A DNA stretch of 64,000 bases from assembly GCF_016907475.1 (NCBI RefSeq), contig NZ_JAFBCA010000001.1, forward strand, positions 1-64,000. Reading direction: 5' to 3'. Source of the stretch: Nocardioides cavernae (GTDB taxonomy: Bacteria; Actinomycetota; Actinomycetes; Propionibacteriales; Nocardioidaceae). Positions 1 to 64,000 of this stretch are shown piece after piece. How positions within the stretch are numbered: the stretch's first letter is position 1; the number at the start of each line of letters is the position of its first letter. A program made the translations under genes and the position numbers. The notes under the pieces were generated by a model that did not search any database, was not told the DNA's origin, and saw nothing but the letters and a program-made list of their open reading frames with translations.

Positions 1-225
1 GTCGGCGGCGGCGTCGACCAGGACCTGCCAATACGGGTCGCTGGCGCCGACGGTGCCCAGCACGACCTTCTCGCGCTCCTCACCGCTCGCGGCACCGGCG
101 TCGTCGCCGCCCCGGGACCAGAGGAAGCCGCCCACCACGGCGATGATCGCCAGGACGGCGATGCCGACCAGGAGCGGCGTACGTCGCTTGGCGGGAGGGG
201 CGATCTGCGGGTGGTTCTCGGACAT
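1..225 (-). CDS. MetQ/NlpA-like substrate-binding protein, 5' part only
   Basis: Reading leftward from the ATG at 225, the frame stays open to the window edge, so only the first 75 codons are present. They encode a short basic N-terminus, one hydrophobic segment (about residues 18-36), a Gly/Asp/Ala linker, then VVLGTVGASDPYWQVL, which resembles the first strand of MetQ/NlpA methionine-binding proteins. There is no lipobox cysteine, so the protein looks anchored by an uncleaved N-terminal helix. A GAAAGG Shine-Dalgarno lies about 8 bases upstream of the ATG. The matching MetN and MetI genes would be expected to the left, outside the window. Function is inferred from a short stretch. Confidence 0.7.
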   Translation of the reverse strand, partial: MSENHPQIAPPAKRRTPLLVGIAVLAIIAVVGGFLWSRGGDDAGAASGEEREKVVLGTVGASDPYWQVLVDAAAD

Positions 226-300
226 GGCGGAGCCTTTCGTCGTACGTCGTGGAGCGCAGGGACGCGCACGCGCTCGCGAACCCCCACTGGCCGCCGCCTA

Positions 301-316
301 ACCAAACTAAGTTGGT
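301..316. promoter_or_regulatory. Palindrome upstream of metQ-like gene
   Basis: ACCAAACTAAGTTGGT is an imperfect palindrome with ACCAA/TTGGT outer arms. It lies about 75 bases upstream of the metQ-like start in an AT-richer pocket and could be an operator. The rest of 226-449 shows no gene and no recognisable SAM riboswitch. Confidence 0.3.
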
Positions 317-449
317 AGACAAGCATGACAAAGCCTGCGACGACCTTAGACCGGTGGAACCCCCGGACACCAAACCGATATGCCCCGAGCCGGTGTGAAC
401 CGCCTCACTACCCCTCGACCGGGACCTCCGACCGGGACCTCGGGAGCGC

Positions 450-1400
450 TCAGGCGCGCAGGTGCAGCCTGGCGTGGTCGGGGTCGTCGACGACGAACGG
501 GCGCGGTGCGCGGGGCAGCCAGGAGTGGGTCACGTGGTCGACGACGTGCACACCCTCCGAAGACTCGATCTCGACGACGCCCTCGGGCACCTGGCCGTCG
601 TGGAGGGCGTTCCAGACCAGCCACTCGCGGCGCTTGCGCCGGTTGCGGATGGAGGTGGCGAACGACTCGGGGTTGGTCCAGTGCGCGAACTCGTCGCCGT
701 CGAGCCACTTCAGCTCGACGCACAGGCCCTGCGGCAGCGCGAACATCTCGATGCGGTCGGGCGTCGTGCGGATCTCCCACTCCGGCGCCTTCGTGTAGAC
801 GTAGTCGGGGCTCATCGGGAAGCCCCACTCCTCGATGTTGCGCAGGCCGAGGTCGAGGTAGGCCTTGCGGTCGGACTCGATGTAGAGGCCGTGGCGCGGG
901 AAGCGGATGACCGCCTCGGCCATCCCCACCTGCCAGGACAAGTCGGCCATGGACACCTCGCCCTCGGTGGTGAGGACCATGTCGCCGTCCCACTTCCACG
1001 AGTAGCGGGTGCGGACGTGCGAGAAGCACCAGTTGTAGAAGTAGGCGAGCGAGTGCACCGAGCGCTCGTTGACCGCGAGGTGCTCGGCCCCTGCGCGCGC
1101 CACCTCGAAGGGGTACGCCTTCAGGGTGAACCGGTCGGACAGGCCGTGCTCGGCGGCGACCCGCAGCGCCTCCTCGCCGGTGCCGTCGTCCGACCCGTTG
1201 TCGACGAGCAGCACGTGGTCGCACGCGCGGAGCAGCGGCGGCAGCACGAAGCGCAGGCCGGGTGCCTCGTTCTTGACCCGCAGCACCGCGGTCGCGCCGC
1301 GCCGGAGACCGCCGGGCTGGTTCCACGGCCAGACGATGTCGAAGTCTTCGTGGCCCTCGACGTTGGTCAGGCCGTGGCCGGAGCCGATCGGAACGGTCAC
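450..1400 (-). CDS. Family 2 glycosyltransferase
   Basis: Predicted 316-residue GT-A glycosyltransferase. The N-terminal part has a family 2 nucleotide-sugar fold with VLLVDNGSDDGTGEEAL (around residues 60-76), and WKWDGDM further on is a plausible metal-binding DxD equivalent. There is no signal peptide or membrane segment. The GTG start at 1400 overlaps the stop of the upstream sulfotransferase (GTGA), so the two are translationally coupled and probably modify the same surface glycan or glycolipid. In-frame translation upstream of this GTG runs through the sulfotransferase in another frame and is not real. The acceptor is unknown. Confidence 0.85.
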   Translation of the reverse strand: MTVPIGSGHGLTNVEGHEDFDIVWPWNQPGGLRRGATAVLRVKNEAPGLRFVLPPLLRACDHVLLVDNGSDDGTGEEALRVAAEHGLSDRFTLKAYPFEVARAGAEHLAVNERSVHSLAYFYNWCFSHVRTRYSWKWDGDMVLTTEGEVSMADLSWQVGMAEAVIRFPRHGLYIESDRKAYLDLGLRNIEEWGFPMSPDYVYTKAPEWEIRTTPDRIEMFALPQGLCVELKWLDGDEFAHWTNPESFATSIRNRRKRREWLVWNALHDGQVPEGVVEIESSEGVHVVDHVTHSWLPRAPRPFVVDDPDHARLHLRA

Positions 1401-2527
1401 GGCTGCGTGTCCCCGGTCGCGTCTCGGCTGCGCCCGAGGGCCTTGCGGACGCCGCGGCGCACCGACGGCGGGATCGCGGCGCGTACGTCGTGGGGCACGC
1501 GGTCCGCGAGGGACCTGGAGGCCCCCTCGGCCGCGGCCTCGTGGAGTGCCCGCCGGCGGGCCTGGTGGCGGGCGTGCTCGGCGGTCGAGCGGCTGATGGC
1601 CGCCGCCTCTTCGTAGAGGTCGACGTACTCCGCGCGCAGCTGGTCGAAGGTCGCGTGCGCAGCCGTGGTGTCCCCGCCCTCGTCGGCGAGCTTGTTGAGC
1701 TCCTCCCACGTCTGGCCGGTGAGGTCGTGGAGCCGCTTGGGCAGCGCGAGGTCGTCGAGCGTGGCGGTGACCCGGCGCAGGGTCGGGTCGATGAAGCGGT
1801 GCACCTCGCGAATCTGGTCGCTGCGGGTGTGGATGATCGTCTGGAGGTCGAGCGCGTGGCCCATGGCCGTCGTCGTCCTGACCCAGTCGGTCAGCAGGTC
1901 CTCGTAGCGAACGAAGACGCGACCCTGCCCGGCGTCGGCCTCGCCCACACCGTCGACGCTTCGGGTGGCCCGCTCGGTGTGCAGCAGCATGTTGACCCAG
2001 CTGGCCGCGAGGTGCGCCGAGCCGAGCTTGTTGGCGTAGTACTTCTGCTTCGAGCCGACCACCTCGGCGGGCGGGCGCAGCATGGTCGCGAAGACCGGCG
2101 TCGCGCCCGTGCGGATGGCGGCGACGCGCCACAGGCCGAGGAACCAGCTCAGCCGCGGGTCCTTGACGACGAGCTCCGGGTGCTCGGCGAAGTGCGGCTC
2201 GAGCCACTCGCTGACCCGGATCCGGGCGGGCTCGCGGCTGCAGATGCGGCCGGTGTCGAACCACGCCTCCGGGCGGCTGTCGCTGACCTGCACCAGCGCC
2301 TCGCGCAGCCACTCGTCGTGGACGTCGACGACCCACTGCGGCTCGCTGAAGCCGCGCGGGTTGGAGTCGTCCGGCGGCACCTCGGGCAGCGGCACGTGCA
2401 TGCCGAGTCGCGACACGATGCCGGCCAGGGTGCTGGTGCCGCTGCGGCCGGCCCCGGCGACGAAGAGGACCTTCCGCGGCACTCCGTCGGGGTTCATCTC
2501 GTCGATGGCTCTCGGCTGCTCGGTCAC
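1397..2527 (-). CDS. Sulfotransferase-family protein
   Basis: Predicted 376-residue PAPS-type sulfotransferase. The PAPS 5'-phosphosulfate loop is GAGRSGTSTLAG at about residues 25-36, directly after a beta strand, as usual for the fold. The C-terminal ~80 residues are rich in Arg/Ala/Glu and probably helical. I chose the GTG at 2527 because a TAGGCT box lies 7 bases upstream, a leaderless layout; a longer frame to 2626 would run into the divergent glycosyltransferase. An ATG at 2497 is the alternative. It is first in a two-gene unit with the glycosyltransferase ending at 450. Substrate unknown. Confidence 0.8.
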   Translation of the reverse strand: MTEQPRAIDEMNPDGVPRKVLFVAGAGRSGTSTLAGIVSRLGMHVPLPEVPPDDSNPRGFSEPQWVVDVHDEWLREALVQVSDSRPEAWFDTGRICSREPARIRVSEWLEPHFAEHPELVVKDPRLSWFLGLWRVAAIRTGATPVFATMLRPPAEVVGSKQKYYANKLGSAHLAASWVNMLLHTERATRSVDGVGEADAGQGRVFVRYEDLLTDWVRTTTAMGHALDLQTIIHTRSDQIREVHRFIDPTLRRVTATLDDLALPKRLHDLTGQTWEELNKLADEGGDTTAAHATFDQLRAEYVDLYEEAAAISRSTAEHARHQARRRALHEAAAEGASRSLADRVPHDVRAAIPPSVRRGVRKALGRSRDATGDTQP

Positions 2528-2534
2528 GGCGGGC

Positions 2535-2540
2535 AGCCTA
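2535..2540 (-). promoter_or_regulatory. -10 box (TAGGCT) of the sulfotransferase gene
   Basis: TAGGCT on the minus strand ends 7 bases before the GTG at 2527, predicting a leaderless mRNA. Confidence 0.5.
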
Positions 2541-2568
2541 CCGGCGTCCTGCCTGCCGACTCGTGTCC

Positions 2569-2574
2569 TAGGGT
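2569..2574 (+). promoter_or_regulatory. -10 box (TAGGGT) of the divergent glycosyltransferase gene
   Basis: TAGGGT lies 8 bases before the ATG at 2583, again a leaderless arrangement. It is only 28 bases from the opposing -10 box. Confidence 0.5.
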
Positions 2575-2582
2575 CGTCGCCC

Positions 2583-3698
2583 ATGAAGCGCCTCTTCTCC
2601 CGGGCACCGCTCCTCGGGGTGGTCATCCCGGCGTGGGGCGTGGAGGACTACCTCGACGATTGCCTGCGATCGCTCCTCGCCCAGACGCACCGGCGCTGGG
2701 AGGCCGTGATCGTCGACGACGGGGCGACCGACCGCACCGGCGAGATCGCCGACGCGTGGGCGCGACGCGACAACCGCATCAGCGTCGTGCACTCCGTCAA
2801 CGGCGGCCTCGGGGCCGCCCGCAACCTCGGCGTCCAGCACGTGCGCGGCGACTACCTCGCCTTCCTCGACTCCGACGACGTGCTCCCGCCGACGGCGTAC
2901 GCCGACCTGGTGGGCGCGCTCGACGACTCGGGCTCCGATTTCGCGACCGGCTCGATCGTGCGTTGGGAGGGCGACCGGCTGGTCGAGCCGCCCTGGATGC
3001 GGCGCCTCCACCGGCCGGCGCGGGGTGCGCGCGTCGAGGACCGGCCCGAGGTCCTCGGCGACGTCTTCGCCTGGAACAAGGTGTTCCGCAGGTCGTGGTG
3101 GGACGCGCGCGGGCTGTCGTGGCCCGAGGGCGTGCGCTACGAGGACCAACCCACCACCACGCGGGCGTTCCTCGAGGGCAGGTTCGACGTGCTCGAGGAG
3201 GTCGTCTACCGCTGGCGGATCCGGGAGGGCTCGATCACCCAGACGCGGGCGTCCTCGCTGCAGGACCTCGGCGACCGCTGGGAGACCAAGCGGATGTCGC
3301 TCGCCTCGGTGCGCGGCCACGGGTCGCCCGAGGTCGAGGCCGTCTTCGTCGACCGGGTGCTGGCCGGCGACCTCTGGCGCTACTTCCTGCTGGTGCCCGG
3401 GTGCACGCCCGAGTGGTGGCGGCTGCTGCGGTCAGGCGTGCTCGAGCTCTGGGGCCGACGCTCGCTCGTGCACAGCGGCCTGCCGCCGGTCCACCGGCTC
3501 GCCGGCTGGCTGGTCGAGCAGGACCGCCGCGCCGACGTCACCGCGCTCATGGAGTGGGTGGCCACGCTCGACGGCCCCGCACCCCGGGTGCAGGACGTCG
3601 CAACCGGGGCCTGGCGGCTGTCGGTGCCGCCCTCGGTGCTCGACGAGACCACCGTGGATCCCGCAGCGCTGGCGCTGCGGGACCACGAGGTCATCTGA
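2583..3698 (+). CDS. Family 2 glycosyltransferase (WcaA-like)
   Basis: Predicted 371-residue soluble GT-A enzyme. LGVVIPAWGVEDYLDDCL opens the fold, VIVDDGATDRTGEIA is the nucleotide-binding motif, and LGAARNLGV followed by LAFLDSDDVLP carries the metal-binding DxD (SDD, around residue 98). YEDQPTT near residue 190 resembles the catalytic ED region of the family. The C-terminal ~130 residues are helical and specific to this protein. The gene diverges from the sulfotransferase/glycosyltransferase pair, so all three may act on one cell-surface polymer. Donor and acceptor are not identifiable. Confidence 0.88.
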   Translation: MKRLFSRAPLLGVVIPAWGVEDYLDDCLRSLLAQTHRRWEAVIVDDGATDRTGEIADAWARRDNRISVVHSVNGGLGAARNLGVQHVRGDYLAFLDSDDVLPPTAYADLVGALDDSGSDFATGSIVRWEGDRLVEPPWMRRLHRPARGARVEDRPEVLGDVFAWNKVFRRSWWDARGLSWPEGVRYEDQPTTTRAFLEGRFDVLEEVVYRWRIREGSITQTRASSLQDLGDRWETKRMSLASVRGHGSPEVEAVFVDRVLAGDLWRYFLLVPGCTPEWWRLLRSGVLELWGRRSLVHSGLPPVHRLAGWLVEQDRRADVTALMEWVATLDGPAPRVQDVATGAWRLSVPPSVLDETTVDPAALALRDHEVI

Positions 3699-3701
3699 TC
3701 G

Positions 3702-3757
3702 ATCTCGACGCGCCCGTCACGGCTTCGTACCTCAGCCGCGGGCCTTGCTCGATCTGG
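3702..3757 (+). repeat. Dispersed intergenic repeat family 1, copy 1
   Basis: Begins ATCTCGACGCGCCCGTC, continues CGGCTTCGTACCTCAGCCG and ends near TTGCTCGATCTGG. It aligns with copies at 7284-7341 (+), 17125-17178 (-) and 34773-34818 (-). This copy lies between the 3' ends of two convergent genes. Confidence 0.6.
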
Positions 3758-3767
3758 CCGCGCCCAC

Positions 3768-3791
3768 GCGGGGCGCGCGAGCGCGCCCCGC
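3768..3791. terminator. GC-rich hairpin between convergent genes
   Basis: A perfect 10-base-pair stem (GCGGGGCGCG with CGCGCCCCGC) closes a CGAG loop, between the glycosyltransferase stop at 3698 and the binding-protein stop at 3800. It could serve as a bidirectional terminator; no U-tract follows. Confidence 0.5.
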
Positions 3792-3799
3792 TGCGCGTC

Positions 3800-4756
3800 T
3801 CAGAGGAGCCCTTCGGACTCCAGGAACTCCTTGGCCACGTCGGCCGGCTGCTCGCGGTCGATCTGGACGCTGACGAGCAACCCACCGAGGGTCTCGTTGT
3901 CGAGCGCCGCCATCAGGTCGTTGAGCGGGCCCTCGATGTCGGGGTGGTCGGCGAGGAAGTCGGTCGACACGGCCGGGATGAGGTTCTGCGCGGGCTGGAT
4001 GCCCTTGTCGTCCTCGAGCAGGAGCAGGCCCTGATCCTCCAGGGTGCCGTCGAGGGTGCTGGTCTGGCCGAGCTGGGCCTCGCCGTCGAGGACCGCCTGG
4101 AACGTCTCGGTGGAGGCGTAGCCGAGCGGCTCGAGGGTGATGTCGATGCCGTAGGTGTCGACGAGCCCCTTCTCGCAGTCGGTGCGGCCCTTGCAGTCCG
4201 GCGCCGCCGCCAACGTCACCTTCTGGCCCTCGAGGTCGGAGAGCTTGGTGACGCCCTCGGAGTCGGAGAACTCCTGGCTGGCGAAGTAGCCGTTGGCGGA
4301 GAACGCCTCGGAGGGCTCGAGCAGGGTGATGCCCTTCTCCTCGAGCAGCGACGCGCCGGCGTCGATCGTCTCCTGGGCGTCGCTGGTCGACAGCGGCTTG
4401 GCGTCGGGGCCGTTGGCGTCGGTGTTGAGCTGGTCGACGATGCCGGCGACGTACTCCGGGGCGATCTGGACGGAGTCGGGCATCTCGTTGAGGTAGATCG
4501 GGCGGGTGTCGACCAGGCGGGTCTCGACCTCGTAGCCCTCGGCCTCGAGGACCTGCTGGTACATCGCGGTGACGAGCGCGGCCTCGTCGAAGCTCTGGCT
4601 GCCGATGACGACAGAGGTGCCCTCGCCGCCGCCACCACCGCCCGAGCCGGAGGTGGGCTCGTCGTTCTCCGAGGCCAGGTCGTCGCCGGCGCACCCGGCG
4701 AGCAGGGCGGTGAGGGCCAGGCCGGTCACCGCCATCAGCGGACGTCGTACGTGCAT
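3800..4756 (-). CDS. Osmoprotectant (glycine betaine/choline type) ABC substrate-binding lipoprotein
   Basis: Predicted 318-residue extracellular lipoprotein. A short basic start and hydrophobic stretch end in LLAGC, with Cys22 as the lipidated residue, followed by a Gly/Ser linker. The mature domain begins VVIGSQSFDEAALV and continues with IAPEYVAGI, typical of OpuAC/OsmX-family receptors for glycine betaine, choline or carnitine. The ATG at 4756 is preferred over a TTG three codons earlier because an AAGG Shine-Dalgarno is then sensibly spaced. It is last after two permease genes, 63 bases after the stop-proximal permease start region. Ligand is inferred from family. Confidence 0.87.
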   Translation of the reverse strand: MHVRRPLMAVTGLALTALLAGCAGDDLASENDEPTSGSGGGGGGEGTSVVIGSQSFDEAALVTAMYQQVLEAEGYEVETRLVDTRPIYLNEMPDSVQIAPEYVAGIVDQLNTDANGPDAKPLSTSDAQETIDAGASLLEEKGITLLEPSEAFSANGYFASQEFSDSEGVTKLSDLEGQKVTLAAAPDCKGRTDCEKGLVDTYGIDITLEPLGYASTETFQAVLDGEAQLGQTSTLDGTLEDQGLLLLEDDKGIQPAQNLIPAVSTDFLADHPDIEGPLNDLMAALDNETLGGLLVSVQIDREQPADVAKEFLESEGLL

Positions 4757-4819
4757 GTCGTTCAACCTTCTGTGTCCCGTGGCCGAGCCACGCGTGTCCG
4801 GTGATGCGAGCGAGTCCGC

Positions 4820-5578
4820 TCAGCTCCCGGTGGGAGCCTCTGTCACCGTAGTCGAGGGCACCGACAACTCGTGATCACGATCCAGTGACGGACGGCTCGG
4901 CATGGGGTCGACGGCGCGCTGGGCCGCGGCCGCGGCGAGCTCGAGCACCAGCGCGACGACGGCGACCACGACCGCGCCGGCCATGCCCTGGGCGTAGTCG
5001 TTGCGCGCGAACCCCTCGGTGATGATGCGGCCGAGCCCCGGCCCGGCGACCAGGGCCGCGATGGTGGCGGTGGCCCACACCTGCACGAGCGCGAGGCGCA
5101 CGCCCGACGCGACCACCGGCAGCGCGAGCGGGAGCTCCACGCGCCGGAAGCGCTGGACCGGCGACATCCCCATGCCGTCGGCGGCCTCCTGCACGTCGGA
5201 GGGCACCTCGCGCATCCCGACGTAGCCGTTGGTGATCAGCGGCGGGAGGGCGAACAGCACGAGCGCGATGAGCGTGGCGAGCCCGGCGCGGCCGTAGGGG
5301 CCGAAGTCCGCCGACCCGGGCCAGTCCGCCGCGACCAGCAGGGCCAGCAGGGCGAAGGTCGGGACGGCGCGGCCGACGTTGGAGATGTTGACGGCGAGGA
5401 AGCCGCCCCTGCCGAGGTGACCCAGCCAGAGGGCGAGCGGCAGGCCGAGCAGCATGGCAGCCACGAGGGCCGTCGCGGTGAGCAGCAGCTGCTCCAGCAA
5501 CCGCGCGACGAGGCCCTCCGCGCCGGTCCAGTTGTCGGCGTCGAGGAGGTACTGCCAGGTCTCGGAGAAGAGGTCCAT
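4820..5578 (-). CDS. Osmoprotectant ABC transporter permease
   Basis: Predicted 252-residue integral membrane subunit with about six hydrophobic segments. The EAA loop that contacts the ATPase is recognisable as VQEAADGMGMSPVQRFRRVELP. The first strand MDLFSETWQYLLDADNWTG resembles OpuBB/OsmW permeases. Its ATG overlaps the stop of the second permease gene (ATGA at 5577-5580), so both subunits are co-translated. The charged C-terminal tail of ~25 residues is outside the conserved domain. Part of a type I importer with the binding protein at 3800 and the divergent ATPase at 6280. Confidence 0.87.
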   Translation of the reverse strand: MDLFSETWQYLLDADNWTGAEGLVARLLEQLLLTATALVAAMLLGLPLALWLGHLGRGGFLAVNISNVGRAVPTFALLALLVAADWPGSADFGPYGRAGLATLIALVLFALPPLITNGYVGMREVPSDVQEAADGMGMSPVQRFRRVELPLALPVVASGVRLALVQVWATATIAALVAGPGLGRIITEGFARNDYAQGMAGAVVVAVVALVLELAAAAAQRAVDPMPSRPSLDRDHELSVPSTTVTEAPTGS

Positions 5579-6276
5579 CAGCGCGCCCCTGCCGTCCAGG
5601 GCGTCAGCACCCGTTGCAGCAGCACCAGCAGGACGTCGAGGACCACGGCCAGCACGACGCACAGCACCGCGGCGGTCATCAGCTCGGCGCGGAAGTCGCG
5701 CTGCACGCCGTGGGAGATGAGGTCACCCAGGCCGCCGTACGCCACCAGGGTGCCGACGGTGGTCAGCGCGATCGTCGAGACGGCCGCGACCCGCAGGCCG
5801 GCCATCACGACCGGCAGCGCGAGCGGCATCTCGATGCGGGTGAGCATCCGCGCACGTCCGTAGCCGAGGCCCCGCGCCGCCTCACGTACGTCGTCGGGCA
5901 CGGACCGCAGCCCGTCGAGGAGCGCGCGGACCAGGATCGTCAGCGCGTAGAGGCCGAGCCCGATCACGACCGTGGCCGCGGAGAGGCCGGTGAACGGCAC
6001 CAGCAGCGGCAGCAGGGCCAGCGAGGGAATCGTGTAGATGCCGGTGCTGAACCCGAGCACGAGGGCCTCCAGGCGCGGCAGCCGGCGTGCGACCAGGGCG
6101 AGCGGCACGGCGATCACGATGCCGAGCGCGAGGGCGGCCAGCGTGATGGCGATGTGCTCGACGAGGGCGTCGGTGATCTGCACGTGGCGGTCCTCGACGT
6201 ACTGCCAGCAGAACCACTCGTTGACGAACCGGCTGTAGCAGCTCGGCCCGGAATCGGCTGCCCCCAGTATGGTCAC
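5578..6276 (-). CDS. Osmoprotectant ABC transporter permease, second subunit
   Basis: Predicted 232-residue permease, paralogous to its downstream neighbour, with EAA loop VREAARGLGYGRARMLTR. The N-terminal VNEWFCWQYVEDRHVQITD matches the usual start region of such permeases. The only start codon ahead of it is the GTG at 6276, and a TAGCGT box 7 bases upstream supports leaderless initiation there. The start lies three bases from the start of the divergent ATPase gene, so the two promoters interleave. First gene of the permease-permease-binding protein operon. Confidence 0.85.
   Translation of the reverse strand: MTILGAADSGPSCYSRFVNEWFCWQYVEDRHVQITDALVEHIAITLAALALGIVIAVPLALVARRLPRLEALVLGFSTGIYTIPSLALLPLLVPFTGLSAATVVIGLGLYALTILVRALLDGLRSVPDDVREAARGLGYGRARMLTRIEMPLALPVVMAGLRVAAVSTIALTTVGTLVAYGGLGDLISHGVQRDFRAELMTAAVLCVVLAVVLDVLLVLLQRVLTPWTAGAR
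6268..6273 (+). promoter_or_regulatory. -10 box (TATGGT) of the ATPase gene
   Basis: TATGGT ends 6 bases before the ATG at 6280, predicting a leaderless transcript. The box lies inside the first codons of the opposite-strand permease gene. Confidence 0.5.
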
Positions 6277-6279
6277 CGC

Positions 6280-7263
6280 ATGGACGCTACACGGGGCGAC
6301 GAGCCGATGATCCGGCTCCAAGGCGTGGGCAAGACCTACCCCGACGGGACCGTTGCCGTCCACGAGCTGGACCTCGACGTGGCACGCGGCGAGATGGTCT
6401 GCCTGGTCGGCCCGTCCGGCTGCGGCAAGTCGACGACGCTCAAGATGATCAACCGGCTGATCGAGCCCACCACCGGTCGGATCTGGCTCGACGGCCAGGA
6501 CGTCACCGACGCCGACCCGGTCGAGCTGCGCCGCGGCATCGGCTACGTCATCCAGCAGATCGGCCTGTTCCCCCACCAGCGCATCGAGCAGAACGTGATG
6601 ACGGTGCCGCTGCTCTACGGCGAGTCCAAGGCCACCGCGCGCGAGCGCGCCCACGAGCTGCTCGAGACCGTGGGCCTCGAGCCGGCGCAGTACGCCCGGA
6701 AGTACCCGCACGAGCTGTCCGGCGGGCAGCGGCAGCGCGTCGGCGTCGCTCGGGCACTGGCGGCCAACCCCCCGGTGCTGCTCATGGACGAGCCCTTCGG
6801 TGCCGTCGACCCGGTCGTGCGGGGCCGCCTGCAGGACGAGTTCCGCCGGCTGCAGGACGAGCTCGGCAAGACCGTGGTGCTGGTGACCCACGACATCGAC
6901 GAGGCGATCCGGATGGGCGACCGCGTCGCCGTCTTCGCCGCGGGCGGCCGGCTCGCGCAGTACGCCACCCCCGGGGAGCTGCTCGCCCACCCGGCCGACG
7001 AGCAGGTGGCCGACTTCGTGGGCTCCGGCGGCCTGCGCACGCTCACCGTGACCCGGCTCCGCGTGGAGCACCTCGAACCGCTCGACGGCGTCGCCACCGG
7101 CGACCTCGGCTCGGCGATCGACATCGACTCCTCGCTCGAGGACGCCCTCGCCGCGATGCTCCGCGACGACAAGCCGATGGTCGGCGTGCGTCGCGGGCCG
7201 ACGTTCCTCGGCGTGCTCACGCCCGCCGGTGTGCACCGCGCGCTGCGGAGCTCGCTGAGCTGA
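6280..7263 (+). CDS. Osmoprotectant ABC transporter ATP-binding protein
   Basis: Predicted 327-residue ATPase. Walker A GPSGCGKSTT, Q-loop region, signature LSGGQRQRVGVARALA, Walker B VLLMDEP and the switch histidine in LVTHDIDEA are all present. The C-terminal ~60 residues (IDIDSSLEDALAAML then TFLGVLTPAGVHRAL) look like a CBS-type repeat, as in OpuA ATPases where it senses ionic strength. The ATG at 6280 is chosen from the -10 box six bases upstream; an ATG at 6307 fits the family N-terminus equally well. It is transcribed away from its partner permeases, which is unusual for this system. Confidence 0.87.
   Translation: MDATRGDEPMIRLQGVGKTYPDGTVAVHELDLDVARGEMVCLVGPSGCGKSTTLKMINRLIEPTTGRIWLDGQDVTDADPVELRRGIGYVIQQIGLFPHQRIEQNVMTVPLLYGESKATARERAHELLETVGLEPAQYARKYPHELSGGQRQRVGVARALAANPPVLLMDEPFGAVDPVVRGRLQDEFRRLQDELGKTVVLVTHDIDEAIRMGDRVAVFAAGGRLAQYATPGELLAHPADEQVADFVGSGGLRTLTVTRLRVEHLEPLDGVATGDLGSAIDIDSSLEDALAAMLRDDKPMVGVRRGPTFLGVLTPAGVHRALRSSLS
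6284..6289 (-). promoter_or_regulatory. -10 box (TAGCGT) of the permease operon
   Basis: On the minus strand TAGCGT ends 7 bases before the GTG at 6276. It lies inside the first codons of the ATPase gene, so each promoter is buried in the other gene's start. Confidence 0.5.
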
Positions 7264-7283
7264 GCCCTACGAGACCGTCAATT

Positions 7284-7341
7284 GTCTCGACGCGTCGGTC
7301 CCGGCTTCGCAGGCTCAGCCGGGCGACTTGCTCGACCTGGC
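7284..7341 (+). repeat. Dispersed intergenic repeat family 1, copy 2
   Basis: GTCTCGACGCG, then CGGCTTCGCAGGCTCAGCC and TTGCTCGACCTGG. Same arrangement as copy 1 and same position class, between convergent genes. A short GAGAC/GTCTC inverted repeat (7271-7288) overlaps its left edge. Confidence 0.6.
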
Positions 7342-7352
7342 CAGTTGGACGC

Positions 7353-7375
7353 AGGACGCTCGTTCCTCGCGTCCT
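7353..7375. terminator. Hairpin at a convergent gene end
   Basis: AGGACGC and GCGTCCT form a 7-base-pair stem around a 9-base loop. It overlaps the stop of the GNAT gene and follows the ATPase gene, so it may terminate either transcript. Confidence 0.4.
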
Positions 7376-8474
7376 ACGTGACCGTCACATCCTTGTGCCA
7401 GGACTCCGTGACGTACTTCGTTCCCCAGCCCATCGCCGTGTAGAGGCCGTCCGCGCCGGTCGGTGAGTCGGCGTCCACCTCAAGGCCAACGCGGTCGCGG
7501 CCACGGGACGCGGCGTCGGCGATGATCGTGCGGAGCAGGCCGGTGGCCACCCCGCGGCCGCGCGCGGACTCGAGCACGCCGAGGTAGGCGACGTACGACC
7601 CGTCGGGCCCGGTGCCGCTCTCGCTCACCGTGCCGACCAGGGCGCCGGCCGGCTCGGGCTCGCCACCCTCCCCGTCGACGATCTCGGCCAGCCACCAGTG
7701 GTCCCAGCGGTGGCCCGGGTCCTCGCGGAGCCGGTGGATGAACTCGTCGAAGGTCTCCTCCGTCGAGTTGAAGTGGTCGGTGAACGCACCCTCGAGCACG
7801 TCGTGCACCGCGCGCAGGTCGCCCTCGTCGGGCATCCCGTCGGAGTCCGGGCCGCCCTGCCGCTCGACGAGGCGGAAGACGACTCCCTTGCGCTCCCAGC
7901 GCGCCGGGTCGGGCACGAGCTCGGCCTCGGCGGCCTCCACCGAGCGGCTCATCTGCCACCAGGTGCGGACCCGCTCGAAGCCGGCGTCGGCCAGCCAGCC
8001 GTGCTGCCGCTCGTCGTCGGCGAAGGAGCCGGTGTCGATCTGCTGCTCGGGCAGGCCGCGTGCCGCGCCGACCGCCCGCGCCTGCGCCTCGGCCCAGTCG
8101 AACAGCACCTCGCTGCAGCGGTCGGCCACCCGCTCGTCGACCTCGCGGCCGACGATGTGGACGAAGAGCATCCGGCCCTCGGCGCGGTCGTGGACGCTGC
8201 CCCAGGCCTGGATCCTGCCGTCGGGGTCGCGCACGACGAGGTTCTCGCGCATGGCCACGCCGCGCTCCGACACCTCGACCCGGACCTCGTCCTCGCCCGA
8301 GCCGGGCCAGCCGCGGCCGGCCCGCTCGTGGTCGCGCAGCAGCTCGGTCAGTCGCTCGACCGTCGCCGCGTCGTCACCGTCGGGCGTCTCGGCCATCCAG
8401 CCCGCTGGGAGTCCCGGGTCATCGGGCAGCGCGTCGACGGGGTCGCTCTCGAACCGGTTGTCCTCGGGGATCAC
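7374..8474 (-). CDS. Tandem GNAT-type acetyltransferase
   Basis: Predicted 366 residues with two GNAT-like halves. The C-terminal half has the acetyl-CoA binding motif ARGRGVATGLLRTI (R-x-x-G-x-G/A) after YLGVLES, and ends with the LYTAMGW motif. The N-terminal half is degenerate and lacks a clear pyrophosphate loop. This resembles MshD-like tandem GNAT proteins, but no mycothiol gene is adjacent, so the substrate is open. The frame extends to 8603, but that runs into a terminator hairpin; the GTG at 8474 is the first start clear of it. Confidence 0.72.
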   Translation of the reverse strand: MIPEDNRFESDPVDALPDDPGLPAGWMAETPDGDDAATVERLTELLRDHERAGRGWPGSGEDEVRVEVSERGVAMRENLVVRDPDGRIQAWGSVHDRAEGRMLFVHIVGREVDERVADRCSEVLFDWAEAQARAVGAARGLPEQQIDTGSFADDERQHGWLADAGFERVRTWWQMSRSVEAAEAELVPDPARWERKGVVFRLVERQGGPDSDGMPDEGDLRAVHDVLEGAFTDHFNSTEETFDEFIHRLREDPGHRWDHWWLAEIVDGEGGEPEPAGALVGTVSESGTGPDGSYVAYLGVLESARGRGVATGLLRTIIADAASRGRDRVGLEVDADSPTGADGLYTAMGWGTKYVTESWHKDVTVT

Positions 8475-8586
8475 GAGCGGCCATTGTTCCGTACGCGCTC
8501 CCGGGCGGTGCGCCAGCCACCTTTCCGACGTACGGAATGCAGGTGCGGCACCGCTCGCCGGCGCGACACGCCCTACACGCAGAAAC

Positions 8587-8638
8587 AGCGGTGGCCCAGC
8601 CACGTTCCCGGTGTCAGGAACGTGGCTGGGCCACCGCT
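8587..8638 (-). terminator. Intrinsic terminator with a perfect 22-base-pair stem
   Basis: Arms 8587-8608 and 8617-8638 are exact reverse complements around the loop CGGTGTCA. On the minus strand the stem is followed by GTTTCTG, a modest U-rich tail. It sits 14 bases past the stop of the gene at 8653, so it ends that transcript before the GNAT gene. Confidence 0.85.
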
Positions 8639-8652
8639 CAGGTCGAGGAGCC

Positions 8653-9270
8653 TCAGGCGCTCCGGTGGTCGCGGCGCGCGGCGGCGGCGCGGAGGGAGTC
8701 GAGCTCCGCGCGGAGGACGTCGATCTCGGCCTCGAGCTCGGCGACGATCACGATCGCCTCGGCGGCGCGGCCCTCGGCGTCGTCGCGGCCGCTGACGGCC
8801 TCGTCACGCCCGCGCTCGGCGGCGTCGGCACGACGTGCCTCCTGGCCGCGCTTGAGGGTCTGCTCGGCGGCGTTCTTCTGGGCGTTCGAGAGGGCGCGCT
8901 CGAGGACGTCGATGGCCTCCTCGCGCTCGTTGATCTTGCGGCGCATGTCGGCGGCGAAGGCGGCGGACTCGGCCGTACGACGCTCGGTCAGGACGCGGTA
9001 CTCCTGCGCCTGCACGGCGCGGTCGCGCGCAGCGTCGCGGCGGGCCTGCATGAGCTCGGAGTGGGTGATGCGGGTGGCGGCTGCTCCGGCGAGCACGGCC
9101 ACGACGGCAGCGACAGCGGTCAGTCCGGCCGACGAGGTCGCGAGCGCGCCGATCACGAGCGCCGCGCCGACGGCGAGGAGCGTGACGGCCACAGCCAGGC
9201 GCGTGCTGCGCTGGCGGCGACGAGCAGGCGTACGAGACGCCTGTGACTGCTGTGACTCCTGGGAAGGCAT
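8653..9270 (-). CDS. Membrane-anchored coiled-coil protein, function unknown
   Basis: Predicted 205 residues: an Arg/Gln-rich cytoplasmic start, two hydrophobic segments (about residues 25-45 and 48-65) forming a hairpin, then a long Ala/Glu/Arg heptad region from about residue 70 to the end, a likely coiled coil with ELEAEIDVLRAELDSLRAA at the tail. No catalytic motif is visible. The start is supported by TAGTCT six bases upstream (9277-9282, leaderless), and the gene ends in a strong terminator, so it looks monocistronic. A scaffold or cell-envelope role is possible but unproven. Confidence 0.7.
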   Translation of the reverse strand: MPSQESQQSQASRTPARRRQRSTRLAVAVTLLAVGAALVIGALATSSAGLTAVAAVVAVLAGAAATRITHSELMQARRDAARDRAVQAQEYRVLTERRTAESAAFAADMRRKINEREEAIDVLERALSNAQKNAAEQTLKRGQEARRADAAERGRDEAVSGRDDAEGRAAEAIVIVAELEAEIDVLRAELDSLRAAAARRDHRSA

Positions 9271-9279
9271 GGCGCCAGA

Positions 9280-9783
9280 CTAGGCGCGCGGGAGCCCGCC
9301 GTCCGTGCGACACGCACGCTCCAGGGCCAGCGAGGCGAGGGTCACCCCCGCCGCACCGGCGGCGGCGACCAGCGAGCGCAGGACCCAGCGGTCGGCGTAC
9401 TGCGACTCGTCGCCGAGCCAGCTGACCGCGTAGCCGACGTAGCCGGCGGTCACCGCGGCGCCGGCGAGGGCGCACGCTCGGGCCAGCACGAGGCGGTTGA
9501 CCGCCTGGTGCGGTTCGAGCCGTTCACCCCGCACGTGCACGGTCTGCCAGGTGTGCCAGGCGAGGAAGCCCATGATCGCGGCGACCATCACCAGCACCAG
9601 GGCCTGCGCCCAGGACACCAGCGGCGGCCGGCCGGCCACCGAGGTCATCACCGGGTGGATCGCCCACCCGAGCGCCAGCCCGACGACGATGGACGCCGTC
9701 ATGGCGCGCGCAGACGTGGGACGGAGCGTCCCGCGCGGCTCGTCAGGGTCCTCGTCGGGCGTGTCCGGGCCGGACCCCCTCAC
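9280..9783 (-). CDS. DUF3180-type membrane protein
   Basis: Predicted 167 residues with four hydrophobic segments (SIVVGLALGWAIHPV, ALVLVMVAAIMGFLAW, ACALAGAAVTAGYVGY, VAAAGAAGVTLASLAL). The pattern and its place directly after folK match the actinobacterial DUF3180 family, which has no known function. The GTG at 9783 abuts a dispersed repeat that fills the 61-base gap to folK; an ATG at 9702 is an alternative start that would drop the acidic N-terminus. Probably the last gene of the folate operon. Confidence 0.72.
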   Translation of the reverse strand: MRGSGPDTPDEDPDEPRGTLRPTSARAMTASIVVGLALGWAIHPVMTSVAGRPPLVSWAQALVLVMVAAIMGFLAWHTWQTVHVRGERLEPHQAVNRLVLARACALAGAAVTAGYVGYAVSWLGDESQYADRWVLRSLVAAAGAAGVTLASLALERACRTDGGLPRA

Positions 9784-9844
9784 TCGGGGTCCCCGCGGCG
9801 TCCTGTGGAGGAGCGCAGCGGAGGAGCAGGAGGTCGTGGGGTGT
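9784..9844 (+). repeat. Dispersed repeat family 3, copy 1
   Basis: CGGGGTCCCCGCGGCG, then GAGCGCAGCGGAGGAG, then GTCGTGGGGTG. A second copy with the same blocks in the same order lies at 39258-39324. In both, the repeat ends one base from a minus-strand GTG start. It contains a GGGG/CCCC hairpin. Confidence 0.65.
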
Positions 9845-10414
9845 TCACTCGACCTCGAGGGTGAGGTCCTCGCGCCTCTTCACACCCGAGGAGTCGGAGG
9901 CGTCGAGCAGCTCGGCGATCGGGCCGCGGTCGGGGAAGACCGCGTCGGGCTCGAGGTCGTGCCACGGCTGCAGGACGAAGGCGCGCTCGTGGGCGCGCGG
10001 GTGCGGCAGCCGCAGGAAGTCCTCGTTGGAGCGGCGGTCACCGACGACGATCAGGTCGACGTCGAGCGTGCGCGGGGCGTTGCGGATGTCGCTGCGCTCG
10101 CGGTCGAAGGCGTCCTCGATGGCCAGCGCACGCTCCATCAGCCGGGCCGCGGGGAGCGTGGTGTCGGCGAGCAGGACGGCGTTCAGGTAGGGGCGCGAGC
10201 CCTCGGGCGCGTCGACCGGCTCCGTCTCGTAGACCGGCGAGACGCCTGTGACGAAGAAGTCCGGGGTGTCCGCGAGCGCGTTGACCGCGCCCTGCAGGGA
10301 GCCCAGGCGTTCGCCGAGGTTGGAGCCCAGGCCGAGCACCACCCGGCGGATCGGGTGCATCTCCCCGGTGAGGGAGTCGGCGTCCACGATGTGGGGGTTG
10401 GGAGTCTCAGTCAT
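9845..10414 (-). CDS. folK: 2-amino-4-hydroxy-6-hydroxymethyldihydropteridine diphosphokinase
   Basis: HPPK transfers pyrophosphate from ATP to 6-hydroxymethyl-dihydropterin in folate synthesis. The 189-residue protein has the N-terminal LGLGSNLGERLGSLQGAV motif, YETEPV, and the signature RNAPRTLDVDLIVV with the metal-binding aspartates, then LPHPRAHERAFVL. A ~22-residue N-terminal extension precedes the conserved domain. Its ATG overlaps the folB stop by 8 bases. The products of folB and folK act consecutively. Confidence 0.96.
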   Translation of the reverse strand: MTETPNPHIVDADSLTGEMHPIRRVVLGLGSNLGERLGSLQGAVNALADTPDFFVTGVSPVYETEPVDAPEGSRPYLNAVLLADTTLPAARLMERALAIEDAFDRERSDIRNAPRTLDVDLIVVGDRRSNEDFLRLPHPRAHERAFVLQPWHDLEPDAVFPDRGPIAELLDASDSSGVKRREDLTLEVE

Positions 10415-10781
10415 GAGCGTTGCCTCGCGTTCTGGTGATCGTCAGCGCGACGTCCGAGTACGTCGCGTCGATGGGCGCATCAGGTTTGTGGAGCGTGACT
10501 CGCGCCCATTCAACACGAGTGTCCAACAGGCACACGTCCGTGATGCGTTGAGCGACGGTTTCTATCAGGTCGACCGGGTCGCGCTCGACGGCAGCCTTCA
10601 CGTCCGCCACCAGCGTGCCGTAGTTGACCGTGTCCACCAGGTCGTCGGAGGCAGCCGCAGGCCGGGTGTCGATGCCGAGCACCAGGTCGACCACGAAGAC
10701 CTGACCCTCGCGCCTCTCGAAGTCGAAGACACCGTGGTGGGCGAAGCACTCGATGCCCGTCACGGACAGCTCGTCGGTCAT
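10407..10781 (-). CDS. folB: Dihydroneopterin aldolase
   Basis: A 124-residue enzyme that converts 7,8-dihydroneopterin to 6-hydroxymethyl-dihydropterin. CFAHHGVFDFERREGQ carries the substrate-binding glutamate, VNYGTL is typical, and VTLHKPDAPI contains the catalytic lysine. Length is normal. ATGA overlap with folP upstream and an 8-base overlap with folK downstream show tight coupling in the ftsH-folE-folP-folB-folK order. Confidence 0.96.
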   Translation of the reverse strand: MTDELSVTGIECFAHHGVFDFERREGQVFVVDLVLGIDTRPAAASDDLVDTVNYGTLVADVKAAVERDPVDLIETVAQRITDVCLLDTRVEWARVTLHKPDAPIDATYSDVALTITRTRGNAHD

Positions 10782-11623
10782 GCCTGCCCTCCATCCATGG
10801 CTGCCACGACCGCCAGTGCGTCCCGCGTGGCTCGTACGTCGTGCACGCGCAGGAGGTCGACCCCACTGACGGCCAGCAGGGTGACCAGGGCGACGTGGGC
10901 GTGCTCGCGCTCGTCGACCGGCCGCGGCACGCCGTCGACGGCCAGCAGCGAGCCGAGGAACGACTTGCGGCTGGCACCCACCAGCAGCGGGCAGCCCAGC
11001 TCGCGCAGGCCGTCGAGCGCGGCGAGCAGCTCCCAGTTCTGGCCGGGCTTCTTGGCGAAGCCCAGTCCGGGGTCGAGGACGACCCGCTCACGCGGGACGC
11101 CGGCGGCGAGGACCGCGTCGAGCCGCTCGCCCAGCTCACGGCGTACGGACGCTACGACGCCGTCGGGGCCGTAGTCGGAGAAGTCGCGCATCCGGTCGGC
11201 GTGGGCGCGCCAGTGCATCGCGACGTAGGACGCGTCGCTGTCGGCGACGACGTCGAGGATCCGCGGGTCGGCGAGGCCGCCGGAGACGTCGTTGACGATC
11301 CCCGCGCCGGCGTCGATGGCCGCCGCGGCCACCTCGGCGCGCATCGTGTCGACCGACACCACCACGCCGTCGGTCGCCAGCTCGCGGATGACCGGGACGA
11401 CACGGCCGAGCTCCTCGGCGACCAGGGGGCGGGTCGCGCCCGGCCGGGTCGACTCGCCGCCTATGTCGAGGACGTCGGCGCCGTGCTCCACGAGGTGCCG
11501 GCCGTGGGCGACCGCGGCCTCGGTGGTGTCCCAGCGGCCGCCGTCGGAGAACGAGTCGGGCGTGACGTTGACGATCCCCATCACCCGGGTCGACCGGGCA
11601 GCAGGGGGCACGCCCTCGCTCAC
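10778..11623 (-). CDS. folP: Dihydropteroate synthase
   Basis: A 281-residue TIM-barrel enzyme joining 6-hydroxymethyl-dihydropterin pyrophosphate and p-aminobenzoate; the sulfonamide target. Motifs in order: [43 protein letters not shown] and GASRKSFLG. The GTG at 11623 overlaps the folE stop (GTGA) and puts the first motif at residue 15. A longer frame upstream overlaps folE in another frame and is not real. Confidence 0.96.
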
Positions 11624-12236
11624 CTGGTGCCCGAGCGGATGAGCGCCATCGCCTCGGCGCGGGTCGCCTGGTGGGTGAGCATCATGCCGCGCACGGCCGA
11701 GGTGATCGTGCGGGCACCCGCCTTGCGGACCCCACGCATCGTCATGCAGAGGTGCTCGGCCTCGATGACCACGATGACACCGCGCGCCTCGAGGATCTCC
11801 ATCAGCGAGTCGGCGACCTGCGTGGTGAGCCGCTCCTGGACCTGCGGGCGCTTGGCGTAGACGTCGACGAGCCGCGCGAGCTTGGACAGGCCGGTGATCT
11901 TGCCGGTCTCGGCCGGGATGTAGCCGACGTGGGCCACCCCGGTGAACGGCACCAGGTGGTGCTCGCACATCGACCACAGCTCGATGTCACGCACCAGCAC
12001 CATCTCCTCGTGACCGAGGTCGAAGGTGGTGGTCAGCACGTCCCTCGGGCTCTGGCGCAGGCCCTGGGTGAGCTCGGCGTACGCACGGGCGACCCGCGCC
12101 GGCGTCTCGAGCAGACCCTCGCGCTCGGGGTCCTCGCCGATCGCGTACAGCAGCTCGCGCACGGCGGCCTCGGCCCGGGGCTGATCGAAGGCGGGCACGT
12201 CCTCCGGCGCGACCAGCGGCACGGTGACCGGGTCGG

Positions 12237-12240
<4 letters not shown>
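11620..12240 (-). CDS. folE: GTP cyclohydrolase I
   Basis: A 206-residue enzyme that opens GTP to 7,8-dihydroneopterin triphosphate, the first folate step. [20 protein letters not shown], then [20 protein letters not shown] with the zinc ligands Cys and His, then [13 protein letters not shown] with the second Cys, are diagnostic of type IA enzymes. The GTG start overlaps the ftsH stop (GTGA). The order ftsH-folE is common in actinobacteria. Confidence 0.97.
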
Positions 12241-14294
<2,054 letters not shown>

Positions 14295-14328
14295 AGGCAA
14301 CTTTCAGCGGTTCGGAGGTGAGGAGGCG

Positions 14329-14334
14329 AAACTA
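14329..14334 (-). promoter_or_regulatory. Candidate -10 box (TAGTTT) of the ftsH-fol operon
   Basis: TAGTTT on the minus strand lies about 35 bases before the ftsH GTG, implying a short leader that carries the GAAAG Shine-Dalgarno. Assigned by pattern only. Confidence 0.35.
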
Positions 14335-14419
14335 CACGCCACCGGGGCCCTCATTGTTTCAGGCGGGGTGAAGCGAGGCGACCCGTTCGAGGTCGGTGGC
14401 GTACTCGGCTCGCGCTCGC

Positions 14420-14971
14420 TCAGGAGTAGACATGGGGCGCGAGCGTGCCGATGTCGCGCAGGTTGCGGTAACGCTCGCGGTAGTCGAGGCCGTAGCCGAC
14501 GACGAACTCGTTGGGGATGTCCCAGCCGATGTACTTCGGCTCGACGGGCATCGAGAGCGCCTCGGGCTTGCGCAGCAGCGTGGCGATCTCGACGCTCGCG
14601 GGGCTGCGGCTCGAGAGGTTGTTGACCAGCCAGCTCAGTGTCAGGCCGGTGTCGATGATCTCGTCGACGATCAGCACGTCGCGGCCGCTGATGTCGGTGT
14701 CGAGGTCCTTGAGGATGCGGACCACGCCGCTGGACTTGGTGCCCGACCCGTAGGAGCTGACGGCCATCCAGTCCATCTCCAGGTGCCGCGGCATCGACCG
14801 CGCGAGGTCGGCCATCACCATCACCGCCCCCCGCAGGACGCCGACGACGAGCAGGTCGCGACCCTCGTAGTCCTCGGTGATCTGGAGGGCCATCTCGGCC
14901 AGTCGCTGCTGGATCTGCTCCTCGGTGAAGAGGATGTTGACCAGGTCGTTCTCCACGTGGGACGAGTCCAT
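14420..14971 (-). CDS. hpt: Hypoxanthine phosphoribosyltransferase
   Basis: A 183-residue purine-salvage enzyme making IMP/GMP from hypoxanthine/guanine and PRPP. VLIVDEIIDTGLTLSWL is the PRPP-binding motif, VVGVLRGAVMVMADL the early loop, and SSYGSGTKSSG the flexible loop over the active site; WDIPNEFVVGYGLDY binds the base. The start has TAGGCT seven bases upstream (14979-14984), a leaderless layout. It lies between tilS and ftsH, a common bacterial order. Confidence 0.95.
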   Translation of the reverse strand: MDSSHVENDLVNILFTEEQIQQRLAEMALQITEDYEGRDLLVVGVLRGAVMVMADLARSMPRHLEMDWMAVSSYGSGTKSSGVVRILKDLDTDISGRDVLIVDEIIDTGLTLSWLVNNLSSRSPASVEIATLLRKPEALSMPVEPKYIGWDIPNEFVVGYGLDYRERYRNLRDIGTLAPHVYS

Positions 14972-14999
14972 GGACGTCAGCCTAGGGGGCGACGGAGGA

Positions 15000-15081
15000 C
15001 ACCGTGCAGGCAGTTCGGCCCGGCACCGGTCGGCGGTGAGCGTGACCGCCGTGACTGGTGCCGCGAACTGCCTTCACGGTG
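15000..15081 (-). terminator. Long imperfect hairpin between tilS and hpt
   Basis: Outer arms 15000-15017 and 15064-15081 pair with one mismatch. Inner segments (GGCACC with GGTGCC, GCGGT with ACCGC) extend the stem. It overlaps the tilS stop codon and probably terminates or attenuates tilS transcription ahead of the hpt promoter. Confidence 0.65.
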
Positions 15082-16060
15082 CCTCGATGAGCAGCAGCCC
15101 GTCGCGGCGGAGGGCGCGGAGCGGGCCGGGGAGGTCGATCCACTTCTGGCCTCGCCAGCCGACGAGGAGCTCGTCGACGGCGAGGACGTGGTCGCGGGTC
15201 AGCTCGGAGGGCGGCGACCCGGCGTCGAGGGCGGCGCGGTGGAGGGCGCGGTGCCGGATCGACGTCGGCTCGAGGCGCAGGGTCTCGACGTCGAGGCCGC
15301 CGTCGCGGCGGGCGCGGGCGAGCGCGTGGTCGGTGAGGTCGTCGAGCAGGGCGGTGTCCTCGCGCAGCTGGTCCGCGGTGCGGGCGAGGGCCTCGGCGAT
15401 CCCGGGGCCGAGCTCGGCCTCGAGGACCGGCAGCACCCGGTCACGCACTCGCACCCGGGTGTAGCCCGGGTCGGCGTTGTGGGGGTCGGCCCAGGCCTCG
15501 AGCCCCTCCACCAGGCAGGCGGTGACGGTGTCGGCACGGCGTACGCCGAGCAGCGGGCGCGCGAAAACCCCGAACGACGGCCGCATGCCCTGCAGGGACC
15601 GGCCGCCCGAGCCGCGCGTGAGGCCGAGCAGCACCGTCTCGGCCTGGTCGTCGAGGGTGTGGCCGAGCAGCACGAGCCGTGCCTCGAGATGCTCGGCGAC
15701 CTGCTCCAGGACGGCGTACCGCGCCTCGCGGGCGGCAGCCTCCGGCCCCATCCCCGACGCGGCGTCGACGTCGACGCGCGCGGTGAGCGTCTCGTCGACG
15801 CCCATCGCCGCGAGCTGGGCGACGACCCGGTCGGCCTGCTCGGCAGAGCCGGCCTGCAGGCCGTGGTCGACCGTCACGCCGACCACGCGCAGGCCGACCT
15901 TGTGCCCCTCGAAGACGGTCGCGGACGCGAGGGCGAGGGAGTCTGCACCGCCGCTGCACGCCACGGCGACGGTCTCCCGCCTGCCTTCCCGAGCCTCGAG
16001 GCCGGACAGCGTCCGGCGGACCGGTAGCCGGACCGCCGCGACCGAGGGGTGGAGCGTCAC
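15074..16060 (-). CDS. tilS: tRNA(Ile)-lysidine synthetase
   Basis: A 328-residue enzyme that adds lysine to C34 of tRNA-Ile(CAU). The PP-loop VACSGGADSLALA near residue 33 binds ATP; VVGVTVDHGLQAGS, LLGHTLDDQAETVLLGLTRG and the RPLLGVRR segment follow the family order. Length is as expected for the short actinobacterial form without the full C-terminal domains. The GTG at 16060 overlaps the stop of the zincin-protease gene (GTGA), so the two are coupled. Confidence 0.95.
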   Translation of the reverse strand: MTLHPSVAAVRLPVRRTLSGLEAREGRRETVAVACSGGADSLALASATVFEGHKVGLRVVGVTVDHGLQAGSAEQADRVVAQLAAMGVDETLTARVDVDAASGMGPEAAAREARYAVLEQVAEHLEARLVLLGHTLDDQAETVLLGLTRGSGGRSLQGMRPSFGVFARPLLGVRRADTVTACLVEGLEAWADPHNADPGYTRVRVRDRVLPVLEAELGPGIAEALARTADQLREDTALLDDLTDHALARARRDGGLDVETLRLEPTSIRHRALHRAALDAGSPPSELTRDHVLAVDELLVGWRGQKWIDLPGPLRALRRDGLLLIEAP

Positions 16061-17073
16061 AGCACGCGGGCGACCCAGGCGTCGGGGTCGGTGATCTCGG
16101 CCTTGGACGGCAGGGTCTCGGGGCCCGTCCACACCGCGTTGAACTCCTCCATGCCGACCTTGTCGACGACGTGGCGGACGAACACGGCTCCGTCGCGGTA
16201 CTGCGCCATCTTGGCGTCGAGGCCGAGCAGCCGCCGCAGCAGCTTGTCGACCGAGCCGACACCCTTGCGACGCTGGTTGAACTTGCGGCGGATCTCCGCC
16301 ACCGACGGGATGACGGTGGGACCGACGCCGTCCATCACGACGTCGGCGTGGCCCTCGAGCAGCGACATCACCCCGGTGACCCGGTCGAGGATCTCCTTCT
16401 GCTCGGGCGATGAGACGAGGTCGATGATGCTGCCATTGCCGCCGCGGATCACGTCGGCGCCGCGGCGGAGCCCGTCGAGCAGCGCGCTCGGCTCGAGCGT
16501 GTCGGCGACCGCGTGCATCTGGGTCATCAGGTGCTGGCCGAGCCACGGGTTGGCCGTGAACTGCACTCGGTGGGTCTCCTCGTGGAGGCACACCCACAGC
16601 CGGAAGTCGGTCGGGTCGGCGCCGATCTCGCGCTCGACGTGGACGATGTTGGGCGCCACCAGCAGCAGCCGGCCGTACGGCTCGTGGAACGGGTCGAACT
16701 GCCCCAGCACCTTGCTGCTGAGGAAGCCGAGCATCAGGCCGACCTCGGCGCCCGTGACCCGGGTGCCGACGGCCTCGGCGAACGCCGACGGGGGGCCCTT
16801 CTTCTCGATGAGCTTGTCCACGACCGGGGTCAGGAGCTTGGCGAAGCCGTCGGCGTTGGCGCGCAGCCAGCCCCTGCGGTCGACGACCAGCACCGGCGCG
16901 GTGCCGGCCTCGGTGTGCAGGCCGGTGAACTCACGGACCAGCGGGGTCGAGCGCGTCGCGCCCTCGCGGAGCTCGACGACGGCCGCAGCCGCCTCGTCGG
17001 GCGACACGTCCGGCCCCGGTCCGGCCACCCGGGCTCCCACGGTGACGGCGAAGTCCCAGTCCACGAGGTTCAT
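16057..17073 (-). CDS. Zinc-dependent metalloprotease (DUF2342/zincin_2 family)
   Basis: Predicted 338-residue cytosolic protein. VCLHEETHRVQF near residue 163 is an HExxH zinc motif with a conserved downstream Arg, and LLEGHADVVMDGVG near residue 241 would supply the third ligand. This family sits beside tilS or dacB across actinobacteria and has been mislabelled as an F420-associated protein; its substrate is unknown. TAGGGT six bases upstream of the ATG suggests leaderless initiation. Coupled by GTGA overlap to tilS. Confidence 0.85.
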   Translation of the reverse strand: MNLVDWDFAVTVGARVAGPGPDVSPDEAAAAVVELREGATRSTPLVREFTGLHTEAGTAPVLVVDRRGWLRANADGFAKLLTPVVDKLIEKKGPPSAFAEAVGTRVTGAEVGLMLGFLSSKVLGQFDPFHEPYGRLLLVAPNIVHVEREIGADPTDFRLWVCLHEETHRVQFTANPWLGQHLMTQMHAVADTLEPSALLDGLRRGADVIRGGNGSIIDLVSSPEQKEILDRVTGVMSLLEGHADVVMDGVGPTVIPSVAEIRRKFNQRRKGVGSVDKLLRRLLGLDAKMAQYRDGAVFVRHVVDKVGMEEFNAVWTGPETLPSKAEITDPDAWVARVL

Positions 17074-17079
17074 GTCCTG

Positions 17080-17085
17080 ACCCTA
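17080..17085 (-). promoter_or_regulatory. -10 box (TAGGGT) of the zincin-tilS unit
   Basis: TAGGGT on the minus strand, 6 bases before the ATG at 17073; predicts a leaderless mRNA. Confidence 0.5.
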
Positions 17086-17124
17086 GCCGGGGGCGAAGAA
17101 TGAGCCCGCGGCATTGGGGAAGGA

Positions 17125-17178
17125 GGTCGAGTGGCCCCGCGGCCGAGCCTGCGAGGCCGCGACGGGGCGTATCGAGAC
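17125..17178 (-). repeat. Dispersed intergenic repeat family 1, copy 3
   Basis: Read on the minus strand: GTCTCGATACGCCCCGTC, CGGCCTCGCAGGCTCGGCCG, CACTCGACC. Lies after dacB and before the zincin gene on the same strand. Confidence 0.6.
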
Positions 17179-17207
17179 CCGGGAGCCCGGCCGTGCTCGA
17201 CCGCCCG

Positions 17208-18671
17208 TCAGTCCGAGCAGCGGCAGGCGGCGAGGGAGGCTGCGGCGCGGTCGAGGGCCTCCTGCGAGTCGTAGCTCTCGATCGGCGGGGACTTGTCCGC
17301 CCCGAAGACGAAGGCGAGCGGCTGCCCCTCGCGGTCGACGGCGATGCCGGCGAGGGCGTGCACGCCGGTGAGCGTGCCGGTCTTGGCGCGCACGAGGCCG
17401 CGGGCGACGGCCGGGCCCTCGGCGAAGCGGTAGGTGAGCGACCCGGTGAACCCGGCGACGGGCATCCCGGTGACCAGGCTGCGCATCCCCTCACCGTCCG
17501 GGCCGGCGGCGTGCTGGATCAGGTCGATCAGCAGGGACGTCGAGACCCGGTTGCGCCGCGACAGGCCGGAGCCGTCGTACACCTCGGCGCCGGCGACGTC
17601 GATCCCGAGCCCGCCGAGGGTGTCGAGCACCCCGGCGGCGCCCGCCTCGAACGACCCGGTGCCGGAGGTGGCGAGACCTACCTGGTGGCCCACCACCTCG
17701 GCGCCCTCGTTGTCGCTGACGTCGAGGATCCGCTCCGCGACCTGCGACAGCGGCGCGCTCTCGACGGAGGCGAGCTCCTCGGCGCCGGCCGGCGCGACGA
17801 CCCGCTGCGGCTGCCCGTTCACGCGGAGCCCCGCGGCGCGCAGGCCGTCGGCGAAGACCTGGGCGGCCGCCAGCGACGGCTCGTCGGACTTGAGGTCGCT
17901 GTCGGGCTCGTCGCCGCCGTCGACCATGAGCGCGGTGATCGGGCTGACGATGTCGTCCGGGACGTAGTCGCGCCGCCAGGCCGGGTTGTCGGTCGGGCCG
18001 CTGAAGAGGCTGTCGTCGAAGCGGACCCGGACGCGTCCCTGGCCGCCGAGTGCCTCGGCGACCTGCAGGGCGAGCGTGGTCACGTCGGCGCGGGCGGGGT
18101 ACGTCGACTCGGCCTCGGCGACCGTGAGGGACCTGCTGGCCAGCAGCGGGTCTCCCCCGCCGACCAGCACGACGTCGCGAGGGCCCGTGCCGCGCACGAC
18201 GCGCGTGGTGAAGGTGTGGTCGGGCCCGAGCACGTCCAGTGCGGCGCCCAGGGTGAGCAGCTTCGTGGTCGAGGCAGGCAGGTAGCGCCCGTCGCCGGTC
18301 GTCCACTCGGCCGAGCCGGGGGCCAGGGGTGCGACCGCCCCCACGACGTGCTTGCCCAGGTCGGGGTCGGCCAGGTCGTCGGAGACGGCCGCGGCGACCC
18401 GGTCCGGGACGAGGGCGCCCGCGGTGTCGAGGGCGACGGCGTGGTCGGTCGGCGGCGTCCACTCGGGCAGGTCGAGGCCGGCGGGCGCGGGCACCTGCTC
18501 CGGCTCGGTCTGCGGGTCGGCGGCCAGCCCCGGCAGGTAGCGCTGGCCCCACTCGAAGCGGTAGGCGCCCACTCCCGCCGCCAGCAGGGTCAGGACGAGG
18601 ACGGTCGGCAGCCAGTGCCACACCGACCACCGGCGTCGCCGCGGGCCGGAGTGGCGTAGGTCACGTCCCAC
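17208..18671 (-). CDS. dacB: D-alanyl-D-alanine carboxypeptidase/endopeptidase (PBP4 family)
   Basis: A 487-residue class C penicillin-binding protein that trims or cleaves peptidoglycan cross-bridges outside the membrane. One N-terminal membrane segment (about residues 17-35) anchors it. The active-site motifs are SxxK in [11 protein letters not shown], SxN in [10 protein letters not shown] and KTGT in [11 protein letters not shown], with the large PBP4 insertion between the first two. The GTG at 18671 has a GAGAGGG Shine-Dalgarno; an ATG at 18698 is possible. Divergent from ppa. Confidence 0.92.
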
Positions 18672-18798
18672 CCTTTTCGACCCTCTCGCTTCGCGCATCG
18701 GGGCCATTGTGCGCGACACTGCCCCCGTACCCATGCGTCGGGCCGGGCCCGACGCGGCAGAGCGGCCCGATGGCGTGCCGCAGAGTGTGGAGGAAGAC

Positions 18799-19338
18799 GT
18801 GCTCGAGTTCGACGTGCTGGTGGAGATCCCCAAGGGTGAGCGCAACAAGTACGAGGTCGACCACGAGAGCGGTCGCCTGCGGCTGGACCGCATGCTCTTC
18901 ACCTCGACCGCCTACCCGGCGGACTACGGCTTCATCGAGAACACCCTCGGCCAGGACGGCGACCCGCTCGACGCACTGGTGATCCTGCAGGCGCCGACGT
19001 TCCCGGGCTGCCTCATCGCCTGCCGCGCGATCGGCATGTTCCGGATGACCGACGAGGCCGGCGGTGACGACAAGGTGCTGTGCGTGCCTGCGCACGACCC
19101 CCGCCTGGAGCACCTGCGCGACATCAACCACGTCTCGAAGTACGACCGCCTCGAGATCCAGCACTTCTTCGAGGTCTACAAGGACCTCGAGCCCGGCAAG
19201 TCCGTCGAGGGCGCCGACTGGGTCGGTCGCGTCGAGGCCGAGGCCGAGGTCAAGGCCTCCTTCGAGCGCTTCAAGACCGAGGGCCACGGCGACGACCTCG
19301 CCAACATCGCCGACGACAGCCTCGGCGAGGACGCCTGA
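18799..19338 (+). CDS. ppa: Inorganic pyrophosphatase
   Basis: A 179-residue family I soluble pyrophosphatase. [20 protein letters not shown] opens the fold, [20 protein letters not shown] contains the metal-binding aspartates, and [10 protein letters not shown] follows; [21 protein letters not shown] is typical of the C-terminal part. The GTG at 18799 is chosen because GGAGGA is ideally spaced and the protein then starts VLEFDV as in other actinobacteria; the frame is open further upstream but without homology. Convergent with lon, with only 18 bases between stops. Confidence 0.96.
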
Positions 19339-19356
19339 GGCTGTCGCCCGCGATCG

Positions 19357-21711
19357 TCAGGCTGCGCGGCCCGCGCCCACCACAGCGTCGGTCGCCGGCT
19401 CGAGGGCCTCGGCCAGGATCTCGGTCACCCGCCCGACCGGACGCACGTCGAGCTCGCTGAGCAGCTCGGCGGGTACGTCGTCGAGGTCGGCGCGGTTGCG
19501 CTCCGGGACGTAGACCGTCGACAGGCCGGCACGCTGGGCGGCGAGCAGCTTCTGCTTCACGCCGCCGATCGGCAGCACCCGTCCCGAGAGCGTCACCTCA
19601 CCGGTCATGCCGACGTCCGAGCGCACGGGCCGGCCGGTGAGCAGCGACACGAGCGCGGTCACCATCGTCACGCCCGCGGACGGGCCGTCCTTGGGGATCG
19701 CGCCCGCCGGGAAGTGGACGTGGATCGACTGCTCGAAGGCGGCCGGGTCGATCCCGAGCTCGTCCGCGTGCGCCCGCACCCATGAGAGGGCGATCGACGC
19801 CGACTCCTTCATCACGTCGCCCAGCTGGCCGGTGACCGTGAGTCCCTCCTTGCCTGCCGACACCGACGTCTCGACGTAGAGCACGTCGCCGCCGAGGCCG
19901 GTCACGGCGAGGCCGGTGGCGACACCGGGCACGTCGGTGCGCTCGTGGCTGTCGGGCGTGAAGCGCGGCCGCCCGACCAGGTCCTTCAGCCCGTCGAGGT
20001 CGATGTCGAGCCGCTCGACGTCGCCGGTCGCGAGCCGGGTGGCGGCCTTGCGGAACGCCTTGGCCAGCAGCCGCTCGAGCTGGCGTACGCCGGCCTCGCG
20101 GGTGTAGTTGGCCGCGAGCTCGCCGAGCGCGTCGTCGGAGACCGTGACCTCGTCGGGGGTCAGCGCGGCCCGCTCGAGCTGGCGCGGGATCAGGAAGTCG
20201 CGCGCGATGGCGACCTTGTCGTCCTCGGTGTAGCCGTCGATGGTGACGAGCTCCATGCGGTCCAGCAGGGCCGACGGGATCTGCTCGACCACGTTGGCGG
20301 TGGCGATGAAGAGCACGTCTGACAGGTCGAGGTCGAGCTCGAGGTAGTGGTCGCGGAACGTGTGGTTCTGCGCCGGGTCGAGCACCTCGAGCAGCGCCGC
20401 AGCCGGGTCGCCGCGGTAGTCCGCGCCGACCTTGTCGACCTCGTCGAGCAGGACGACCGGGTTCATCGAGCCGGCCTCCTTGATCGCCCGTACGATCCGG
20501 CCGGGGAGGGCGCCGACGTAGGTGCGCCGGTGCCCGCGGATCTCGGCCTCGTCGCGCACGCCACCGAGGGCGACCCGGACGAACGTGCGGCCCAGGGTGC
20601 GGGCGACGGACTCGCCGAGCGAGGTCTTGCCGACGCCGGGAGGACCGGCCAGCAGGACCACGGCGCCGGAGCCCCGACCGCCCACGACCTCCAGGCCGCG
20701 CTCGGCCCGGCGGGTGCGCACCGCGAGATACTCGGTGATGCGGTCCTTGACCTCGTCGAGGCCGTGGTGGTCGGCGTCGAGGACGGCTCGCGCGGCGGCC
20801 ACGTCGGTGGAGTCCTCGGTGCGGACGTTCCACGGCAGCTCGAGGACGGTGTCCAGCCAGGTGCGGATGTACCCCGCCTCGGGGGCCTGGTCGCTGGAGC
20901 GCTCGAGCTTGGCGACCTCGCGCACTGCGGCCTCGCGGACAGCCTCGGGCAGGTCGGCCGCCTCGACCCGGGCGCGGTAGTCGTCCGAGCCGTCGGGCTC
21001 GCCCTCGCCGAGCTCCTTGCGGATGGCGGCGAGCTGCTGACGGAGCAGGAACTCGCGCTGGTTCTTCTCGAGGCTCTCGCGGACGTCGCCGCTGATCTTG
21101 TCGTTGACCTCGTCCTCGGCGTCGTAGGCCCGCGTCCACTCGACGAGCAGGCGGAGCCGGTCGCCCACGTCGGGCGTCTCCAGCACCTGACGCTTCTGGT
21201 CGTCGGAGAGGTACGGCGCGTAGCCGGACATGTCGGCGAGCGCGTCGGGGTCGGCGAGGCGGCGTACGTTCTCGATCACCTGCCACGCCTCGCGGCGCTC
21301 GAGGATGGAGACGACGAGGGTGCGGTAGTCCTCCGCGAGCGCGCGGAGCTCCTCGGTGACGACCGTCTCGGGCACGGGCTCGGCCTCGACCCAGAGGGCC
21401 GCACCGGGTCCCGTCACGCCGGCACCGATGGCGACGCGGCGCTCGGCGCGCAGCACCGCGGCGGGCCTGCCGCCGGCGAAGCGGCCGACCCGGTCGACCA
21501 CGGCCACCACGCCGTGGGTGGCGTAGCGGTCCTCGAGCCGCGGGGCGACGAGGACGCGGGTGGGCTCGTTGTCGGGGTCGGCGTCGTGGGCGAGGCGGGC
21601 GGCGTCGATGGCCGCGCGGGCCTGGTCGTCGAGCTCGATGGGCACGACCATGCCGGGGAGCACGACCGTGTCGTGGAGGAACACCACGGGAAGCGAGAGG
21701 TTGTTCGTCAT
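19357..21711 (-). CDS. lon: ATP-dependent protease Lon
   Basis: A 784-residue cytosolic AAA+ serine protease. The N-terminal substrate domain (1 to about 195) is followed by a coiled-coil region, Walker [15 protein letters not shown], Walker [12 protein letters not shown], and a C-terminal protease domain with catalytic Ser in [13 protein letters not shown] and Lys in [11 protein letters not shown]. Start ATG follows GAGAGGG. A GTTCGC-N5-GCG box lies ~45 bases upstream, matching the ClgR stress regulator consensus as I recall it; lon is a ClgR target in Streptomyces. Confidence 0.97.
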
Positions 21712-21752
21712 GCCCTCTCAACGCCGGAGAACCGGAGGCATGTTCCGGTTCC

Positions 21753-21771
21753 GGTTTCGCCCACCGCGAAC
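21753..21771 (-). promoter_or_regulatory. ClgR-type operator upstream of lon
   Basis: The minus strand reads GTTCGCGGTGGGCGAAAC: GTTCGC, five bases, GCG, with full inverted symmetry TTCGC-N5-GCGAA. This fits the ClgR box that activates clp and lon genes in Streptomyces and relatives. Confidence 0.6.
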
Positions 21772-21783
21772 GGTCCGCGGCCG

Positions 21784-21857
21784 CTGTAACGCCGGGTTAG
21801 TGGGGGTACCCACCCCCGAGCAACCCAGTGGGTACCCGCCGTAACCCGGCGTTACAG
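21784..21857 (-). terminator. Hairpin between the ECF41 sigma gene and lon
   Basis: A perfect 16-base-pair outer stem (CTGTAACGCCGGGTTA with TAACCCGGCGTTACAG) encloses two further GGGTACCC palindromes. The sigma-factor stop codon lies inside one arm. Likely terminator for the sigma operon, insulating lon. Confidence 0.7.
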
Positions 21858-22724
21858 GCGGGAGAGCGGGACCTCGCCGCCGGCCACCGAGCCGAGCTTG
21901 TCGGGGTTGCGGACCAGGAACAGCTGCGTCACCACGCCATCCTCGACGAGCATCGTGCCGACGCCGTCGCGGTGCCCGGCGACCACGAACTGGATCGCCG
22001 GCGACCCGTTGAGCCAGACCGGCTCGAGCTCGAGGGCCTCCGGGGCGACCGCGGTGAGGAAGCGGAAGACCTTCTCGCGCCCGAAGATCGGGTTGAGCGC
22101 CGCCTTCACCTTGCCGCCGCCGTCGGTCATCAGCACGACGTCGGGGGCGAGCACGTCCATCAGGCCCTGCAGGTCGCCCGTCTCGGTGGCCGCGCGGAAC
22201 CGCTCGATCACCGCGTCGCGCTCGGCAGCGCTGACCGACGCGCGCGGGCGCTTGTCCGCGACGTGCGCCCGCGCGCGGCTGGCGATCTGACGCACCGCGG
22301 GCTCGGACTTCTCGACCGCCTCCGCGATCTCGGCGTACGGCACGTCGAAGACCTCACGCAGCACGAAGACCGCCCGCTCGGTGGGCGGCAGCGTCTCCAG
22401 CACGAGCAGCATCGCGGTCGAGACGCTGTCGGCGAGCTCCACGTCCTGCGCCACGTCGGGCGCGGTGAGCACCGGCTCGGGCAGCCAGGTGCCGACGTAG
22501 TCCTCGCGACGCCGGGCGAGGGTGCGCAGCCGGTTGAGCGAGAGCCGGGTGGTCATCCTGACCAGGTAGGCCCGCGGGTCGCGCACCTCGTCGACCACGA
22601 CGTCCGCCCACCGCAGCCAGACCTCCTGCAGCACGTCCTCGGCGTCGGCGGCCGAGCCGAGCATCTCGTAGGAGACGGTGAAGAGCAGGTTGCGGTGGGT
22701 GGTGAAGTGGTCGGTCTCGCTCAC
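21852..22724 (-). CDS. ECF41-type RNA polymerase sigma factor (SigJ-like)
   Basis: Predicted 290 residues: sigma region 2 (LLFTVSYEMLGSAADAEDVLQEVWLRW), region 4 (LETLPPTERAVFVLREVFDVPYAEIAEAV), then a ~110-residue C-terminal SnoaL/NTF2-like extension (FRAATETGDLQGLMDVLAPDVVLMTDGGG). That extension defines the ECF41 group, where it modulates activity in place of an anti-sigma factor. The GTG start overlaps the stop of the upstream CXXC protein (GTGA). The self-recognised promoter is visible upstream of the pair. Confidence 0.93.
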   Translation of the reverse strand: MSETDHFTTHRNLLFTVSYEMLGSAADAEDVLQEVWLRWADVVVDEVRDPRAYLVRMTTRLSLNRLRTLARRREDYVGTWLPEPVLTAPDVAQDVELADSVSTAMLLVLETLPPTERAVFVLREVFDVPYAEIAEAVEKSEPAVRQIASRARAHVADKRPRASVSAAERDAVIERFRAATETGDLQGLMDVLAPDVVLMTDGGGKVKAALNPIFGREKVFRFLTAVAPEALELEPVWLNGSPAIQFVVAGHRDGVGTMLVEDGVVTQLFLVRNPDKLGSVAGGEVPLSRL

Positions 22725-23302
22725 CTGCTGATCGTCCCAGCCTCGGCGAGCGGCAGCTCGCAGACGTCGCTGAAGCCCTGCGAGGCCAGTCCCATCGCGG
22801 AGTTGAAGCGCGAGCGCTCGTTCTCGACCGCGACCATCATCGTCAGCTCGACGACGGCGGCGTGGCCGAGCTGCCGGTCGAGGTCGGCGACCATCTCGTC
22901 GGTGACCTCCGGGGGCGTCACGGTCATCGCCTCGGCGTACGCCATCACGTCGCGCTCGAGGTCGGTGAAGACGTCGGACTCGCGCCACCGCGGCACCTCG
23001 CGCACCTTGGCCTCGTCGAGGCCCTTGGTGTGGGCCATGAAGTAGCCGAAGTCCAGGCACCACGAGCAGCCGATCACCCCGGCGCTGGCCATCTCGGCGT
23101 ACGTCGTGAGGTGGGGGTCGAGCGCGGACCACTTGCCGACCTTCTGCTCGAAGCCGAAGACCGCCTTGAGGACCGGCTTGTTGTGCCAGAGCACGTAGGC
23201 GTTGTCGGGGACCTTGCCCCACATGCGTGTGGCGATGCGGGTCATGAGTGCGCCGTAGGCACCGTCGAGCCGTGCCTGCGGGATCCGGAACTGGCTGGGC
23301 AT
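22721..23302 (-). CDS. Carboxymuconolactone decarboxylase/AhpD-family protein
   Basis: Predicted 193 residues with GVIGCSWCLDFGYFMAH: the CxxC (CSWC) redox motif and downstream His of AhpD-like proteins. Genes of this COE class (carboxymuconolactone decarboxylase, oxidoreductase or epimerase) are the standard partners and targets of ECF41 sigma factors. The ATG at 23302 has a strong AGGAGGAG Shine-Dalgarno. It is first in the operon and coupled to the sigma gene. A peroxidase or disulfide-reductase role is likely; the substrate is unknown. Confidence 0.9.
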   Translation of the reverse strand: MPSQFRIPQARLDGAYGALMTRIATRMWGKVPDNAYVLWHNKPVLKAVFGFEQKVGKWSALDPHLTTYAEMASAGVIGCSWCLDFGYFMAHTKGLDEAKVREVPRWRESDVFTDLERDVMAYAEAMTVTPPEVTDEMVADLDRQLGHAAVVELTMMVAVENERSRFNSAMGLASQGFSDVCELPLAEAGTISR

Positions 23303-23341
23303 GTCTCCTCCTGGTGGGTCACACGTTTTCGTCGACATGGA

Positions 23342-23368
23342 GACACCGGCCGGTCGGGTTCTGTGACA
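23342..23368 (-). promoter_or_regulatory. ECF41-type promoter of the CXXC protein-sigma operon
   Basis: On the minus strand TGTCACA (-35, 23362-23368), 16 bases, then TGTC (-10, 23342-23345). The described ECF41 promoter is TGTCACA-N16-CGTC, so seven of seven and three of four bases match with exact spacing. A start site near 23335 leaves a ~33-base leader with the Shine-Dalgarno. Confidence 0.75.
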
Positions 23369-23377
23369 CTCGGTCGG

Positions 23378-23827
23378 ATGGGGGTTCGGCGAGCGGGCGT
23401 GGTCGCGCTGCTGCTGGCGGCGTCGACGGCGTGCAGCGAGCCATTCGTCGCGCCCACCACGATGGAGGAGTGCTACGGCGCCGGCCGCGAGCAACGTGGC
23501 TCCCACTCCGCAGACGTGGACTCCGACTGGACGGTGACCTACTCCGAGGAGCAGCGCCCGCTCGGGTCATCCACGACGGTCTTCCTGTGCGTCCCTGACG
23601 ACCGTCGCGGCAGGTTCACCACGGATCCGCCTCCGGGAGTCAAGGTCGATCGGACGTCGATCGACGTCGGCGACGGCACCGACCTGCCGGTGCCACGGCT
23701 CGAGGTGACGGTGACCGATGCCACCGAGGAGCGCCTGTCCATCGCCTACCGCCACGCCGGAGGTGGCGGAACGGCGTCGATCGCCATCACCGTCGACGAC
23801 GGGCAGTGGTCGTTCGAGGGACGCTGA
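23378..23827 (+). CDS. Putative secreted lipoprotein, function unknown
   Basis: Predicted 149 residues. A basic start and hydrophobic stretch end at STAC, a near-lipobox, making Cys19 a candidate lipidation site; Ser rather than Leu at -3 makes this less certain. The rest is a beta-rich, Thr/Asp-rich domain with two further cysteines (Cys in EECYG and FLCVP) that could form a disulfide. No family is recognised. It diverges from the ECF41 operon, and the ECF41 -35 box lies 10 bases from its start, so the intergenic region may serve both genes. Confidence 0.6.
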   Translation: MGVRRAGVVALLLAASTACSEPFVAPTTMEECYGAGREQRGSHSADVDSDWTVTYSEEQRPLGSSTTVFLCVPDDRRGRFTTDPPPGVKVDRTSIDVGDGTDLPVPRLEVTVTDATEERLSIAYRHAGGGGTASIAITVDDGQWSFEGR

Positions 23828-23830
23828 GGC

Positions 23831-24409
23831 TCAGAGGCCGGACAGGAACGCGTCGACGGCCCGCGCCACCTCGACGTGGATCTCCGCGGTCCGCACCACG
23901 TCGCCCGGAACCCCCATGCCGTGGTCGGCGTCCGGCACCTCCAGCACCTCGCAGCCGGCGTCGGCGAGCTCGCGGGCGACGGAGGCGTCCCACAGCTCGT
24001 CGGCGAGGCCGCCGACCAGCAGCTGCCGCCCGGCGTTGGCGGCGATCCCCTCGGCGACGACCGGGTCGACGAGGAGGGGCGTGAACCAGATCGCGTCGAG
24101 CCCCCGCTCGGCGGCGTACGACGCTGCGCGGGTGCCGAGCGACTTGCCGACGACGAGCACGTGGTCGGCGTCCTCGCCGGCGTGCGCTGCGGTCACGTGA
24201 CGGCGTACCCACGCCTCGGCATCCTCGTCGCCGCGGGTGGTCGAGTCCCACCAGATCTGCTGGACGGTGATGTCGTGCTGCAGGAGCGCGAGCCGGGCGA
24301 GCTCGAGCAGCGGCGCGGCCGGCGAGTAGGCGCGGCCGGGGGCGACGAGCGCGACGCCGCGGCTGCGGCCCTCGGGTTCGAAGCGGGTGGGCAGTCCTCC
24401 GAAGGTCAT
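23831..24409 (-). CDS. Small alpha/beta-hydrolase
   Basis: Predicted 192 residues with an alpha/beta-hydrolase core: VALVAPGRAYSPAAPL near the N-terminus, nucleophile elbow VVGKSLGTRAA (GxSxG, Ser around residue 90), and a late DADHGMGVPGD supplying a plausible catalytic His. No cap domain or signal peptide. The ATG overlaps the upstream methyltransferase stop (ATGA), so it is third in an acyl-CoA oxidase-methyltransferase-hydrolase operon. Substrate unknown. Confidence 0.75.
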   Translation of the reverse strand: MTFGGLPTRFEPEGRSRGVALVAPGRAYSPAAPLLELARLALLQHDITVQQIWWDSTTRGDEDAEAWVRRHVTAAHAGEDADHVLVVGKSLGTRAASYAAERGLDAIWFTPLLVDPVVAEGIAANAGRQLLVGGLADELWDASVARELADAGCEVLEVPDADHGMGVPGDVVRTAEIHVEVARAVDAFLSGL

Positions 24410-25080
24410 CCGCGGTCCTCCTGCTTGGTCGCGTGGAAGTAGCCGATCCCGCCGTGGAGGGTGAGGTCGACGTCGCGGCAGCCGGACTCCCGCAGCCAGG
24501 TGACCGCCTCGGTCGAGGTGCACATCGGCCCGAGGATCCCGGCGCGCGTGCCGACGCGGCGCAGCAGCTCGTAGCGAGGGCCGGTGTCGGTGAACAGCGA
24601 GCTCCCCGTGAGCGAGGCACCGGGCGCCAGCACGCGCGCCATCTCGGCGATGGCACGGCGCGGGTCGGGGAAGCAGTGCAGGCCGGTCAGGGAGATGACG
24701 AGGTCGAACGACGCGTCGGCGAACGGCAGGGCGCCCACGTCGGCCGGGACGGTGGTGACCTGGTCGGAGACGCCGAGCCGGGTCGCGGCCGCGCGCGCCC
24801 GGCCGAGCATCGTCGGCGAGATGTCGGCGGCGACGTAGTCGATCCCCTGACCGGGACGCAGGCCGCGGAGGGCGACGCCCGACCCCGTCGGCACGTCGAG
24901 GACCCGGGCACCGCGCGGGAGGGTGCCGATCTCGTCGGCCGTCGCGCGCAGGAGCGCAAGGTCGCTGCCGGTGCCGGCCCGCCAGGCGGCGCCCCCGACG
25001 CGGTCGTGCTCAACGAGCCAGGGGTAGACGTAGGACCACAGCGGGTCCTCGTGCCAGCCGCCCAGCCCGGGGAGCCGCAC
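24406..25080 (-). CDS. Class I SAM-dependent methyltransferase
   Basis: Predicted 224 residues. VLDVPTGSGVALRGL is motif I for SAM binding, YVAADISPTMLGRA motif II, and FDLVISLTGLHCFPDPRRAI motif III/IV, as in UbiE/Methyltransf_11 enzymes. The GTG at 25080 lies one base after the acyl-CoA oxidase-like stop; longer frames overlap that gene. Operon context hints at a lipid or small hydrophobic acceptor, which is inference only. Confidence 0.8.
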   Translation of the reverse strand: MRLPGLGGWHEDPLWSYVYPWLVEHDRVGGAAWRAGTGSDLALLRATADEIGTLPRGARVLDVPTGSGVALRGLRPGQGIDYVAADISPTMLGRARAAATRLGVSDQVTTVPADVGALPFADASFDLVISLTGLHCFPDPRRAIAEMARVLAPGASLTGSSLFTDTGPRYELLRRVGTRAGILGPMCTSTEAVTWLRESGCRDVDLTLHGGIGYFHATKQEDRG

Positions 25081-25081
25081 G

Positions 25082-27151
25082 TCAGTGGTCCGACCCGATG
25101 GGCCAGCCGAGGAGCTCGGGGCTGCGCAGCATCTCCTCGGGCACGCCGAAGGCGTCGACGAGGTCGACCGCGAGCGGCCTGGCCTTGCGGCACAGGGCGT
25201 TGATCTCGCGGCTGATCGCCTTGGAGCGGGCGCTGGAGAGGCGGCCGTGCTCCATGAACCAGGCCCGGTCGGCCTCGATCGTGGTGAGGGCGTGGAGGTC
25301 GCACAGCAGGTTGAGGGCGACCTTGAGGTCGCCGTCGGGCAGGGCCGCGGTCTTCGAGACGAAGGCCTCGAGCACGAGCCGCTCGGTGTGGGCGCGGGCG
25401 GCCGCGATGACGTGGTCCTGGACGCGGGAGAAGACGGCGCCGGCGTTCGCTCCCTGGTCGATCCCTCGCTTGAGCCGGCGCGCAACGCCGCCGATCATGT
25501 GCTCCTCGCGGAAGCGCAGCATCGCGAGCTGGTAGTTCGGGTCGAGCAGCCCGGCCTCCTGGTCCCAGGTGTCGCCCCCGGGCAGCAGGTCGCGCACCGA
25601 CTGCACGAGCTTGTGCACCGCCGTCCGCTCCACGACGGTCTCGACCGCCAGGCCGGCGACGAAGCGCGCCATGCCGAGCTGGTCCATCTCCTCGAACTCG
25701 CCGGCGTAGTCGGTGAGCAGGCCCTTGGCGACCAGCTGGAGCAGGACGTGGTTGTCGCCCTCGAAGGTGGTGAAGACGTCGGTGTCGGCCTTCAGCGCCG
25801 CGAACCGGTTCTCGCTGAGGTAGCCCGCCCCGCCGCAGGCCTCGCGGCACTCCTGGATGGTGCGGGTGGCGTGCCAGGTGCCGAGGGCCTTGGTGCCGGC
25901 GGCGCGTGACTCCAGCATCCGCCGGGCGTGCTCGTCGCTGCCCTGCTCGATCGGCCCGGGGCCGGAGAACACGTCGTGCAGCTGCCCGGCGACGACCTCC
26001 TGCGCGAAGTGGAGGGCGTACGTCCTCGCGATGAGCGGCAGCAGGCGGCGCTGGTGCATGCCGTAGTCGAGGAGCACCTGCTCCTGGTCGGGGTCGGTCG
26101 CCTCGAACTGGCGGCGGCGCACGGCGTAGCGGGTGGCGATGGTGAGTGCGACCTTCGACGCGTTGATGCCGGCGCCGCCGACGCACACGCGGCCCTGGAC
26201 CAGGGTGCCGAGCATCGTGAAGAAGCGCTTGTTGGGGTTGTCGATCGGCGAGAGGTAGCGGCCCTCGGGCGTCACCTCGGCGAACTGGTTGAGCAGCGCG
26301 GTGCGCGGCACCCGGACCCCGTCGAACCAGATGCGTCCGTTGTCGACGCCGTTGAGGCCCATCTTGGGGCCGCAGTCCTCGATGCGGACGCCGTCGAGCA
26401 CCCGGCCGTCCTCGCGGACCGGGACGACGAAGGCGTGCACGCCATGACGCTCGCCGCCGACCTCGAGCTGGGCGAACACGACGGCCAGCTCGGCGTGGGC
26501 CGCAGCGTTGCCGATGTAGTCCTTGCGGCTCGTGTCGTCGGGCGTCGTGATCACGAACTCCTGCGCCTCGGCGTCGTACGTCGCCACGGTGCCGAGCGCC
26601 TGCACGTTGGAGCCGTGGCCGCTCTCGGTCATCGCGAAGCAGCCCATCGTGCGGCCGCTGACGAGGTCGGCGAGGTGCGCGTCGTGGTGGTGCCTGGTGC
26701 CGAGCTGCAGGATCGCGCCCCCGAAGAGGCCGAACTGCACGCCGACCTTCACGAGCACCGACAGGTCGCCGAGGGCGAGGGTCTCGAAGGCGGCGATCGA
26801 GGCGCCGATGTCGCCACCACCGCCGTACTCCTCCGGGAAGCCCATGCCGGTCTGGCCGGTCTCGGCCATCATCACCACGACGTCCTTCACGCGCTCGCGG
26901 AAGTCGGCGGTGGTCATCTGCTCCTGGTCGACCAGGATCTGCGCGTGCTCCGTGAGGTTGTCGCGCACGAGGTCGCGGACGTCGCCGTAGCGGCCGTCGA
27001 GCAGCCTGCGCATCGCGTCGACGTCGACCTCCGGCTGCCGGTAGCCCGAGTCGTCGGCGTGGGGCCCGTCGTCCTCGACGCGGGCCGGGGCCGTCTCCGG
27101 CTCGACGGTGGGCATCTCGTCGGCGATGGGCGGAACCTGGTCGGTGGCCAT
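25082..27151 (-). CDS. Acyl-CoA dehydrogenase/oxidase-like flavoprotein
   Basis: Predicted 689 residues, too long for a standard acyl-CoA dehydrogenase (~390) and close to acyl-CoA oxidases (~650). MTESGHGSNVQALGTVATY is the FAD/substrate motif as in peroxisomal-type oxidases (TELGHGSN). FTTFEGDNHVLLQ carries the probable catalytic Glu, and REACGGAGYLSENRF is a conserved FAD loop. An extra C-terminal domain of ~200 residues fits ACOX. It would oxidise acyl-CoA at C2-C3. TACCTT six bases upstream supports a leaderless ATG at 27151. Confidence 0.85.
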   Translation of the reverse strand: MATDQVPPIADEMPTVEPETAPARVEDDGPHADDSGYRQPEVDVDAMRRLLDGRYGDVRDLVRDNLTEHAQILVDQEQMTTADFRERVKDVVVMMAETGQTGMGFPEEYGGGGDIGASIAAFETLALGDLSVLVKVGVQFGLFGGAILQLGTRHHHDAHLADLVSGRTMGCFAMTESGHGSNVQALGTVATYDAEAQEFVITTPDDTSRKDYIGNAAAHAELAVVFAQLEVGGERHGVHAFVVPVREDGRVLDGVRIEDCGPKMGLNGVDNGRIWFDGVRVPRTALLNQFAEVTPEGRYLSPIDNPNKRFFTMLGTLVQGRVCVGGAGINASKVALTIATRYAVRRRQFEATDPDQEQVLLDYGMHQRRLLPLIARTYALHFAQEVVAGQLHDVFSGPGPIEQGSDEHARRMLESRAAGTKALGTWHATRTIQECREACGGAGYLSENRFAALKADTDVFTTFEGDNHVLLQLVAKGLLTDYAGEFEEMDQLGMARFVAGLAVETVVERTAVHKLVQSVRDLLPGGDTWDQEAGLLDPNYQLAMLRFREEHMIGGVARRLKRGIDQGANAGAVFSRVQDHVIAAARAHTERLVLEAFVSKTAALPDGDLKVALNLLCDLHALTTIEADRAWFMEHGRLSSARSKAISREINALCRKARPLAVDLVDAFGVPEEMLRSPELLGWPIGSDH

Positions 27152-27157
27152 TCACCA

Positions 27158-27163
27158 AAGGTA
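27158..27163 (-). promoter_or_regulatory. -10 box (TACCTT) of the acyl-CoA oxidase operon
   Basis: Minus-strand TACCTT, 6 bases before the ATG at 27151. Confidence 0.5.
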
Positions 27164-27173
27164 GCCATGCCGG

Positions 27174-27179
27174 TAGGTT
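27174..27179 (+). promoter_or_regulatory. -10 box (TAGGTT) of the sulfotransferase gene
   Basis: TAGGTT, 7 bases before the ATG at 27187. With the opposing box 10 bases away, the two -35 regions must overlap the other gene. Confidence 0.5.
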
Positions 27180-27186
27180 CACCGCG

Positions 27187-28068
27187 ATGAACGTGTCGGA
27201 TGCCACCCCTCCGGGCGAAGCGCTGGGGTCGATGCCCTACAACTTCGCCGTCGTGGGCGTGCAGAAGGGCGGTACGTCGACGCTGGCGGTGACGCTGAAC
27301 CAGCACCGGCTCGTGTGCCAGGCGCCCGACAAGGAGCGCCACTACTTCGACGACGAGACCGTCGACTGGTCCGCGCCGGACTACGACCGCGACTACACCG
27401 CGCCGCGACGGGCCGGCGTGCACCGGCTGCTCGGCGACGCCTCGCCCACCTACCTCTACTGGCCGCACGCGCTGGAGCGGATGCGCGCCTACAAGCCGGA
27501 CATGCCGCTCGTCGCCGTGTTCCGCGACCCGCTGGAGCGGCTGTTCTCCCACTGGGTGATGCTGCGCTCGCGCAACCTCGCGTGGCCCGACTGGCCGGAC
27601 TTCCTGACCGAGTGGCCGCACACCTCGCTGCCCGACGAGGTGCCCGATCCCGCCGTCGTACGCACCATGCGGTGGCGGCACATGACCGGCCTGGCGCGCG
27701 GGTTCTACGGCGAGCAGCTGCAGCGCGGCTTCGAGCTCTTCGACCGGCGGCAGTGGCTGTTGATCGAGCTGCGCGCGATGCTCGGCGACTTCTCCGCGAC
27801 GGTCGACCGCACCACCGACTTCCTCGACCTGCCCCGCTTCGAGCAGGTGCCGCCGCTGCAGAACTGGCACGCCGGCGCCGAGCAGGTGCCCGGAACCGCT
27901 CCCACCGGCGACGACCTCGCGCGCGTCGCCGAGATCTACGCCAAGGACCTCGCGCTCTTCGAGGAGCTGTCGGGCATCGACACCTCAGCCTGGCCGACGC
28001 GCCTCATCCTCGACGGGCAGCTCGACCCCGGCGAGCTGGCCGCGCGGCTGGCGCGCAAGGTGCGCTGA
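27187..28068 (+). CDS. Sulfotransferase-domain protein
   Basis: Predicted 293-residue PAPS-dependent sulfotransferase. The 5'-phosphosulfate loop is VVGVQKGGTSTLAV (around residues 20-33) and the 3'-phosphate site is VFRDPLERLFSHW (about residues 107-119). KERHYFDDE after the first motif is characteristic of the heparan-type bacterial group. It is unrelated at operon level to the sulfotransferase at 1397. The start overlaps nothing and has a leaderless -10 box. The acceptor is unknown. Confidence 0.88.
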   Translation: MNVSDATPPGEALGSMPYNFAVVGVQKGGTSTLAVTLNQHRLVCQAPDKERHYFDDETVDWSAPDYDRDYTAPRRAGVHRLLGDASPTYLYWPHALERMRAYKPDMPLVAVFRDPLERLFSHWVMLRSRNLAWPDWPDFLTEWPHTSLPDEVPDPAVVRTMRWRHMTGLARGFYGEQLQRGFELFDRRQWLLIELRAMLGDFSATVDRTTDFLDLPRFEQVPPLQNWHAGAEQVPGTAPTGDDLARVAEIYAKDLALFEELSGIDTSAWPTRLILDGQLDPGELAARLARKVR

Positions 28069-28084
28069 GGAACTGCCCGCGATG

Positions 28085-28166
28085 GAGTCACCGGATATCC
28101 GGTGACTCTCCCGCTGGTCACACCAGATCTGGGGCGCCAAGCGGGAGACTCGGGTGCACAGTCGTC
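28085..28166 (+). repeat. Dispersed two-stem repeat family 2, copy A
   Basis: A perfect 24-base palindrome centred on CCGGATATCCGG (28085-28108), then a second stem TCTCCCGC (28107-28114)/GCGGGAGA (28141-28148) around a 26-base loop holding AGATCT, then ACTCGGGTGC and AGTCG. Two more copies lie at 29831-29913 (+) and 30952-31031 (-). It fills the gap between two convergent genes and touches the NlpC/P60 stop codon, so it may also terminate both. Confidence 0.85.
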
Positions 28167-29661
28167 AAGGACGGGCGAAGAAGTTCGGCGCCCGCCAGTA
28201 GTACATCGACTCCTGGCTCACCGGCCGACCTGTGCGCGGGGCGTGGATGATCTGGCCGTCGCCGATGTAGAGGGCGACGTGGTAGATCGAGCTCGGGCTG
28301 CTCGAGGACCCCCAGAAGACGAGGTCACCCGGCGCGAGCTCGGCGGCGGTGATCTTCGTCGACTGGGTGTACTGCGCGACCGAGTAGTGCGGCAGCACCT
28401 TGCCGGCAGCCGCCCACGCGCCCGCGGTGAGGCCTGAGCAGTCCCACGCGTTCGGACCCGAGGCGCCCCACTTGTACGGGTCGCCGATCTGCGCGGCGGC
28501 GAAGGCGATCACGGCCGCGGCACCCGTCGACGCCGGCGGGGGCGGGGGCGGGGGCGGAGGCGTCGTCGGCGTCGGTGCCGGGGTCGGCGTCTCGGTCGGG
28601 GTGGGGGTCGGCGTGGGGGTCGGAGTGGGGGTCGGCGTGGGTGTGGGCGTCTCGGTCGGCGTCGGCGTCGGCGTTGCCGTCGGAGCGGGAGTCGGCGTCG
28701 GCGTGGGCTTCGTGGTCGGCGTGCTGGTCGGCGTCGGCGCGGGTGTCGGCGCGGACTGCTGCTCCTGCTCCGCCTGGGCCTGCGCCTGGGCGTCCGCCAC
28801 GGCCTGGGCCTCCGCTTCCGCCTCCGCCTGTGCCTGAGCCACGGCCTCGGCCTGCGCCTGGGCTGCGGCCGCTGCTGCATCGGCGGCTTCCCGCTCGAGC
28901 GCGGACTGCCGCTTCTCGGCGAGGCGGACGCTGATCCCCTCGAGCTCGGCGAGCTCGGCGATCAGGTCGGCCTTCGTGGCGGACACCGACTGCGCCTCCG
29001 CCCCGGCTGCGGCCTCGGCGGCCCCGGCGGCGTCGTACGCCTCCTCGGCGTCCGCCTCGGCGACCTCGGCCCGCTCGGAGGCCTGGGCCGCGGTCGACGC
29101 GGTGACGTCAGCGACGGCCGACGAGGCGAGGAAGGAGTCGTACTGGTGGTTGAGCGCGTCCGAGGTGTTGCCCATCGTGACCGTGCGGTCGATCAGCGAC
29201 TCGACCCCGTCGGCCTCGACGATCGCCGAGAGTCCCTGCACCTGGGTGCCGTCCTCGTAGGACTGCACGACCGTCGCGGCGTACAGCTCCCGCTGCGACT
29301 CGACGTCCTCACGCGCTGCCTCGGCGGCCTCCTCGGCCTCGTCGGCGTCGGCCCGTGCCTGCTCGGCGCGCCAGCGGGCGCCGTTCCAGGCCTCGGCAGC
29401 CTGGGCGGCGCGGTCACCGGCGGTCTCGAGCGCGAGGTTCGCGCGGATCAGGTCGGCCTGCACGGTGGCGACGTCGCGCCCCTTGGCGTCGGCCCGGTCC
29501 TTCGCGGCCGCGACGTCGGACTCGCTGGGCGTCGGGTCGTCGTCGGCGTACGCCGCGTGCCCGCCCCCGACGGCCAGGCCGGCGACGAGGACGACCGCGC
29601 TCGCCCAGCGCGACGTCGTACGCCGTCGTGGCTCGTGGTCGTGCGGTGCTGCGACGGGCAC
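28165..29661 (-). CDS. Secreted NlpC/P60 peptidoglycan endopeptidase
   Basis: Predicted 498 residues: a signal peptide (to about residue 40, ending HAAYADD), a long Ala/Glu-rich coiled coil (about 45-300) with [20 protein letters not shown] as in RipA-type hydrolases, a Pro/Thr repeat linker of ~75 residues, and a C-terminal NlpC/P60 domain. The catalytic Cys is in [12 protein letters not shown], His in [11 protein letters not shown] and a second His in IIHAPRTG. It likely cleaves D-Glu-mDAP-type stem peptides during division or growth; the coiled coil may hold it inactive. Confidence 0.92.
28550..28745 (-). repeat. Pro/Thr low-complexity coding repeat
   Basis: Repeated GTCGGnGTG-type hexamers encode a PTPT/PTET linker between the coiled coil and the NlpC/P60 domain. 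Pure coding repeat, prone to length change. Confidence 0.85.
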
Positions 29662-29794
29662 GGGGCTCCCTGGGTGGTCTCGGGCCCGTGCGACTTCCCC
29701 TTCGCACGGGCAACTCGAGGCACGTTAGTGAACTTTCGTCACACTGGGAACACTTTCCTCAACTTTTTCACCGTCGCACGGCGTGTCGACTTGC

Positions 29795-29814
29795 GAACTA
29801 CATCAATGTAGTTC
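29795..29814. promoter_or_regulatory. Operator-like palindrome upstream of the nuclease gene
   Basis: GAACTACAT, CA, ATGTAGTTC: 9-base perfect arms around 2 bases. It lies in an AT-rich 332-base gap (29662-29993), about 135 bases from the NlpC/P60 start and just before repeat copy B. The TACA/TGTA halves recall BlaI-type operators, but no such regulator is in the window. Confidence 0.45.
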
Positions 29815-29830
29815 TCGGTTTCGCGCTCAT

Positions 29831-29913
29831 GAAGTCCCCGGATATCCGGGGACTCTCACACTGAGCGCCCGAGATCTGGGTCGACAACCGGGGAACTCGG
29901 GTGCGAAGTCGTC
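29831..29913 (+). repeat. Dispersed two-stem repeat family 2, copy B
   Basis: The AGTCCCCGG/CCGGGGACT palindrome is at 29833-29854, then TCTCACAC, an AGATCT-containing loop and ACTCGGGTGCGAAGTCGTC. The second stem is not formed in this copy (right arm CCGGGGAA does not pair). It lies ~80 bases upstream of the DUF559-type gene. Confidence 0.85.
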
Positions 29914-29993
29914 GTCCGACGGTGACCGGCCCGTTGTCCACAGATCGCCGAACCCGGGCGTACGACCTCGCCGGCGAGGGCATCCATGCGCGC

Positions 29994-30947
29994 ATGACCA
30001 AACCACAGTTCGACCCGACCGGTGTCGTTCGCCTGCGGCGCCAGCTCATCGCAGACGGCATGACCGACAACCAGATCACCAGCCTCGTACGCGCCAAGGT
30101 CCTCAAACGCGTCAGGTACGGCGCGTTCGTCGACCACGCCGTCTGGGACGACCTGTCACCCGAGGACCGGCACCGCGTCCTCGCACGCGCGGTCCTTGCG
30201 CGGGCGCACACCTCGACGGCACTGACGCACGTCTCGTCGATCATCGAGCGGGGCATCCCGCTCTGGGGCTTCACCCTCGACGTCGTCCACACCACCCGCA
30301 CCGGGCCGGAGCGCGCCGGCCGGCGACAGGGCGACTGGGCGCCGCATCGCGGCGTCCTCGGCGAGGACGACCATGAAGAGATCAACGGCGTCGTCATCAG
30401 CACAGCGGCCAGGTCGGCGTTCGAGCTGACGACGATCAGCGACGTCGAGCGGTCCCTCGTGGCCGTGAACCGACTCCTGCACGCGGGCGCGATGACGATG
30501 GCGGACTTCATGGAGCAGGTGGAGTGCCACCAGCGGTGGCCCGGAAGCCTGACCTCGGACCTCGTCCTGCGGCTGGCCGACCCTCGGTTGGAGTCCGTGG
30601 GCGAGGACCGATTCAGCTATCTGGCCTACAGGCAGGGCTTGCCGAAGCCGGAGCCGCAGTTCGAGGTCTTCGACGAAGACGGAACGCTCGTCGCGCGGGT
30701 GGACTTCGCGTGGCCGGAGCACGGGGTGTTCGTCGAGTTCGACGGAAAGGTGAAGTACGAGCGCTACCGCAGGGACGGCGAGACGCTCGACGAGTTCCTC
30801 ATGCGCGAGAAGGCGCGTGAGGAGCTGGTGTGCCTGCTCACCGGTTGGACCTGCATCCGGATCACCTGGGCCGACCTGGCGCGCCCCGAGAGGCTGGCGA
30901 CCCGGATCCGCGGGGTGATCGCTGCGCGACGCAAGCAGGTCGCGTGA
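29994..30947 (+). CDS. AbiEi-like winged-helix plus DUF559/Vsr-like nuclease-fold protein
   Basis: Predicted 317 residues. The first ~60 (RQLIADGMTDNQITSLVRAKVLKRVRYGAFVD) resemble the AbiEi antitoxin-type winged helix. The C-terminal ~110 resemble a DUF559 PD-(D/E)xK domain: VARVDFAWPEHGVFVEFDGKVKYE gives the D...ExxGK-like core (D in VDFAW, E in VEFDGK). No toxin or methyltransferase gene is beside it. Homologous solitary proteins are common in actinobacteria and their role is unknown. The gene is bracketed by inverted copies of a structured repeat, suggesting a mobile unit or a nuclease/substrate pair. Start ATG at 29994; upstream in-frame sequence is repeat. Confidence 0.78.
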   Translation: MTKPQFDPTGVVRLRRQLIADGMTDNQITSLVRAKVLKRVRYGAFVDHAVWDDLSPEDRHRVLARAVLARAHTSTALTHVSSIIERGIPLWGFTLDVVHTTRTGPERAGRRQGDWAPHRGVLGEDDHEEINGVVISTAARSAFELTTISDVERSLVAVNRLLHAGAMTMADFMEQVECHQRWPGSLTSDLVLRLADPRLESVGEDRFSYLAYRQGLPKPEPQFEVFDEDGTLVARVDFAWPEHGVFVEFDGKVKYERYRRDGETLDEFLMREKAREELVCLLTGWTCIRITWADLARPERLATRIRGVIAARRKQVA

Positions 30948-30951
30948 CCCC

Positions 30952-31031
30952 GACTTCGCACCCGAGTCTCACACTTGTCGGCCGAGATCTGGTGTGACAG
31001 GTGTGAGAGTCCCCGGATATCCGGGGACTTC
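30952..31031 (-). repeat. Dispersed two-stem repeat family 2, copy C (inverted)
   Basis: On the minus strand: palindrome AGTCCCCGG/CCGGGGACT (31008-31029), stem TCTCACAC/GTGTGAGA around a 26-base loop with AGATCT, then ACTCGGGTGCGAAGTCG. The stem sequence differs from copy A at matching positions on both arms. It begins 5 bases after the nuclease stop. Confidence 0.88.
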
Positions 31032-31059
31032 AGGCAAGTAGACCGGAGGCGTACGCCGG

Positions 31060-32106
31060 TCACTCGGCGTCGACGGGAACCTGGCTGGTCGTCGAGGTCG
31101 GATGGCTCGCCAAGCCATGTCGATCGAACTTCTGCCCGCTCGCGAGCCCGCCGAGCCAGAAGGAGAAGAGGGCGATCACCACGCCGGCGAGGTCGTCGGC
31201 GATGTAGTGCCAGCCGAAGTAGAGGGTCGCCACGACGGTGATGGCGAAGTTGGTCCAGAACACGATGTGGAGGACCTTGTTGCGGAGCGTGTACTGCACC
31301 ATCAGCGCGACGAGCAGGGTGATGGCGACGTGGAGCGAGGCGAAGCCGGCCACGGATTGCACGGCGCCTTCCGCGCCGTCGCGGATGACCCCCTTGCGTC
31401 CGTAGAACAGTGACTCCATCAACGCGCTCGACCCGGTGTCGGGGAGGTCGGCGTAGAGGTAGCTGTACTGGAAGCCGGGACCGAGGGTCGGCAGCGCGAA
31501 GTAGGACGCGGTGCCGAGCGACCAGGCCAGGCACTGGGAGGTGGCGAACCAGTAGCCGAAGGTGATGTTGCGCGACCACACCAGCCAGGCGGCGAGCGCC
31601 AGCGGCACGAGCGGCAGGAACCACAGGTAGATCGTGGACAGGATGTGGGCGGAGAACCCGGTGCCGAACATCGTGTGCAGGATCGTCGCCGGCTCGTGGC
31701 CGAACATCAGCGCCCGGTCGACCAGGTGCAGCTCGCGGTCGTACTTGTCCTCGCCCATGATGAAGGGGAGGAACGACTTGAGGTTCCGGTAGCAGACGTA
31801 GGTGATGTAGAAGGACACGAGCCCGAGCACCACCAGGGTGATCCGCTCGCGGTCCCAGTGCTCACGGATCCGCTCGCGCGCGATGTCGCGCATCAGCGCC
31901 GGATTCATCCGCGAGTACCACAGCGTCCGGGGCAGGATGTCGAGCAGGAACGCCCCGAGGATCAGCAGCGGCAGCCGCAGCCACGACGGACCGAGGAAGC
32001 CCTCCGGGTCGACCAGGGGGCGGTCGAGCACGAGCGCAGCCGTGACAGCCAGCGCGCCCATGGTGGCGGCGACTCCCACGAGCAGGGCATAGGCCGGTCT
32101 GTACAC
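31060..32106 (-). CDS. PAP2-superfamily membrane phosphatase/transferase
   Basis: Predicted 348 residues with about seven hydrophobic segments. YFALPTLGPG, GFASLHVAITLLVALM and the late HYIADDLAGVVIALF (H-x3-D) are the PAP2 active-site blocks, in the arrangement of the inositol-phosphoceramide synthase (Aur1)-like branch. It probably works on a lipid phosphate or phospho-headgroup at the outer membrane face; the substrate is unknown. GTG start with TAGACT seven bases upstream (32114-32119). The C-terminal Ser/Thr tail is cytosolic or external. Confidence 0.85.
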   Translation of the reverse strand: MYRPAYALLVGVAATMGALAVTAALVLDRPLVDPEGFLGPSWLRLPLLILGAFLLDILPRTLWYSRMNPALMRDIARERIREHWDRERITLVVLGLVSFYITYVCYRNLKSFLPFIMGEDKYDRELHLVDRALMFGHEPATILHTMFGTGFSAHILSTIYLWFLPLVPLALAAWLVWSRNITFGYWFATSQCLAWSLGTASYFALPTLGPGFQYSYLYADLPDTGSSALMESLFYGRKGVIRDGAEGAVQSVAGFASLHVAITLLVALMVQYTLRNKVLHIVFWTNFAITVVATLYFGWHYIADDLAGVVIALFSFWLGGLASGQKFDRHGLASHPTSTTSQVPVDAE

Positions 32107-32133
32107 GAAGGTCAGTCTAGGGACGCGGCACCG

Positions 32134-33129
32134 TCACCGGGTGATCGGCAGCACAGCGAGACGCGTCACGTCGACGCGCAGCGACACCTCGTCGCCGGGG
32201 GCGACCCGGCCGCCGAGCGGAGCGACGGCGTCGACGATGCCGGCGCCTTCGACACGGACGACCAGCCGGACCAGCTCGGGCGTCACGCGCGCGGACTCGA
32301 CGACAGCGGACAGGGAGCCGGCGTCGTCGACGACCAGGGCGGAGCGGCGGAGCGCGACGGCGTACGCCGGCGGCAGCGCGGCGGCCCCGAGCACGCGGCG
32401 CGCGGCGTCGTCGCGCAGCACGCGCGCGTAGCCGAGGAACAGGGCGGTCTCCTCGTCGACCGGTTCGCGCCACACCTCGTCGATCGCTCCCTGCTGCACG
32501 ACGCGTCCGCCGCGCATCACGGCCAGCCGGTCCGCCAGCGCGAAGGCCTCCTCGTGGTCGTGGGTGACCAGCAGGGCGGTCGTCCCCGCCTCGTGCAGGA
32601 TCGACCGCAGGTCGCCGGCCAGCCGCTCGCGCAGCGAGGCGTCGAGCGCCGACAGCGGCTCGTCGAGCAGGATCAGTCGCGGCTCGACGGCGAGCGCCCG
32701 GGCGAGGGCGACCCGCTGCCGCTCTCCCCCGGACAGGGTGCCGGGGAGCCGGTCGTCGTACCCCGACAGCCCGACGAGGTCGAGCAGCTCGCGCACCCGC
32801 GCCGCGACGCGCGCCGACGGGGTACGACGGAGCCGGAGCGCGTAGGCGACGTTGCGGGCGACGGTCAGGTGGGCGAAGAGCTGGCCGTCCTGGAACATCA
32901 GCGCGAAGCCGCGTTTGTGGGTGGGCGTGCCGGAGAGATCGGTGCCGCCCCAGGCGATCGAGCCGGACGCGAGCGGCTCCAGGCCGGCGACGGCGCGCAG
33001 CAGGGTGGACTTCCCGCAGCCCGAGGGGCCGAGCACGGCGAGCACCTGTCCCGATGCGAGGTCGAGCGACACGTCGTCGACGGCCGCGGTGTCGCCGTAG
33101 CGCACGGTCACGTCCCGCAGGGCCAGCAC
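32134..33129 (-). CDS. Thiamine-type ABC transporter ATP-binding protein
   Basis: Predicted 331 residues. Walker A GPSGCGKSTLL, signature TLSGGERQRVALARALA, Walker B LILLDEPLSALD and switch LVTHDHEEA are intact. The C-terminal ~100 residues form a TOBE-like domain, as in Fe/thiamine/sulfate ATPases. The GTG at 33129 (VLALRDVTV) lies one base after the permease stop; a GTG at 33147 would add six residues. It is third in a binding protein-permease-ATPase operon under a TPP riboswitch, which makes it the ThiQ counterpart. Confidence 0.87.
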   Translation of the reverse strand: MLALRDVTVRYGDTAAVDDVSLDLASGQVLAVLGPSGCGKSTLLRAVAGLEPLASGSIAWGGTDLSGTPTHKRGFALMFQDGQLFAHLTVARNVAYALRLRRTPSARVAARVRELLDLVGLSGYDDRLPGTLSGGERQRVALARALAVEPRLILLDEPLSALDASLRERLAGDLRSILHEAGTTALLVTHDHEEAFALADRLAVMRGGRVVQQGAIDEVWREPVDEETALFLGYARVLRDDAARRVLGAAALPPAYAVALRRSALVVDDAGSLSAVVESARVTPELVRLVVRVEGAGIVDAVAPLGGRVAPGDEVSLRVDVTRLAVLPITR

Positions 33130-33130
33130 C

Positions 33131-34822
33131 TCAGAACGCTCCCACACCCGGCACGCGCAGCCGCTCGACGGCCAGGACCACCACGGCCGTGACGACAGCG
33201 AGCACGACGGAGGCGGCCAGGGCCATCCCGTAGTTCATCTCGCCGGGGTGCCCGATCAACCGGAAGATCACGACGGGCAGGGTCGGACTGGTGTCGCGCG
33301 CCAGGAAGGACGTCGCGCCGAACTCCCCCAGCGACACCGCGAAGGCGAAGCCGCAGGCGGCGAGCATCGGCTTCCAGACCACCGGCAGGTCGACGGTGAG
33401 CAGCGTCCGCCACGGGGAGGCGCCCAGCGAGGCGGCGGCCTGGCGCTGCCGGTCGTCGATGCCGCCCAGCACCGGGGCGAGGGTGCGCACGACGAGCGGC
33501 AGGGCGACCAGCGCCTGGGCCATCGGCACGAGCAGGGGCGAGTCGCGGAGGTCGAGCGGCGGCTCGTCGAGGGTGATCAGGAAGCCGAAGCCGAGCGTCA
33601 CCGCGCTCACGCCCAGGGGCAGCATGAAGAAGCCGTCGAGGGTCGAGCGCACCCGCCGCTCCCCGACCGAGTGCGAGCGGCGCGTCACGATCAGCGACAC
33701 CACGCCACCGACGAGGAGCGCCATCCACATCGCGTCGACGGCGGTGCGCAGGCTCGTCGCAAGCGCCGCGGTGACCGGCACGAGGAGGACCTGGTCGTCG
33801 CCGGCGGTGGTGAGCGCACGGTAGTTGTCGAGCCCCCAGCCGTCGCCGACGCTCAGCGACCCGAGCACGAGCGTGAGGATCGGCAGCAGCATCGCCGCCA
33901 GCACCAGCAGCGTCGCGACGACGACGGGCGCGTCGGAGCGGCGTACGGCCCGCACCGGCGTCACCACGCGCTGGGCCGTCGGGTCCGGAGTGGCCCGCAG
34001 TCGCGCGGAGAGGGCGAGCAGGCAGACGACCACCACGATCTGCAGCACCGACAGCGCGGCCGCCGCCTGCAGGTCGAAGACGGTGGTGGTGAGCAGGTAG
34101 ATCTCGGTCTCGACCGTCGAGTAGCGGACCCCGCCGAGGGTGAGCACGATGCCGAAGGCGGTCGCGCAGAAGAGGAAGACGATGCTCGCGGAGCCGACGA
34201 TCGCGGGCCGCAGCGCCGGCAGGGTCACGGTGCGCAGCACCTGCCACGGCGACGCGCCCAGCGCGGCCGCGGCCTGCCCGGGCCGCGGGTCGAGCGACTC
34301 CCACGCGACCCCGACGGTGCGCACCACGACGGCGACGTTGAAGAAGACCAGCCCGCACACGATGGCGACGGGCGTGCCGTCGAGGCCGAGGAAGCCCAGC
34401 GGGCCGCCCTCCCCCAGCAGCTGGCGGAAGGCGACGCCGACGACGACGGTCGGGAGCACGAACGGCACGAGCAGCGCCGCGCGCACCGCCGTGCGGCCCG
34501 GCAGCGCGAGCCGGTGGAGGGCGTACGCCGCCGGCAGCCCGACGGCGACCGCGAGCAGCGTCGCGAGGCCGGAGGTCCACACCGTGAACCAGGCGACTCG
34601 GTGCACGCGCGGCCGCGCCAGGACGTCGAGCACCGCGCCCGGCGCGAAGCGCCCGTCCACCACGAACCCCTCGGCGACCATGCCGGCCACCGGCAGGACG
34701 AAGAGCACGCCCAGCACCAGGACCGGCGCGGCCGCGAGGGCGAGCAGGCCGGCGATCCGGCGCGAAGCCCTCGGTGGTCGAGTGGCCGGGCGAGGAACGA
34801 GCCCGGGCGTATCGAGACTCAC
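33131..34822 (-). CDS. thiP: Thiamine-type ABC transporter permease (fused double permease)
   Basis: Predicted 563 residues, about 12 membrane segments in two halves, each with an EAA loop (QAAAALGASPWQVLRTVTLP and QAAASLGASPWRTLLTVDLP). This is the ThiP/FbpB layout. The GTG at 34822 overlaps the thiB stop (GTGA). The first ~20 residues are encoded by a copy of intergenic repeat family 1, an unusual case of repeat sequence being read as protein. Role assigned from the TPP riboswitch upstream. Confidence 0.88.
   Translation of the reverse strand: MSLDTPGLVPRPATRPPRASRRIAGLLALAAAPVLVLGVLFVLPVAGMVAEGFVVDGRFAPGAVLDVLARPRVHRVAWFTVWTSGLATLLAVAVGLPAAYALHRLALPGRTAVRAALLVPFVLPTVVVGVAFRQLLGEGGPLGFLGLDGTPVAIVCGLVFFNVAVVVRTVGVAWESLDPRPGQAAAALGASPWQVLRTVTLPALRPAIVGSASIVFLFCATAFGIVLTLGGVRYSTVETEIYLLTTTVFDLQAAAALSVLQIVVVVCLLALSARLRATPDPTAQRVVTPVRAVRRSDAPVVVATLLVLAAMLLPILTLVLGSLSVGDGWGLDNYRALTTAGDDQVLLVPVTAALATSLRTAVDAMWMALLVGGVVSLIVTRRSHSVGERRVRSTLDGFFMLPLGVSAVTLGFGFLITLDEPPLDLRDSPLLVPMAQALVALPLVVRTLAPVLGGIDDRQRQAAASLGASPWRTLLTVDLPVVWKPMLAACGFAFAVSLGEFGATSFLARDTSPTLPVVIFRLIGHPGEMNYGMALAASVVLAVVTAVVVLAVERLRVPGVGAF
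34773..34818 (-). repeat. Dispersed repeat family 1, copy 4, inside thiP
   Basis: Minus strand: GTCTCGATACGCCCGGGC, then TCGTTCCTCGCCCGG and CACTCGACCACC. It starts one base after the thiP start codon and supplies codons 2-17. Confidence 0.6.
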
Positions 34823-35916
34823 CGCGAGATGACGTCCGTCCAGTCGGTCAGCCACTGCTCGCGGTTGGCGTCGATCTCGGCGGGGTCCACCTCGAAGGGG
34901 TCGCTCGGCTGCGGCGCGAACTCGGCCCAGTCCTCGGGGACGGTGGCACCCGGCATCACGGGGAAGACGTACATCGACTCCGGCAGCGCGCTCTGCACCT
35001 CGTCGGTGAGCATCCAGTCGACCAGCGCCTCGGCGCCCGCGGGGTTGTCGGCGCCCTCCAGCACGCCGGCGTACTCCACCTGCCGGAAGCAGGTGTCGAG
35101 CAGCGCTGCCGTCGTGGTCCTGCCGCCGCTGACGGTGAAGGCCGGGGAGGAGTCGTACGACACCACGATCGGGCGGGTGCCGTTGTCGGAGGCGGCGGTG
35201 AAGTCGCCGTAGTAGGCGTCCTCCCACCCGTCGACGACCTTGGTGCCGTTGTCGAGCAGCTGGGTCCAGTAGTCGGGCCACGAGTCGCCGAAGGCCGCGA
35301 CGGTCGCCAGGAAGAAGGCCATCCCCGGGCTGCTGGTCGAGGCGCCCGGGGTCACGAAGAGGTCGCGGTAGCGGTCGTCGGCGAGGTCGTCGAGGGTGCG
35401 CGGCGGCTCGAGGCCCTCCTGCTCGAACCACGCGGTGTCGACGTTGACGCACACGTTGGCCGAGTCGATCGGCACCAGCCGGTCGCCGCCCTCGGGCAGG
35501 GCGTACTCCGCCGGCGGGGTCGTCGTGGTGGTGACCTCGGCGAACGCGCCCTCGCCGAGCGGGCGGGAGGCGAAGGTGTTGTCGACGCCGAACGCAGCGT
35601 CGGCGATCGGGTTGTCGGCGGTGAGGCTGAGCTTGGTGGCCAGCGTGCCGGCATCGCCCGCGGCGCGGACCTCAAGGTCGTAGCCGGTCTCGGCCTCGAA
35701 CGCCCTGACCAGCTTCTTGGGCAGGTGGAAGGACTCGTGGGTGGCCAGGACGACGGTGCCGCCGCGCTGCTCGGCCCCCGAGGAGGAGGCGGACGGCTCG
35801 GTGGCGGTCGACCCGTCGCCGCCACCCCCGGCGAGGCTGCAGCCGACGAGTGACAAGGCCGCCACGGAGGCGAGGCTCGAGGCCGTGAGGGCAGCGCGGA
35901 CGCGTACGTGCAACAT
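34819..35916 (-). CDS. thiB: Thiamine-type ABC transporter substrate-binding lipoprotein
   Basis: Predicted 365 residues. The signal peptide ends LSLVGC (Cys27 or so), followed by a Gly/Ser linker. The mature part GGTVVLATHESFHLPKKLV, VDNTFASRPL and YGDFTAASDNGTRPIVVSYDSSP follows the ThiB (extracellular family 1) pattern. The ATG at 35916 follows AAGGGAG by 6 bases; that Shine-Dalgarno lies inside the TPP riboswitch. First gene of the thiamine importer operon. Confidence 0.92.
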   Translation of the reverse strand: MLHVRVRAALTASSLASVAALSLVGCSLAGGGGDGSTATEPSASSSGAEQRGGTVVLATHESFHLPKKLVRAFEAETGYDLEVRAAGDAGTLATKLSLTADNPIADAAFGVDNTFASRPLGEGAFAEVTTTTTPPAEYALPEGGDRLVPIDSANVCVNVDTAWFEQEGLEPPRTLDDLADDRYRDLFVTPGASTSSPGMAFFLATVAAFGDSWPDYWTQLLDNGTKVVDGWEDAYYGDFTAASDNGTRPIVVSYDSSPAFTVSGGRTTTAALLDTCFRQVEYAGVLEGADNPAGAEALVDWMLTDEVQSALPESMYVFPVMPGATVPEDWAEFAPQPSDPFEVDPAEIDANREQWLTDWTDVISR

Positions 35917-35920
35917 GTGT

Positions 35921-36009
35921 GACTCCCTTGCGCCGGTGCTAACCGGATCAGGTTCGGAGGGTCTGCGGCTGGTCCGCACTCTCAGCACGCCTGCACGTGC
36001 TCCCCTGTC
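35921..36009 (-). ncRNA. TPP riboswitch (THI element) controlling thiB-thiP-ATPase
   Basis: On the minus strand: GGGGAGC, then GTGCTGAGAGTGCGG (the CUGAGA core), then ACCCTCCGAACCTGATCCGG, TTAGCACCGG and CGCAAGGGAGTC. All conserved THI-box blocks occur in order and a GAC/GTC P1 base closes it. The Shine-Dalgarno AAGGGAG (35923-35929) is part of the 3' strand, so ligand binding should hide it directly and block thiB translation. Confidence 0.96.
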
Positions 36010-36020
36010 TTCGTGGTCCA

Positions 36021-36026
36021 ACCCTA
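36021..36026 (-). promoter_or_regulatory. -10 box (TAGGGT) for the TPP riboswitch transcript
   Basis: Minus-strand TAGGGT places the transcription start near 36014, a few bases before the riboswitch. Confidence 0.5.
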
Positions 36027-36035
36027 GCCTCCCCC

Positions 36036-36041
36036 TACGCT
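36036..36041 (+). promoter_or_regulatory. -10 box (TACGCT) of the esterase gene
   Basis: TACGCT ends 7 bases before the ATG at 36049, a leaderless arrangement. Confidence 0.5.
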
Positions 36042-36048
36042 GCCTCCC

Positions 36049-36960
36049 ATGCCGAGTCGCCGCCACGACCTCCTCGCCCGCCTGGTGCCCGCGGTGCGCC
36101 GCTCGCGCGAGCTCGATGACGAGCCGACCGAGCGGGCACGCGTCGAGGCCTGGCACGCCACCCTCGACCAGGGGCTCGACCGGACCCTGCCGACCCGCGC
36201 GGTTCCGCGCTTCGCGAAGCGGTGGGAGGCCACGGTCACCGACATCGGCTTCCCCTGCCACGTCCTCACCCCGCGCGGCCGGCCGGTGACGCGGACCCTC
36301 TACTACGTGCACGGCGGCGGCTACATGGCGCCGATCGACCCCTTCCACGTCCGCTACGCCACCCGCCTGGCCGACGCGATCGAGGCCCGCGTGGTGATGC
36401 CCGACTACCCGCTCGCCCCCGAGCACACGTGGAAGGACTCCCACGACGCGCTGGTCGACGACGCCGCGCGGTGGGCGGGCTCGGAGGGCGGTGCGGTGCT
36501 GGCCGGCGACTCCGCCGGCGGTGGGCTCGCGCTGTCGATGGCCCTGTCGATGCGCGACCGCGGTCTGTCGCAGGCGTCGTCGCTCGTGATGCACGCGCCC
36601 TGGGTGGACCTCACCACCTCGACGCCCGAGACCTTCGCCGCCGACGCGATCGACCCGTGGCTGTTCATCGGCAAGGTGCAGGCGTACGCCGCGTGGTGGG
36701 CGGGGTCGGCCGACGGCCTCGACCGTCCCGAGGTGTCGCCCGCGCTCGGCGACCTGACCGGTCTCCCGCGCGCCCTGGTGCTCTACGGCACCCGCGACCT
36801 GCTCGCGCCCGGCTGCCGCCTGCTGGCGCGTCGGGCAGCGGAGGCAGGCTGGGACCTCACGGCGATCGAGGAGCCGGACCTGATCCACGTCTACGGCCTG
36901 CTCCCCTTCGTCCCCGAGAGCGCCCGCGCCTTCCGTCAGGTGACGGAGTTCCTCCGGTGA
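36049..36960 (+). CDS. HSL-family alpha/beta-hydrolase (esterase/lipase)
   Basis: Predicted 303 residues. YYVHGGGYMAP is the HGGG oxyanion motif near residue 86, LAGDSAGGGLALSMA the nucleophile elbow (Ser in GDSAG), with late Asp in YGTRDLLAPG and His in LIHVYGLLPF completing the triad. No signal peptide, so an intracellular carboxylesterase for short acyl esters is likely. Its stop overlaps the next gene's GTG. Confidence 0.9.
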   Translation: MPSRRHDLLARLVPAVRRSRELDDEPTERARVEAWHATLDQGLDRTLPTRAVPRFAKRWEATVTDIGFPCHVLTPRGRPVTRTLYYVHGGGYMAPIDPFHVRYATRLADAIEARVVMPDYPLAPEHTWKDSHDALVDDAARWAGSEGGAVLAGDSAGGGLALSMALSMRDRGLSQASSLVMHAPWVDLTTSTPETFAADAIDPWLFIGKVQAYAAWWAGSADGLDRPEVSPALGDLTGLPRALVLYGTRDLLAPGCRLLARRAAEAGWDLTAIEEPDLIHVYGLLPFVPESARAFRQVTEFLR

Positions 36961-37403
36961 GGGTGCTGGTCGCCGGCTTCGACGAGCTGCCGGTGCGCAC
37001 GGCGTACGACGTGTGGCGGCTGCGCCAGCAGGTCTTCGTCGTGGAGCAGGACTGCCCCTACCCCGACCTCGACGGCCGCGACCTCGAGGACTCGACCCGC
37101 CACCTGGTGCTGCTCGACGACGAGGACGCGGTGGTCGGCACCCTGCGCGTGCTCGACGACGGCGGATGGTCGCGGATCGGCCGCGTGGTGGTCGCCCCGG
37201 CCGCACGGGGGCGTGGGCTGGCGGCCGTGATGATGGACGAGGCGATGGCCCTGTGCGGCGACCGCGAGGTGCGACTCGACGCCCAAACCGGGCTCACCGC
37301 CTTCTACGAGGGCTACGGCTTCGTGGCGACCGGGCCGGAGTTCGACGAGGACGGCGTCATGCACGTGCCGATGGCCCGCGCGGAGCGTCCCTCGACCTTG
37401 TGA
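36957..37403 (+). CDS. ElaA-type GNAT acetyltransferase
   Basis: Predicted 148 residues. VWRLRQQVFVVEQDCPYPDLDG and DSTRHL form the ElaA signature; IGRVVVAPAARGRGLAAVMM is the acetyl-CoA loop and TAFYEGYGFVATGPEF the C-terminal GNAT block. GTGA overlap with the esterase couples the two. ElaA proteins have no established substrate. Confidence 0.9.
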   Translation: MRVLVAGFDELPVRTAYDVWRLRQQVFVVEQDCPYPDLDGRDLEDSTRHLVLLDDEDAVVGTLRVLDDGGWSRIGRVVVAPAARGRGLAAVMMDEAMALCGDREVRLDAQTGLTAFYEGYGFVATGPEFDEDGVMHVPMARAERPSTL

Positions 37404-37459
37404 TCGGTGCTGGGCGAGCGAGACTGGAAGGACACGGCTCTTCGAAGGAGATGATCGCC

Positions 37460-38107
37460 GTGATCACCCTCGCCCACGACCTCGAGACGACCCACCACGA
37501 CCTCCAGTACCGCCTCGCGCTGGCCAGCAGCGCGCGCGGCGACCGGCGTCATCCCCGCGACCACTACACCGCGATCGACACCTTCCTCGCCATCGCCAGC
37601 CGCCACAACGCGGCGATGGTCGACGCGATCGCCCCACTCGTGCGCGACCTCCCCGGGGGCCACGACCTCGCCCACGACTACCTCGCCGCCAGCCGCACCT
37701 ACGAAGAGGCCCTCTCCCAGGTGAAGGCCCGGCTCTACGGCTCCAGCTACGCCGTGAACCGGCCGTGGCCCGAGATCTGGGCGGAGGTGCGCCGCGAGCT
37801 CGACACGGTGTGCGCGCTCGAGCTCCGTCTCGCCGAGGCGCTGCTCGACGAGGACCACGGCACCGAGGACCTCGGCACCCGTCTCCACCACGCCGAGCTC
37901 ACCTCGCCCACCCGCCCGCACCCGTGGATCCCGCACCAGGGCGTGGCGGGTCACTTCGCCCGGGCGGTGGCCCGGCGCATCGACCGCTTCTGGGACGCCG
38001 CGGAGGGGCGCATGGTCCCCGAGCCGGTACGCCACCACGACCGCACCCACCAGGGAAAGCTCACGCAGTACCTGCTCGCCGACCCGCACCTCGACGAGGA
38101 GGAGTGA
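37460..38107 (+). CDS. His-rich helical protein, function unknown
   Basis: Predicted 215 residues, almost all helical. Clustered histidines at the N-terminus (LAHDLETTHHDLQYR, then DHYTAIDTFLAIASRHNAAM) recall a hemerythrin-like HHE pattern but spacing is not diagnostic. An AGGAG Shine-Dalgarno at 37446-37450 directly abuts an ATG at 37451, too close to work; the in-frame GTG at 37460 is correctly spaced and is taken as the start. It stands alone downstream of the GNAT gene and is convergent with the aldehyde dehydrogenase. Confidence 0.65.
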   Translation: MITLAHDLETTHHDLQYRLALASSARGDRRHPRDHYTAIDTFLAIASRHNAAMVDAIAPLVRDLPGGHDLAHDYLAASRTYEEALSQVKARLYGSSYAVNRPWPEIWAEVRRELDTVCALELRLAEALLDEDHGTEDLGTRLHHAELTSPTRPHPWIPHQGVAGHFARAVARRIDRFWDAAEGRMVPEPVRHHDRTHQGKLTQYLLADPHLDEEE

Positions 38108-38123
38108 GCGCGGCGCCCGCGGG

Positions 38124-39257
38124 TCAGCCTGCCGGGACGACCATCAGCACCGGGCCGAGCACCTCCTCGCGGACCAGCCGCGAGCCCGGAGCGAGGCCCC
38201 CGATGACCGTCGGGGCGAACCACCAACCGGGCCGATCGAGCGGATGTCCGCCGAGGGCGACGTCGCCGCCTTCCGTGTGACCGAGGTCGACGTAGCGGCG
38301 CACCCGGTCGCGGGCGACGACCGAGCGCAGCGGCCCGCACCGGGTGGCGGGGTCGGTCGGGTCACCGACGGCGACGTCCGCCATGGCGGCGACCGCGGCC
38401 TGCAGCGCCTCGGCGTGCCGGTGCACGGGCACGACGACGCTCGTCGGGAGCCCGCAGCCCTGGCCGGCGTTGGCTGTGAGGTCGTACGCCGTCGCGGAGA
38501 CGACCGCCTCGAGCTCGGCGTCGTCGGCCACCCGGACCGTGCGCGGCCCGCCCATGTCGATGCGGACGCGCTTGCCGGCCCGCTCGCCGGCGACCTGCAT
38601 CCGCTCGGCCACGAAGGGCGACCCGGTGAGGGAGACCGCGTCGACGCGCTCGTCGAGGGTCAGGGCTATCGCGACGTCGACGTCGCGGGTGGTGACGACG
38701 TTGAGCACGCCGCGCGGCAGCACGTCGAGGGCGATCCGGCCCAGCTCTGTCGCGGCGGTCGCGGCCTCCGGCGCGGGCTTGAGCACGACGGTCCCGCCCT
38801 CCACGAGCACGCGACCGATCTCGGTGAGCGCGACGGACAGGGGCGAGGTGGCGGGTGTGACGACGACCGTCACGCCGGCGGGTCCGCGCTGCGGCTCGGA
38901 CCCCGTCGCGGACCCCATCGCGGCGACCGCGTCGTCGAGGTGGGACGACCGCAGCGCGACCGGCACCCCGGTCTCGGCCGCCATCAGCGCCACCAGCTCG
39001 CCGGCGTGCTCGGCGACAGCGGCGGCGAGACGTCGTACGGCGTCGGCGCGCAGGTCGGCGTCGGAGCTCCACTGCGTCGCGTCGAAGGCGCGGCGCGCGG
39101 CGGTGACCGCGTCGCGGGCGTCGGTGAGCCCGGCGTCCGGCACGTCCCACAGCGGCTCCGCGGTCGCCGGGTTGCGGGCCGGGAAGGTCCAGCCGTCGGC
39201 CGTGGGCCGCTCGACGCCGTCCACCGGCAGCCCCCGGGGACGGGCGTGCTTGCTCAC
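38124..39257 (-). CDS. Aldehyde dehydrogenase-like protein, C-terminally truncated
   Basis: Predicted 377 residues against ~480 for the family. It starts like an aldehyde dehydrogenase (WTFPARNPATAEPL) and keeps the Cys loop NAGQGCGLPTSVVV, but ends at EEVLGPVLMVVPAG, where the substrate/oligomerisation C-terminus should begin. The ELGGK motif reads DMGGP, so the general-base Glu is absent. The convergent gene 16 bases away leaves no room for the missing part. Either a decayed gene or a non-catalytic paralogue. GTG start next to repeat family 3. Confidence 0.7.
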   Translation of the reverse strand: MSKHARPRGLPVDGVERPTADGWTFPARNPATAEPLWDVPDAGLTDARDAVTAARRAFDATQWSSDADLRADAVRRLAAAVAEHAGELVALMAAETGVPVALRSSHLDDAVAAMGSATGSEPQRGPAGVTVVVTPATSPLSVALTEIGRVLVEGGTVVLKPAPEAATAATELGRIALDVLPRGVLNVVTTRDVDVAIALTLDERVDAVSLTGSPFVAERMQVAGERAGKRVRIDMGGPRTVRVADDAELEAVVSATAYDLTANAGQGCGLPTSVVVPVHRHAEALQAAVAAMADVAVGDPTDPATRCGPLRSVVARDRVRRYVDLGHTEGGDVALGGHPLDRPGWWFAPTVIGGLAPGSRLVREEVLGPVLMVVPAG

Positions 39258-39324
39258 TGCGGGGTCCCCGCGGCGTTGTTCGGGGGAGCGCAGCGGAGGA
39301 GAAGAACGTCGTGGGGTGCGTTCA
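39258..39324 (+). repeat. Dispersed repeat family 3, copy 2
   Basis: GGGGTCCCCGCGGCG, GAGCGCAGCGGAGGAG and GTCGTGGGGTG as in the copy at 9784. It begins directly at the aldehyde dehydrogenase-like GTG start, the same position relative to a start as copy 1. Confidence 0.65.
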
Positions 39325-39397
39325 TGGCGCAACTCCACCACGCCGCCTGCCCGACGTTCATCACCCGGTGGTGCGTCCCTGATGGGAGTGCGGTGGC

Positions 39398-39403
39398 TAG
39401 CCT
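39398..39403 (+). promoter_or_regulatory. -10 box (TAGCCT) of the metal-receptor gene
   Basis: TAGCCT, 7 bases before the ATG at 39411; leaderless layout that supports the signal-less start. Confidence 0.5.
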
Positions 39404-39410
39404 CGGGCAC

Positions 39411-40166
39411 ATGCGCGACGACCTCGGGGCCGACGTCCCGCTGCCGGTGTCGGCGACGCGGGTCGTCTCGCTCGTGCCGTCGCTGACCGAGGCGCTCGCG
39501 GTCACGGCACCCGACCGGCTCGTCGGTGCCACCGACTGGTGCACCCACCCCGCGGACCTCGACGTCGCCCGGGTGCGCGGCACCAAGAACCCCGACCTCG
39601 CGGCGATCCGGGCCCTCTCCCCCGACCTCGTCGTGGCCAACAAGGAGGAGAACCGCGAGCTCGACGTACGTCGTCTGCGCGACGCCGGTGTCGCGGTGTG
39701 GGTGACGCGGATCGAGACCGTCGAGGAGGCGCTCGACTCGATGTCGCGGCTCCTCCGCGAGGCGCTCGGGCTCCCGGACCCGTCATGGCTGGTCGATGCC
39801 CGGGCCCTGTGGTCCGCTCCCGCCGTCCCTCGCCTCCGGGTCGCCGTGCCGATCTGGCGCGACCCGTGGATGGTCGTCGGGTCGCAGACCTACACCGACG
39901 ACCTCCTCACCCGGGCCGGGTTGACCAACGTGCTCGCCCACGGTCCGGCAGAGCGCGAGGGGCGCTACCCGACGGTGACCCCGGACGACATCGACGGCGC
40001 CGGCGCGGACGTCGTACTGCTCCCGGACGAGCCCTACGTCTTCACCGCCGACGACGGCCCCGAGGCGCTGCGGACGCCGACGCGGCTCGTGTCGGGGCGG
40101 CTGCTCACGTGGTACGGCCCGGCGATGGTCGAGGCGCACGCCGTGCTGACCGGCCTGGCTGAGTAG
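39411..40166 (+). CDS. Helical-backbone metal receptor (BtuF/TroA-fold) without signal peptide
   Basis: Predicted 251 residues. VVSLVPSLTEALAV, LVGATDWCTHP and VRGTKNPDLAAIRALSPDLVVANKEEN follow the BtuF/FecB-type periplasmic-binding fold for cobalamin or siderophores. The N-terminus MRDDLGADVPLPVS has no signal peptide or lipobox, so it should be cytosolic, and no permease or ATPase is adjacent. TAGCCT seven bases upstream (39398-39403) supports the ATG. Upstream in-frame sequence lies opposite the aldehyde dehydrogenase and is not real. Confidence 0.8.
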   Translation: MRDDLGADVPLPVSATRVVSLVPSLTEALAVTAPDRLVGATDWCTHPADLDVARVRGTKNPDLAAIRALSPDLVVANKEENRELDVRRLRDAGVAVWVTRIETVEEALDSMSRLLREALGLPDPSWLVDARALWSAPAVPRLRVAVPIWRDPWMVVGSQTYTDDLLTRAGLTNVLAHGPAEREGRYPTVTPDDIDGAGADVVLLPDEPYVFTADDGPEALRTPTRLVSGRLLTWYGPAMVEAHAVLTGLAE

Positions 40167-40177
40167 CCTCCCGTCCC

Positions 40178-40666
40178 ATGACGCGCGACCCGATCAGCGA
40201 GGCCCACCGGCAGTGGGTGGCCCACGGCTGGGCCGGTGCCGCCGACGGGATGGCGATGGTGACCTCGGTCGTGCGCGCGCAGCAGCTGCTGATGGAGCGC
40301 ATCGACGCGGTGCTGCGCCCCCGCGGGCTGACGTTCGCCCGCTACGAGGTGCTGCGGCTGTTGTCCTTCAGCCGCGGCGCCGCGATGCCGATGTCGCGGC
40401 TCGGGTCGCTGCTGCAGGTGCACCCCACGAGCGTCACCAGCGCGGTCGACCGCCTGGTGGCCCAGGGCTACGTCGAGCGCGTGCGCAGCGACGAGGACAA
40501 GCGCGTCGTACGCGCCGTGCTGACCGACGCCGGCCGCGACGCGGTCGAGGAGGCGACGCACGCCCTCAACCGCAAGGTCTTCGAGACCCCCGGGCTGCCC
40601 GAGGGCGACGTACGCGAGCTCACCGACCGACTGACCGGCCTGCGGGCGGGCCTCGGCGACGTCTGA
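40178..40666 (+). CDS. MarR-family transcriptional regulator
   Basis: Predicted 162 residues, a winged-helix MarR dimer. MPMSRLGSLLQVHPTSVTSAVDRLVAQGYVER is the recognition helix region and RSDEDKRVVRAVLTDAGRD the wing. It lies 55 bases upstream of icmF on the same strand, with a palindrome over the icmF -10 box, so it probably represses icmF and responds to an acyl-CoA or related metabolite. TAGCCT eight bases upstream of its ATG overlaps the stop of the preceding gene. Confidence 0.88.
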   Translation: MTRDPISEAHRQWVAHGWAGAADGMAMVTSVVRAQQLLMERIDAVLRPRGLTFARYEVLRLLSFSRGAAMPMSRLGSLLQVHPTSVTSAVDRLVAQGYVERVRSDEDKRVVRAVLTDAGRDAVEEATHALNRKVFETPGLPEGDVRELTDRLTGLRAGLGDV

Positions 40667-40696
40667 GCCTGCAGCGAGCTGGTGACTCGCGAGTAT

Positions 40697-40715
40697 TAGT
40701 TGGAAGTCCTACTAT
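40697..40715 (+). promoter_or_regulatory. Operator-like palindrome over the icmF -10 box
   Basis: TAGTTGGAAGTCCTACTA (40697-40714) is an inverted repeat TAGTnGGAnnTCCnACTA. Its right half contains TACTAT (40710-40715), a consensus -10 box 6 bases before the icmF ATG. Binding here by the adjacent MarR protein would block a leaderless promoter. Confidence 0.6.
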
Positions 40716-40721
40716 CGGCTC

Positions 40722-43700
40722 ATGGCCGACCTGCACACCCCCACGCACCCGATCCGCCTCGTCACGGCGTCCGCGCTGTTCGACGGCCACGACGCCTCGA
40801 TCAACATCATGCGGCGGATCTTCATGAGCCAGGGCTGCGAGGTCATCCACCTCGGCCACAACCGCTCGGTGCAGGAGGTCGTCGACGCCGCGCTGGAGGA
40901 GGACGTCCAGGGCGTCGCGGTGTCGTCCTACCAGGGCGGCCACGTGGAGTACTTCGAGTACCTCGTCGAGTCGCTGCGTGCTGCCGGCGCGGGCCACGTG
41001 CGCGTGGTGGGCGGTGGCGGCGGCGTCATCGTGCCGAAGGAGATCCAGCGGCTGCGCGACTCCGGCGTCACGATCTTCTCCCCCGAGGACGGCCAGAAGA
41101 TGGGCCTCGTCGGGATGATCAACTCCGTCGTCGCCGACTGTGACGTCGACCTGTGGGCCGACCGCCAGGTCACGGTCGAGCAGGTGCTCTCGGGCGACCG
41201 GTTCGCTGTCGCCCGTGCGATCACGGGCGCCGAGGGCGGTCGCCTCGACGAGTCGCTGCTCGAGGACGTACGCCGCGCGGCCGCGAGCCGCGTCGTACCC
41301 GTGCTCGGCATCACCGGCACCGGCGGCTCGGGCAAGTCGAGCCTCACCGACGAGATCGTCCGCCGCTTCCGCACCGACCAGCAGGACAAGCTCCGCATCG
41401 CGGTCATCGCGGTCGACCCGACCCGTCGCAAGGGCGGCGGGGCGCTGCTCGGCGACCGGATCCGCGCCAACTCCCTCGACGGCGACCGCGTGTTCTTCCG
41501 CTCGCTGGCGACTCGCGGCGCGCACGAGGTGCCCGAGCACCTCGCCGACGTGATCGCGGTGATGAAGGCCGCCGGCAACGACCTCGTCATCGTCGAGACC
41601 CCCGGCATCGGGCAGGGCGACGCGGGCATCGTGCCGCTGGTCGACCACTCCCTCTACGTCATGACGCCGGAGTTCGGCGCCGCCTCGCAGCTCGAGAAGA
41701 TCGACATGCTCGACTTCGCCGACAGCGTGGCGATCAACAAGTTCGAGCGCCGTGGCGCCAAGGACGCGCTGCGCGACGTCGGCCGCCAGCTCGTCCGCAA
41801 CCGCGGCGCCTTCGGCAAGCAGCCGCACGACATGCCCGTCTTCGGCACCAGCGCCGCGACCTTCAACGACGACGGCGTCACCGCGCTCTACCAGCACCTG
41901 CGCGGCGAGCTCGCCGACGCCGGCCTCGAGGTGCAGGAGGGCACGCTCCCCCATGTCTTCGTCCGCCACTCCTCCGGCATCCGCCAGGTCGTGCCGGCCG
42001 ACCGGGTCCGCTACCTGTCCGAGATCACCGAGACGGTGCGCGGCTACCACGCGCGCACCGAGGAGTACGCCGACGCGGCACGGCGCACGCAGCGCCTGGA
42101 CGTCGTACGCGGCGAGCTGGCCGACGTGGGCGAGCCCACCGGTGGCGTCGACGGCCTCCTCGCGGAGGCGCGCAAGGAGCTGCCTCACGAGGTGAGCGAC
42201 CAGATCGAGCGCTGGCCCGCCGTCGTGGAGTCCTACTCCGGCGACGAGCAGGTCGTGGTGGTGCGCGACCGCGAGATCACCACCAAGCTGACCAGGGAGT
42301 CGCTCAGCGGCAACAAGATCCCGCGCGTCGCGCTCCCCCGCTTCACCGACCACGGCGAGCTCGTGCGCTTCTGGCGCAACGAGAACCTGCCCGGTTACTT
42401 CCCCTTCACCGCCGGCGTCTTCCCGTTCAAGCGCGACAACGAGGACCCGGCGCGGATGTTCGCCGGTGAGGGAGATCCCGCGCGCACCAACCGCCGCTTC
42501 AAGATCCTGTCCGAGGGCAACGACGCCACCCGCCTGTCGACGGCGTTCGACTCGGTGACGCTCTACGGCCGCGACCCCGACCCGCGCCCCGACGTCTACG
42601 GCAAGGTCGGCACGTCCGGTGTGAGCGTGGCGACGCTCGACGACATGAAGGAGCTGTTCGACGGCTTCGACCTCGTCGCCCCGACGACGTCGGTGTCCCT
42701 GACCATCAACGGCCCCGCCCCCACCGTCCTGGCGTTCTTCCTCAACACCGCGATCGACCAGCAGGTCGCCGCGTTCACCGAGCGCGAGGGCCGCGAGCCG
42801 TCGGCCGAGGAGCGCGCGACCGTGGCGGCGTACGCCCTCGCCAACGTCCGCGGCACCGTGCAGGCCGACATCCTCAAGGAGGACCAGGGCCAGAACACGG
42901 CGCTGTTCTCCACGGAGTTCTGCCTGCGGATGATGGCCGACATCCAGGAGTGGTTCATCGAGCAGCAGGTGCGCAACTTCTACTCGGTGTCGATCTCCGG
43001 CTACCACATCGCCGAGGCCGGGGCGAACCCCATCAGCCAGCTCGCCTTCACCCTCGCCAACGGCTTCACCTACGTCGAGGCATACCTGGCGCGCGGCATG
43101 AAGATCGACGACTTCGCGCCCAACCTGTCGTTCTTCTTCTCCAACGGCATGGACCCGGAGTACAGCGTCCTCGGCCGCGTCGCCCGCCGCATCTGGGCGG
43201 TGACGATGAAGGAGAAGTACGGCGCCTCCGAGCGCTCGCAGAAGCTGAAGTACCACGTCCAGACGAGCGGCCGGTCGCTGCACGCGCAGGAGATGGACTT
43301 CAACGACATCCGCACCACGCTGCAGGCGCTCATCGCGATCTACGACAACGCCAACAGCCTCCACACCAACGCGTACGACGAGGCGGTGACGACCCCGACC
43401 GAGGAGTCCGTGCGCCGCGCGCTGGCGATCCAGCTGATCATCAACCGCGAGTGGGGCCTGGCGATGAACGAGAACCCGCTCCAGGGCTCGTACGTCATCG
43501 ACGACCTCACCGACCTCGTCGAGGCGGCCGTGCTGGCCGAGTTCGACTCGATCAACGAGCGCGGCGGCGTGCTCGGCGCAATGGAGACCGGCTACCAGCG
43601 CGGCCGGATCCAGGACGAGTCGATGCTCTACGAGCACCGCAAGCACGACGGCTCGCTCCCGATCATCGGCGTGAACACCTTCGTCAAGGAGTCCGCGGCG

Positions 43701-43952
43701 GACGCACAGCCCAAGGAGGTCGAGCTCGCCCGGGCGACCGAGTCCGAGAAGGAGTCGCAGCTCTCCCGCGTGCGCGGCTTCCAGGCCGAGCACGGCGCCG
43801 AGGCGCAGGAGGCGCTCGCCCGGCTCAAGGACGCCGCGATCTCGGGCGACAACGTCTTCGCCGTGCTGATGGACGCCGCCCGCGTCTGCTCGCTCCAGCA
43901 GGTCACCGAGGCGTTCTTCGAGGTCGGCGGGCAGTACCGCCGCAACGTCTGA
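40722..43952 (+). CDS. icmF: Fused isobutyryl-CoA mutase (IcmF-type)
   Basis: Predicted 1076 residues: an N-terminal B12-binding domain (about 8-140; LFDGHDASINIMRRIF supplies the cobalt-ligand His), a MeaB-like G-protein chaperone domain with P-loop GITGTGGSGKSSL near residue 197 and NKFERRGAKDAL, and a C-terminal mutase TIM barrel from about 540 (FPFTAGVFPFKR, LFSTEFCLRMMADIQEWF). This three-part fusion is diagnostic of IcmF, which interconverts isobutyryl- and butyryl-CoA (some prefer pivalyl- or isovaleryl-CoA). It needs coenzyme B12 and GTP. Confidence 0.95.
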   Translation: MADLHTPTHPIRLVTASALFDGHDASINIMRRIFMSQGCEVIHLGHNRSVQEVVDAALEEDVQGVAVSSYQGGHVEYFEYLVESLRAAGAGHVRVVGGGGGVIVPKEIQRLRDSGVTIFSPEDGQKMGLVGMINSVVADCDVDLWADRQVTVEQVLSGDRFAVARAITGAEGGRLDESLLEDVRRAAASRVVPVLGITGTGGSGKSSLTDEIVRRFRTDQQDKLRIAVIAVDPTRRKGGGALLGDRIRANSLDGDRVFFRSLATRGAHEVPEHLADVIAVMKAAGNDLVIVETPGIGQGDAGIVPLVDHSLYVMTPEFGAASQLEKIDMLDFADSVAINKFERRGAKDALRDVGRQLVRNRGAFGKQPHDMPVFGTSAATFNDDGVTALYQHLRGELADAGLEVQEGTLPHVFVRHSSGIRQVVPADRVRYLSEITETVRGYHARTEEYADAARRTQRLDVVRGELADVGEPTGGVDGLLAEARKELPHEVSDQIERWPAVVESYSGDEQVVVVRDREITTKLTRESLSGNKIPRVALPRFTDHGELVRFWRNENLPGYFPFTAGVFPFKRDNEDPARMFAGEGDPARTNRRFKILSEGNDATRLSTAFDSVTLYGRDPDPRPDVYGKVGTSGVSVATLDDMKELFDGFDLVAPTTSVSLTINGPAPTVLAFFLNTAIDQQVAAFTEREGREPSAEERATVAAYALANVRGTVQADILKEDQGQNTALFSTEFCLRMMADIQEWFIEQQVRNFYSVSISGYHIAEAGANPISQLAFTLANGFTYVEAYLARGMKIDDFAPNLSFFFSNGMDPEYSVLGRVARRIWAVTMKEKYGASERSQKLKYHVQTSGRSLHAQEMDFNDIRTTLQALIAIYDNANSLHTNAYDEAVTTPTEESVRRALAIQLIINREWGLAMNENPLQGSYVIDDLTDLVEAAVLAEFDSINERGGVLGAMETGYQRGRIQDESMLYEHRKHDGSLPIIGVNTFVKESAADAQPKEVELARATESEKESQLSRVRGFQAEHGAEAQEALARLKDAAISGDNVFAVLMDAARVCSLQQVTEAFFEVGGQYRRNV

Positions 43953-43962
43953 GCCGGAGGGC

Positions 43963-45912
43963 CTACTCGGCTGCCGGCAGGTCGAACCGGAAGACGGTCC
44001 CGCTCCCGGGCGGGGTCGTGAGGCACTCGATGGTGCCACCGTGGCGCTGCACGATGGTCTGGCAGATCGAGAGGCCCATCCCGGTCCCGCGGAAGTGCGC
44101 GCGTACGGCGCCGCTGCGGTGGAAGCGCTGGAAGATCAGCGACCGCTCGGAGTCCTCGACCCCGACTCCGCAGTCCTCGATCTCGACCACGACGCGCGAC
44201 CCCTTGCGCCGGGCACGGACGGCGATGGTCGCGGGCTCGCCGGGCCGGGCGTACTTCACCGCGTTGCCGACCAGGTTGCCGAAGAGCTGCCGCAGCGCCA
44301 CCGGGTCGGCGCGCACCGACGGCAGGTCGGGAGCAGCCGTCAGGACGTCGTCAGGGCCGAGCAGCCCGTAGACCTGGTCCAGCACCCCGTCGGGACCGGT
44401 GAGGGGCACCTCGCGGGCGGCGAGCTCCCCCGACTCCGCGAGGGCGTGCTCGAGCAGGTCACCGATGAGCTCCCCCATCTGCTCCGACGCCCGTTCGGCG
44501 CGGCGCAGCGGCTCCGCCGCCGGGGAGCCGGGCTCGAGGTCGTCGGCGGCGAGGCCGACCCAGGAGCGGATCGCCGAGAGCGGACCGCGCAGGTCGTGGG
44601 CGGCCGTCGACGCGAAGCCGGCGAGCGGCCGCAGGCCGGAGCGGTGCTCGGTCACCTCGCGCAGCACGAGCAGGACACCGGGGCGCCCGTTCGCGCGGGA
44701 GAGCGTCGCGTGGGAGACCGCGAGGACGACCTCCTCACCGCTGCGCAACGGGATGACGACGTCGCCGACGCCCAGCTCGGCGCGCATCGCGCCGGTGTTG
44801 GACGGATCGGGGTCGCGCAGCTGGCCGACCAGCTCGGCCAGCGCATCGACATCGGTCGTTGCCAGGCTCACCCGGTGCGCCAGCCGTCGGCTGGCGCCGT
44901 TGCTGCGCTCGACCCCGCCGTCGGCGTCGAGCACGACGAGGCCCTCGTCCATGCTCTCGGTCATCTCGGCCAGGAGCTCGGCCTGCTCGGCTGCCTCTGA
45001 GCGGGCGGCGGTCGCGGCTGCGTACGACTCGTCGACCCGGTCGCCGAGGGCTCCCACCGCCAGGCCGGTGAGCAGCACGGCGACCATGAAGAGCTGCGAG
45101 ACGAGCACCTCGGCCACCGGGTCGCCGATCGCGTCGAACGGGCCGTGACCGGTGAGGCTCAGCCAGAGCGCGATGCCACCGAGGACCAGGCAGTGCAGGG
45201 CAGCGGGGAACGTCGGGAACCGGGCGGCCGACCACACCGCGAAGACGATGACGAGGAAGACGACCGGGTAGGGCTGCACGAACAGCAGGACCGTCGTGAC
45301 GACCGAGACGACCCAGAGCAGCGCCAGCTCGGCGCGCGAGCCGCCGTGGGTGCGAGCGGGGATCGCCTGGGTGCGCCACTCCCACGCCAGGTGGCCCACG
45401 GCACCGACGGTCAGGACGCCCGCGATGTGGCGGGCGAACCAGGCCACGGGGGTCAGGGCCGTCACCGGCGCCTGGTCGACCCACAGCCCGAGCGTCCCGA
45501 TCACCGCCCCCAGCGCACAGCCGATGGCCGCCGCCCCCGCCATGGCCGCCAGGTTGCGCGGCGAGCGGATGCTGGCGGTGCCACCCGCTCCGAGCATCGT
45601 CGGGCACCAGCGCCGCAGCAGCAGTCCGGCCACGGCGGTCTGCAGCGTCACCGACGCGGCCCCGAAGAAGCCGAGGAGCGGTGACACCCCGGTCGCGAGG
45701 ACCACGCCGAAGTGGATGGCCATCAGCGGGACGAGCACGCGCAGGACGTGGCGTGGCGACTCGGCGAGCAGCCAGAGGAGGGCGACGCCCGAGCCCGGCC
45801 AGATGAGGCTGACGACGAGGCCCTCGGTGGCGGTGGCCCGCCCGATGAGGGTCAGCAGGGCGTACGCCGCGGCGAAGGCTGCTGCCCGTGCCGGAGACAG
45901 GGCCCTCGTCAT
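43963..45912 (-). CDS. MASE1-type membrane sensor histidine kinase
   Basis: Predicted 649 residues. A MASE1-like N-terminal domain with about eight hydrophobic segments (to ~285) is followed by a PAS-like region (EGLVVLDADGGVERSNGASR), HisKA box AAHDLRGPLSAIRSW with the phospho-His, and HATPase motifs NLVGNAVKYA, DCGVGV and FRGTGMGLSICQTIV. The ATG at 45912 has TAGTCT six bases upstream; a TTG two codons earlier is unlikely. It diverges from a stand-alone receiver gene, the probable partner. Signal unknown. Confidence 0.9.
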   Translation of the reverse strand: MTRALSPARAAAFAAAYALLTLIGRATATEGLVVSLIWPGSGVALLWLLAESPRHVLRVLVPLMAIHFGVVLATGVSPLLGFFGAASVTLQTAVAGLLLRRWCPTMLGAGGTASIRSPRNLAAMAGAAAIGCALGAVIGTLGLWVDQAPVTALTPVAWFARHIAGVLTVGAVGHLAWEWRTQAIPARTHGGSRAELALLWVVSVVTTVLLFVQPYPVVFLVIVFAVWSAARFPTFPAALHCLVLGGIALWLSLTGHGPFDAIGDPVAEVLVSQLFMVAVLLTGLAVGALGDRVDESYAAATAARSEAAEQAELLAEMTESMDEGLVVLDADGGVERSNGASRRLAHRVSLATTDVDALAELVGQLRDPDPSNTGAMRAELGVGDVVIPLRSGEEVVLAVSHATLSRANGRPGVLLVLREVTEHRSGLRPLAGFASTAAHDLRGPLSAIRSWVGLAADDLEPGSPAAEPLRRAERASEQMGELIGDLLEHALAESGELAAREVPLTGPDGVLDQVYGLLGPDDVLTAAPDLPSVRADPVALRQLFGNLVGNAVKYARPGEPATIAVRARRKGSRVVVEIEDCGVGVEDSERSLIFQRFHRSGAVRAHFRGTGMGLSICQTIVQRHGGTIECLTTPPGSGTVFRFDLPAAE

Positions 45913-45918
45913 GCGCAA

Positions 45919-45924
45919 AGACTA
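45919..45924 (-). promoter_or_regulatory. -10 box (TAGTCT) of the MASE1 kinase gene
   Basis: Minus-strand TAGTCT, 6 bases before the ATG at 45912. Confidence 0.5.
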
Positions 45925-46046
45925 CGGCCGGCGGTCGGCGCCCGAGGGGCGTTCCGCCGACGCCAAACCTCACGATCCGCTCACATCTGCCCCAGGATCG
46001 CGCCACGGCAGGACAGCAGCACCCCCCGGGGTCCACACTCGGAACC

Positions 46047-46418
46047 ATGGCGCTGCGAAGCCTCGTCGCGGACGACGAGCCCGACATCCGCGACTTCATC
46101 GGCCACGTGCTCGAGCGCGCGGGTCACGTCGTGACCACCGCCGGGGACGGTGCCGAGGTCCTCGCGCACACGGCGACGGAGAGCTTCGACCTGGTCGTCG
46201 TCGACCACCACATGCCGCGGATGACCGGCCTCGCGGTCGCCGACGAGCTGCGCCGCACCAGCCCGTCCACCAAGGTGCTCATCATGTCGGGCGACCTCGA
46301 CGTCGGAGACGAGCACCGGCACTTCCTGCCGAAACCGTTCAACCGGGGCGAGTTCCTCGCCGCCGTCGACAACCTGCTCGCCCTGCCCGGCGTGGGCGGA
46401 GCGGAGCTCTGGAGCTGA
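46047..46418 (+). CDS. Single-domain response regulator receiver
   Basis: Predicted 123 residues, receiver domain only. SLVADDEPDI holds the acidic pocket, DLVVVDHHMPRMTG the phospho-acceptor Asp, VLIMSGD the Ser switch and LPKPFNR the Lys. No output domain, so it acts by protein contact. It diverges from the MASE1 kinase across 134 bases and is its likely partner. Confidence 0.9.
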   Translation: MALRSLVADDEPDIRDFIGHVLERAGHVVTTAGDGAEVLAHTATESFDLVVVDHHMPRMTGLAVADELRRTSPSTKVLIMSGDLDVGDEHRHFLPKPFNRGEFLAAVDNLLALPGVGGAELWS

Positions 46419-46430
46419 TCAGGAGCCTGG

Positions 46431-47243
46431 TCAGAGGTTGATGGTGATGTCCGCGTGCTTGCGGAGGTCCTCCACGAGTGCCGTCGCGACCTTGCCGGTC
46501 TCCTGGCTCGACGCCTGCTCCGCGAGCTGGTCACGCACCTGGGCGAACGGCGGGATCTTCTGGCCGCCGGCGCCCGAGGCCGCCTGCTGCTTCTTGACCT
46601 GGTCGTAGAGCTTGCGCAGCTCCTTGTCGGTGGGCTTGATGGGTCCGTTCTCGTCCTTGACGAGCTGCTCGACCATCGCCTGCGTCTCGACCTGCTCGCG
46701 CGCCTGGTCGGCACTGACGCCCTGCGCCTCGACCGCCTTGAGCAGCTCGTCGGCCGTCTTCATGCCGTTCTGCTCGGCCAGGCTGGTGAGCTCGGCCTCG
46801 ACGGCCTCGTCGGAGACCTCGAGCCCACGGGACTCGGCCTCCTGGAGCAGCAGCTCGGTGTCGACGAGGTTGTCCGCGGTCTCCTTGCGGAGCGCCTCCT
46901 CGTCGGGGTCCTCGCCACCCATCTGGGCCTGGGCGGCCGCCTGCTGGAACGCCGCCTCGTAGATCGGGACGAACTCCTCCTTGGTCACCTCTTCGCCGTT
47001 GACCTCGGCCACGACGTCGGGGATGGCGTCGAGGTCGGGCTGGGGGCCTTCGGCGGCGCCGTCCGAGGCACCCGCCGACGGCGACGCGCTCGACGAGGCG
47101 TCCTTGGAGGCGTCCTTGCCGGCGTCGGCGTCGGAGGAGTCCGAGCCGCCGCAGGCGGAGAGGGTGAGGACGGCGGCGACCGAGAGGGCGCCGAGGGCCG
47201 TGCGCGCGCGCGTGCTGAACAGGGAAGTCATCGTGGAAGTCAT
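46431..47243 (-). CDS. SurA-N-like secreted lipoprotein
   Basis: Predicted 270 residues. The signal peptide ends LTLSAC (about Cys31), then a Ser/Asp/Ala-rich linker. VVAEVNGEEVTKEEFVPIYEAAFQQ and LVDTELLLQEAESRGLEVSDEAVEAELTSL match the SurA/PrsA N-terminal chaperone fold. The parvulin PPIase domain is missing; the protein ends after IPPFAQVRDQLAEQA. It is therefore a chaperone-type lipoprotein at the outer membrane face. TACCGT eight bases upstream supports the start. Confidence 0.82.
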   Translation of the reverse strand: MTSTMTSLFSTRARTALGALSVAAVLTLSACGGSDSSDADAGKDASKDASSSASPSAGASDGAAEGPQPDLDAIPDVVAEVNGEEVTKEEFVPIYEAAFQQAAAQAQMGGEDPDEEALRKETADNLVDTELLLQEAESRGLEVSDEAVEAELTSLAEQNGMKTADELLKAVEAQGVSADQAREQVETQAMVEQLVKDENGPIKPTDKELRKLYDQVKKQQAASGAGGQKIPPFAQVRDQLAEQASSQETGKVATALVEDLRKHADITINL

Positions 47244-47306
47244 CGCACCCGACGGTACGCACCCAACCTGAGCGCCGTCCTCAGGGTTCTCAGGTCGTGG
47301 CGGCCG

Positions 47307-47705
47307 TCACAGGCCGTCGAGGGAGTCGGGCACGATCAGCGCGTCGGGGTCCTGGCGCACCGGGAGCTGCGCGAGCGCCGTACGCACGAGCGTGAGGCGG
47401 GCGGCCACCGTGACCTTCTGGCGCAGCCGGCCCACCCCGGTCTCGCCGAGCGTCTGCTCCACCGCGTCCCCGATCTGGGCGTCGGTGAAGGTGGGGCGGG
47501 TGCCGGCGGGCACCTCGACGTCGGGCAGCGCGAGCAGCACGGGCAGCACCTGGCTGCCCACGGCCTCGAGGAGGTGGTAGCGATCGATCTTGCTCATCGA
47601 GTCCCACGCCGCCTCGCCCTTGGCGCGGCGCCCGACCTTGCCGCCGGCGACGATCTTCGCGGCAGCGGTGACGGCGACGGTCAGCTCGTGCTCGGTGAAG
47701 CGCAT
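47307..47705 (-). CDS. Small conserved protein, function unknown
   Basis: Predicted 132 residues, mostly helical and cytosolic: RFTEHELTVAVTAAAKIV at the start, AAWDSMSKIDRYHLLEAVG in the middle, and VAARLTLVRTALAQLPVRQDP near the end. No catalytic motif or membrane segment. ATG start, codon use like its neighbours. Monocistronic between the SurA-like gene and the divergent decarboxylase-like gene. Confidence 0.6.
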   Translation of the reverse strand: MRFTEHELTVAVTAAAKIVAGGKVGRRAKGEAAWDSMSKIDRYHLLEAVGSQVLPVLLALPDVEVPAGTRPTFTDAQIGDAVEQTLGETGVGRLRQKVTVAARLTLVRTALAQLPVRQDPDALIVPDSLDGL

Positions 47706-47791
47706 GGCCCAACTATGCCTGCCGGACCTGTGCGCTGCAGAGGGGGCGAGTCGGTCATCCTGAGGCCCCGACCCCGTCCACAGGAGGATCC

Positions 47792-48364
47792 GTGCGCCTG
47801 CCCGACCTGACCCCTGCCGAGCTGAGCGACGAGCAGCGCGCGCTGCGGGAGCAGATCCTCGGCGGCCCGCGTGGCAGCGGGCCCCAGCACTTCCAGCTGG
47901 TCCACGACGACGGTTCGTTGACCGGGCCGTTCGGGATCATGCTCCACGAGCCCGCGCTCGGCGCGCCGCTGCAGGAGCTCGGGGCCGCACTGCGCTACGC
48001 CACCGGTCTCACCGACCGGGTGCGCGAGCTCGCGATCCTCGCCGTCGCCGCTGCGACCGGCAGCGCGTTCGAGGCGTACGCCCACGAGCGCGTCGGCCGG
48101 GCGGTCGGGCTCACCGACGACGAGCTCGCCGCCCTCGCGGACGGGTCGTTCTCCTCGGCCGACCCGCAGGAGGTCGCTGCGCACGACCTCTGCCGCCACC
48201 TGCTGGAGGACGGTCAGCTCGCTGCCGGCGCCGACGTCGACGTCCTCACCACCCGGCTCGGCCCGCGCGCGACGACCGAGCTGGTGGTCCTCGTCGGCTA
48301 CTACCGCACCCTGGCGCAGCTGCTCGACGTGTTCGAGGTCGGAGCCCCGACGGCCGGTCAGTAG
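47792..48364 (+). CDS. Carboxymuconolactone decarboxylase-family protein
   Basis: Predicted 190 residues. LRYATGLTDRVRELAILAVAAATGSAFEAYAHERVG follows the CMD/AhpD fold, but the usual CxxC is replaced (no cysteines there), so it is closer to the decarboxylase than the redox branch. HDLCRHLLED and TTELVVLVGYYRTLAQLL complete the domain. GTG start with AGGAGG. Its stop overlaps the convergent aldehyde dehydrogenase stop by 7 bases. Confidence 0.8.
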   Translation: MRLPDLTPAELSDEQRALREQILGGPRGSGPQHFQLVHDDGSLTGPFGIMLHEPALGAPLQELGAALRYATGLTDRVRELAILAVAAATGSAFEAYAHERVGRAVGLTDDELAALADGSFSSADPQEVAAHDLCRHLLEDGQLAAGADVDVLTTRLGPRATTELVVLVGYYRTLAQLLDVFEVGAPTAGQ

Positions 48365-49797
48365 TGCGCCGTCATCACGTGCTTGATGCGCGTGTAGTCG
48401 TCGAAGCCGTAGCCGGACAGGTCCTTGCCGTAGCCAGAGGCGCCGAAGCCGCCGTGCGGCATCTCGGAGACGAACGGGATGTGGGTGTTGACCCACACGC
48501 AGCCGAAGTCGAGCTCGCGGGTGAGCCGGTCGGCGACGCCGACGTCGCGGGTCCACACGCTGGCGGCGAGCCCGTAGGGCACGCCGTTGGCCATCGCGAC
48601 CGCGTCGGCCTCGTCGTCGAAGGACTGCACGGTGAGCACCGGCCCGAAGACCTCCTCCTGCACGATGCGGTCGTCCTGGCGTACGCCGGTGACGACAGTC
48701 GGGGCGAAGAAGAACCCCGCCTCGCCGTGCCGGCTCCCCCCGGTGCGGACGGTCGCGTGGCCGGGCAGGTCCGCGAGGAACGCCTCGACCTTCGCGAGGT
48801 GGCTCGCGTTGTTGAGCGGCCCGTACTCCGCCTCGTCGTCCGACGGCGGGCCGGGCTTCGTGCCCTCGGCCGCCTTCACGAGCAGGTCCGCCAGCTCGTC
48901 GTGGACGCTCCTGTGCGCGATCACGCGGGTGGCGGCGGTGCAGTCCTGGCCGGCGTTGAAGTACGCCGCCGCGGCGATCATCTCCGCGGCGCGAGGCAGG
49001 TCCGCGTCCGGCATCACGACCACGGGCGCCTTGCCGCCGAGCTCGAGGTGCACGCGTTTGAGGGACTTCGCCGCCGAGAGCGCGACCTCCGTGCCGGCCC
49101 GGACGGACCCCGTGATGGCGACCAGGCCGGGGGTCGGGTGCTCCACGAGGTAGCGGCCGGTCGAGGCGTCGCCGTTGACGACGTTGAGCACCCCGGGCGG
49201 CAGGACGGCGCCGGCGATCTCGGCGAGCAGCACGGTGGAGCGGGGCGTGGTGTCGCTCGGCTTCAGCACGATGGTGTTGCCGGCGGCCAGGGCGGGCGCG
49301 ATCTTCCAGATCGCCATCGCGAACGGGTAGTTCCACGGCGTCACCTGTCCGACGACGCCGATGGGCTCGCGGCGGATCGCCGAGGTGTGGCCCTCGAGGT
49401 ACTCCCCCGACGACTTCCCCTCGAGCAGTCGCGCGGCACCGGCGAAGAACCGCAGCTGGTCGACGCCCTGGTCGACCTCCTCGCTCGCGATGTACCGCAC
49501 CGGCTGGCCGGTGTCGCGGGCCTGCACCGCGCTGATCTCGTCGCGTCGCCCGGCGATCGCGGTGGCGAGGTCGAGGAGGTACGCCTGCCGCGCCCCGGGG
49601 GTGAGCCGCTTCCACGTGGCCGACGCGCGCTCCGCAGCGGCGTACGCCCGGTCGACCTCCTCGTGCGTCGAGATCGGCGAGCGGCCGTCGGGCTCGCCGG
49701 TCACCGGGTCGACGAGGTCGATGAAGTCGGTGGTCGCCGACGCGACGAGCTCGCCGTCGATGACGTTGCGGACCGTCTGGTCGGTGGGCTCGGTCAT
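48358..49797 (-). CDS. Aldehyde dehydrogenase (aminobutyraldehyde type)
   Basis: Predicted 479 residues, full length. GQVTPWNYPFAMAIWK, the Glu in HLELGGKAPVVV and catalytic Cys in FNAGQDCTAATRV (GQxC) are all intact, with NTHIPFVSEMPHGGFGASGYGKD at the end. GQDC rather than GQVC and the PHGG motif are typical of 4-aminobutyraldehyde/betaine aldehyde enzymes. With the neighbours it fits oxidation of aminoaldehydes from putrescine or related amines. AGGAG precedes the ATG. Confidence 0.88.
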   Translation of the reverse strand: MTEPTDQTVRNVIDGELVASATTDFIDLVDPVTGEPDGRSPISTHEEVDRAYAAAERASATWKRLTPGARQAYLLDLATAIAGRRDEISAVQARDTGQPVRYIASEEVDQGVDQLRFFAGAARLLEGKSSGEYLEGHTSAIRREPIGVVGQVTPWNYPFAMAIWKIAPALAAGNTIVLKPSDTTPRSTVLLAEIAGAVLPPGVLNVVNGDASTGRYLVEHPTPGLVAITGSVRAGTEVALSAAKSLKRVHLELGGKAPVVVMPDADLPRAAEMIAAAAYFNAGQDCTAATRVIAHRSVHDELADLLVKAAEGTKPGPPSDDEAEYGPLNNASHLAKVEAFLADLPGHATVRTGGSRHGEAGFFFAPTVVTGVRQDDRIVQEEVFGPVLTVQSFDDEADAVAMANGVPYGLAASVWTRDVGVADRLTRELDFGCVWVNTHIPFVSEMPHGGFGASGYGKDLSGYGFDDYTRIKHVMTAHY

Positions 49798-49814
49798 GGG
49801 GACTCCTCCGGTGC

Positions 49815-50207
49815 TCAGGCGACGTAGATCTTGCGGATGGTCTCGCGGACGACCCAGGTGGTGCGCTCTCCGGACCGCAGGCGTACGACGCTGCCGGGCG
49901 CGAGCTCGACCTGCTCGCCATCGTCGTCGAAGGACACCGTCCCCGAGCCGGACAGCACGACGAACACCTCGTCGACCTCGACGTCGGTCGCGGTGCCCGG
50001 CGTCATCTCCCACACGCCGACCTCGACCCCGGAGACCGCGGCGAGCGCGCGCGAGCCCGCCGCGGGGGCACCGTCGACGACGGCGCCGGGGTCGAGCGGG
50101 GTGGTCGGCACCGTGGTGGCGACGTCGAGGACACGGGTGGTCACGCGGGTCATGTCCAGCATCGTCCCCAGCGGCGGGGCACCCGTGGGCCGACGATCTG
50201 TCGTCAC
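49815..50207 (-). CDS. Cupin-domain protein
   Basis: Predicted 130 residues with a single small cupin: VGVWEMTPGTATDVEVDEVFVVLSG then FDDDGEQVELAPGSVVRLRSGERTTWVV. Metal-binding His residues of classical cupins are missing (EVDEVF in place of HxHxxxE), so a ligand-binding or EutQ-like role is likelier. The GTG at 50207 overlaps the pucR stop (GTGA); an ATG at 50153 is possible. Confidence 0.75.
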   Translation of the reverse strand: MTTDRRPTGAPPLGTMLDMTRVTTRVLDVATTVPTTPLDPGAVVDGAPAAGSRALAAVSGVEVGVWEMTPGTATDVEVDEVFVVLSGSGTVSFDDDGEQVELAPGSVVRLRSGERTTWVVRETIRKIYVA

Positions 50208-51820
50208 TTCGGCTGCCCGCCCAACAGTTCGTCTGCCACGAGCGCGACGTGGAGCGAGACGCGGACGTCGGGGTCGTCGAGGTCGGCGTCGAGGACCGCC
50301 TCGATCCGTGCCAGACGGTCGTAGAAGGCTGCCCGCGACAGGTGCAGACTGGCAGCCGCCTCGGTCTTGCTGGACGGGTGCAGCAGCAGCGCGCGCAGGG
50401 CAGCGAGGAGCTCGGTCCGAGACCCGTCGGCCCTGTCGTGCTCCTGCAACGGCCCGAGCTCGCGCTCGACGAAGAGCCGGACGCGCTCGTCCTCGCCGAG
50501 CAGCGCCAGGAGGCCGCGCAGGTGGAGGTCGGCGAGCCGGTGCACGTCGGGGTCCTGCTCACGCCGGGCCTGCGGGGCGGCGTCGGCGACCTGCCCGGCC
50601 TCGGCGACCGTGCGGGCGACGCCGGTGCGGTCGGGTGCGGTGCGGCCCGCGGCGACGACGACGTCGTGGTGCGCCAGCACGCGCGCGGCCAGCCGGTCGA
50701 CGAGCTCGTCGGCGTCCGCGCCGGGGGTGGTCGAGACGAGCACCCGCAGGTCGCGCTCCACCTCGCACACCAGCGCGGGTACGCGCAGCGCGTGCGCCGC
50801 CCGGACGACCGTGGCGGCCACCTCGTCGAGGTCCACCGGCGCCACCGTCCCGATCCGGCCGCGGACGACGACGCCGGTGAGGCTGCGGCGGTGCACCGGG
50901 AAGCCGGCCAGCTCGCAGCGACGTCGTACGTCGTCGGAGCCGGGGTCCTCCGCCAGCCCGGTGAGCAGCTCGAGGTGCGTGCGACGCATGAGGGTGCCGC
51001 GGTCGCGGTCGTGCAGCCGGTGGAGCGCGAGGGCCGACGCGGCGCGCTCGGCCACGGCGACCAGCCGCTGCGACGGCGCCTGCGGCGACCCGATGACCAG
51101 CCGGCCCCACGCCCGGTCGGTCGTGCCGAGCCTGGTCACCAGCCAGCCGTTGGCGGCGTCCCAGCCGGTGCGGCCGGCCACCTCGACGCGGCGCGAGCGG
51201 GCCGGCCAGCCGGCGAGGAAGCCGTCGTCCTCGTCGGGCCCGGCGAAGTAGTCGAGCGGACGGTGCTGGGCGTTCTCCACGACCACGGGCGCGTCGGCAA
51301 GGCGTTGCACGGCCCGGAGGACCTCGACGGGGCTGGCCAGCTCGTTGCTGAGCTCGGTGAAGGTCTCGTGCACGCGTTGCGCCTCGCGCAGCTCGGCGAG
51401 CTGCTGGTCGACCACGCGCTCGCCGATCTCCTGCGCGAGCGCCGCGAAGCGGGTCTCCCGGGCCAGCACGACAAGGGGCAGCCCGTGCCGCTCGCACGCG
51501 TCGACCAGGGCCTCGGGCAGCGCGGCCCCCCACCGCCGGCCGAGCTCGACGACCACTCCCGCGCTTCCGACGTCGGCGAGCTCGTCGACGAACGACGTCA
51601 GGCCGGCCGCGTCGTCGTCCTCCGGCAGGCCGGTGCCCATGGTGAGCAGGAGGTCGCCCGCGCGGAGCAGCTGGCGCACGTCGGGGCGCTCGGTGGCGTG
51701 CACCCAGCGGATCGCCCGGTCAGTCCCGGCGGCACCGGCGAGCACCTTGGGGGCGGCGCGGCGGAAGGTGGGGAGCTCCAGCGCCTCACGGAGCGTCACC
51801 CCCGGCGTCACGTCGACCAC
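50204..51820 (-). CDS. PucR-family transcriptional regulator
   Basis: Predicted 538 residues. The N-terminal PucR domain (VTLREALELPTFRRAAPKVLAG, WVHATERPDVRQLLRAGDLLLTMG) is followed by a GGDEF-related linker and the C-terminal PucR helix-turn-helix, ALLLHPSSKTEAAASLHLSRAAFYDRLARIEAVLD. Such regulators control purine, amine or GABA catabolism (GabR/PucR). It diverges from the mmsA-aminotransferase-oxidoreductase operon and is co-transcribed with the cupin and aldehyde dehydrogenase. TAGGCT seven bases upstream of the GTG. Confidence 0.88.
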   Translation of the reverse strand: MVDVTPGVTLREALELPTFRRAAPKVLAGAAGTDRAIRWVHATERPDVRQLLRAGDLLLTMGTGLPEDDDAAGLTSFVDELADVGSAGVVVELGRRWGAALPEALVDACERHGLPLVVLARETRFAALAQEIGERVVDQQLAELREAQRVHETFTELSNELASPVEVLRAVQRLADAPVVVENAQHRPLDYFAGPDEDDGFLAGWPARSRRVEVAGRTGWDAANGWLVTRLGTTDRAWGRLVIGSPQAPSQRLVAVAERAASALALHRLHDRDRGTLMRRTHLELLTGLAEDPGSDDVRRRCELAGFPVHRRSLTGVVVRGRIGTVAPVDLDEVAATVVRAAHALRVPALVCEVERDLRVLVSTTPGADADELVDRLAARVLAHHDVVVAAGRTAPDRTGVARTVAEAGQVADAAPQARREQDPDVHRLADLHLRGLLALLGEDERVRLFVERELGPLQEHDRADGSRTELLAALRALLLHPSSKTEAAASLHLSRAAFYDRLARIEAVLDADLDDPDVRVSLHVALVADELLGGQPK

Positions 51821-51827
51821 GCCGCCC

Positions 51828-51833
51828 AGCCTA
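51828..51833 (-). promoter_or_regulatory. -10 box (TAGGCT) of the pucR operon
   Basis: Minus-strand TAGGCT, 7 bases before the GTG at 51820. Confidence 0.5.
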
Positions 51834-51927
51834 CGCGCGGGCGGGGTGACGAAGTGTCCGGCCGGTGCGGCCGATGCCGACGATCCGACACCCGCCGTGG
51901 TGTCGTACGACGAGCAGGATGAGCCGC

Positions 51928-53475
51928 ATGACCACCTCCACCCCCGACGAGGTCCCTGTCGAGATCGTGCACTGGGTCGACGGCTCGCCCCTGACCGGCT
52001 CCCCCACCGGCTGGGCCGACGTGACCAACCCCGCGACCGGCCGGGTCACCGGTCGCGTCGCGCTCGCGAGCGAGGCCGACGCCGCCCACGTCATCGCCGC
52101 CGCGTCGCGCGCCGCCCGGACCTGGGGCACGACGTCGCTCGCACGTCGTACGCAGGTGCTCTTCTCCTTCCGCGAGCTGCTCAACGCGCGCAAGGACGAG
52201 CTCGCCGCGATCATCACCGCCGAGCACGGCAAGGTGCACTCCGACGCGATGGGCGAGATCGCCCGCGGGCTCGAGGTGGTGGAGTTCGCGTGCGGCATCT
52301 CCCACCTGCTCAAGGGCGGCCACAGCGAGGAGGCCTCGACCGGCGTCGACGTGCACTCCAAGCGGGTGCCGCTCGGCGTGGTGGGCATCATCAGCCCCTT
52401 CAACTTCCCGGCGATGGTGCCGATGTGGTTCTTCCCCATCGCCATCGCCGCGGGCAACGCCGTCGTGCTCAAGCCGAGCGAGAAGGACCCGAGCGCGGCC
52501 AGCTGGATCGCCGCGCTCTGGCAGGAGGCCGGGCTCCCCGACGGCGTCTTCAACGTCCTGCACGGCGACAAGACCGCCGTCGACGCGCTGCTCACCAGCC
52601 CTGACGTGCAGGCCATCAGCTTCGTCGGCTCGACCCCGATCGCGGAGTACGTCTATGAGACCGCGAGCCGGCACGGCAAGCGCGTCCAGGCCCTCGGCGG
52701 CGCGAAGAACCACATGGTCGTGCTGCCCGACGCCGACCTCGACCTCGCCGCGGACTCGGCGGTCAACGCCGGCTACGGCAGCGCGGGCGAGCGCTGCATG
52801 GCGATCAGCGTGCTCGTCGCGGTCGACCCCATCGGCGACGAGCTCGTGGCCCGGATCGCCGACCGCACCCGCACCCTGCTGATCGGCGACGGTGGCCGCG
52901 AGGCGACGGGCGAGCAGAAGGAAGCCGACATGGGGCCGCTCGTCACCAGGGCCCACCGCGACCGGGTCAGCTCGTTCATCGACTCCGGCGAGGCCGCCGG
53001 CGCGAAGGTGGTCGTCGACGGCCGCGACGTCGCGGCCCGCGGCGGCGAGGAGGGCTTCTGGCTCGGCCCGACGCTCTTCGACGACGTCACCCCCGACATG
53101 GACGTCTACCGCGAGGAGATCTTCGGGCCCGTCCTGTCGGTGGTCCGCGCGAGGTCGTACGAGGACGCGGTCGCGCTGGTCAACGCCAACGAGTACGGCA
53201 ACGGCACCGCCGTCTTCACCAACGACGGCGGCGCGGCCCGCCGTTTCGAGGCCGACGTCACCGTCGGGATGATCGGCGTCAACGTGCCCGTCCCGGTGCC
53301 GGTCGCCTACTACTCCTTCGGCGGCTGGAAGCGCTCGCTGTTCGGCGACACCCATGCCCACGGCACCGAGGGCGTCCACTTCTTCACCCGCGGCAAGGTC
53401 GTCACCACCCGGTGGATCGACCCCGCCAACCGCCCCGAGGGCGGCCTCGAGCTGGGATTCCCGCGCAATGACTGA
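51928..53475 (+). CDS. mmsA: CoA-acylating methylmalonate-semialdehyde dehydrogenase
   Basis: Predicted 515 residues. VGIISPFNFPAMVPMWFFP is typical of MmsA, and catalytic Cys lies in SAGERCMAISVLVAV (GERC). LGGAKNHMVVLPDADLD shows the family's loss of the general-base Glu (GGAKN), expected for CoA-acylating enzymes. It converts malonate or methylmalonate semialdehyde to acetyl- or propionyl-CoA. Next to an omega-aminotransferase, malonate semialdehyde from beta-alanine is the likely substrate. Stop overlaps the next ATG by 8 bases. Confidence 0.94.
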   Translation: MTTSTPDEVPVEIVHWVDGSPLTGSPTGWADVTNPATGRVTGRVALASEADAAHVIAAASRAARTWGTTSLARRTQVLFSFRELLNARKDELAAIITAEHGKVHSDAMGEIARGLEVVEFACGISHLLKGGHSEEASTGVDVHSKRVPLGVVGIISPFNFPAMVPMWFFPIAIAAGNAVVLKPSEKDPSAASWIAALWQEAGLPDGVFNVLHGDKTAVDALLTSPDVQAISFVGSTPIAEYVYETASRHGKRVQALGGAKNHMVVLPDADLDLAADSAVNAGYGSAGERCMAISVLVAVDPIGDELVARIADRTRTLLIGDGGREATGEQKEADMGPLVTRAHRDRVSSFIDSGEAAGAKVVVDGRDVAARGGEEGFWLGPTLFDDVTPDMDVYREEIFGPVLSVVRARSYEDAVALVNANEYGNGTAVFTNDGGAARRFEADVTVGMIGVNVPVPVPVAYYSFGGWKRSLFGDTHAHGTEGVHFFTRGKVVTTRWIDPANRPEGGLELGFPRND

Positions 53476-54826
53476 CGTCCTCTCCGGCACCACCGACCTG
53501 GCCAGCACGTACGACCCCCAGCGGGCCTACGAGCTCGACCGCGCGCACGTCTTCCACTCCTGGTCGGCCCAGGCCGAGATCAGCCCGATGGTGGTCACCC
53601 GCGCCGAGGGCAGCCACGTGTGGGACGGCGACGGGAGGCGCTACCTCGACTTCTCCTCGCAGCTGGTCTTCACCAACCTCGGCCACCAGCACCCGCGCAT
53701 CGTCGCCGCGATCAGGGAGCAGGCCGAGCACCTGTGCACGATCGCCCCGGCGGTGGCCAACGGCACCCGGTCCGAGGCCGCCCGCCTGATCGCGAGCCAC
53801 ACCCCAGGCGACCTCGACCACGTCTTCTTCACCAACGGCGGTGCCGACGCCAACGAGCACGCCGTACGCATGGCACGGCTGCACACCGGCCGGCACAAGG
53901 TGCTGACGACCTACCGCAGCTATCACGGCGGCACCCACCTCGCCGTCAACATGACCGGCGACCCGCGCCGGTGGGCCAGCGACCACGGCTCGGCCGGCAC
54001 TGTGCACTTCTTCGGCCCGTTCCTCTACCGCAGCGCCTTCCACGCGACCACCGAGGCCGAGGAGTGCGAGCGGGCGCTCGAGCACCTCGAGCAGGTCGTC
54101 GCGCTCGAAGGGCCCTCGACGGTCGCCGCGATCGTGCTCGAGGCGATCCCCGGCACCGCCGGGATCATGGTGCCGCCGCCGGGCTACCTCGCCGGCGTGC
54201 GGGAGATCTGCGACCGCCACGGCATCGTGCTCGTCGCCGACGAGGTGATGTCGGGCTTCGGCCGCGCCGGGCGGTGGTTCGCCGTCGAGCACGGCGGGGT
54301 CGTCCCCGACCTGCTGACCTTCGCCAAGGGCGTGAACTCCGGCTACGTCCCGCTCGGTGGGGTGGCCATCAGCGACGCGATCCACGCGACGTTCGCCCAC
54401 CGCACCTACCCCGGCGGGCTCACCTACTCCGGCCACCCGCTCGCGTGCGCTGCGGCGGTGGCGACGATCCGCACGATGGAGGACGACGACGTCGTCGGTC
54501 GCGCCGACCGTCTCGGTGCCGAGGTGCTCGGTCCCGGCCTCCGCGAGCTCGCGGACCGGCACGAGTGGATCGGCGAGGTGCGGGGCACCGGGGCCTTCTG
54601 GGCGCTCGAGCTGGTCAGCGACCGGGAGACCCGGGCGCCGCTGGCGCCCTACGGCGGCTCGAGCCCGGAGGTGGCTGCGGTCGTGAAGGGCTGCCAGGAG
54701 CGCGGGATGCTGCCCTTCGTCAACTACAACCGCATCCACGTCGTGCCGCCGCTCACCACCACCGACGAGGAGGCGCGTGAGGGTCTCGCGATCCTCGACG
54801 CGGCTCTGGCCGCGGCCGCCGGCTGA
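53468..54826 (+). CDS. Class III omega-aminotransferase
   Basis: Predicted 452 residues, PLP fold type I. FTNGGADANEHAVRMAR binds PLP phosphate, VLVADEVMSGFGRAGRWFA carries the PLP Asp, and LTFAKGVNSGYVPLGGVAI the Schiff-base Lys. TYSGHPLACAAAVATI is the second-subunit loop. Likely donors are beta-alanine, putrescine or GABA, making the aldehyde used by the neighbouring dehydrogenases. Coupled to mmsA by overlap. Confidence 0.9.
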   Translation: MTDVLSGTTDLASTYDPQRAYELDRAHVFHSWSAQAEISPMVVTRAEGSHVWDGDGRRYLDFSSQLVFTNLGHQHPRIVAAIREQAEHLCTIAPAVANGTRSEAARLIASHTPGDLDHVFFTNGGADANEHAVRMARLHTGRHKVLTTYRSYHGGTHLAVNMTGDPRRWASDHGSAGTVHFFGPFLYRSAFHATTEAEECERALEHLEQVVALEGPSTVAAIVLEAIPGTAGIMVPPPGYLAGVREICDRHGIVLVADEVMSGFGRAGRWFAVEHGGVVPDLLTFAKGVNSGYVPLGGVAISDAIHATFAHRTYPGGLTYSGHPLACAAAVATIRTMEDDDVVGRADRLGAEVLGPGLRELADRHEWIGEVRGTGAFWALELVSDRETRAPLAPYGGSSPEVAAVVKGCQERGMLPFVNYNRIHVVPPLTTTDEEAREGLAILDAALAAAAG

Positions 54827-54839
54827 CGACCGACGTCCG

Positions 54840-56264
54840 TTGACCGCCCACCTCACCGCCTACGAGCGGCACGCCCCGGACCCGCGGCTCGTGGCGGAGT
54901 CGCTGGCCGACAGCGTGCAGGCGGTCTTCTGGCTCGACGACGTCGGCGCAGCACCGGCGTACGACCCGCTGACGGCTCCGACCCGCGCCGACCTCACCGT
55001 CGTCGGCGGCGGCTACCTCGGCCTCTGGGCGGCCGTGCACGCCAAGCGCCGCGACCCCGGCCGCCGGGTGGTGCTGCTGGAGGCGCAGACCGTCGGGTGG
55101 GCGGCGTCGGGGCGCAACGGAGGATTCTGCGACGCGTCGCTGACGCACGGCGAGGACAACGGCCGGTCGCGCTGGCCCGAGGAGCACGACGTCCTCGAAG
55201 GGCTGGGCGCGGCCAACCTCGACGCCTTCGAGGCCGACGTGCGCGACCTCGGCCTGGCCTGCGAGTGGGAGCGGACCGGCGCCCTGTCGGTCGCGGTCGA
55301 GGACCACCAGGTCGAGTGGCTGCGTGACTCCCCTGCCCACCCCGACCAGCACTTCCTCGACCGCGAGCAGGTGCGGGCCGCGATCGACAGCCCGCTCTTC
55401 CTGGCCGGCGGGCTCGCAGCCGACACGACCGCCCTGGTCCATCCGGCCCGTCTCGCGCTGGGGCTGGCGCGCGCCGCTGCGGACCTTGGCGTGGAGGTCC
55501 ACGAGCACTCGGCGGTGACCGCGATCCGGCGTGAGGGCGACGTCGTCGAGGTCGCCACCGATCGCGCAACCGTCACGTCGGACCACGTCGTGCTCGCGAC
55601 CGGCGTCTTCCCCGCCCTGTTGCGCCGCAACCGGCTGATGACCGTGCCGGTCTACGACTACGTGCTCGTCACCGAGCCGCTCACCGCCGAGCAGCGCGCC
55701 TCGATCGGCTGGGCCGGGCGGCAGGGGCTCGGCGACCTCGCCAACCAGTTCCACTACGCCCGGCTGACCGCCGACGACCGCGTGCTGTGGGGCGGGTACG
55801 ACGCCGTCTACCCCGCGGGCGGCCGGCTCCACCCGCGCCACGAGGACCGTCCCGAGAGCCACGAGCGCCTCGCGGCCCACTTCCTCGCGACCTTCCCGCA
55901 GCTCGAGGGTGTCCGCTTCACGCACCGCTGGGCCGGCGCCATCGACACGTCCACACAGTTCGCGGCGTTCTACGGAACGACCCACGGCGGCCGGGTCGCG
56001 CATGCCGCCGGCTTCACCGGTCTCGGCGTCGGCGCCACCCGCTGGGCGGCCGAGGTGCTGCTCGACCTCCTCTCCGGTCGGCCGACCGAGCGCACCGAGC
56101 TGCGGATGGTGCGCGAGCGTCCGGTGCCGTTCCCGCCGGAACCCCTCGCCTCGGCCGGCATCAACCTCACCCGCTGGTCGCTCGACCGCGCCGACCACCG
56201 CCAGGGGCGGCGCAACGGCTTCCTGCGCGTCCTCGACCGGGCGGGGCTGGGGTTCGACTCCTGA
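54840..56264 (+). CDS. FAD-dependent amine oxidoreductase (DAO/PuuB-like)
   Basis: Predicted 474 residues. LTVVGGGYLGLWAAVHAKRR is the dinucleotide-binding GxGxxG, VVLLEAQTVGWAASGRNGGF the second FAD motif as in gamma-glutamylputrescine oxidase, and HAAGFTGLGVGATRWAAEVL closes the FAD site. The only suitable start is a TTG at 54840, 13 bases after the aminotransferase stop; upstream in-frame sequence overlaps that gene. It probably oxidises an amine to an aldehyde for the dehydrogenases of the cluster. Confidence 0.85.
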   Translation: MTAHLTAYERHAPDPRLVAESLADSVQAVFWLDDVGAAPAYDPLTAPTRADLTVVGGGYLGLWAAVHAKRRDPGRRVVLLEAQTVGWAASGRNGGFCDASLTHGEDNGRSRWPEEHDVLEGLGAANLDAFEADVRDLGLACEWERTGALSVAVEDHQVEWLRDSPAHPDQHFLDREQVRAAIDSPLFLAGGLAADTTALVHPARLALGLARAAADLGVEVHEHSAVTAIRREGDVVEVATDRATVTSDHVVLATGVFPALLRRNRLMTVPVYDYVLVTEPLTAEQRASIGWAGRQGLGDLANQFHYARLTADDRVLWGGYDAVYPAGGRLHPRHEDRPESHERLAAHFLATFPQLEGVRFTHRWAGAIDTSTQFAAFYGTTHGGRVAHAAGFTGLGVGATRWAAEVLLDLLSGRPTERTELRMVRERPVPFPPEPLASAGINLTRWSLDRADHRQGRRNGFLRVLDRAGLGFDS

Positions 56265-56348
56265 ACGCCGGTGGTTGCCGACCTTGCTGACGCGGGTGGA
56301 AACTGGTCGGTGCGGTCGAGGGGCGCCCGACCGCAAGGAGGACCGCCC

Positions 56349-58610
56349 GTGGTCGAACCCGCACCGTTCCCGAACCCGGGAGCCGTCAGCGCAGCGGAGC
56401 ACGAGCGGCTCCGCCGGGACTACGACGCCCTGGCTGACCAGTTCGGCGCCACGTCAGAGGTGCTCGAGGCCATGGGCCGGTCGACCGCCGACCCAGACGC
56501 GGTGCTCACCACCATCGTCGAGAACGCATGCCGTCTGTGCCGGTCGGAGGCCGCGCACCTGTACCTGTTGGAAGGCGGCACGTTCCGCCTCATGGGGACG
56601 GTCGGGCTGTCCGAGAAGTCCCGGCAGCTGCTGACCGAGCACCCGATCTCGATGGACCGGGAGACACTCACCGGACGCGTGGGCCTGGAGCGGAGGACGC
56701 TCCAGATCCCCGACGTTCTGGCCGACCCGGACTACGGCCGCCACGACCTGCAGAGATCGGCGGGCTTCCGCACCGTGATCGCCGCTCCCATGATCGTCGA
56801 CGACGCGGTCGTCGGCGCCCTCAACGTGTGGCGCAACGAGGTCCGCCCGTTCGACGACCGTGAGATGGGCATCGTCAGCGCGTTTGCCGTCCAGGCAGCC
56901 ATCGCCGTCAACGGTGTCGGGCTGGTCCAGAAGCTCGAGACGCGGGGAGCGGAGCTGGCCCGCAAGGTCGACGAGCTGGAGGCGCTCCGCGCGGTCGGCG
57001 AGGCGGTCAGCTCCACCCTCGACCTGGAGGACGTTCTCGACACGATCGCCAAGCACGCGGTCGCACTGTCCGGCACCGACGGCGGCTCGATCATGGAGTT
57101 CGCCGAGCGAGACCGCCGGTTCGTCGTTCGCAGCGTCTACCGCACGGCTCCCGAGGTCGTTGAGCAGCTGCGCTCCGTGAGGATCGACCTCGACAAGACG
57201 CTCGTCGGGAGGGCCGCGCTGGAGCGCCGCCCGATCGTCGTCCCCGACCTCGCGGACGTCGAGCTCGACCCGCACCTGGAGATCCTGCACGGCGCCGGAT
57301 GGGCCTCCCTCGTCGCCGTCCCCCTGCTTCGCGAGGACACGATCGTCGGCTCGCTGATCGTGCGGCGCAAGCGCACTGGTGACTTCTCCCCGGAGGTCGT
57401 CGACCTCTTGGAGACGTTCGCCAGCCAGTCGGCGCTGGCGCTCCTGAACGCGCAGCTCTTCCGGGAGCTGAAGGAGCAGAGCCTGGCCCTGGAGCTGGCG
57501 AGCCGGCACAAGTCGGAGTTCCTGGCGAGCATGTCGCACGAGCTGCGCACCCCGCTCAACGCGGTGCTCGGCTTTTCGGAGGTGCTGCTCGAGCGCATGT
57601 TCGGCGACATCAACGAGCGACAGGAGGAGTACCTGCGCGACATCCACGGCTCCGGGAAGCACCTGCTCGAGCTGCTGAACGAGATCCTCGACCTCTCGAA
57701 GGTCGAAGCCGGGCGGATGGAGATCGACTACTCGGCGTTCGACCTGCGCGTGCTCCTCGAGGAGGCGGTGGCCATGCTGCGCGAGCGGGCGACCGCGCAC
57801 GGCATCGACCTCAGTGTCGACGTCGAACCGGGCCTGGGCCATGCGTACTCCGACCGCCTGCGGCTCAAGCAGGTCGTGCTCAACCTCGTGACGAACGCCG
57901 TGAAGTTCACCGGGGACGGCGGCTCGGTGGCGGTCCGGGCCCGGCGGACGCCGGTCGACATCGAGGTCACGGTGACCGACACCGGGGTCGGCGTCCCGGA
58001 GGCGGAGCGTGAACGCATCTTCGAGTCCTTCCAGCAGGGTGGGCGGGGCGCCTCACGCGAGGAAGGCACCGGACTCGGGCTGACCCTGTCGCGCCGCATC
58101 GTCGAGCTGCTCGGCGGTCGGATGTGGCTGGAGAGCGAGGTGGGCGTTGGCAGCACCTTCGGCTTCACGCTCCCGTCACGCACCACCGACGCCGCGGTGT
58201 CTCCCGTCCCGCCCTCGGGCACCCACGAGGTCGTGGTCATCGAGGACGACCGGCCCTCGCTCGATCTCTTCACCGCGTTCCTCGACGGCGCCTCCGTGCG
58301 GGTCACCACCGCACGCGACGGGCCAGCCGGGCTGGAGGCCGTGCGTCAGAATCGGCCGAGCGCGGTCCTGCTCGACATCAGGCTGCCCGGCATGGACGGC
58401 TGGGCGGTGCTGACCGCCCTCAAGCAGGACCCCGACACCCGCGACATCCCGGTGATCGTGGTGTCGATCGTGGACGAACAGCAACGCGGCGCCGCGCTGG
58501 GGGCCGCGGCCTATCTCGTGAAGCCGGTCGGACGCGACACACTGCTCGACGCCTTGGCGCGGGTCGTGCCTTCCGTCCAGACAGGCCCCCGCGTCGATGG
58601 AGAGGAGTGA
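56349..58610 (+). CDS. Soluble hybrid histidine kinase (GAF-GAF-HisKA-HATPase-REC)
   Basis: Predicted 753 residues, no membrane segment. Two GAF domains (about 40-190 and 215-370), a HisKA box SHELRTPLNAVLGF near residue 395, HATPase motifs NLVTNAVKFTG, DTGVGVP and GTGLGLTLSRRIVELLGG, and a C-terminal receiver with VVVIEDDRPS, VLLDIRLPGMDGW and YLVKPVGR. The GTG at 56349 follows AAGGAGG; the frame extends to 56271 without support. Coupled to the receiver gene that follows. The GAF domains suggest a cytosolic ligand or redox signal. Confidence 0.92.
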   Translation: MVEPAPFPNPGAVSAAEHERLRRDYDALADQFGATSEVLEAMGRSTADPDAVLTTIVENACRLCRSEAAHLYLLEGGTFRLMGTVGLSEKSRQLLTEHPISMDRETLTGRVGLERRTLQIPDVLADPDYGRHDLQRSAGFRTVIAAPMIVDDAVVGALNVWRNEVRPFDDREMGIVSAFAVQAAIAVNGVGLVQKLETRGAELARKVDELEALRAVGEAVSSTLDLEDVLDTIAKHAVALSGTDGGSIMEFAERDRRFVVRSVYRTAPEVVEQLRSVRIDLDKTLVGRAALERRPIVVPDLADVELDPHLEILHGAGWASLVAVPLLREDTIVGSLIVRRKRTGDFSPEVVDLLETFASQSALALLNAQLFRELKEQSLALELASRHKSEFLASMSHELRTPLNAVLGFSEVLLERMFGDINERQEEYLRDIHGSGKHLLELLNEILDLSKVEAGRMEIDYSAFDLRVLLEEAVAMLRERATAHGIDLSVDVEPGLGHAYSDRLRLKQVVLNLVTNAVKFTGDGGSVAVRARRTPVDIEVTVTDTGVGVPEAERERIFESFQQGGRGASREEGTGLGLTLSRRIVELLGGRMWLESEVGVGSTFGFTLPSRTTDAAVSPVPPSGTHEVVVIEDDRPSLDLFTAFLDGASVRVTTARDGPAGLEAVRQNRPSAVLLDIRLPGMDGWAVLTALKQDPDTRDIPVIVVSIVDEQQRGAALGAAAYLVKPVGRDTLLDALARVVPSVQTGPRVDGEE

Positions 58611-58614
58611 GGAC

Positions 58615-59001
58615 GTGACGAGCCGCAGGCGGGTCCTCGTCGTCGAGGACAATCCCAAGAACCTCAAGCTCGTCCGGGACGTGCTGACCTACCACGGGTT
58701 CGAGGTCGTCGAGGCGACCACGGGCGAGGAGGGCGTGCGCCTCGCCGCACAGGTCGCCCCCGACCTCGTCCTGATGGACCTGCAGCTGCCCGGGATCGAC
58801 GGCACGGAGGCGCTGCGGCGGCTCCGGGCGGCCGAGAGCACCCGCTCGGTGCCGGTCGTGGCGGTCACGGCCTTCGCCATGGACGACGACCGCGAGCGGG
58901 CGCTCGCCTCGGGATTCGACGGTTACGTCGAGAAGCCGATCAGCGTGCGCGCCCTGCCCCACCAGGTGGAGGACTTCCTCGGCCTCGGAGACGTGGGATG
59001 A
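58615..59001 (+). CDS. Single-domain response regulator (DivK-like)
   Basis: Predicted 128 residues. VLVVEDNPKNLKLVRDVL, DLVLMDLQLPGIDGTEAL (phospho-Asp) and YVEKPISVRALP (Lys) define a receiver with no output domain. The GTG at 58615 lies 4 bases after the kinase stop with GAGGAG suitably spaced; an ATG at 58597 overlapping the kinase is possible. Likely phosphorelay target of the hybrid kinase. Confidence 0.9.
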   Translation: MTSRRRVLVVEDNPKNLKLVRDVLTYHGFEVVEATTGEEGVRLAAQVAPDLVLMDLQLPGIDGTEALRRLRAAESTRSVPVVAVTAFAMDDDRERALASGFDGYVEKPISVRALPHQVEDFLGLGDVG

Positions 59002-59025
59002 CCCCCGACGACCGGCACTGACGCT

Positions 59026-59676
59026 GTGTGGCGGCTGCTCGAACCGCTGCGAGCCGAGGATCGGGAGGCGTTCCTCGCCCTCGCCCACCGCCGCACGTTC
59101 GCGCGCAACGAGGTCCTGTGCCACGAGGGCGACCCGGCGGACTCGCTGCACCTGGTCGAACGCGGCCACCTTGCGGTGCACGGCACGTTGGCGTCGGGCG
59201 CCGCGGCGACCTTCACGGTCCTCTCACCTGGGGACTACTTCGGCGAGCTCGCGCTGCTGCGCGCCGACAGACGTCGTACGGCGACGGTGACGGCGTTGGA
59301 ACCGAGCCGGACCCTCGCGGTCGCGGGTACGGCCTTCAACCGGCTCTGCGAGCACAACCCGGGCATCGAGCGGGTCGTGTCCACAGTCCTGGCCGACCGG
59401 ATCGACCTCCTCAGCCGGCGACTCCTGGAGACCATGTACGAGAGCCTGGACCGCCGGGTCCACCGCCGTCTCCTGGACCTCGCAGATGCCTACGGCGGGG
59501 GCGACGGCGCCGTCGTCATCCCACTCAGCCAGGCCCAGCTCGCGGACCTGGTGGGAGCGACGCGGCCGCCGGTCAACCAGGTCCTGCAGCGGCTCGCGGA
59601 CCGCAACGTGGTCCGGCTGAGCCGCTCGCGGATCGAGGTGCTGGACCCGGCGGAGCTGCGCCGACGCAGTCCTTGA
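59026..59676 (+). CDS. Crp/Fnr-family transcriptional regulator
   Basis: Predicted 216 residues: a cyclic-nucleotide-binding-type beta barrel (FARNEVLCHEGDPADSLHLVERGHLAV, SPGDYFGELALLRADRRRTATV) and a C-terminal winged helix with IPLSQAQLADLVGATRPPVNQVLQRLADRNVVRL. The FGELALL phosphate cassette has Arg at the RxR position, so cAMP binding is possible. GTG start 24 bases after the receiver gene, so the three signalling genes form one operon. Confidence 0.9.
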   Translation: MWRLLEPLRAEDREAFLALAHRRTFARNEVLCHEGDPADSLHLVERGHLAVHGTLASGAAATFTVLSPGDYFGELALLRADRRRTATVTALEPSRTLAVAGTAFNRLCEHNPGIERVVSTVLADRIDLLSRRLLETMYESLDRRVHRRLLDLADAYGGGDGAVVIPLSQAQLADLVGATRPPVNQVLQRLADRNVVRLSRSRIEVLDPAELRRRSP

Positions 59677-59770
59677 GTGATCTGACGGAGTGTCTCCGGG
59701 CGAACAGAACTTTCCATCGCGGCGGCTCAGGATCGGGGTCACCCCACAGATCCCAGCGAAGGAGCCCGAG

Positions 59771-59962
59771 ATGTATCCCAACGAATGCGAAGCCATCTGC
59801 CGAGCCGTCATCGCCGACCGCATCCGAGAGGCAGACCACGAGCGCCTCGTCCGCGAGGTCAAGCAGTCCGAGCGCCGCAGCAACACCAGCGCCACGACCG
59901 CGTCCGCCAACCGGCACTCCCGCCTCTGGAAGCTCGTTCACCTCTCGCACGCCTACGGCTGA
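59771..59962 (+). CDS. Small protein, function unknown
   Basis: Predicted 63 residues, charged and helical (EAICRAVIADRIREADHERLVREV), with a basic Ser/Thr/Asn-rich tail. ATG preceded by GGAG. No family recognised. It and the next small gene may be an accessory pair; translation is supported only by the Shine-Dalgarno and in-frame codon use. Confidence 0.5.
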   Translation: MYPNECEAICRAVIADRIREADHERLVREVKQSERRSNTSATTASANRHSRLWKLVHLSHAYG

Positions 59963-59978
59963 CCGGACGGAGCCGACC

Positions 59979-60185
59979 ATGTCCACCCAGACCGCCACCC
60001 AGACCGACCCCCTCCACGACGCGCTACGTCAGGAGCTGCTGCGTCTGGCCCAGCGCGAAGACGACGCTGCCAGCCGGGAGGCGACCCGCGTGCACTACTG
60101 GGAGCCCACTCCCGTCACCGTGATCGTCCACCGACAATGTGCCGCAGCCCTGCGCGAGGCCGCTGACGAGCTCCTTCCGCACTGA
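59979..60185 (+). CDS. Small protein, function unknown
   Basis: Predicted 68 residues: MSTQTATQTDPLHDALRQ, then an acidic/basic helix RLAQREDDAASREA and VTVIVHRQCAAALREAADEL. The central part resembles no family I know. It starts 16 bases after its small neighbour. Codon use is G/C-third as expected for a gene. Confidence 0.5.
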   Translation: MSTQTATQTDPLHDALRQELLRLAQREDDAASREATRVHYWEPTPVTVIVHRQCAAALREAADELLPH

Positions 60186-60188
60186 TCG

Positions 60189-60205
60189 CCGCCCGGGAAC
60201 GGCGG
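60189..60205. terminator. Short hairpin between convergent genes
   Basis: CCGCC/GGCGG stem around CGGGAAC, between the small gene ending at 60185 and the sodC stop at 60206. Confidence 0.35.
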
Positions 60206-60832
60206 TTAGTGAACGAGTGGGTCGATCACACCGCACGCCACGCGGCCGCCCGCGTCGCCGGTGCCAAGCGTCGTGCCGTCCGGGCCTGCCACACCGCCAA
60301 CCGTGTACCGGCTCGGGATGTTGGCAAGGTTGTCGCGGCCAGCGTGGACCATCACCGCGGACCCGTCCACGTCGCGCAGGCTGTCCAGGCTGAACCGGTC
60401 AGTGGCGAAGCTGGTGTACGCGCGACCGTCGGCGGTCACCAGCAGCGGCGGCATGTCGCCTGGGTGGTCCCCGTGGTTCAGCAGCGTCGGGTTGTAGTGG
60501 CTGCCGGCAGACATGAAGGGCCCGGTCGGCGCCGCTGGGTCACACACTCCGACCGCGTGGATGTGGAATCCGTGAAAGCCCGGTGTCAGTCCCTGCGCGA
60601 GGCCGCTCACCACCACCTTGTCCCGTATCTGGTGCAGCATCATCCAGCCCACCGCGGCGCCGTCGACACCGATCAGCTCGACCCTCACGGCCGAGGAACC
60701 GGGGTGCTTGCGATCCGTCCCCGCAGTGGCGTTCGTCGCGACCACACTCGCCACCACGATCACAGCGGACGCGCCCGCCAACATCAACCTGCGTACCTTG
60801 CTCCTGCCGATCACCTTGCTCACCTCATCCAT
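60206..60832 (-). CDS. sodC: Membrane-anchored Cu/Zn superoxide dismutase
   Basis: Predicted 208 residues. A hydrophobic segment (about 18-35) exports or anchors it. GFHGFHIHAVGVCDP carries two Cu ligands and the disulfide Cys, SHYNP the bridging His, LNHGDHPGDMPPL the zinc His/His/Asp, and VMVHAGRDNL the last Cu His; RVACGVI has the partner Cys. All expected ligands appear present. It would remove external superoxide. ATG at 60832 chosen; GTG three codons later is possible. Confidence 0.87.
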   Translation of the reverse strand: MDEVSKVIGRSKVRRLMLAGASAVIVVASVVATNATAGTDRKHPGSSAVRVELIGVDGAAVGWMMLHQIRDKVVVSGLAQGLTPGFHGFHIHAVGVCDPAAPTGPFMSAGSHYNPTLLNHGDHPGDMPPLLVTADGRAYTSFATDRFSLDSLRDVDGSAVMVHAGRDNLANIPSRYTVGGVAGPDGTTLGTGDAGGRVACGVIDPLVH

Positions 60833-61210
60833 GGACTCTGCATCTGGTGTCCCGGACGGGCCGAACCCGCGTCGGTGCCGAGAGCTCTGGACTCGGTCGC
60901 CGCCCAGGATTGGCTGGCCCAGGCGTTCGCTTCTCCTTTGAACGATTGATCCGGGTACGGAATCTGTCAACGACCTCTAGACCGGACTGCCCGTCTACCA
61001 ACTCCTCGAGGACCCTCTGAGGCACGCGTCACGGAACCGTGTTGCCGACTCCCGCCAGCAACGACCACCGTCGCGCTTGGACCACCGTCAAGGTTGTGGC
61101 CAGCTTGGACTTCGCGCCAAGTTCCGCGTCGGGAAAGGGACCGGGAACATGACGACAAGCCACGAGGTCCTTCGCGGCAACCTGCTCCAACTGTTCGTGC
61201 GGTTGCGCGG
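60833..61210. other. Gap without a convincing gene
   Basis: 378 bases between the sodC start and the end of the membrane-protein gene. Short frames exist on both strands but lack a Shine-Dalgarno, family similarity or consistent G/C-third bias. Contains the sodC upstream region; nothing else recognised. Confidence 0.4.
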
Positions 61211-61969
61211 TCAGGCGAAGATCGCGGTGACATCCGAGATGAGGCCCAAGGTGCCGGCCCCGGCGATCGCCGCCAGGAGGACCTGGCCGACCCGCCTGGT
61301 TGCTGCGGACCGGGGAGCGTCGTCCTCGCTGACTTGGACGGCCGCCCAGACGAGCGCCGCCAAGAAGACGGGCACCACGATCACCAGGGCAACTCCCCCG
61401 GCCAACCCAATTGCCAACAACGGCAGGACCCTGCGCCGGGGAGCGGTGAGGAACCAAGAGTCACGTTCTAGCCAATGCTCGACGAGCGTCGCGAACACCG
61501 CTACCAGCGCCACGGGGAGGGCTACGAATAGCACGACCGACAGCCACAGGGGTTCGAGAAGCGAGAAGTCCGGGCCGCCCGGGTGGATGAGGAGCGCGGC
61601 GGCCGTCACTCCGAATCCATACGAAGCCACAAGGACGCGCTCCGCTCGGGTGCCGAACAGCAGTGGCCGCACCATCATGTAGGCGGCCGCGCCGACCATC
61701 GCCATGGACGTGGAAGCCCCGAACAGCTGGACGGTGCCTCTGACCGTGACTTCTCCGATGATGAACCCGTCGTCTGTGAGGACTCCAGCATCCTCCGGGT
61801 TACGGGACGCCAGAAGGCTCATCGCCAGCCTGCCCAAGACGCCGCCAACAAGCGTTCCTGCGATGACCGCAGCACAACCAGCCGCAGCGGCCTGGCGGCA
61901 GACAAGGTCTGGAGTCAGGCGCGTGCCGTGGCTTCCTACCCCGGTGACAGTTGACCCCTCGACGGCCAT
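61211..61969 (-). CDS. Multi-pass membrane protein, function unknown
   Basis: Predicted 252 residues with about six hydrophobic segments. GGVLGRLAMSLLASRNPEDAGVLTDDGFIIGEVTVRGTVQLF after the first segment is distinctive; I believe similar unannotated proteins occur in other actinobacteria. LWLSVVLFVALPVALVAVFATLVEHWLER and a basic RSAATRRVGQ loop follow. No transport or enzyme motif. Codon use is less extreme than in the core genes. ATG start at 61969. Confidence 0.7.
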   Translation of the reverse strand: MAVEGSTVTGVGSHGTRLTPDLVCRQAAAAGCAAVIAGTLVGGVLGRLAMSLLASRNPEDAGVLTDDGFIIGEVTVRGTVQLFGASTSMAMVGAAAYMMVRPLLFGTRAERVLVASYGFGVTAAALLIHPGGPDFSLLEPLWLSVVLFVALPVALVAVFATLVEHWLERDSWFLTAPRRRVLPLLAIGLAGGVALVIVVPVFLAALVWAAVQVSEDDAPRSAATRRVGQVLLAAIAGAGTLGLISDVTAIFA

Positions 61970-62376
61970 GCCGCAAGGCTGACTCTCATGCCGTCGACGG
62001 TCAAGGGACTTCTCCCCATGGCCTTCTTGCGCGTGACGCGGACCAGTGTGTACTTGCAAGCGGCTACGACGAGGAGAGCGTCGAGCCAATCACGGTCGAC
62101 CTCGCTGGTTGCGTAGGACCTCTGTCGAGACATCGTGCGGACCCGGCGCGAGCCGAAGTTCGGTGGCCTTGGCTGCAACTGCACCGTGCCAGTCCGCATG
62201 CGTGGGGTCGGCGAAAATCCAGGCGCCTCCGGTTCTGGTGGGTGTTCGTGTACGTCTCCACCACACTGCCGCGAATTGTGCGTCTCCGCGCCGCGTTGCC
62301 TCCTCGGACAGGGAAGCTCAGTCACCGCATGTCGGGTCGCGTCCCCGGCATGACCGCGTGGGCGCGCACTTGGTAG
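61970..62376. other. Gap without a convincing gene
   Basis: 407 bases upstream of both the membrane-protein gene (-) and sixA (+). Frames present are short, overlap each other and lack Shine-Dalgarno sequences. Lower GC than most of the window. A 65-codon minus-strand frame ending at 61936 is possible but unsupported. Confidence 0.4.
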
Positions 62377-62868
62377 GTGGCCGAGCACACGCTGATCCTC
62401 TTGAGACATGCCAAGTCGGACTGGTCGGGCCAAGAGGGTGACCACGATCGCCCGCTCGCGAAGCGCGGCCGGCGCCAAGCGCCCGAAGCGGGTCGGTGGC
62501 TGGCTGCCAACGTCGACTCGATCGACCTGGCGGTCGTCTCCACTGCCAACCGTGCTCGGAGCACCTGGGATCTGGCTTCGGACGAACTCGACGAGCCACC
62601 TAGGACTCGGCTCGACGACGACGCTTACGGTGCCTCCGCCGACGACCTCCTGGACATGGTCCGCAGTCTCGACGAGGCACTGAACACAGTCGTGCTCGTC
62701 GGTCACAATCCCGGCATCGAGGAGCTCGCCGGGGCCCTCACAGCCGGCCGAGTACCCATGCCGACCTCGGCTCTCGCGGTCATCGAGCTCAACAGCACCT
62801 GGGACGGCGCCGGTCGGGCGCGTGGATTCTTGCGCGCCGCCGGCCGCCCACCAACCTCCGCCCGATAG
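62377..62868 (+). CDS. SixA-type phosphohistidine phosphatase
   Basis: Predicted 163 residues, histidine phosphatase fold. LILLRHAKSDWS has the phospho-accepting His (RHG-type RHAK), DHDRPLAKRGRRQAPEAGRWL the second block, VVSTANRARSTW the Arg, and VVLVGHNPGIEELA the catalytic second His. SixA dephosphorylates phosphohistidine proteins such as HPt domains or PTS Npr. GTG start; no partner gene adjacent. Confidence 0.88.
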   Translation: MAEHTLILLRHAKSDWSGQEGDHDRPLAKRGRRQAPEAGRWLAANVDSIDLAVVSTANRARSTWDLASDELDEPPRTRLDDDAYGASADDLLDMVRSLDEALNTVVLVGHNPGIEELAGALTAGRVPMPTSALAVIELNSTWDGAGRARGFLRAAGRPPTSAR

Positions 62869-63015
62869 GTCACACCGCGGAGCGGCACCGTGCAGCCTTG
62901 GAGGCCGTCGCGGCGATCCGTTGAAAGTGCTGCGCATCGACTCGCGTCACTTCGCCGCGTGCCGACCCGGGGTATGTCCACTGGTACCGATGACCGGTCA
63001 GCGGAACGCCACCAA

Positions 63016-63264
63016 CTATTCGTCGTCTCCGCCGGACTGGGCAGACTTCCTTCTCTCGAGCAGCCAATGCAGCTCGTGGGTCTCTGGATGCCGCCATTCT
63101 CGTAACCGGTACTCGAACCCGGGCAGCAGCACGATCGGGATCGGCTCGGGCGATGCCGGCGCGACCGCTCCCACGACGATCTTGGAATCCGGGGGGATGA
63201 ACGGCGACTGCGCGGGGATAGGAGCGGTCACGACCTCGATGGGGTCGGAATAGGGGCGTGCCAT
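63016..63264 (-). CDS. Small protein, function unknown
   Basis: Predicted 82 residues: a Pro/Ile-rich first half (PIPAQSPFIPPDSKIVVGAV), then EYRLREWRHPETHELHWLLERRK. No family known. TAAGGT lies 7 bases upstream of the ATG (63272-63277), the same leaderless layout seen elsewhere, which supports a real gene. Divergent from the gene at 63433. Confidence 0.55.
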   Translation of the reverse strand: MARPYSDPIEVVTAPIPAQSPFIPPDSKIVVGAVAPASPEPIPIVLLPGFEYRLREWRHPETHELHWLLERRKSAQSGGDDE

Positions 63265-63271
63265 GCGTGCA

Positions 63272-63277
63272 ACCTTA
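63272..63277 (-). promoter_or_regulatory. -10 box (TAAGGT) of the small gene at 63016
   Basis: Minus-strand TAAGGT, 7 bases before the ATG at 63264. Confidence 0.45.
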
Positions 63278-63310
63278 CCGAAAGTCCCGGAACTATCGAG
63301 GACCTTTGGC

Positions 63311-63329
63311 CCTATAGCAACCTTATAGG
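63311..63329. promoter_or_regulatory. Operator-like inverted repeat in a divergent promoter region
   Basis: CCTATA, 7 bases, TATAGG. Lies in the AT-richest stretch of the window end, between the two divergent small genes, upstream of a possible TAGGGT -10 box (63337-63342) for the gene at 63433. Confidence 0.35.
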
Positions 63330-63432
63330 CGCGTCATAGGGTGTCCATACCGGATGAGGAAGCCGGCGCCACGCGGCTCCCAGCCGAGCGGCAACACAGG
63401 GCCTAGGGCCAAAACGCTCTGGAGAACAATCA

Positions 63433-63975
63433 ATGAGCACCCCTGCTGCACCTCAGGTCGGCGACACCAAGAAGGGTCACGTCTTCACCGAGACGGGCTG
63501 GCTTCCGACCAAGCCGCCCAAGAAGAAGCACACAGTGCGCAACCTCTTGCTGGCCTTCGTGGTCATCACCGGGCTGGGTATTGCTGGCTGCACGGCCCTC
63601 GTCGGCGGCGCCGCCAACGAGATCAGCAAGTCCATCGAGGAGGACGCCAACAAGCCTGGCGGCACCGACAATCCGATGCCGATCAACGAGGGCAAGCCCT
63701 TCGAGGTCGACGGATTCAAGTACGCCGCTGGCTGGTCAATCGGCAAGGACGCTCTGGGCGACCTCGACGTCAAGGGCCTCAAGGTCACCAACAACCGGGA
63801 CGACAAGGACTCGGCCCTCGTCGAGATCAAGCTCTGGCAGGGCACTGAAGTCAAGGCACTCGCAGACTGCACCACCGAGCCCATCGGCGTCGGCACCACC
63901 GTCTCGCTGTCTTGCCTCAGCACGGACAAGCTCCCCAAGTCCTTCGACAAGATCACCATCAACGACACGTTCTGA
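63433..63975 (+). CDS. Membrane-anchored or lipid-anchored protein, function unknown
   Basis: Predicted 180 residues: a polar N-terminus with GHVFTETGWLPTKPPKKK, one hydrophobic segment (about 37-53) ending GIAGC, then a Gly/Asp linker and a C-terminal beta-rich domain with two cysteines (DCTTE, LSCLS). The 35-residue cytosolic lead makes a standard lipobox unlikely, so a type II anchor is preferred. This layout is common among small actinobacterial surface proteins of unknown role. GGAG precedes the ATG. Confidence 0.65.
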   Translation: MSTPAAPQVGDTKKGHVFTETGWLPTKPPKKKHTVRNLLLAFVVITGLGIAGCTALVGGAANEISKSIEEDANKPGGTDNPMPINEGKPFEVDGFKYAAGWSIGKDALGDLDVKGLKVTNNRDDKDSALVEIKLWQGTEVKALADCTTEPIGVGTTVSLSCLSTDKLPKSFDKITINDTF

Positions 63976-64000
63976 TTCGAGCAGGCGGTGGCTTCCAATG

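Follow-up and report, generated by a model that had tools for sequence, protein, structure and literature searches.

What kind of genetic unit is formed by a nuclease-type gene that stands between two inverted copies of a palindromic repeat? Such an arrangement lies in the window analysed here, the first 64 kb of a genome that is a single 4.85-Mb contig (G000). The preliminary description of this DNA had framed the gene at 29994-30947 with ~82-base copies B (+) and C (-) and placed a third copy near an NlpC/P60 gene; we confirm these coordinates, and the third copy is copy A below. The relevant features are:

21784-21857, no strand assigned: gene-less element that differs from R1 (see below), of the type that brackets the weaker homologue L033 at genome position 2607883
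28083-28164, + strand: copy A, gene-less, between convergent sulfotransferase and NlpC/P60 genes
28165-29661, - strand: NlpC/P60 gene, left flank of the element-gene-element unit
29830-29911, + strand: copy B, 5' bracketing element, with palindrome at 29833-29854, core centre AGATCT and tail end AGTC
29994-30947, + strand: nuclease-type gene, 317 aa, ATG to TGA
30950-31032, - strand (inverted): copy C, 3' bracketing element, with palindrome at 31008-31029
31060-32106, - strand: PAP2-superfamily gene, right flank of the unit

All three element copies are ~82 nt long and carry a 22-nt palindrome (28086-28107 in copy A); CCGGATATCCGG occurs three times in the 64-kb window, only at these palindromes. 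Arms B and C are 82% complementary across 87 nt at a spacing of 1029 nt, and the gene starts ~82 nt past copy B and ends 2-3 nt ahead of copy C, giving an element-gene-element unit of ~1.2 kb. As DNA single strands, copies A, B and C each fold better than all 200 of their dinucleotide shuffles (z -3.1 to -4.5). It had been noted earlier that the unit holds no toxin gene; the immediate neighbours are the NlpC/P60 and PAP2 genes, with no AbiEii toxin gene among them. A long linker of Pro-Thr repeats is present in the NlpC/P60 protein and shows in the DNA as a 12-nt tandem repeat (28536-28760). Copy A is also found in genome G030.

The bracketing elements belong to a family spread over the chromosome. 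A DNA search together with R1, a covariance model made from 19 aligned genome copies, locates 19 full sites: 16 asymmetric copies, with a 22-nt palindrome centred on GATATC, a core centred on AGATCT and a tail ending in AGTC, and three symmetric ones; smaller, palindrome-only fragments are also present. The GATATC palindrome had been recognised from the window, where the same palindrome was assigned to both outer ends of the element; the palindrome was right, and the architecture needed correction, the palindrome-core-palindrome form being that of 3/19 genome copies. R1 copies are mainly intergenic and often have convergent neighbours, in about 9 of the 17 clear cases on a reading of rough ORF calls. 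The unit in the window is, then, a nuclease-type gene between inverted two-palindrome elements, gene-less copies of which are dispersed and mostly intergenic. One R1 copy, L012 (genome position 879538), possibly lies within a long open frame and not between genes, again by a rough ORF call. Eighteen of the 19 copies fall in the dnaA-proximal half of the chromosome (dnaA at 637754; binomial 3.8e-5, post hoc).

The gene had been called solitary, which fails at the scale of the genome: six further homologues are present, one 45% paralogue and five weaker matches, and all six are bracketed by inverted repeats of types other than R1. The 45% paralogue (3078905-3079837) lies between elements at 3078761 (+) and 3079849 (-) with the palindrome CCCCGCACGTGCGGGG, and five dispersed copies of its element were inspected. 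Bracketing was scored throughout, a score of at least 30 counting as inverted elements around the gene; the five weaker homologues reach 49, 34, 37, 65 and 41, where the shuffles peak at 22, 21, 22, 25 and 20, with rough ORF starts and, in L034, a repeat overlapping the called 5' end. Dispersed copies were observed for R1 and three other element types, and inspection of the remaining types covered the bracketing pair alone. One intergenic gap (L003, genome position 809617) holds an R1 element along with adjacent copies of an L036-type repeat; the bracketing repeats of L036 itself (2727119) seem, by eye, to be built on either side from a ~32-nt unit repeated in a short tandem array.

This anatomy recalls REP/RAYT systems, in which a gene lies between two inverted palindromic repeats that also occur as gene-less intergenic copies and as inverted doublets; each gene has its own repeat class, a genome can hold several different single genes, and gene and repeat diverge together (PMC2817692, PMC3116915, PMC3733652). 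All these features are common to both. The enzymes differ: RAYTs are of IS200/IS605 type (HUH, tyrosine), whereas the protein here is predicted to join an AbiEi-like winged helix to a PD-(D/E)XK-like domain, and Transposase_17 (PF01797, HUH/Y1) was not matched by any of 56 members at E<=0.01. The repeats differ as well, since many REPs end in GTAG, whereas a GTAG or CGTC tag is found at the R1 ends of 0/19 copies (three of the 19 having been supplied without tail), and the elements here are longer, two-palindrome structures of ~82 nt in ~20 copies, where REPs often exceed 100 copies according to the part of PMC2817692 cited. Because the tested genomic features are found, with fewer copies, and the HUH domain and the tag are absent, we call the system RAYT-like in logic and not a RAYT. 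TIRYTs and TIRtrons likewise consist of a gene with terminal inverted repeats, which may form dispersed families (PMC3733652); TIRYT proteins are tyrosine (HUH) transposase-like, unlike the protein here. A description of a repeat-nuclease system of this kind was not found in the open-access literature searched, in agreement with the earlier reader, who knew of none. What is new is the enzyme and the family; the logic resembles REP/RAYT.

Our reading, to which we assign a probability of roughly two in three, is that the repeats form a REP-like family, of which the ~1.2-kb unit is the member that carries the gene, and that the unit acts as a REP/RAYT pair does, with an unrelated enzyme; a convergent repeat-nuclease system is the most likely explanation. 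The preliminary description had offered a small mobile unit or a REP/RAYT-like repeat-nuclease pair, and this proposal is supported, while binding, cutting and spread by the protein are steps that we infer. The winged-helix/AbiEi-like part would recognise the element of its own subfamily, the PD-(D/E)XK-like domain would nick or cut where the ends are structured, and repair or recombination by the host would copy the element in trans, leaving gene-less copies, or alternatively copy the whole unit into a related allele. Evenly balanced, in our judgement, is the broader proposition that this is a new superfamily of prokaryotic selfish repeats, in which a winged-helix PD-(D/E)XK nuclease spreads copies of its own bracketing inverted two-palindrome elements over the chromosome and takes the place of rival units where sites are fixed, so that the REP/RAYT lifestyle evolved independently, with dozens of matched specificities in Nocardioidaceae. 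The cohesion of REP-type repeats and their single-copy partner gene is described as an open question in the passage cited from PMC3116915. If our reading is true, the same anatomy exists a second time around an unrelated enzyme, which would show the arrangement to be convergent; the many natural nuclease-element pairs would allow its rules to be tested, and a role would be suggested for proteins that match AbiEi-type models alone or nothing.

The 317-aa protein is predicted to contain a winged helix (~13-50), a middle domain and a C-terminal PD-(D/E)XK-like domain (~196-317). Its AlphaFold model (pLDDT 93.3, pTM 0.89) has N-terminal helices at 15-20 and 25-33 and strands at 37-41 and 44-47; the C-terminal part runs from helix 202-213 through strands 220-226, 232-240 and 245-249 to helix 265-283, strand 286-290 and helix 298-316. 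Residues E204, D237, E248, D250, G251, Y255, E272, R275 and E276 are invariant in 56/56 members of an alignment of 55 of the 79 named loci plus the window protein (an earlier alignment held 20 of 31 loci). In PD-(D/E)XK enzymes acidic residues are expected on neighbouring strands, and D237 and E248 are so placed in the model; the strand order and the invariant acids would fit the alpha-beta-beta-beta-alpha-beta core of such a nuclease. Of the earlier assignment as an AbiEi-like/DUF559 nuclease, a nuclease-type C-terminus would fit this model, and 'DUF559' is a motif-level label without a Pfam match: the window protein has no match in Pfam (E<=1), NCBIfam or PDB sequences (E<=10), and PADLOC returns weak AbiEi/ZorE matches. 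AbiEi_4, the point in common with AbiE type IV toxin-antitoxin systems, matches 36 of the 56 members (E<=0.01, at best 1.3e-7) but not the window protein; the C-terminus here differs in being nuclease-like. Possible C-terminal relatives are REase_MTES_1575 (PF18741) and Vsr-DUF559, through an E..D..ExD motif that we take to be a mark of these nucleases; the weaker homologue L035 matches PF18741 at E 0.0016, below the family cut-off. Bracketing repeats are not known to us from these families. Values of dN/dS between 0.24 and 0.33 in seven pairs reveal purifying selection and therefore indicate a working protein. The C-terminal part is on the whole more conserved than the front part, as would be expected if the front part sets specificity.

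The behaviour of the unit as a block can be followed at the NlpC-PAP2 locus, which was surveyed in 30 genomes, those with the best PAP2 matches among the 188 that have one. This comparison of occupied and empty sites, proposed beforehand, finds the unit beside PAP2 in 14/30 genomes and absent from 16/30. The gene at the same locus without the repeats, named earlier as the counter-evidence to look for, is not seen there, all 14 occupied genomes having both elements. In G017, G095 and G168, with PAP2 94-95% identical, NlpC adjoins PAP2 without an R1 palindrome; in G141 and G053, NlpC was not found within 1.5 kb of PAP2, and in G127 the flank is truncated. Eight unoccupied gaps were readable by eye: gene-less elements of other types lie in G177 (R3-type), G121 (R2-type) and G046 (another), a further inverted repeat lies in G167, and no element was seen in G017, G045, G095 and G168. 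On the PAP2 tree, occupancy takes 8 changes, at least 3 of them forced by starred branches, against a shuffled mean of ~10; shuffles went as low as 8 in 51-64 of 500, and occupancy is neither clearly clustered nor clearly random.

The history of the unit differs from that of the flanking gene. The PAP2 tree groups G084 with G000, G030, G017, G095 and G168 (100/98), and the nuclease data, which comprise carriers only, reject a clade of G000, G030 and G084 (AU p 0.003); dS between G000 and G084 is 0.87 for the nuclease versus 0.21 for PAP2. Of 374 same-site pairs, 372 have flanks that exceed the gene in similarity, for example 91/89% versus 59%, flank identities being somewhat high as they come from local alignments. 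The change in similarity lies close to the element boundaries in L130/L149, and in L125/L128, which lie on two contigs of one MAG and have 82% nuclease identity and no common flanks, similarity drops to background about at the element ends. The unit may thus be absent, or differ as a block between similar flanks. Seven sites demand no fewer than 6 changes of the site label on the nuclease tree, and 6 is the number observed; the nucleases of a given site are a single clade, so that a switch of site by a gene-bearing unit is rare. Units usually remain at their site and are exchanged there, a pattern compatible with replacement of a homing-like kind as well as with vertical descent plus recombination.

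Homing endonucleases are site-fixed nuclease genes with a history unlike that of their flanks, and the unit here is similar. In a homing-type drive, the nuclease would cut its own chromosomal site in an allele that is empty or holds another unit, and recombination through the common flanks would copy the unit, with the bracketing elements as boundaries or self-protection and the dispersed copies as by-products. The flank similarity, the conflict with PAP2 and the minimal number of site changes all speak for such a drive, but homing alone leaves both the ~20 dispersed element copies per genome and the subfamily-specific elements unexplained, and we regard it as a possible though improbable account. 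To our knowledge, homing endonucleases are not bracketed by their own genome-dispersed inverted repeats.

Possible movement of the elements themselves can be judged from the comparison with G030, which shares 15 of the 19 full R1 sites (flanks ~92-96%), so recent movement is slow. The cleanest occupied/empty pair is an element in G030 that is absent from the window near 40663-40675; no target-site duplication was seen at this one clean pair, and the difference may be a gain or a loss alike. Sites 809617, 1161237 and 4736826 are messy against G030; for 577687 no counterpart was located.

Under the RAYT-like reading, each nuclease has its own element, and the two go together across genomes. The protein search and the scans with R1 and two further element models, R2 and R3, covered the same 196 genomes, one per species, and the genus scans scored at most 23 candidates per genome. 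In this covariance-model search of related genomes, as the preliminary description had advised, the best R1 match reaches at least 72.6 bits in 14 of the 16 genomes with a homologue of at least 62%, versus 2/180 others (G111, G108). At 80 bits or more, R2 is found in its 4 source genomes and 2/192 others (G074, G075), and R3 in its 5 source genomes and 0/191 others. Since R1-R3 match their own source elements by construction, the R2 and R3 carriers being source genomes, the many dispersed copies are the informative part of this co-occurrence, and its significance, from Fisher tests, ignores genome relatedness. The exceptions among the 16 carriers are G127, with ten weaker R1 matches, and G076, with none; G125, the sole carrier whose gene is interrupted by an internal stop, has only two R1 matches. 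Orphan families exist, namely the many R2-type elements of G074 and G075 without matching nuclease and the R1-type elements of G111 and G108 without a close one.

Element sequence follows the nuclease subfamily and not the genomic site. Mean element similarity climbs with nuclease identity from 10 (30-40%) to 40 (>=80%), with 0/2000 in a Mantel test; the own-pair mean of 50 is biased upward, because pairs were chosen by the same score. Same-site pairs with nucleases below 55% have an element similarity of 13.2, equal to background (438 pairs), and different-site pairs with nucleases at 60% or above have 22.0 (122 pairs). Core class changes 23 times on the nuclease tree against a lowest value of 30 in 200 shuffles, for 69 of 73 rows and with rough classes (26/73 'other'). 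The elements are subfamily-specific, and element and nuclease diverge together.

This pattern weighs on the idea that the elements are MITE-like, that is, non-autonomous transposons moved by an unlinked transposase, with the nuclease as passenger. Gene-less dispersed copies and orphan families would suit it, but many element types all bracket one gene family and element type tracks nuclease phylogeny, while in the own genome full R1 copies stand inverted to each other within 3 kb just twice, as B/C and A/C, and the nuclease lies inside both pairs; we think the idea quite unlikely. The orphan families and the site-fixed nuclease clades are also the reason that we limit the claim of mobility in the preferred, RAYT-like reading.

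Less probable still are immobile regulatory or terminator structures, such as AbiEi-type operators. According to PMC7319586, the operator of AbiEi antitoxins contains inverted repeats to which the antitoxins themselves bind. The convergent-gene setting of many R1 copies would suit terminators, but the second copy is downstream and inverted, other copies are far from the gene, and genomes have or lack the unit as one block. No Rfam family reaches its cut-off, the one match, PYLIS_2, being at chance level (19.6 vs 36 bits), and we rejected an RNA family or terminator. A conserved RNA fold was likewise set aside: hairpin pairing is far above that of slid versions and modestly above that of 3'-letter shuffles (80.3 vs 78.0% paired), and we make no claim of a conserved RNA as the R1 core arms are often non-complementary.

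The preliminary description had named repeat enrichment at the gene family as its test. Inverted elements bracket 73 of the 79 named homologues, 77 of which are Nocardioides/Marmoricola records (the ground for placing the genome in Nocardioides), and 0/609 shifted control windows; the 45% paralogue agrees with this enrichment, and a whole-locus scan puts the top inverted partner directly 3' of the gene in 73/79. That hairpin repeats merely pile up through DNA structure, with bracketing a coincidence, can be dismissed, as such repeats are frequent intergenically in these genomes but these control counts contradict it. All 31 loci of a first set score at least 34; their mismatched-locus control (mean 33.7, maximum 263) was unusable because loci share flanks, and the shifted-window control was used instead. 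Five of the six misses (L124, L126, L147, L153, L164) have an upstream palindrome, palindromes here being without control; L175, a 27% homologue outside the group, is not bracketed and has no upstream palindrome.

Beyond these genera, 14/14 homologues among the matches listed for other genera of Nocardioidaceae are bracketed (scores 38-70; control maximum 26 in 84 windows), and homologues are present in 243 of 293 genomes of the order, bracketing having been scored in few. Bracketing as a system-wide trait of the PF18741 clan was rejected, being a minority feature there: across the phylum, 4 of 47 small PF18741 genes score at least 30 and 11/47 at least 20, with a control 95% point of 20. That set held 65 entries, of which 4 incomplete ones were skipped, 13 were open at the stretch end, one was long and 47 were counted; among the 138 control windows there were two outliers, with scores of 187 and 360, which belong to L252 and stem from another repeat. 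A plasmid- or phage-borne unit was discarded too, with one plasmid match (Tsukamurella, 32%, 58% coverage), no phage match and no match in PHROGs. A few homologues are possibly decaying: L160 has an internal stop, and the match lengths of L165, L171 and L173 are not multiples of three.
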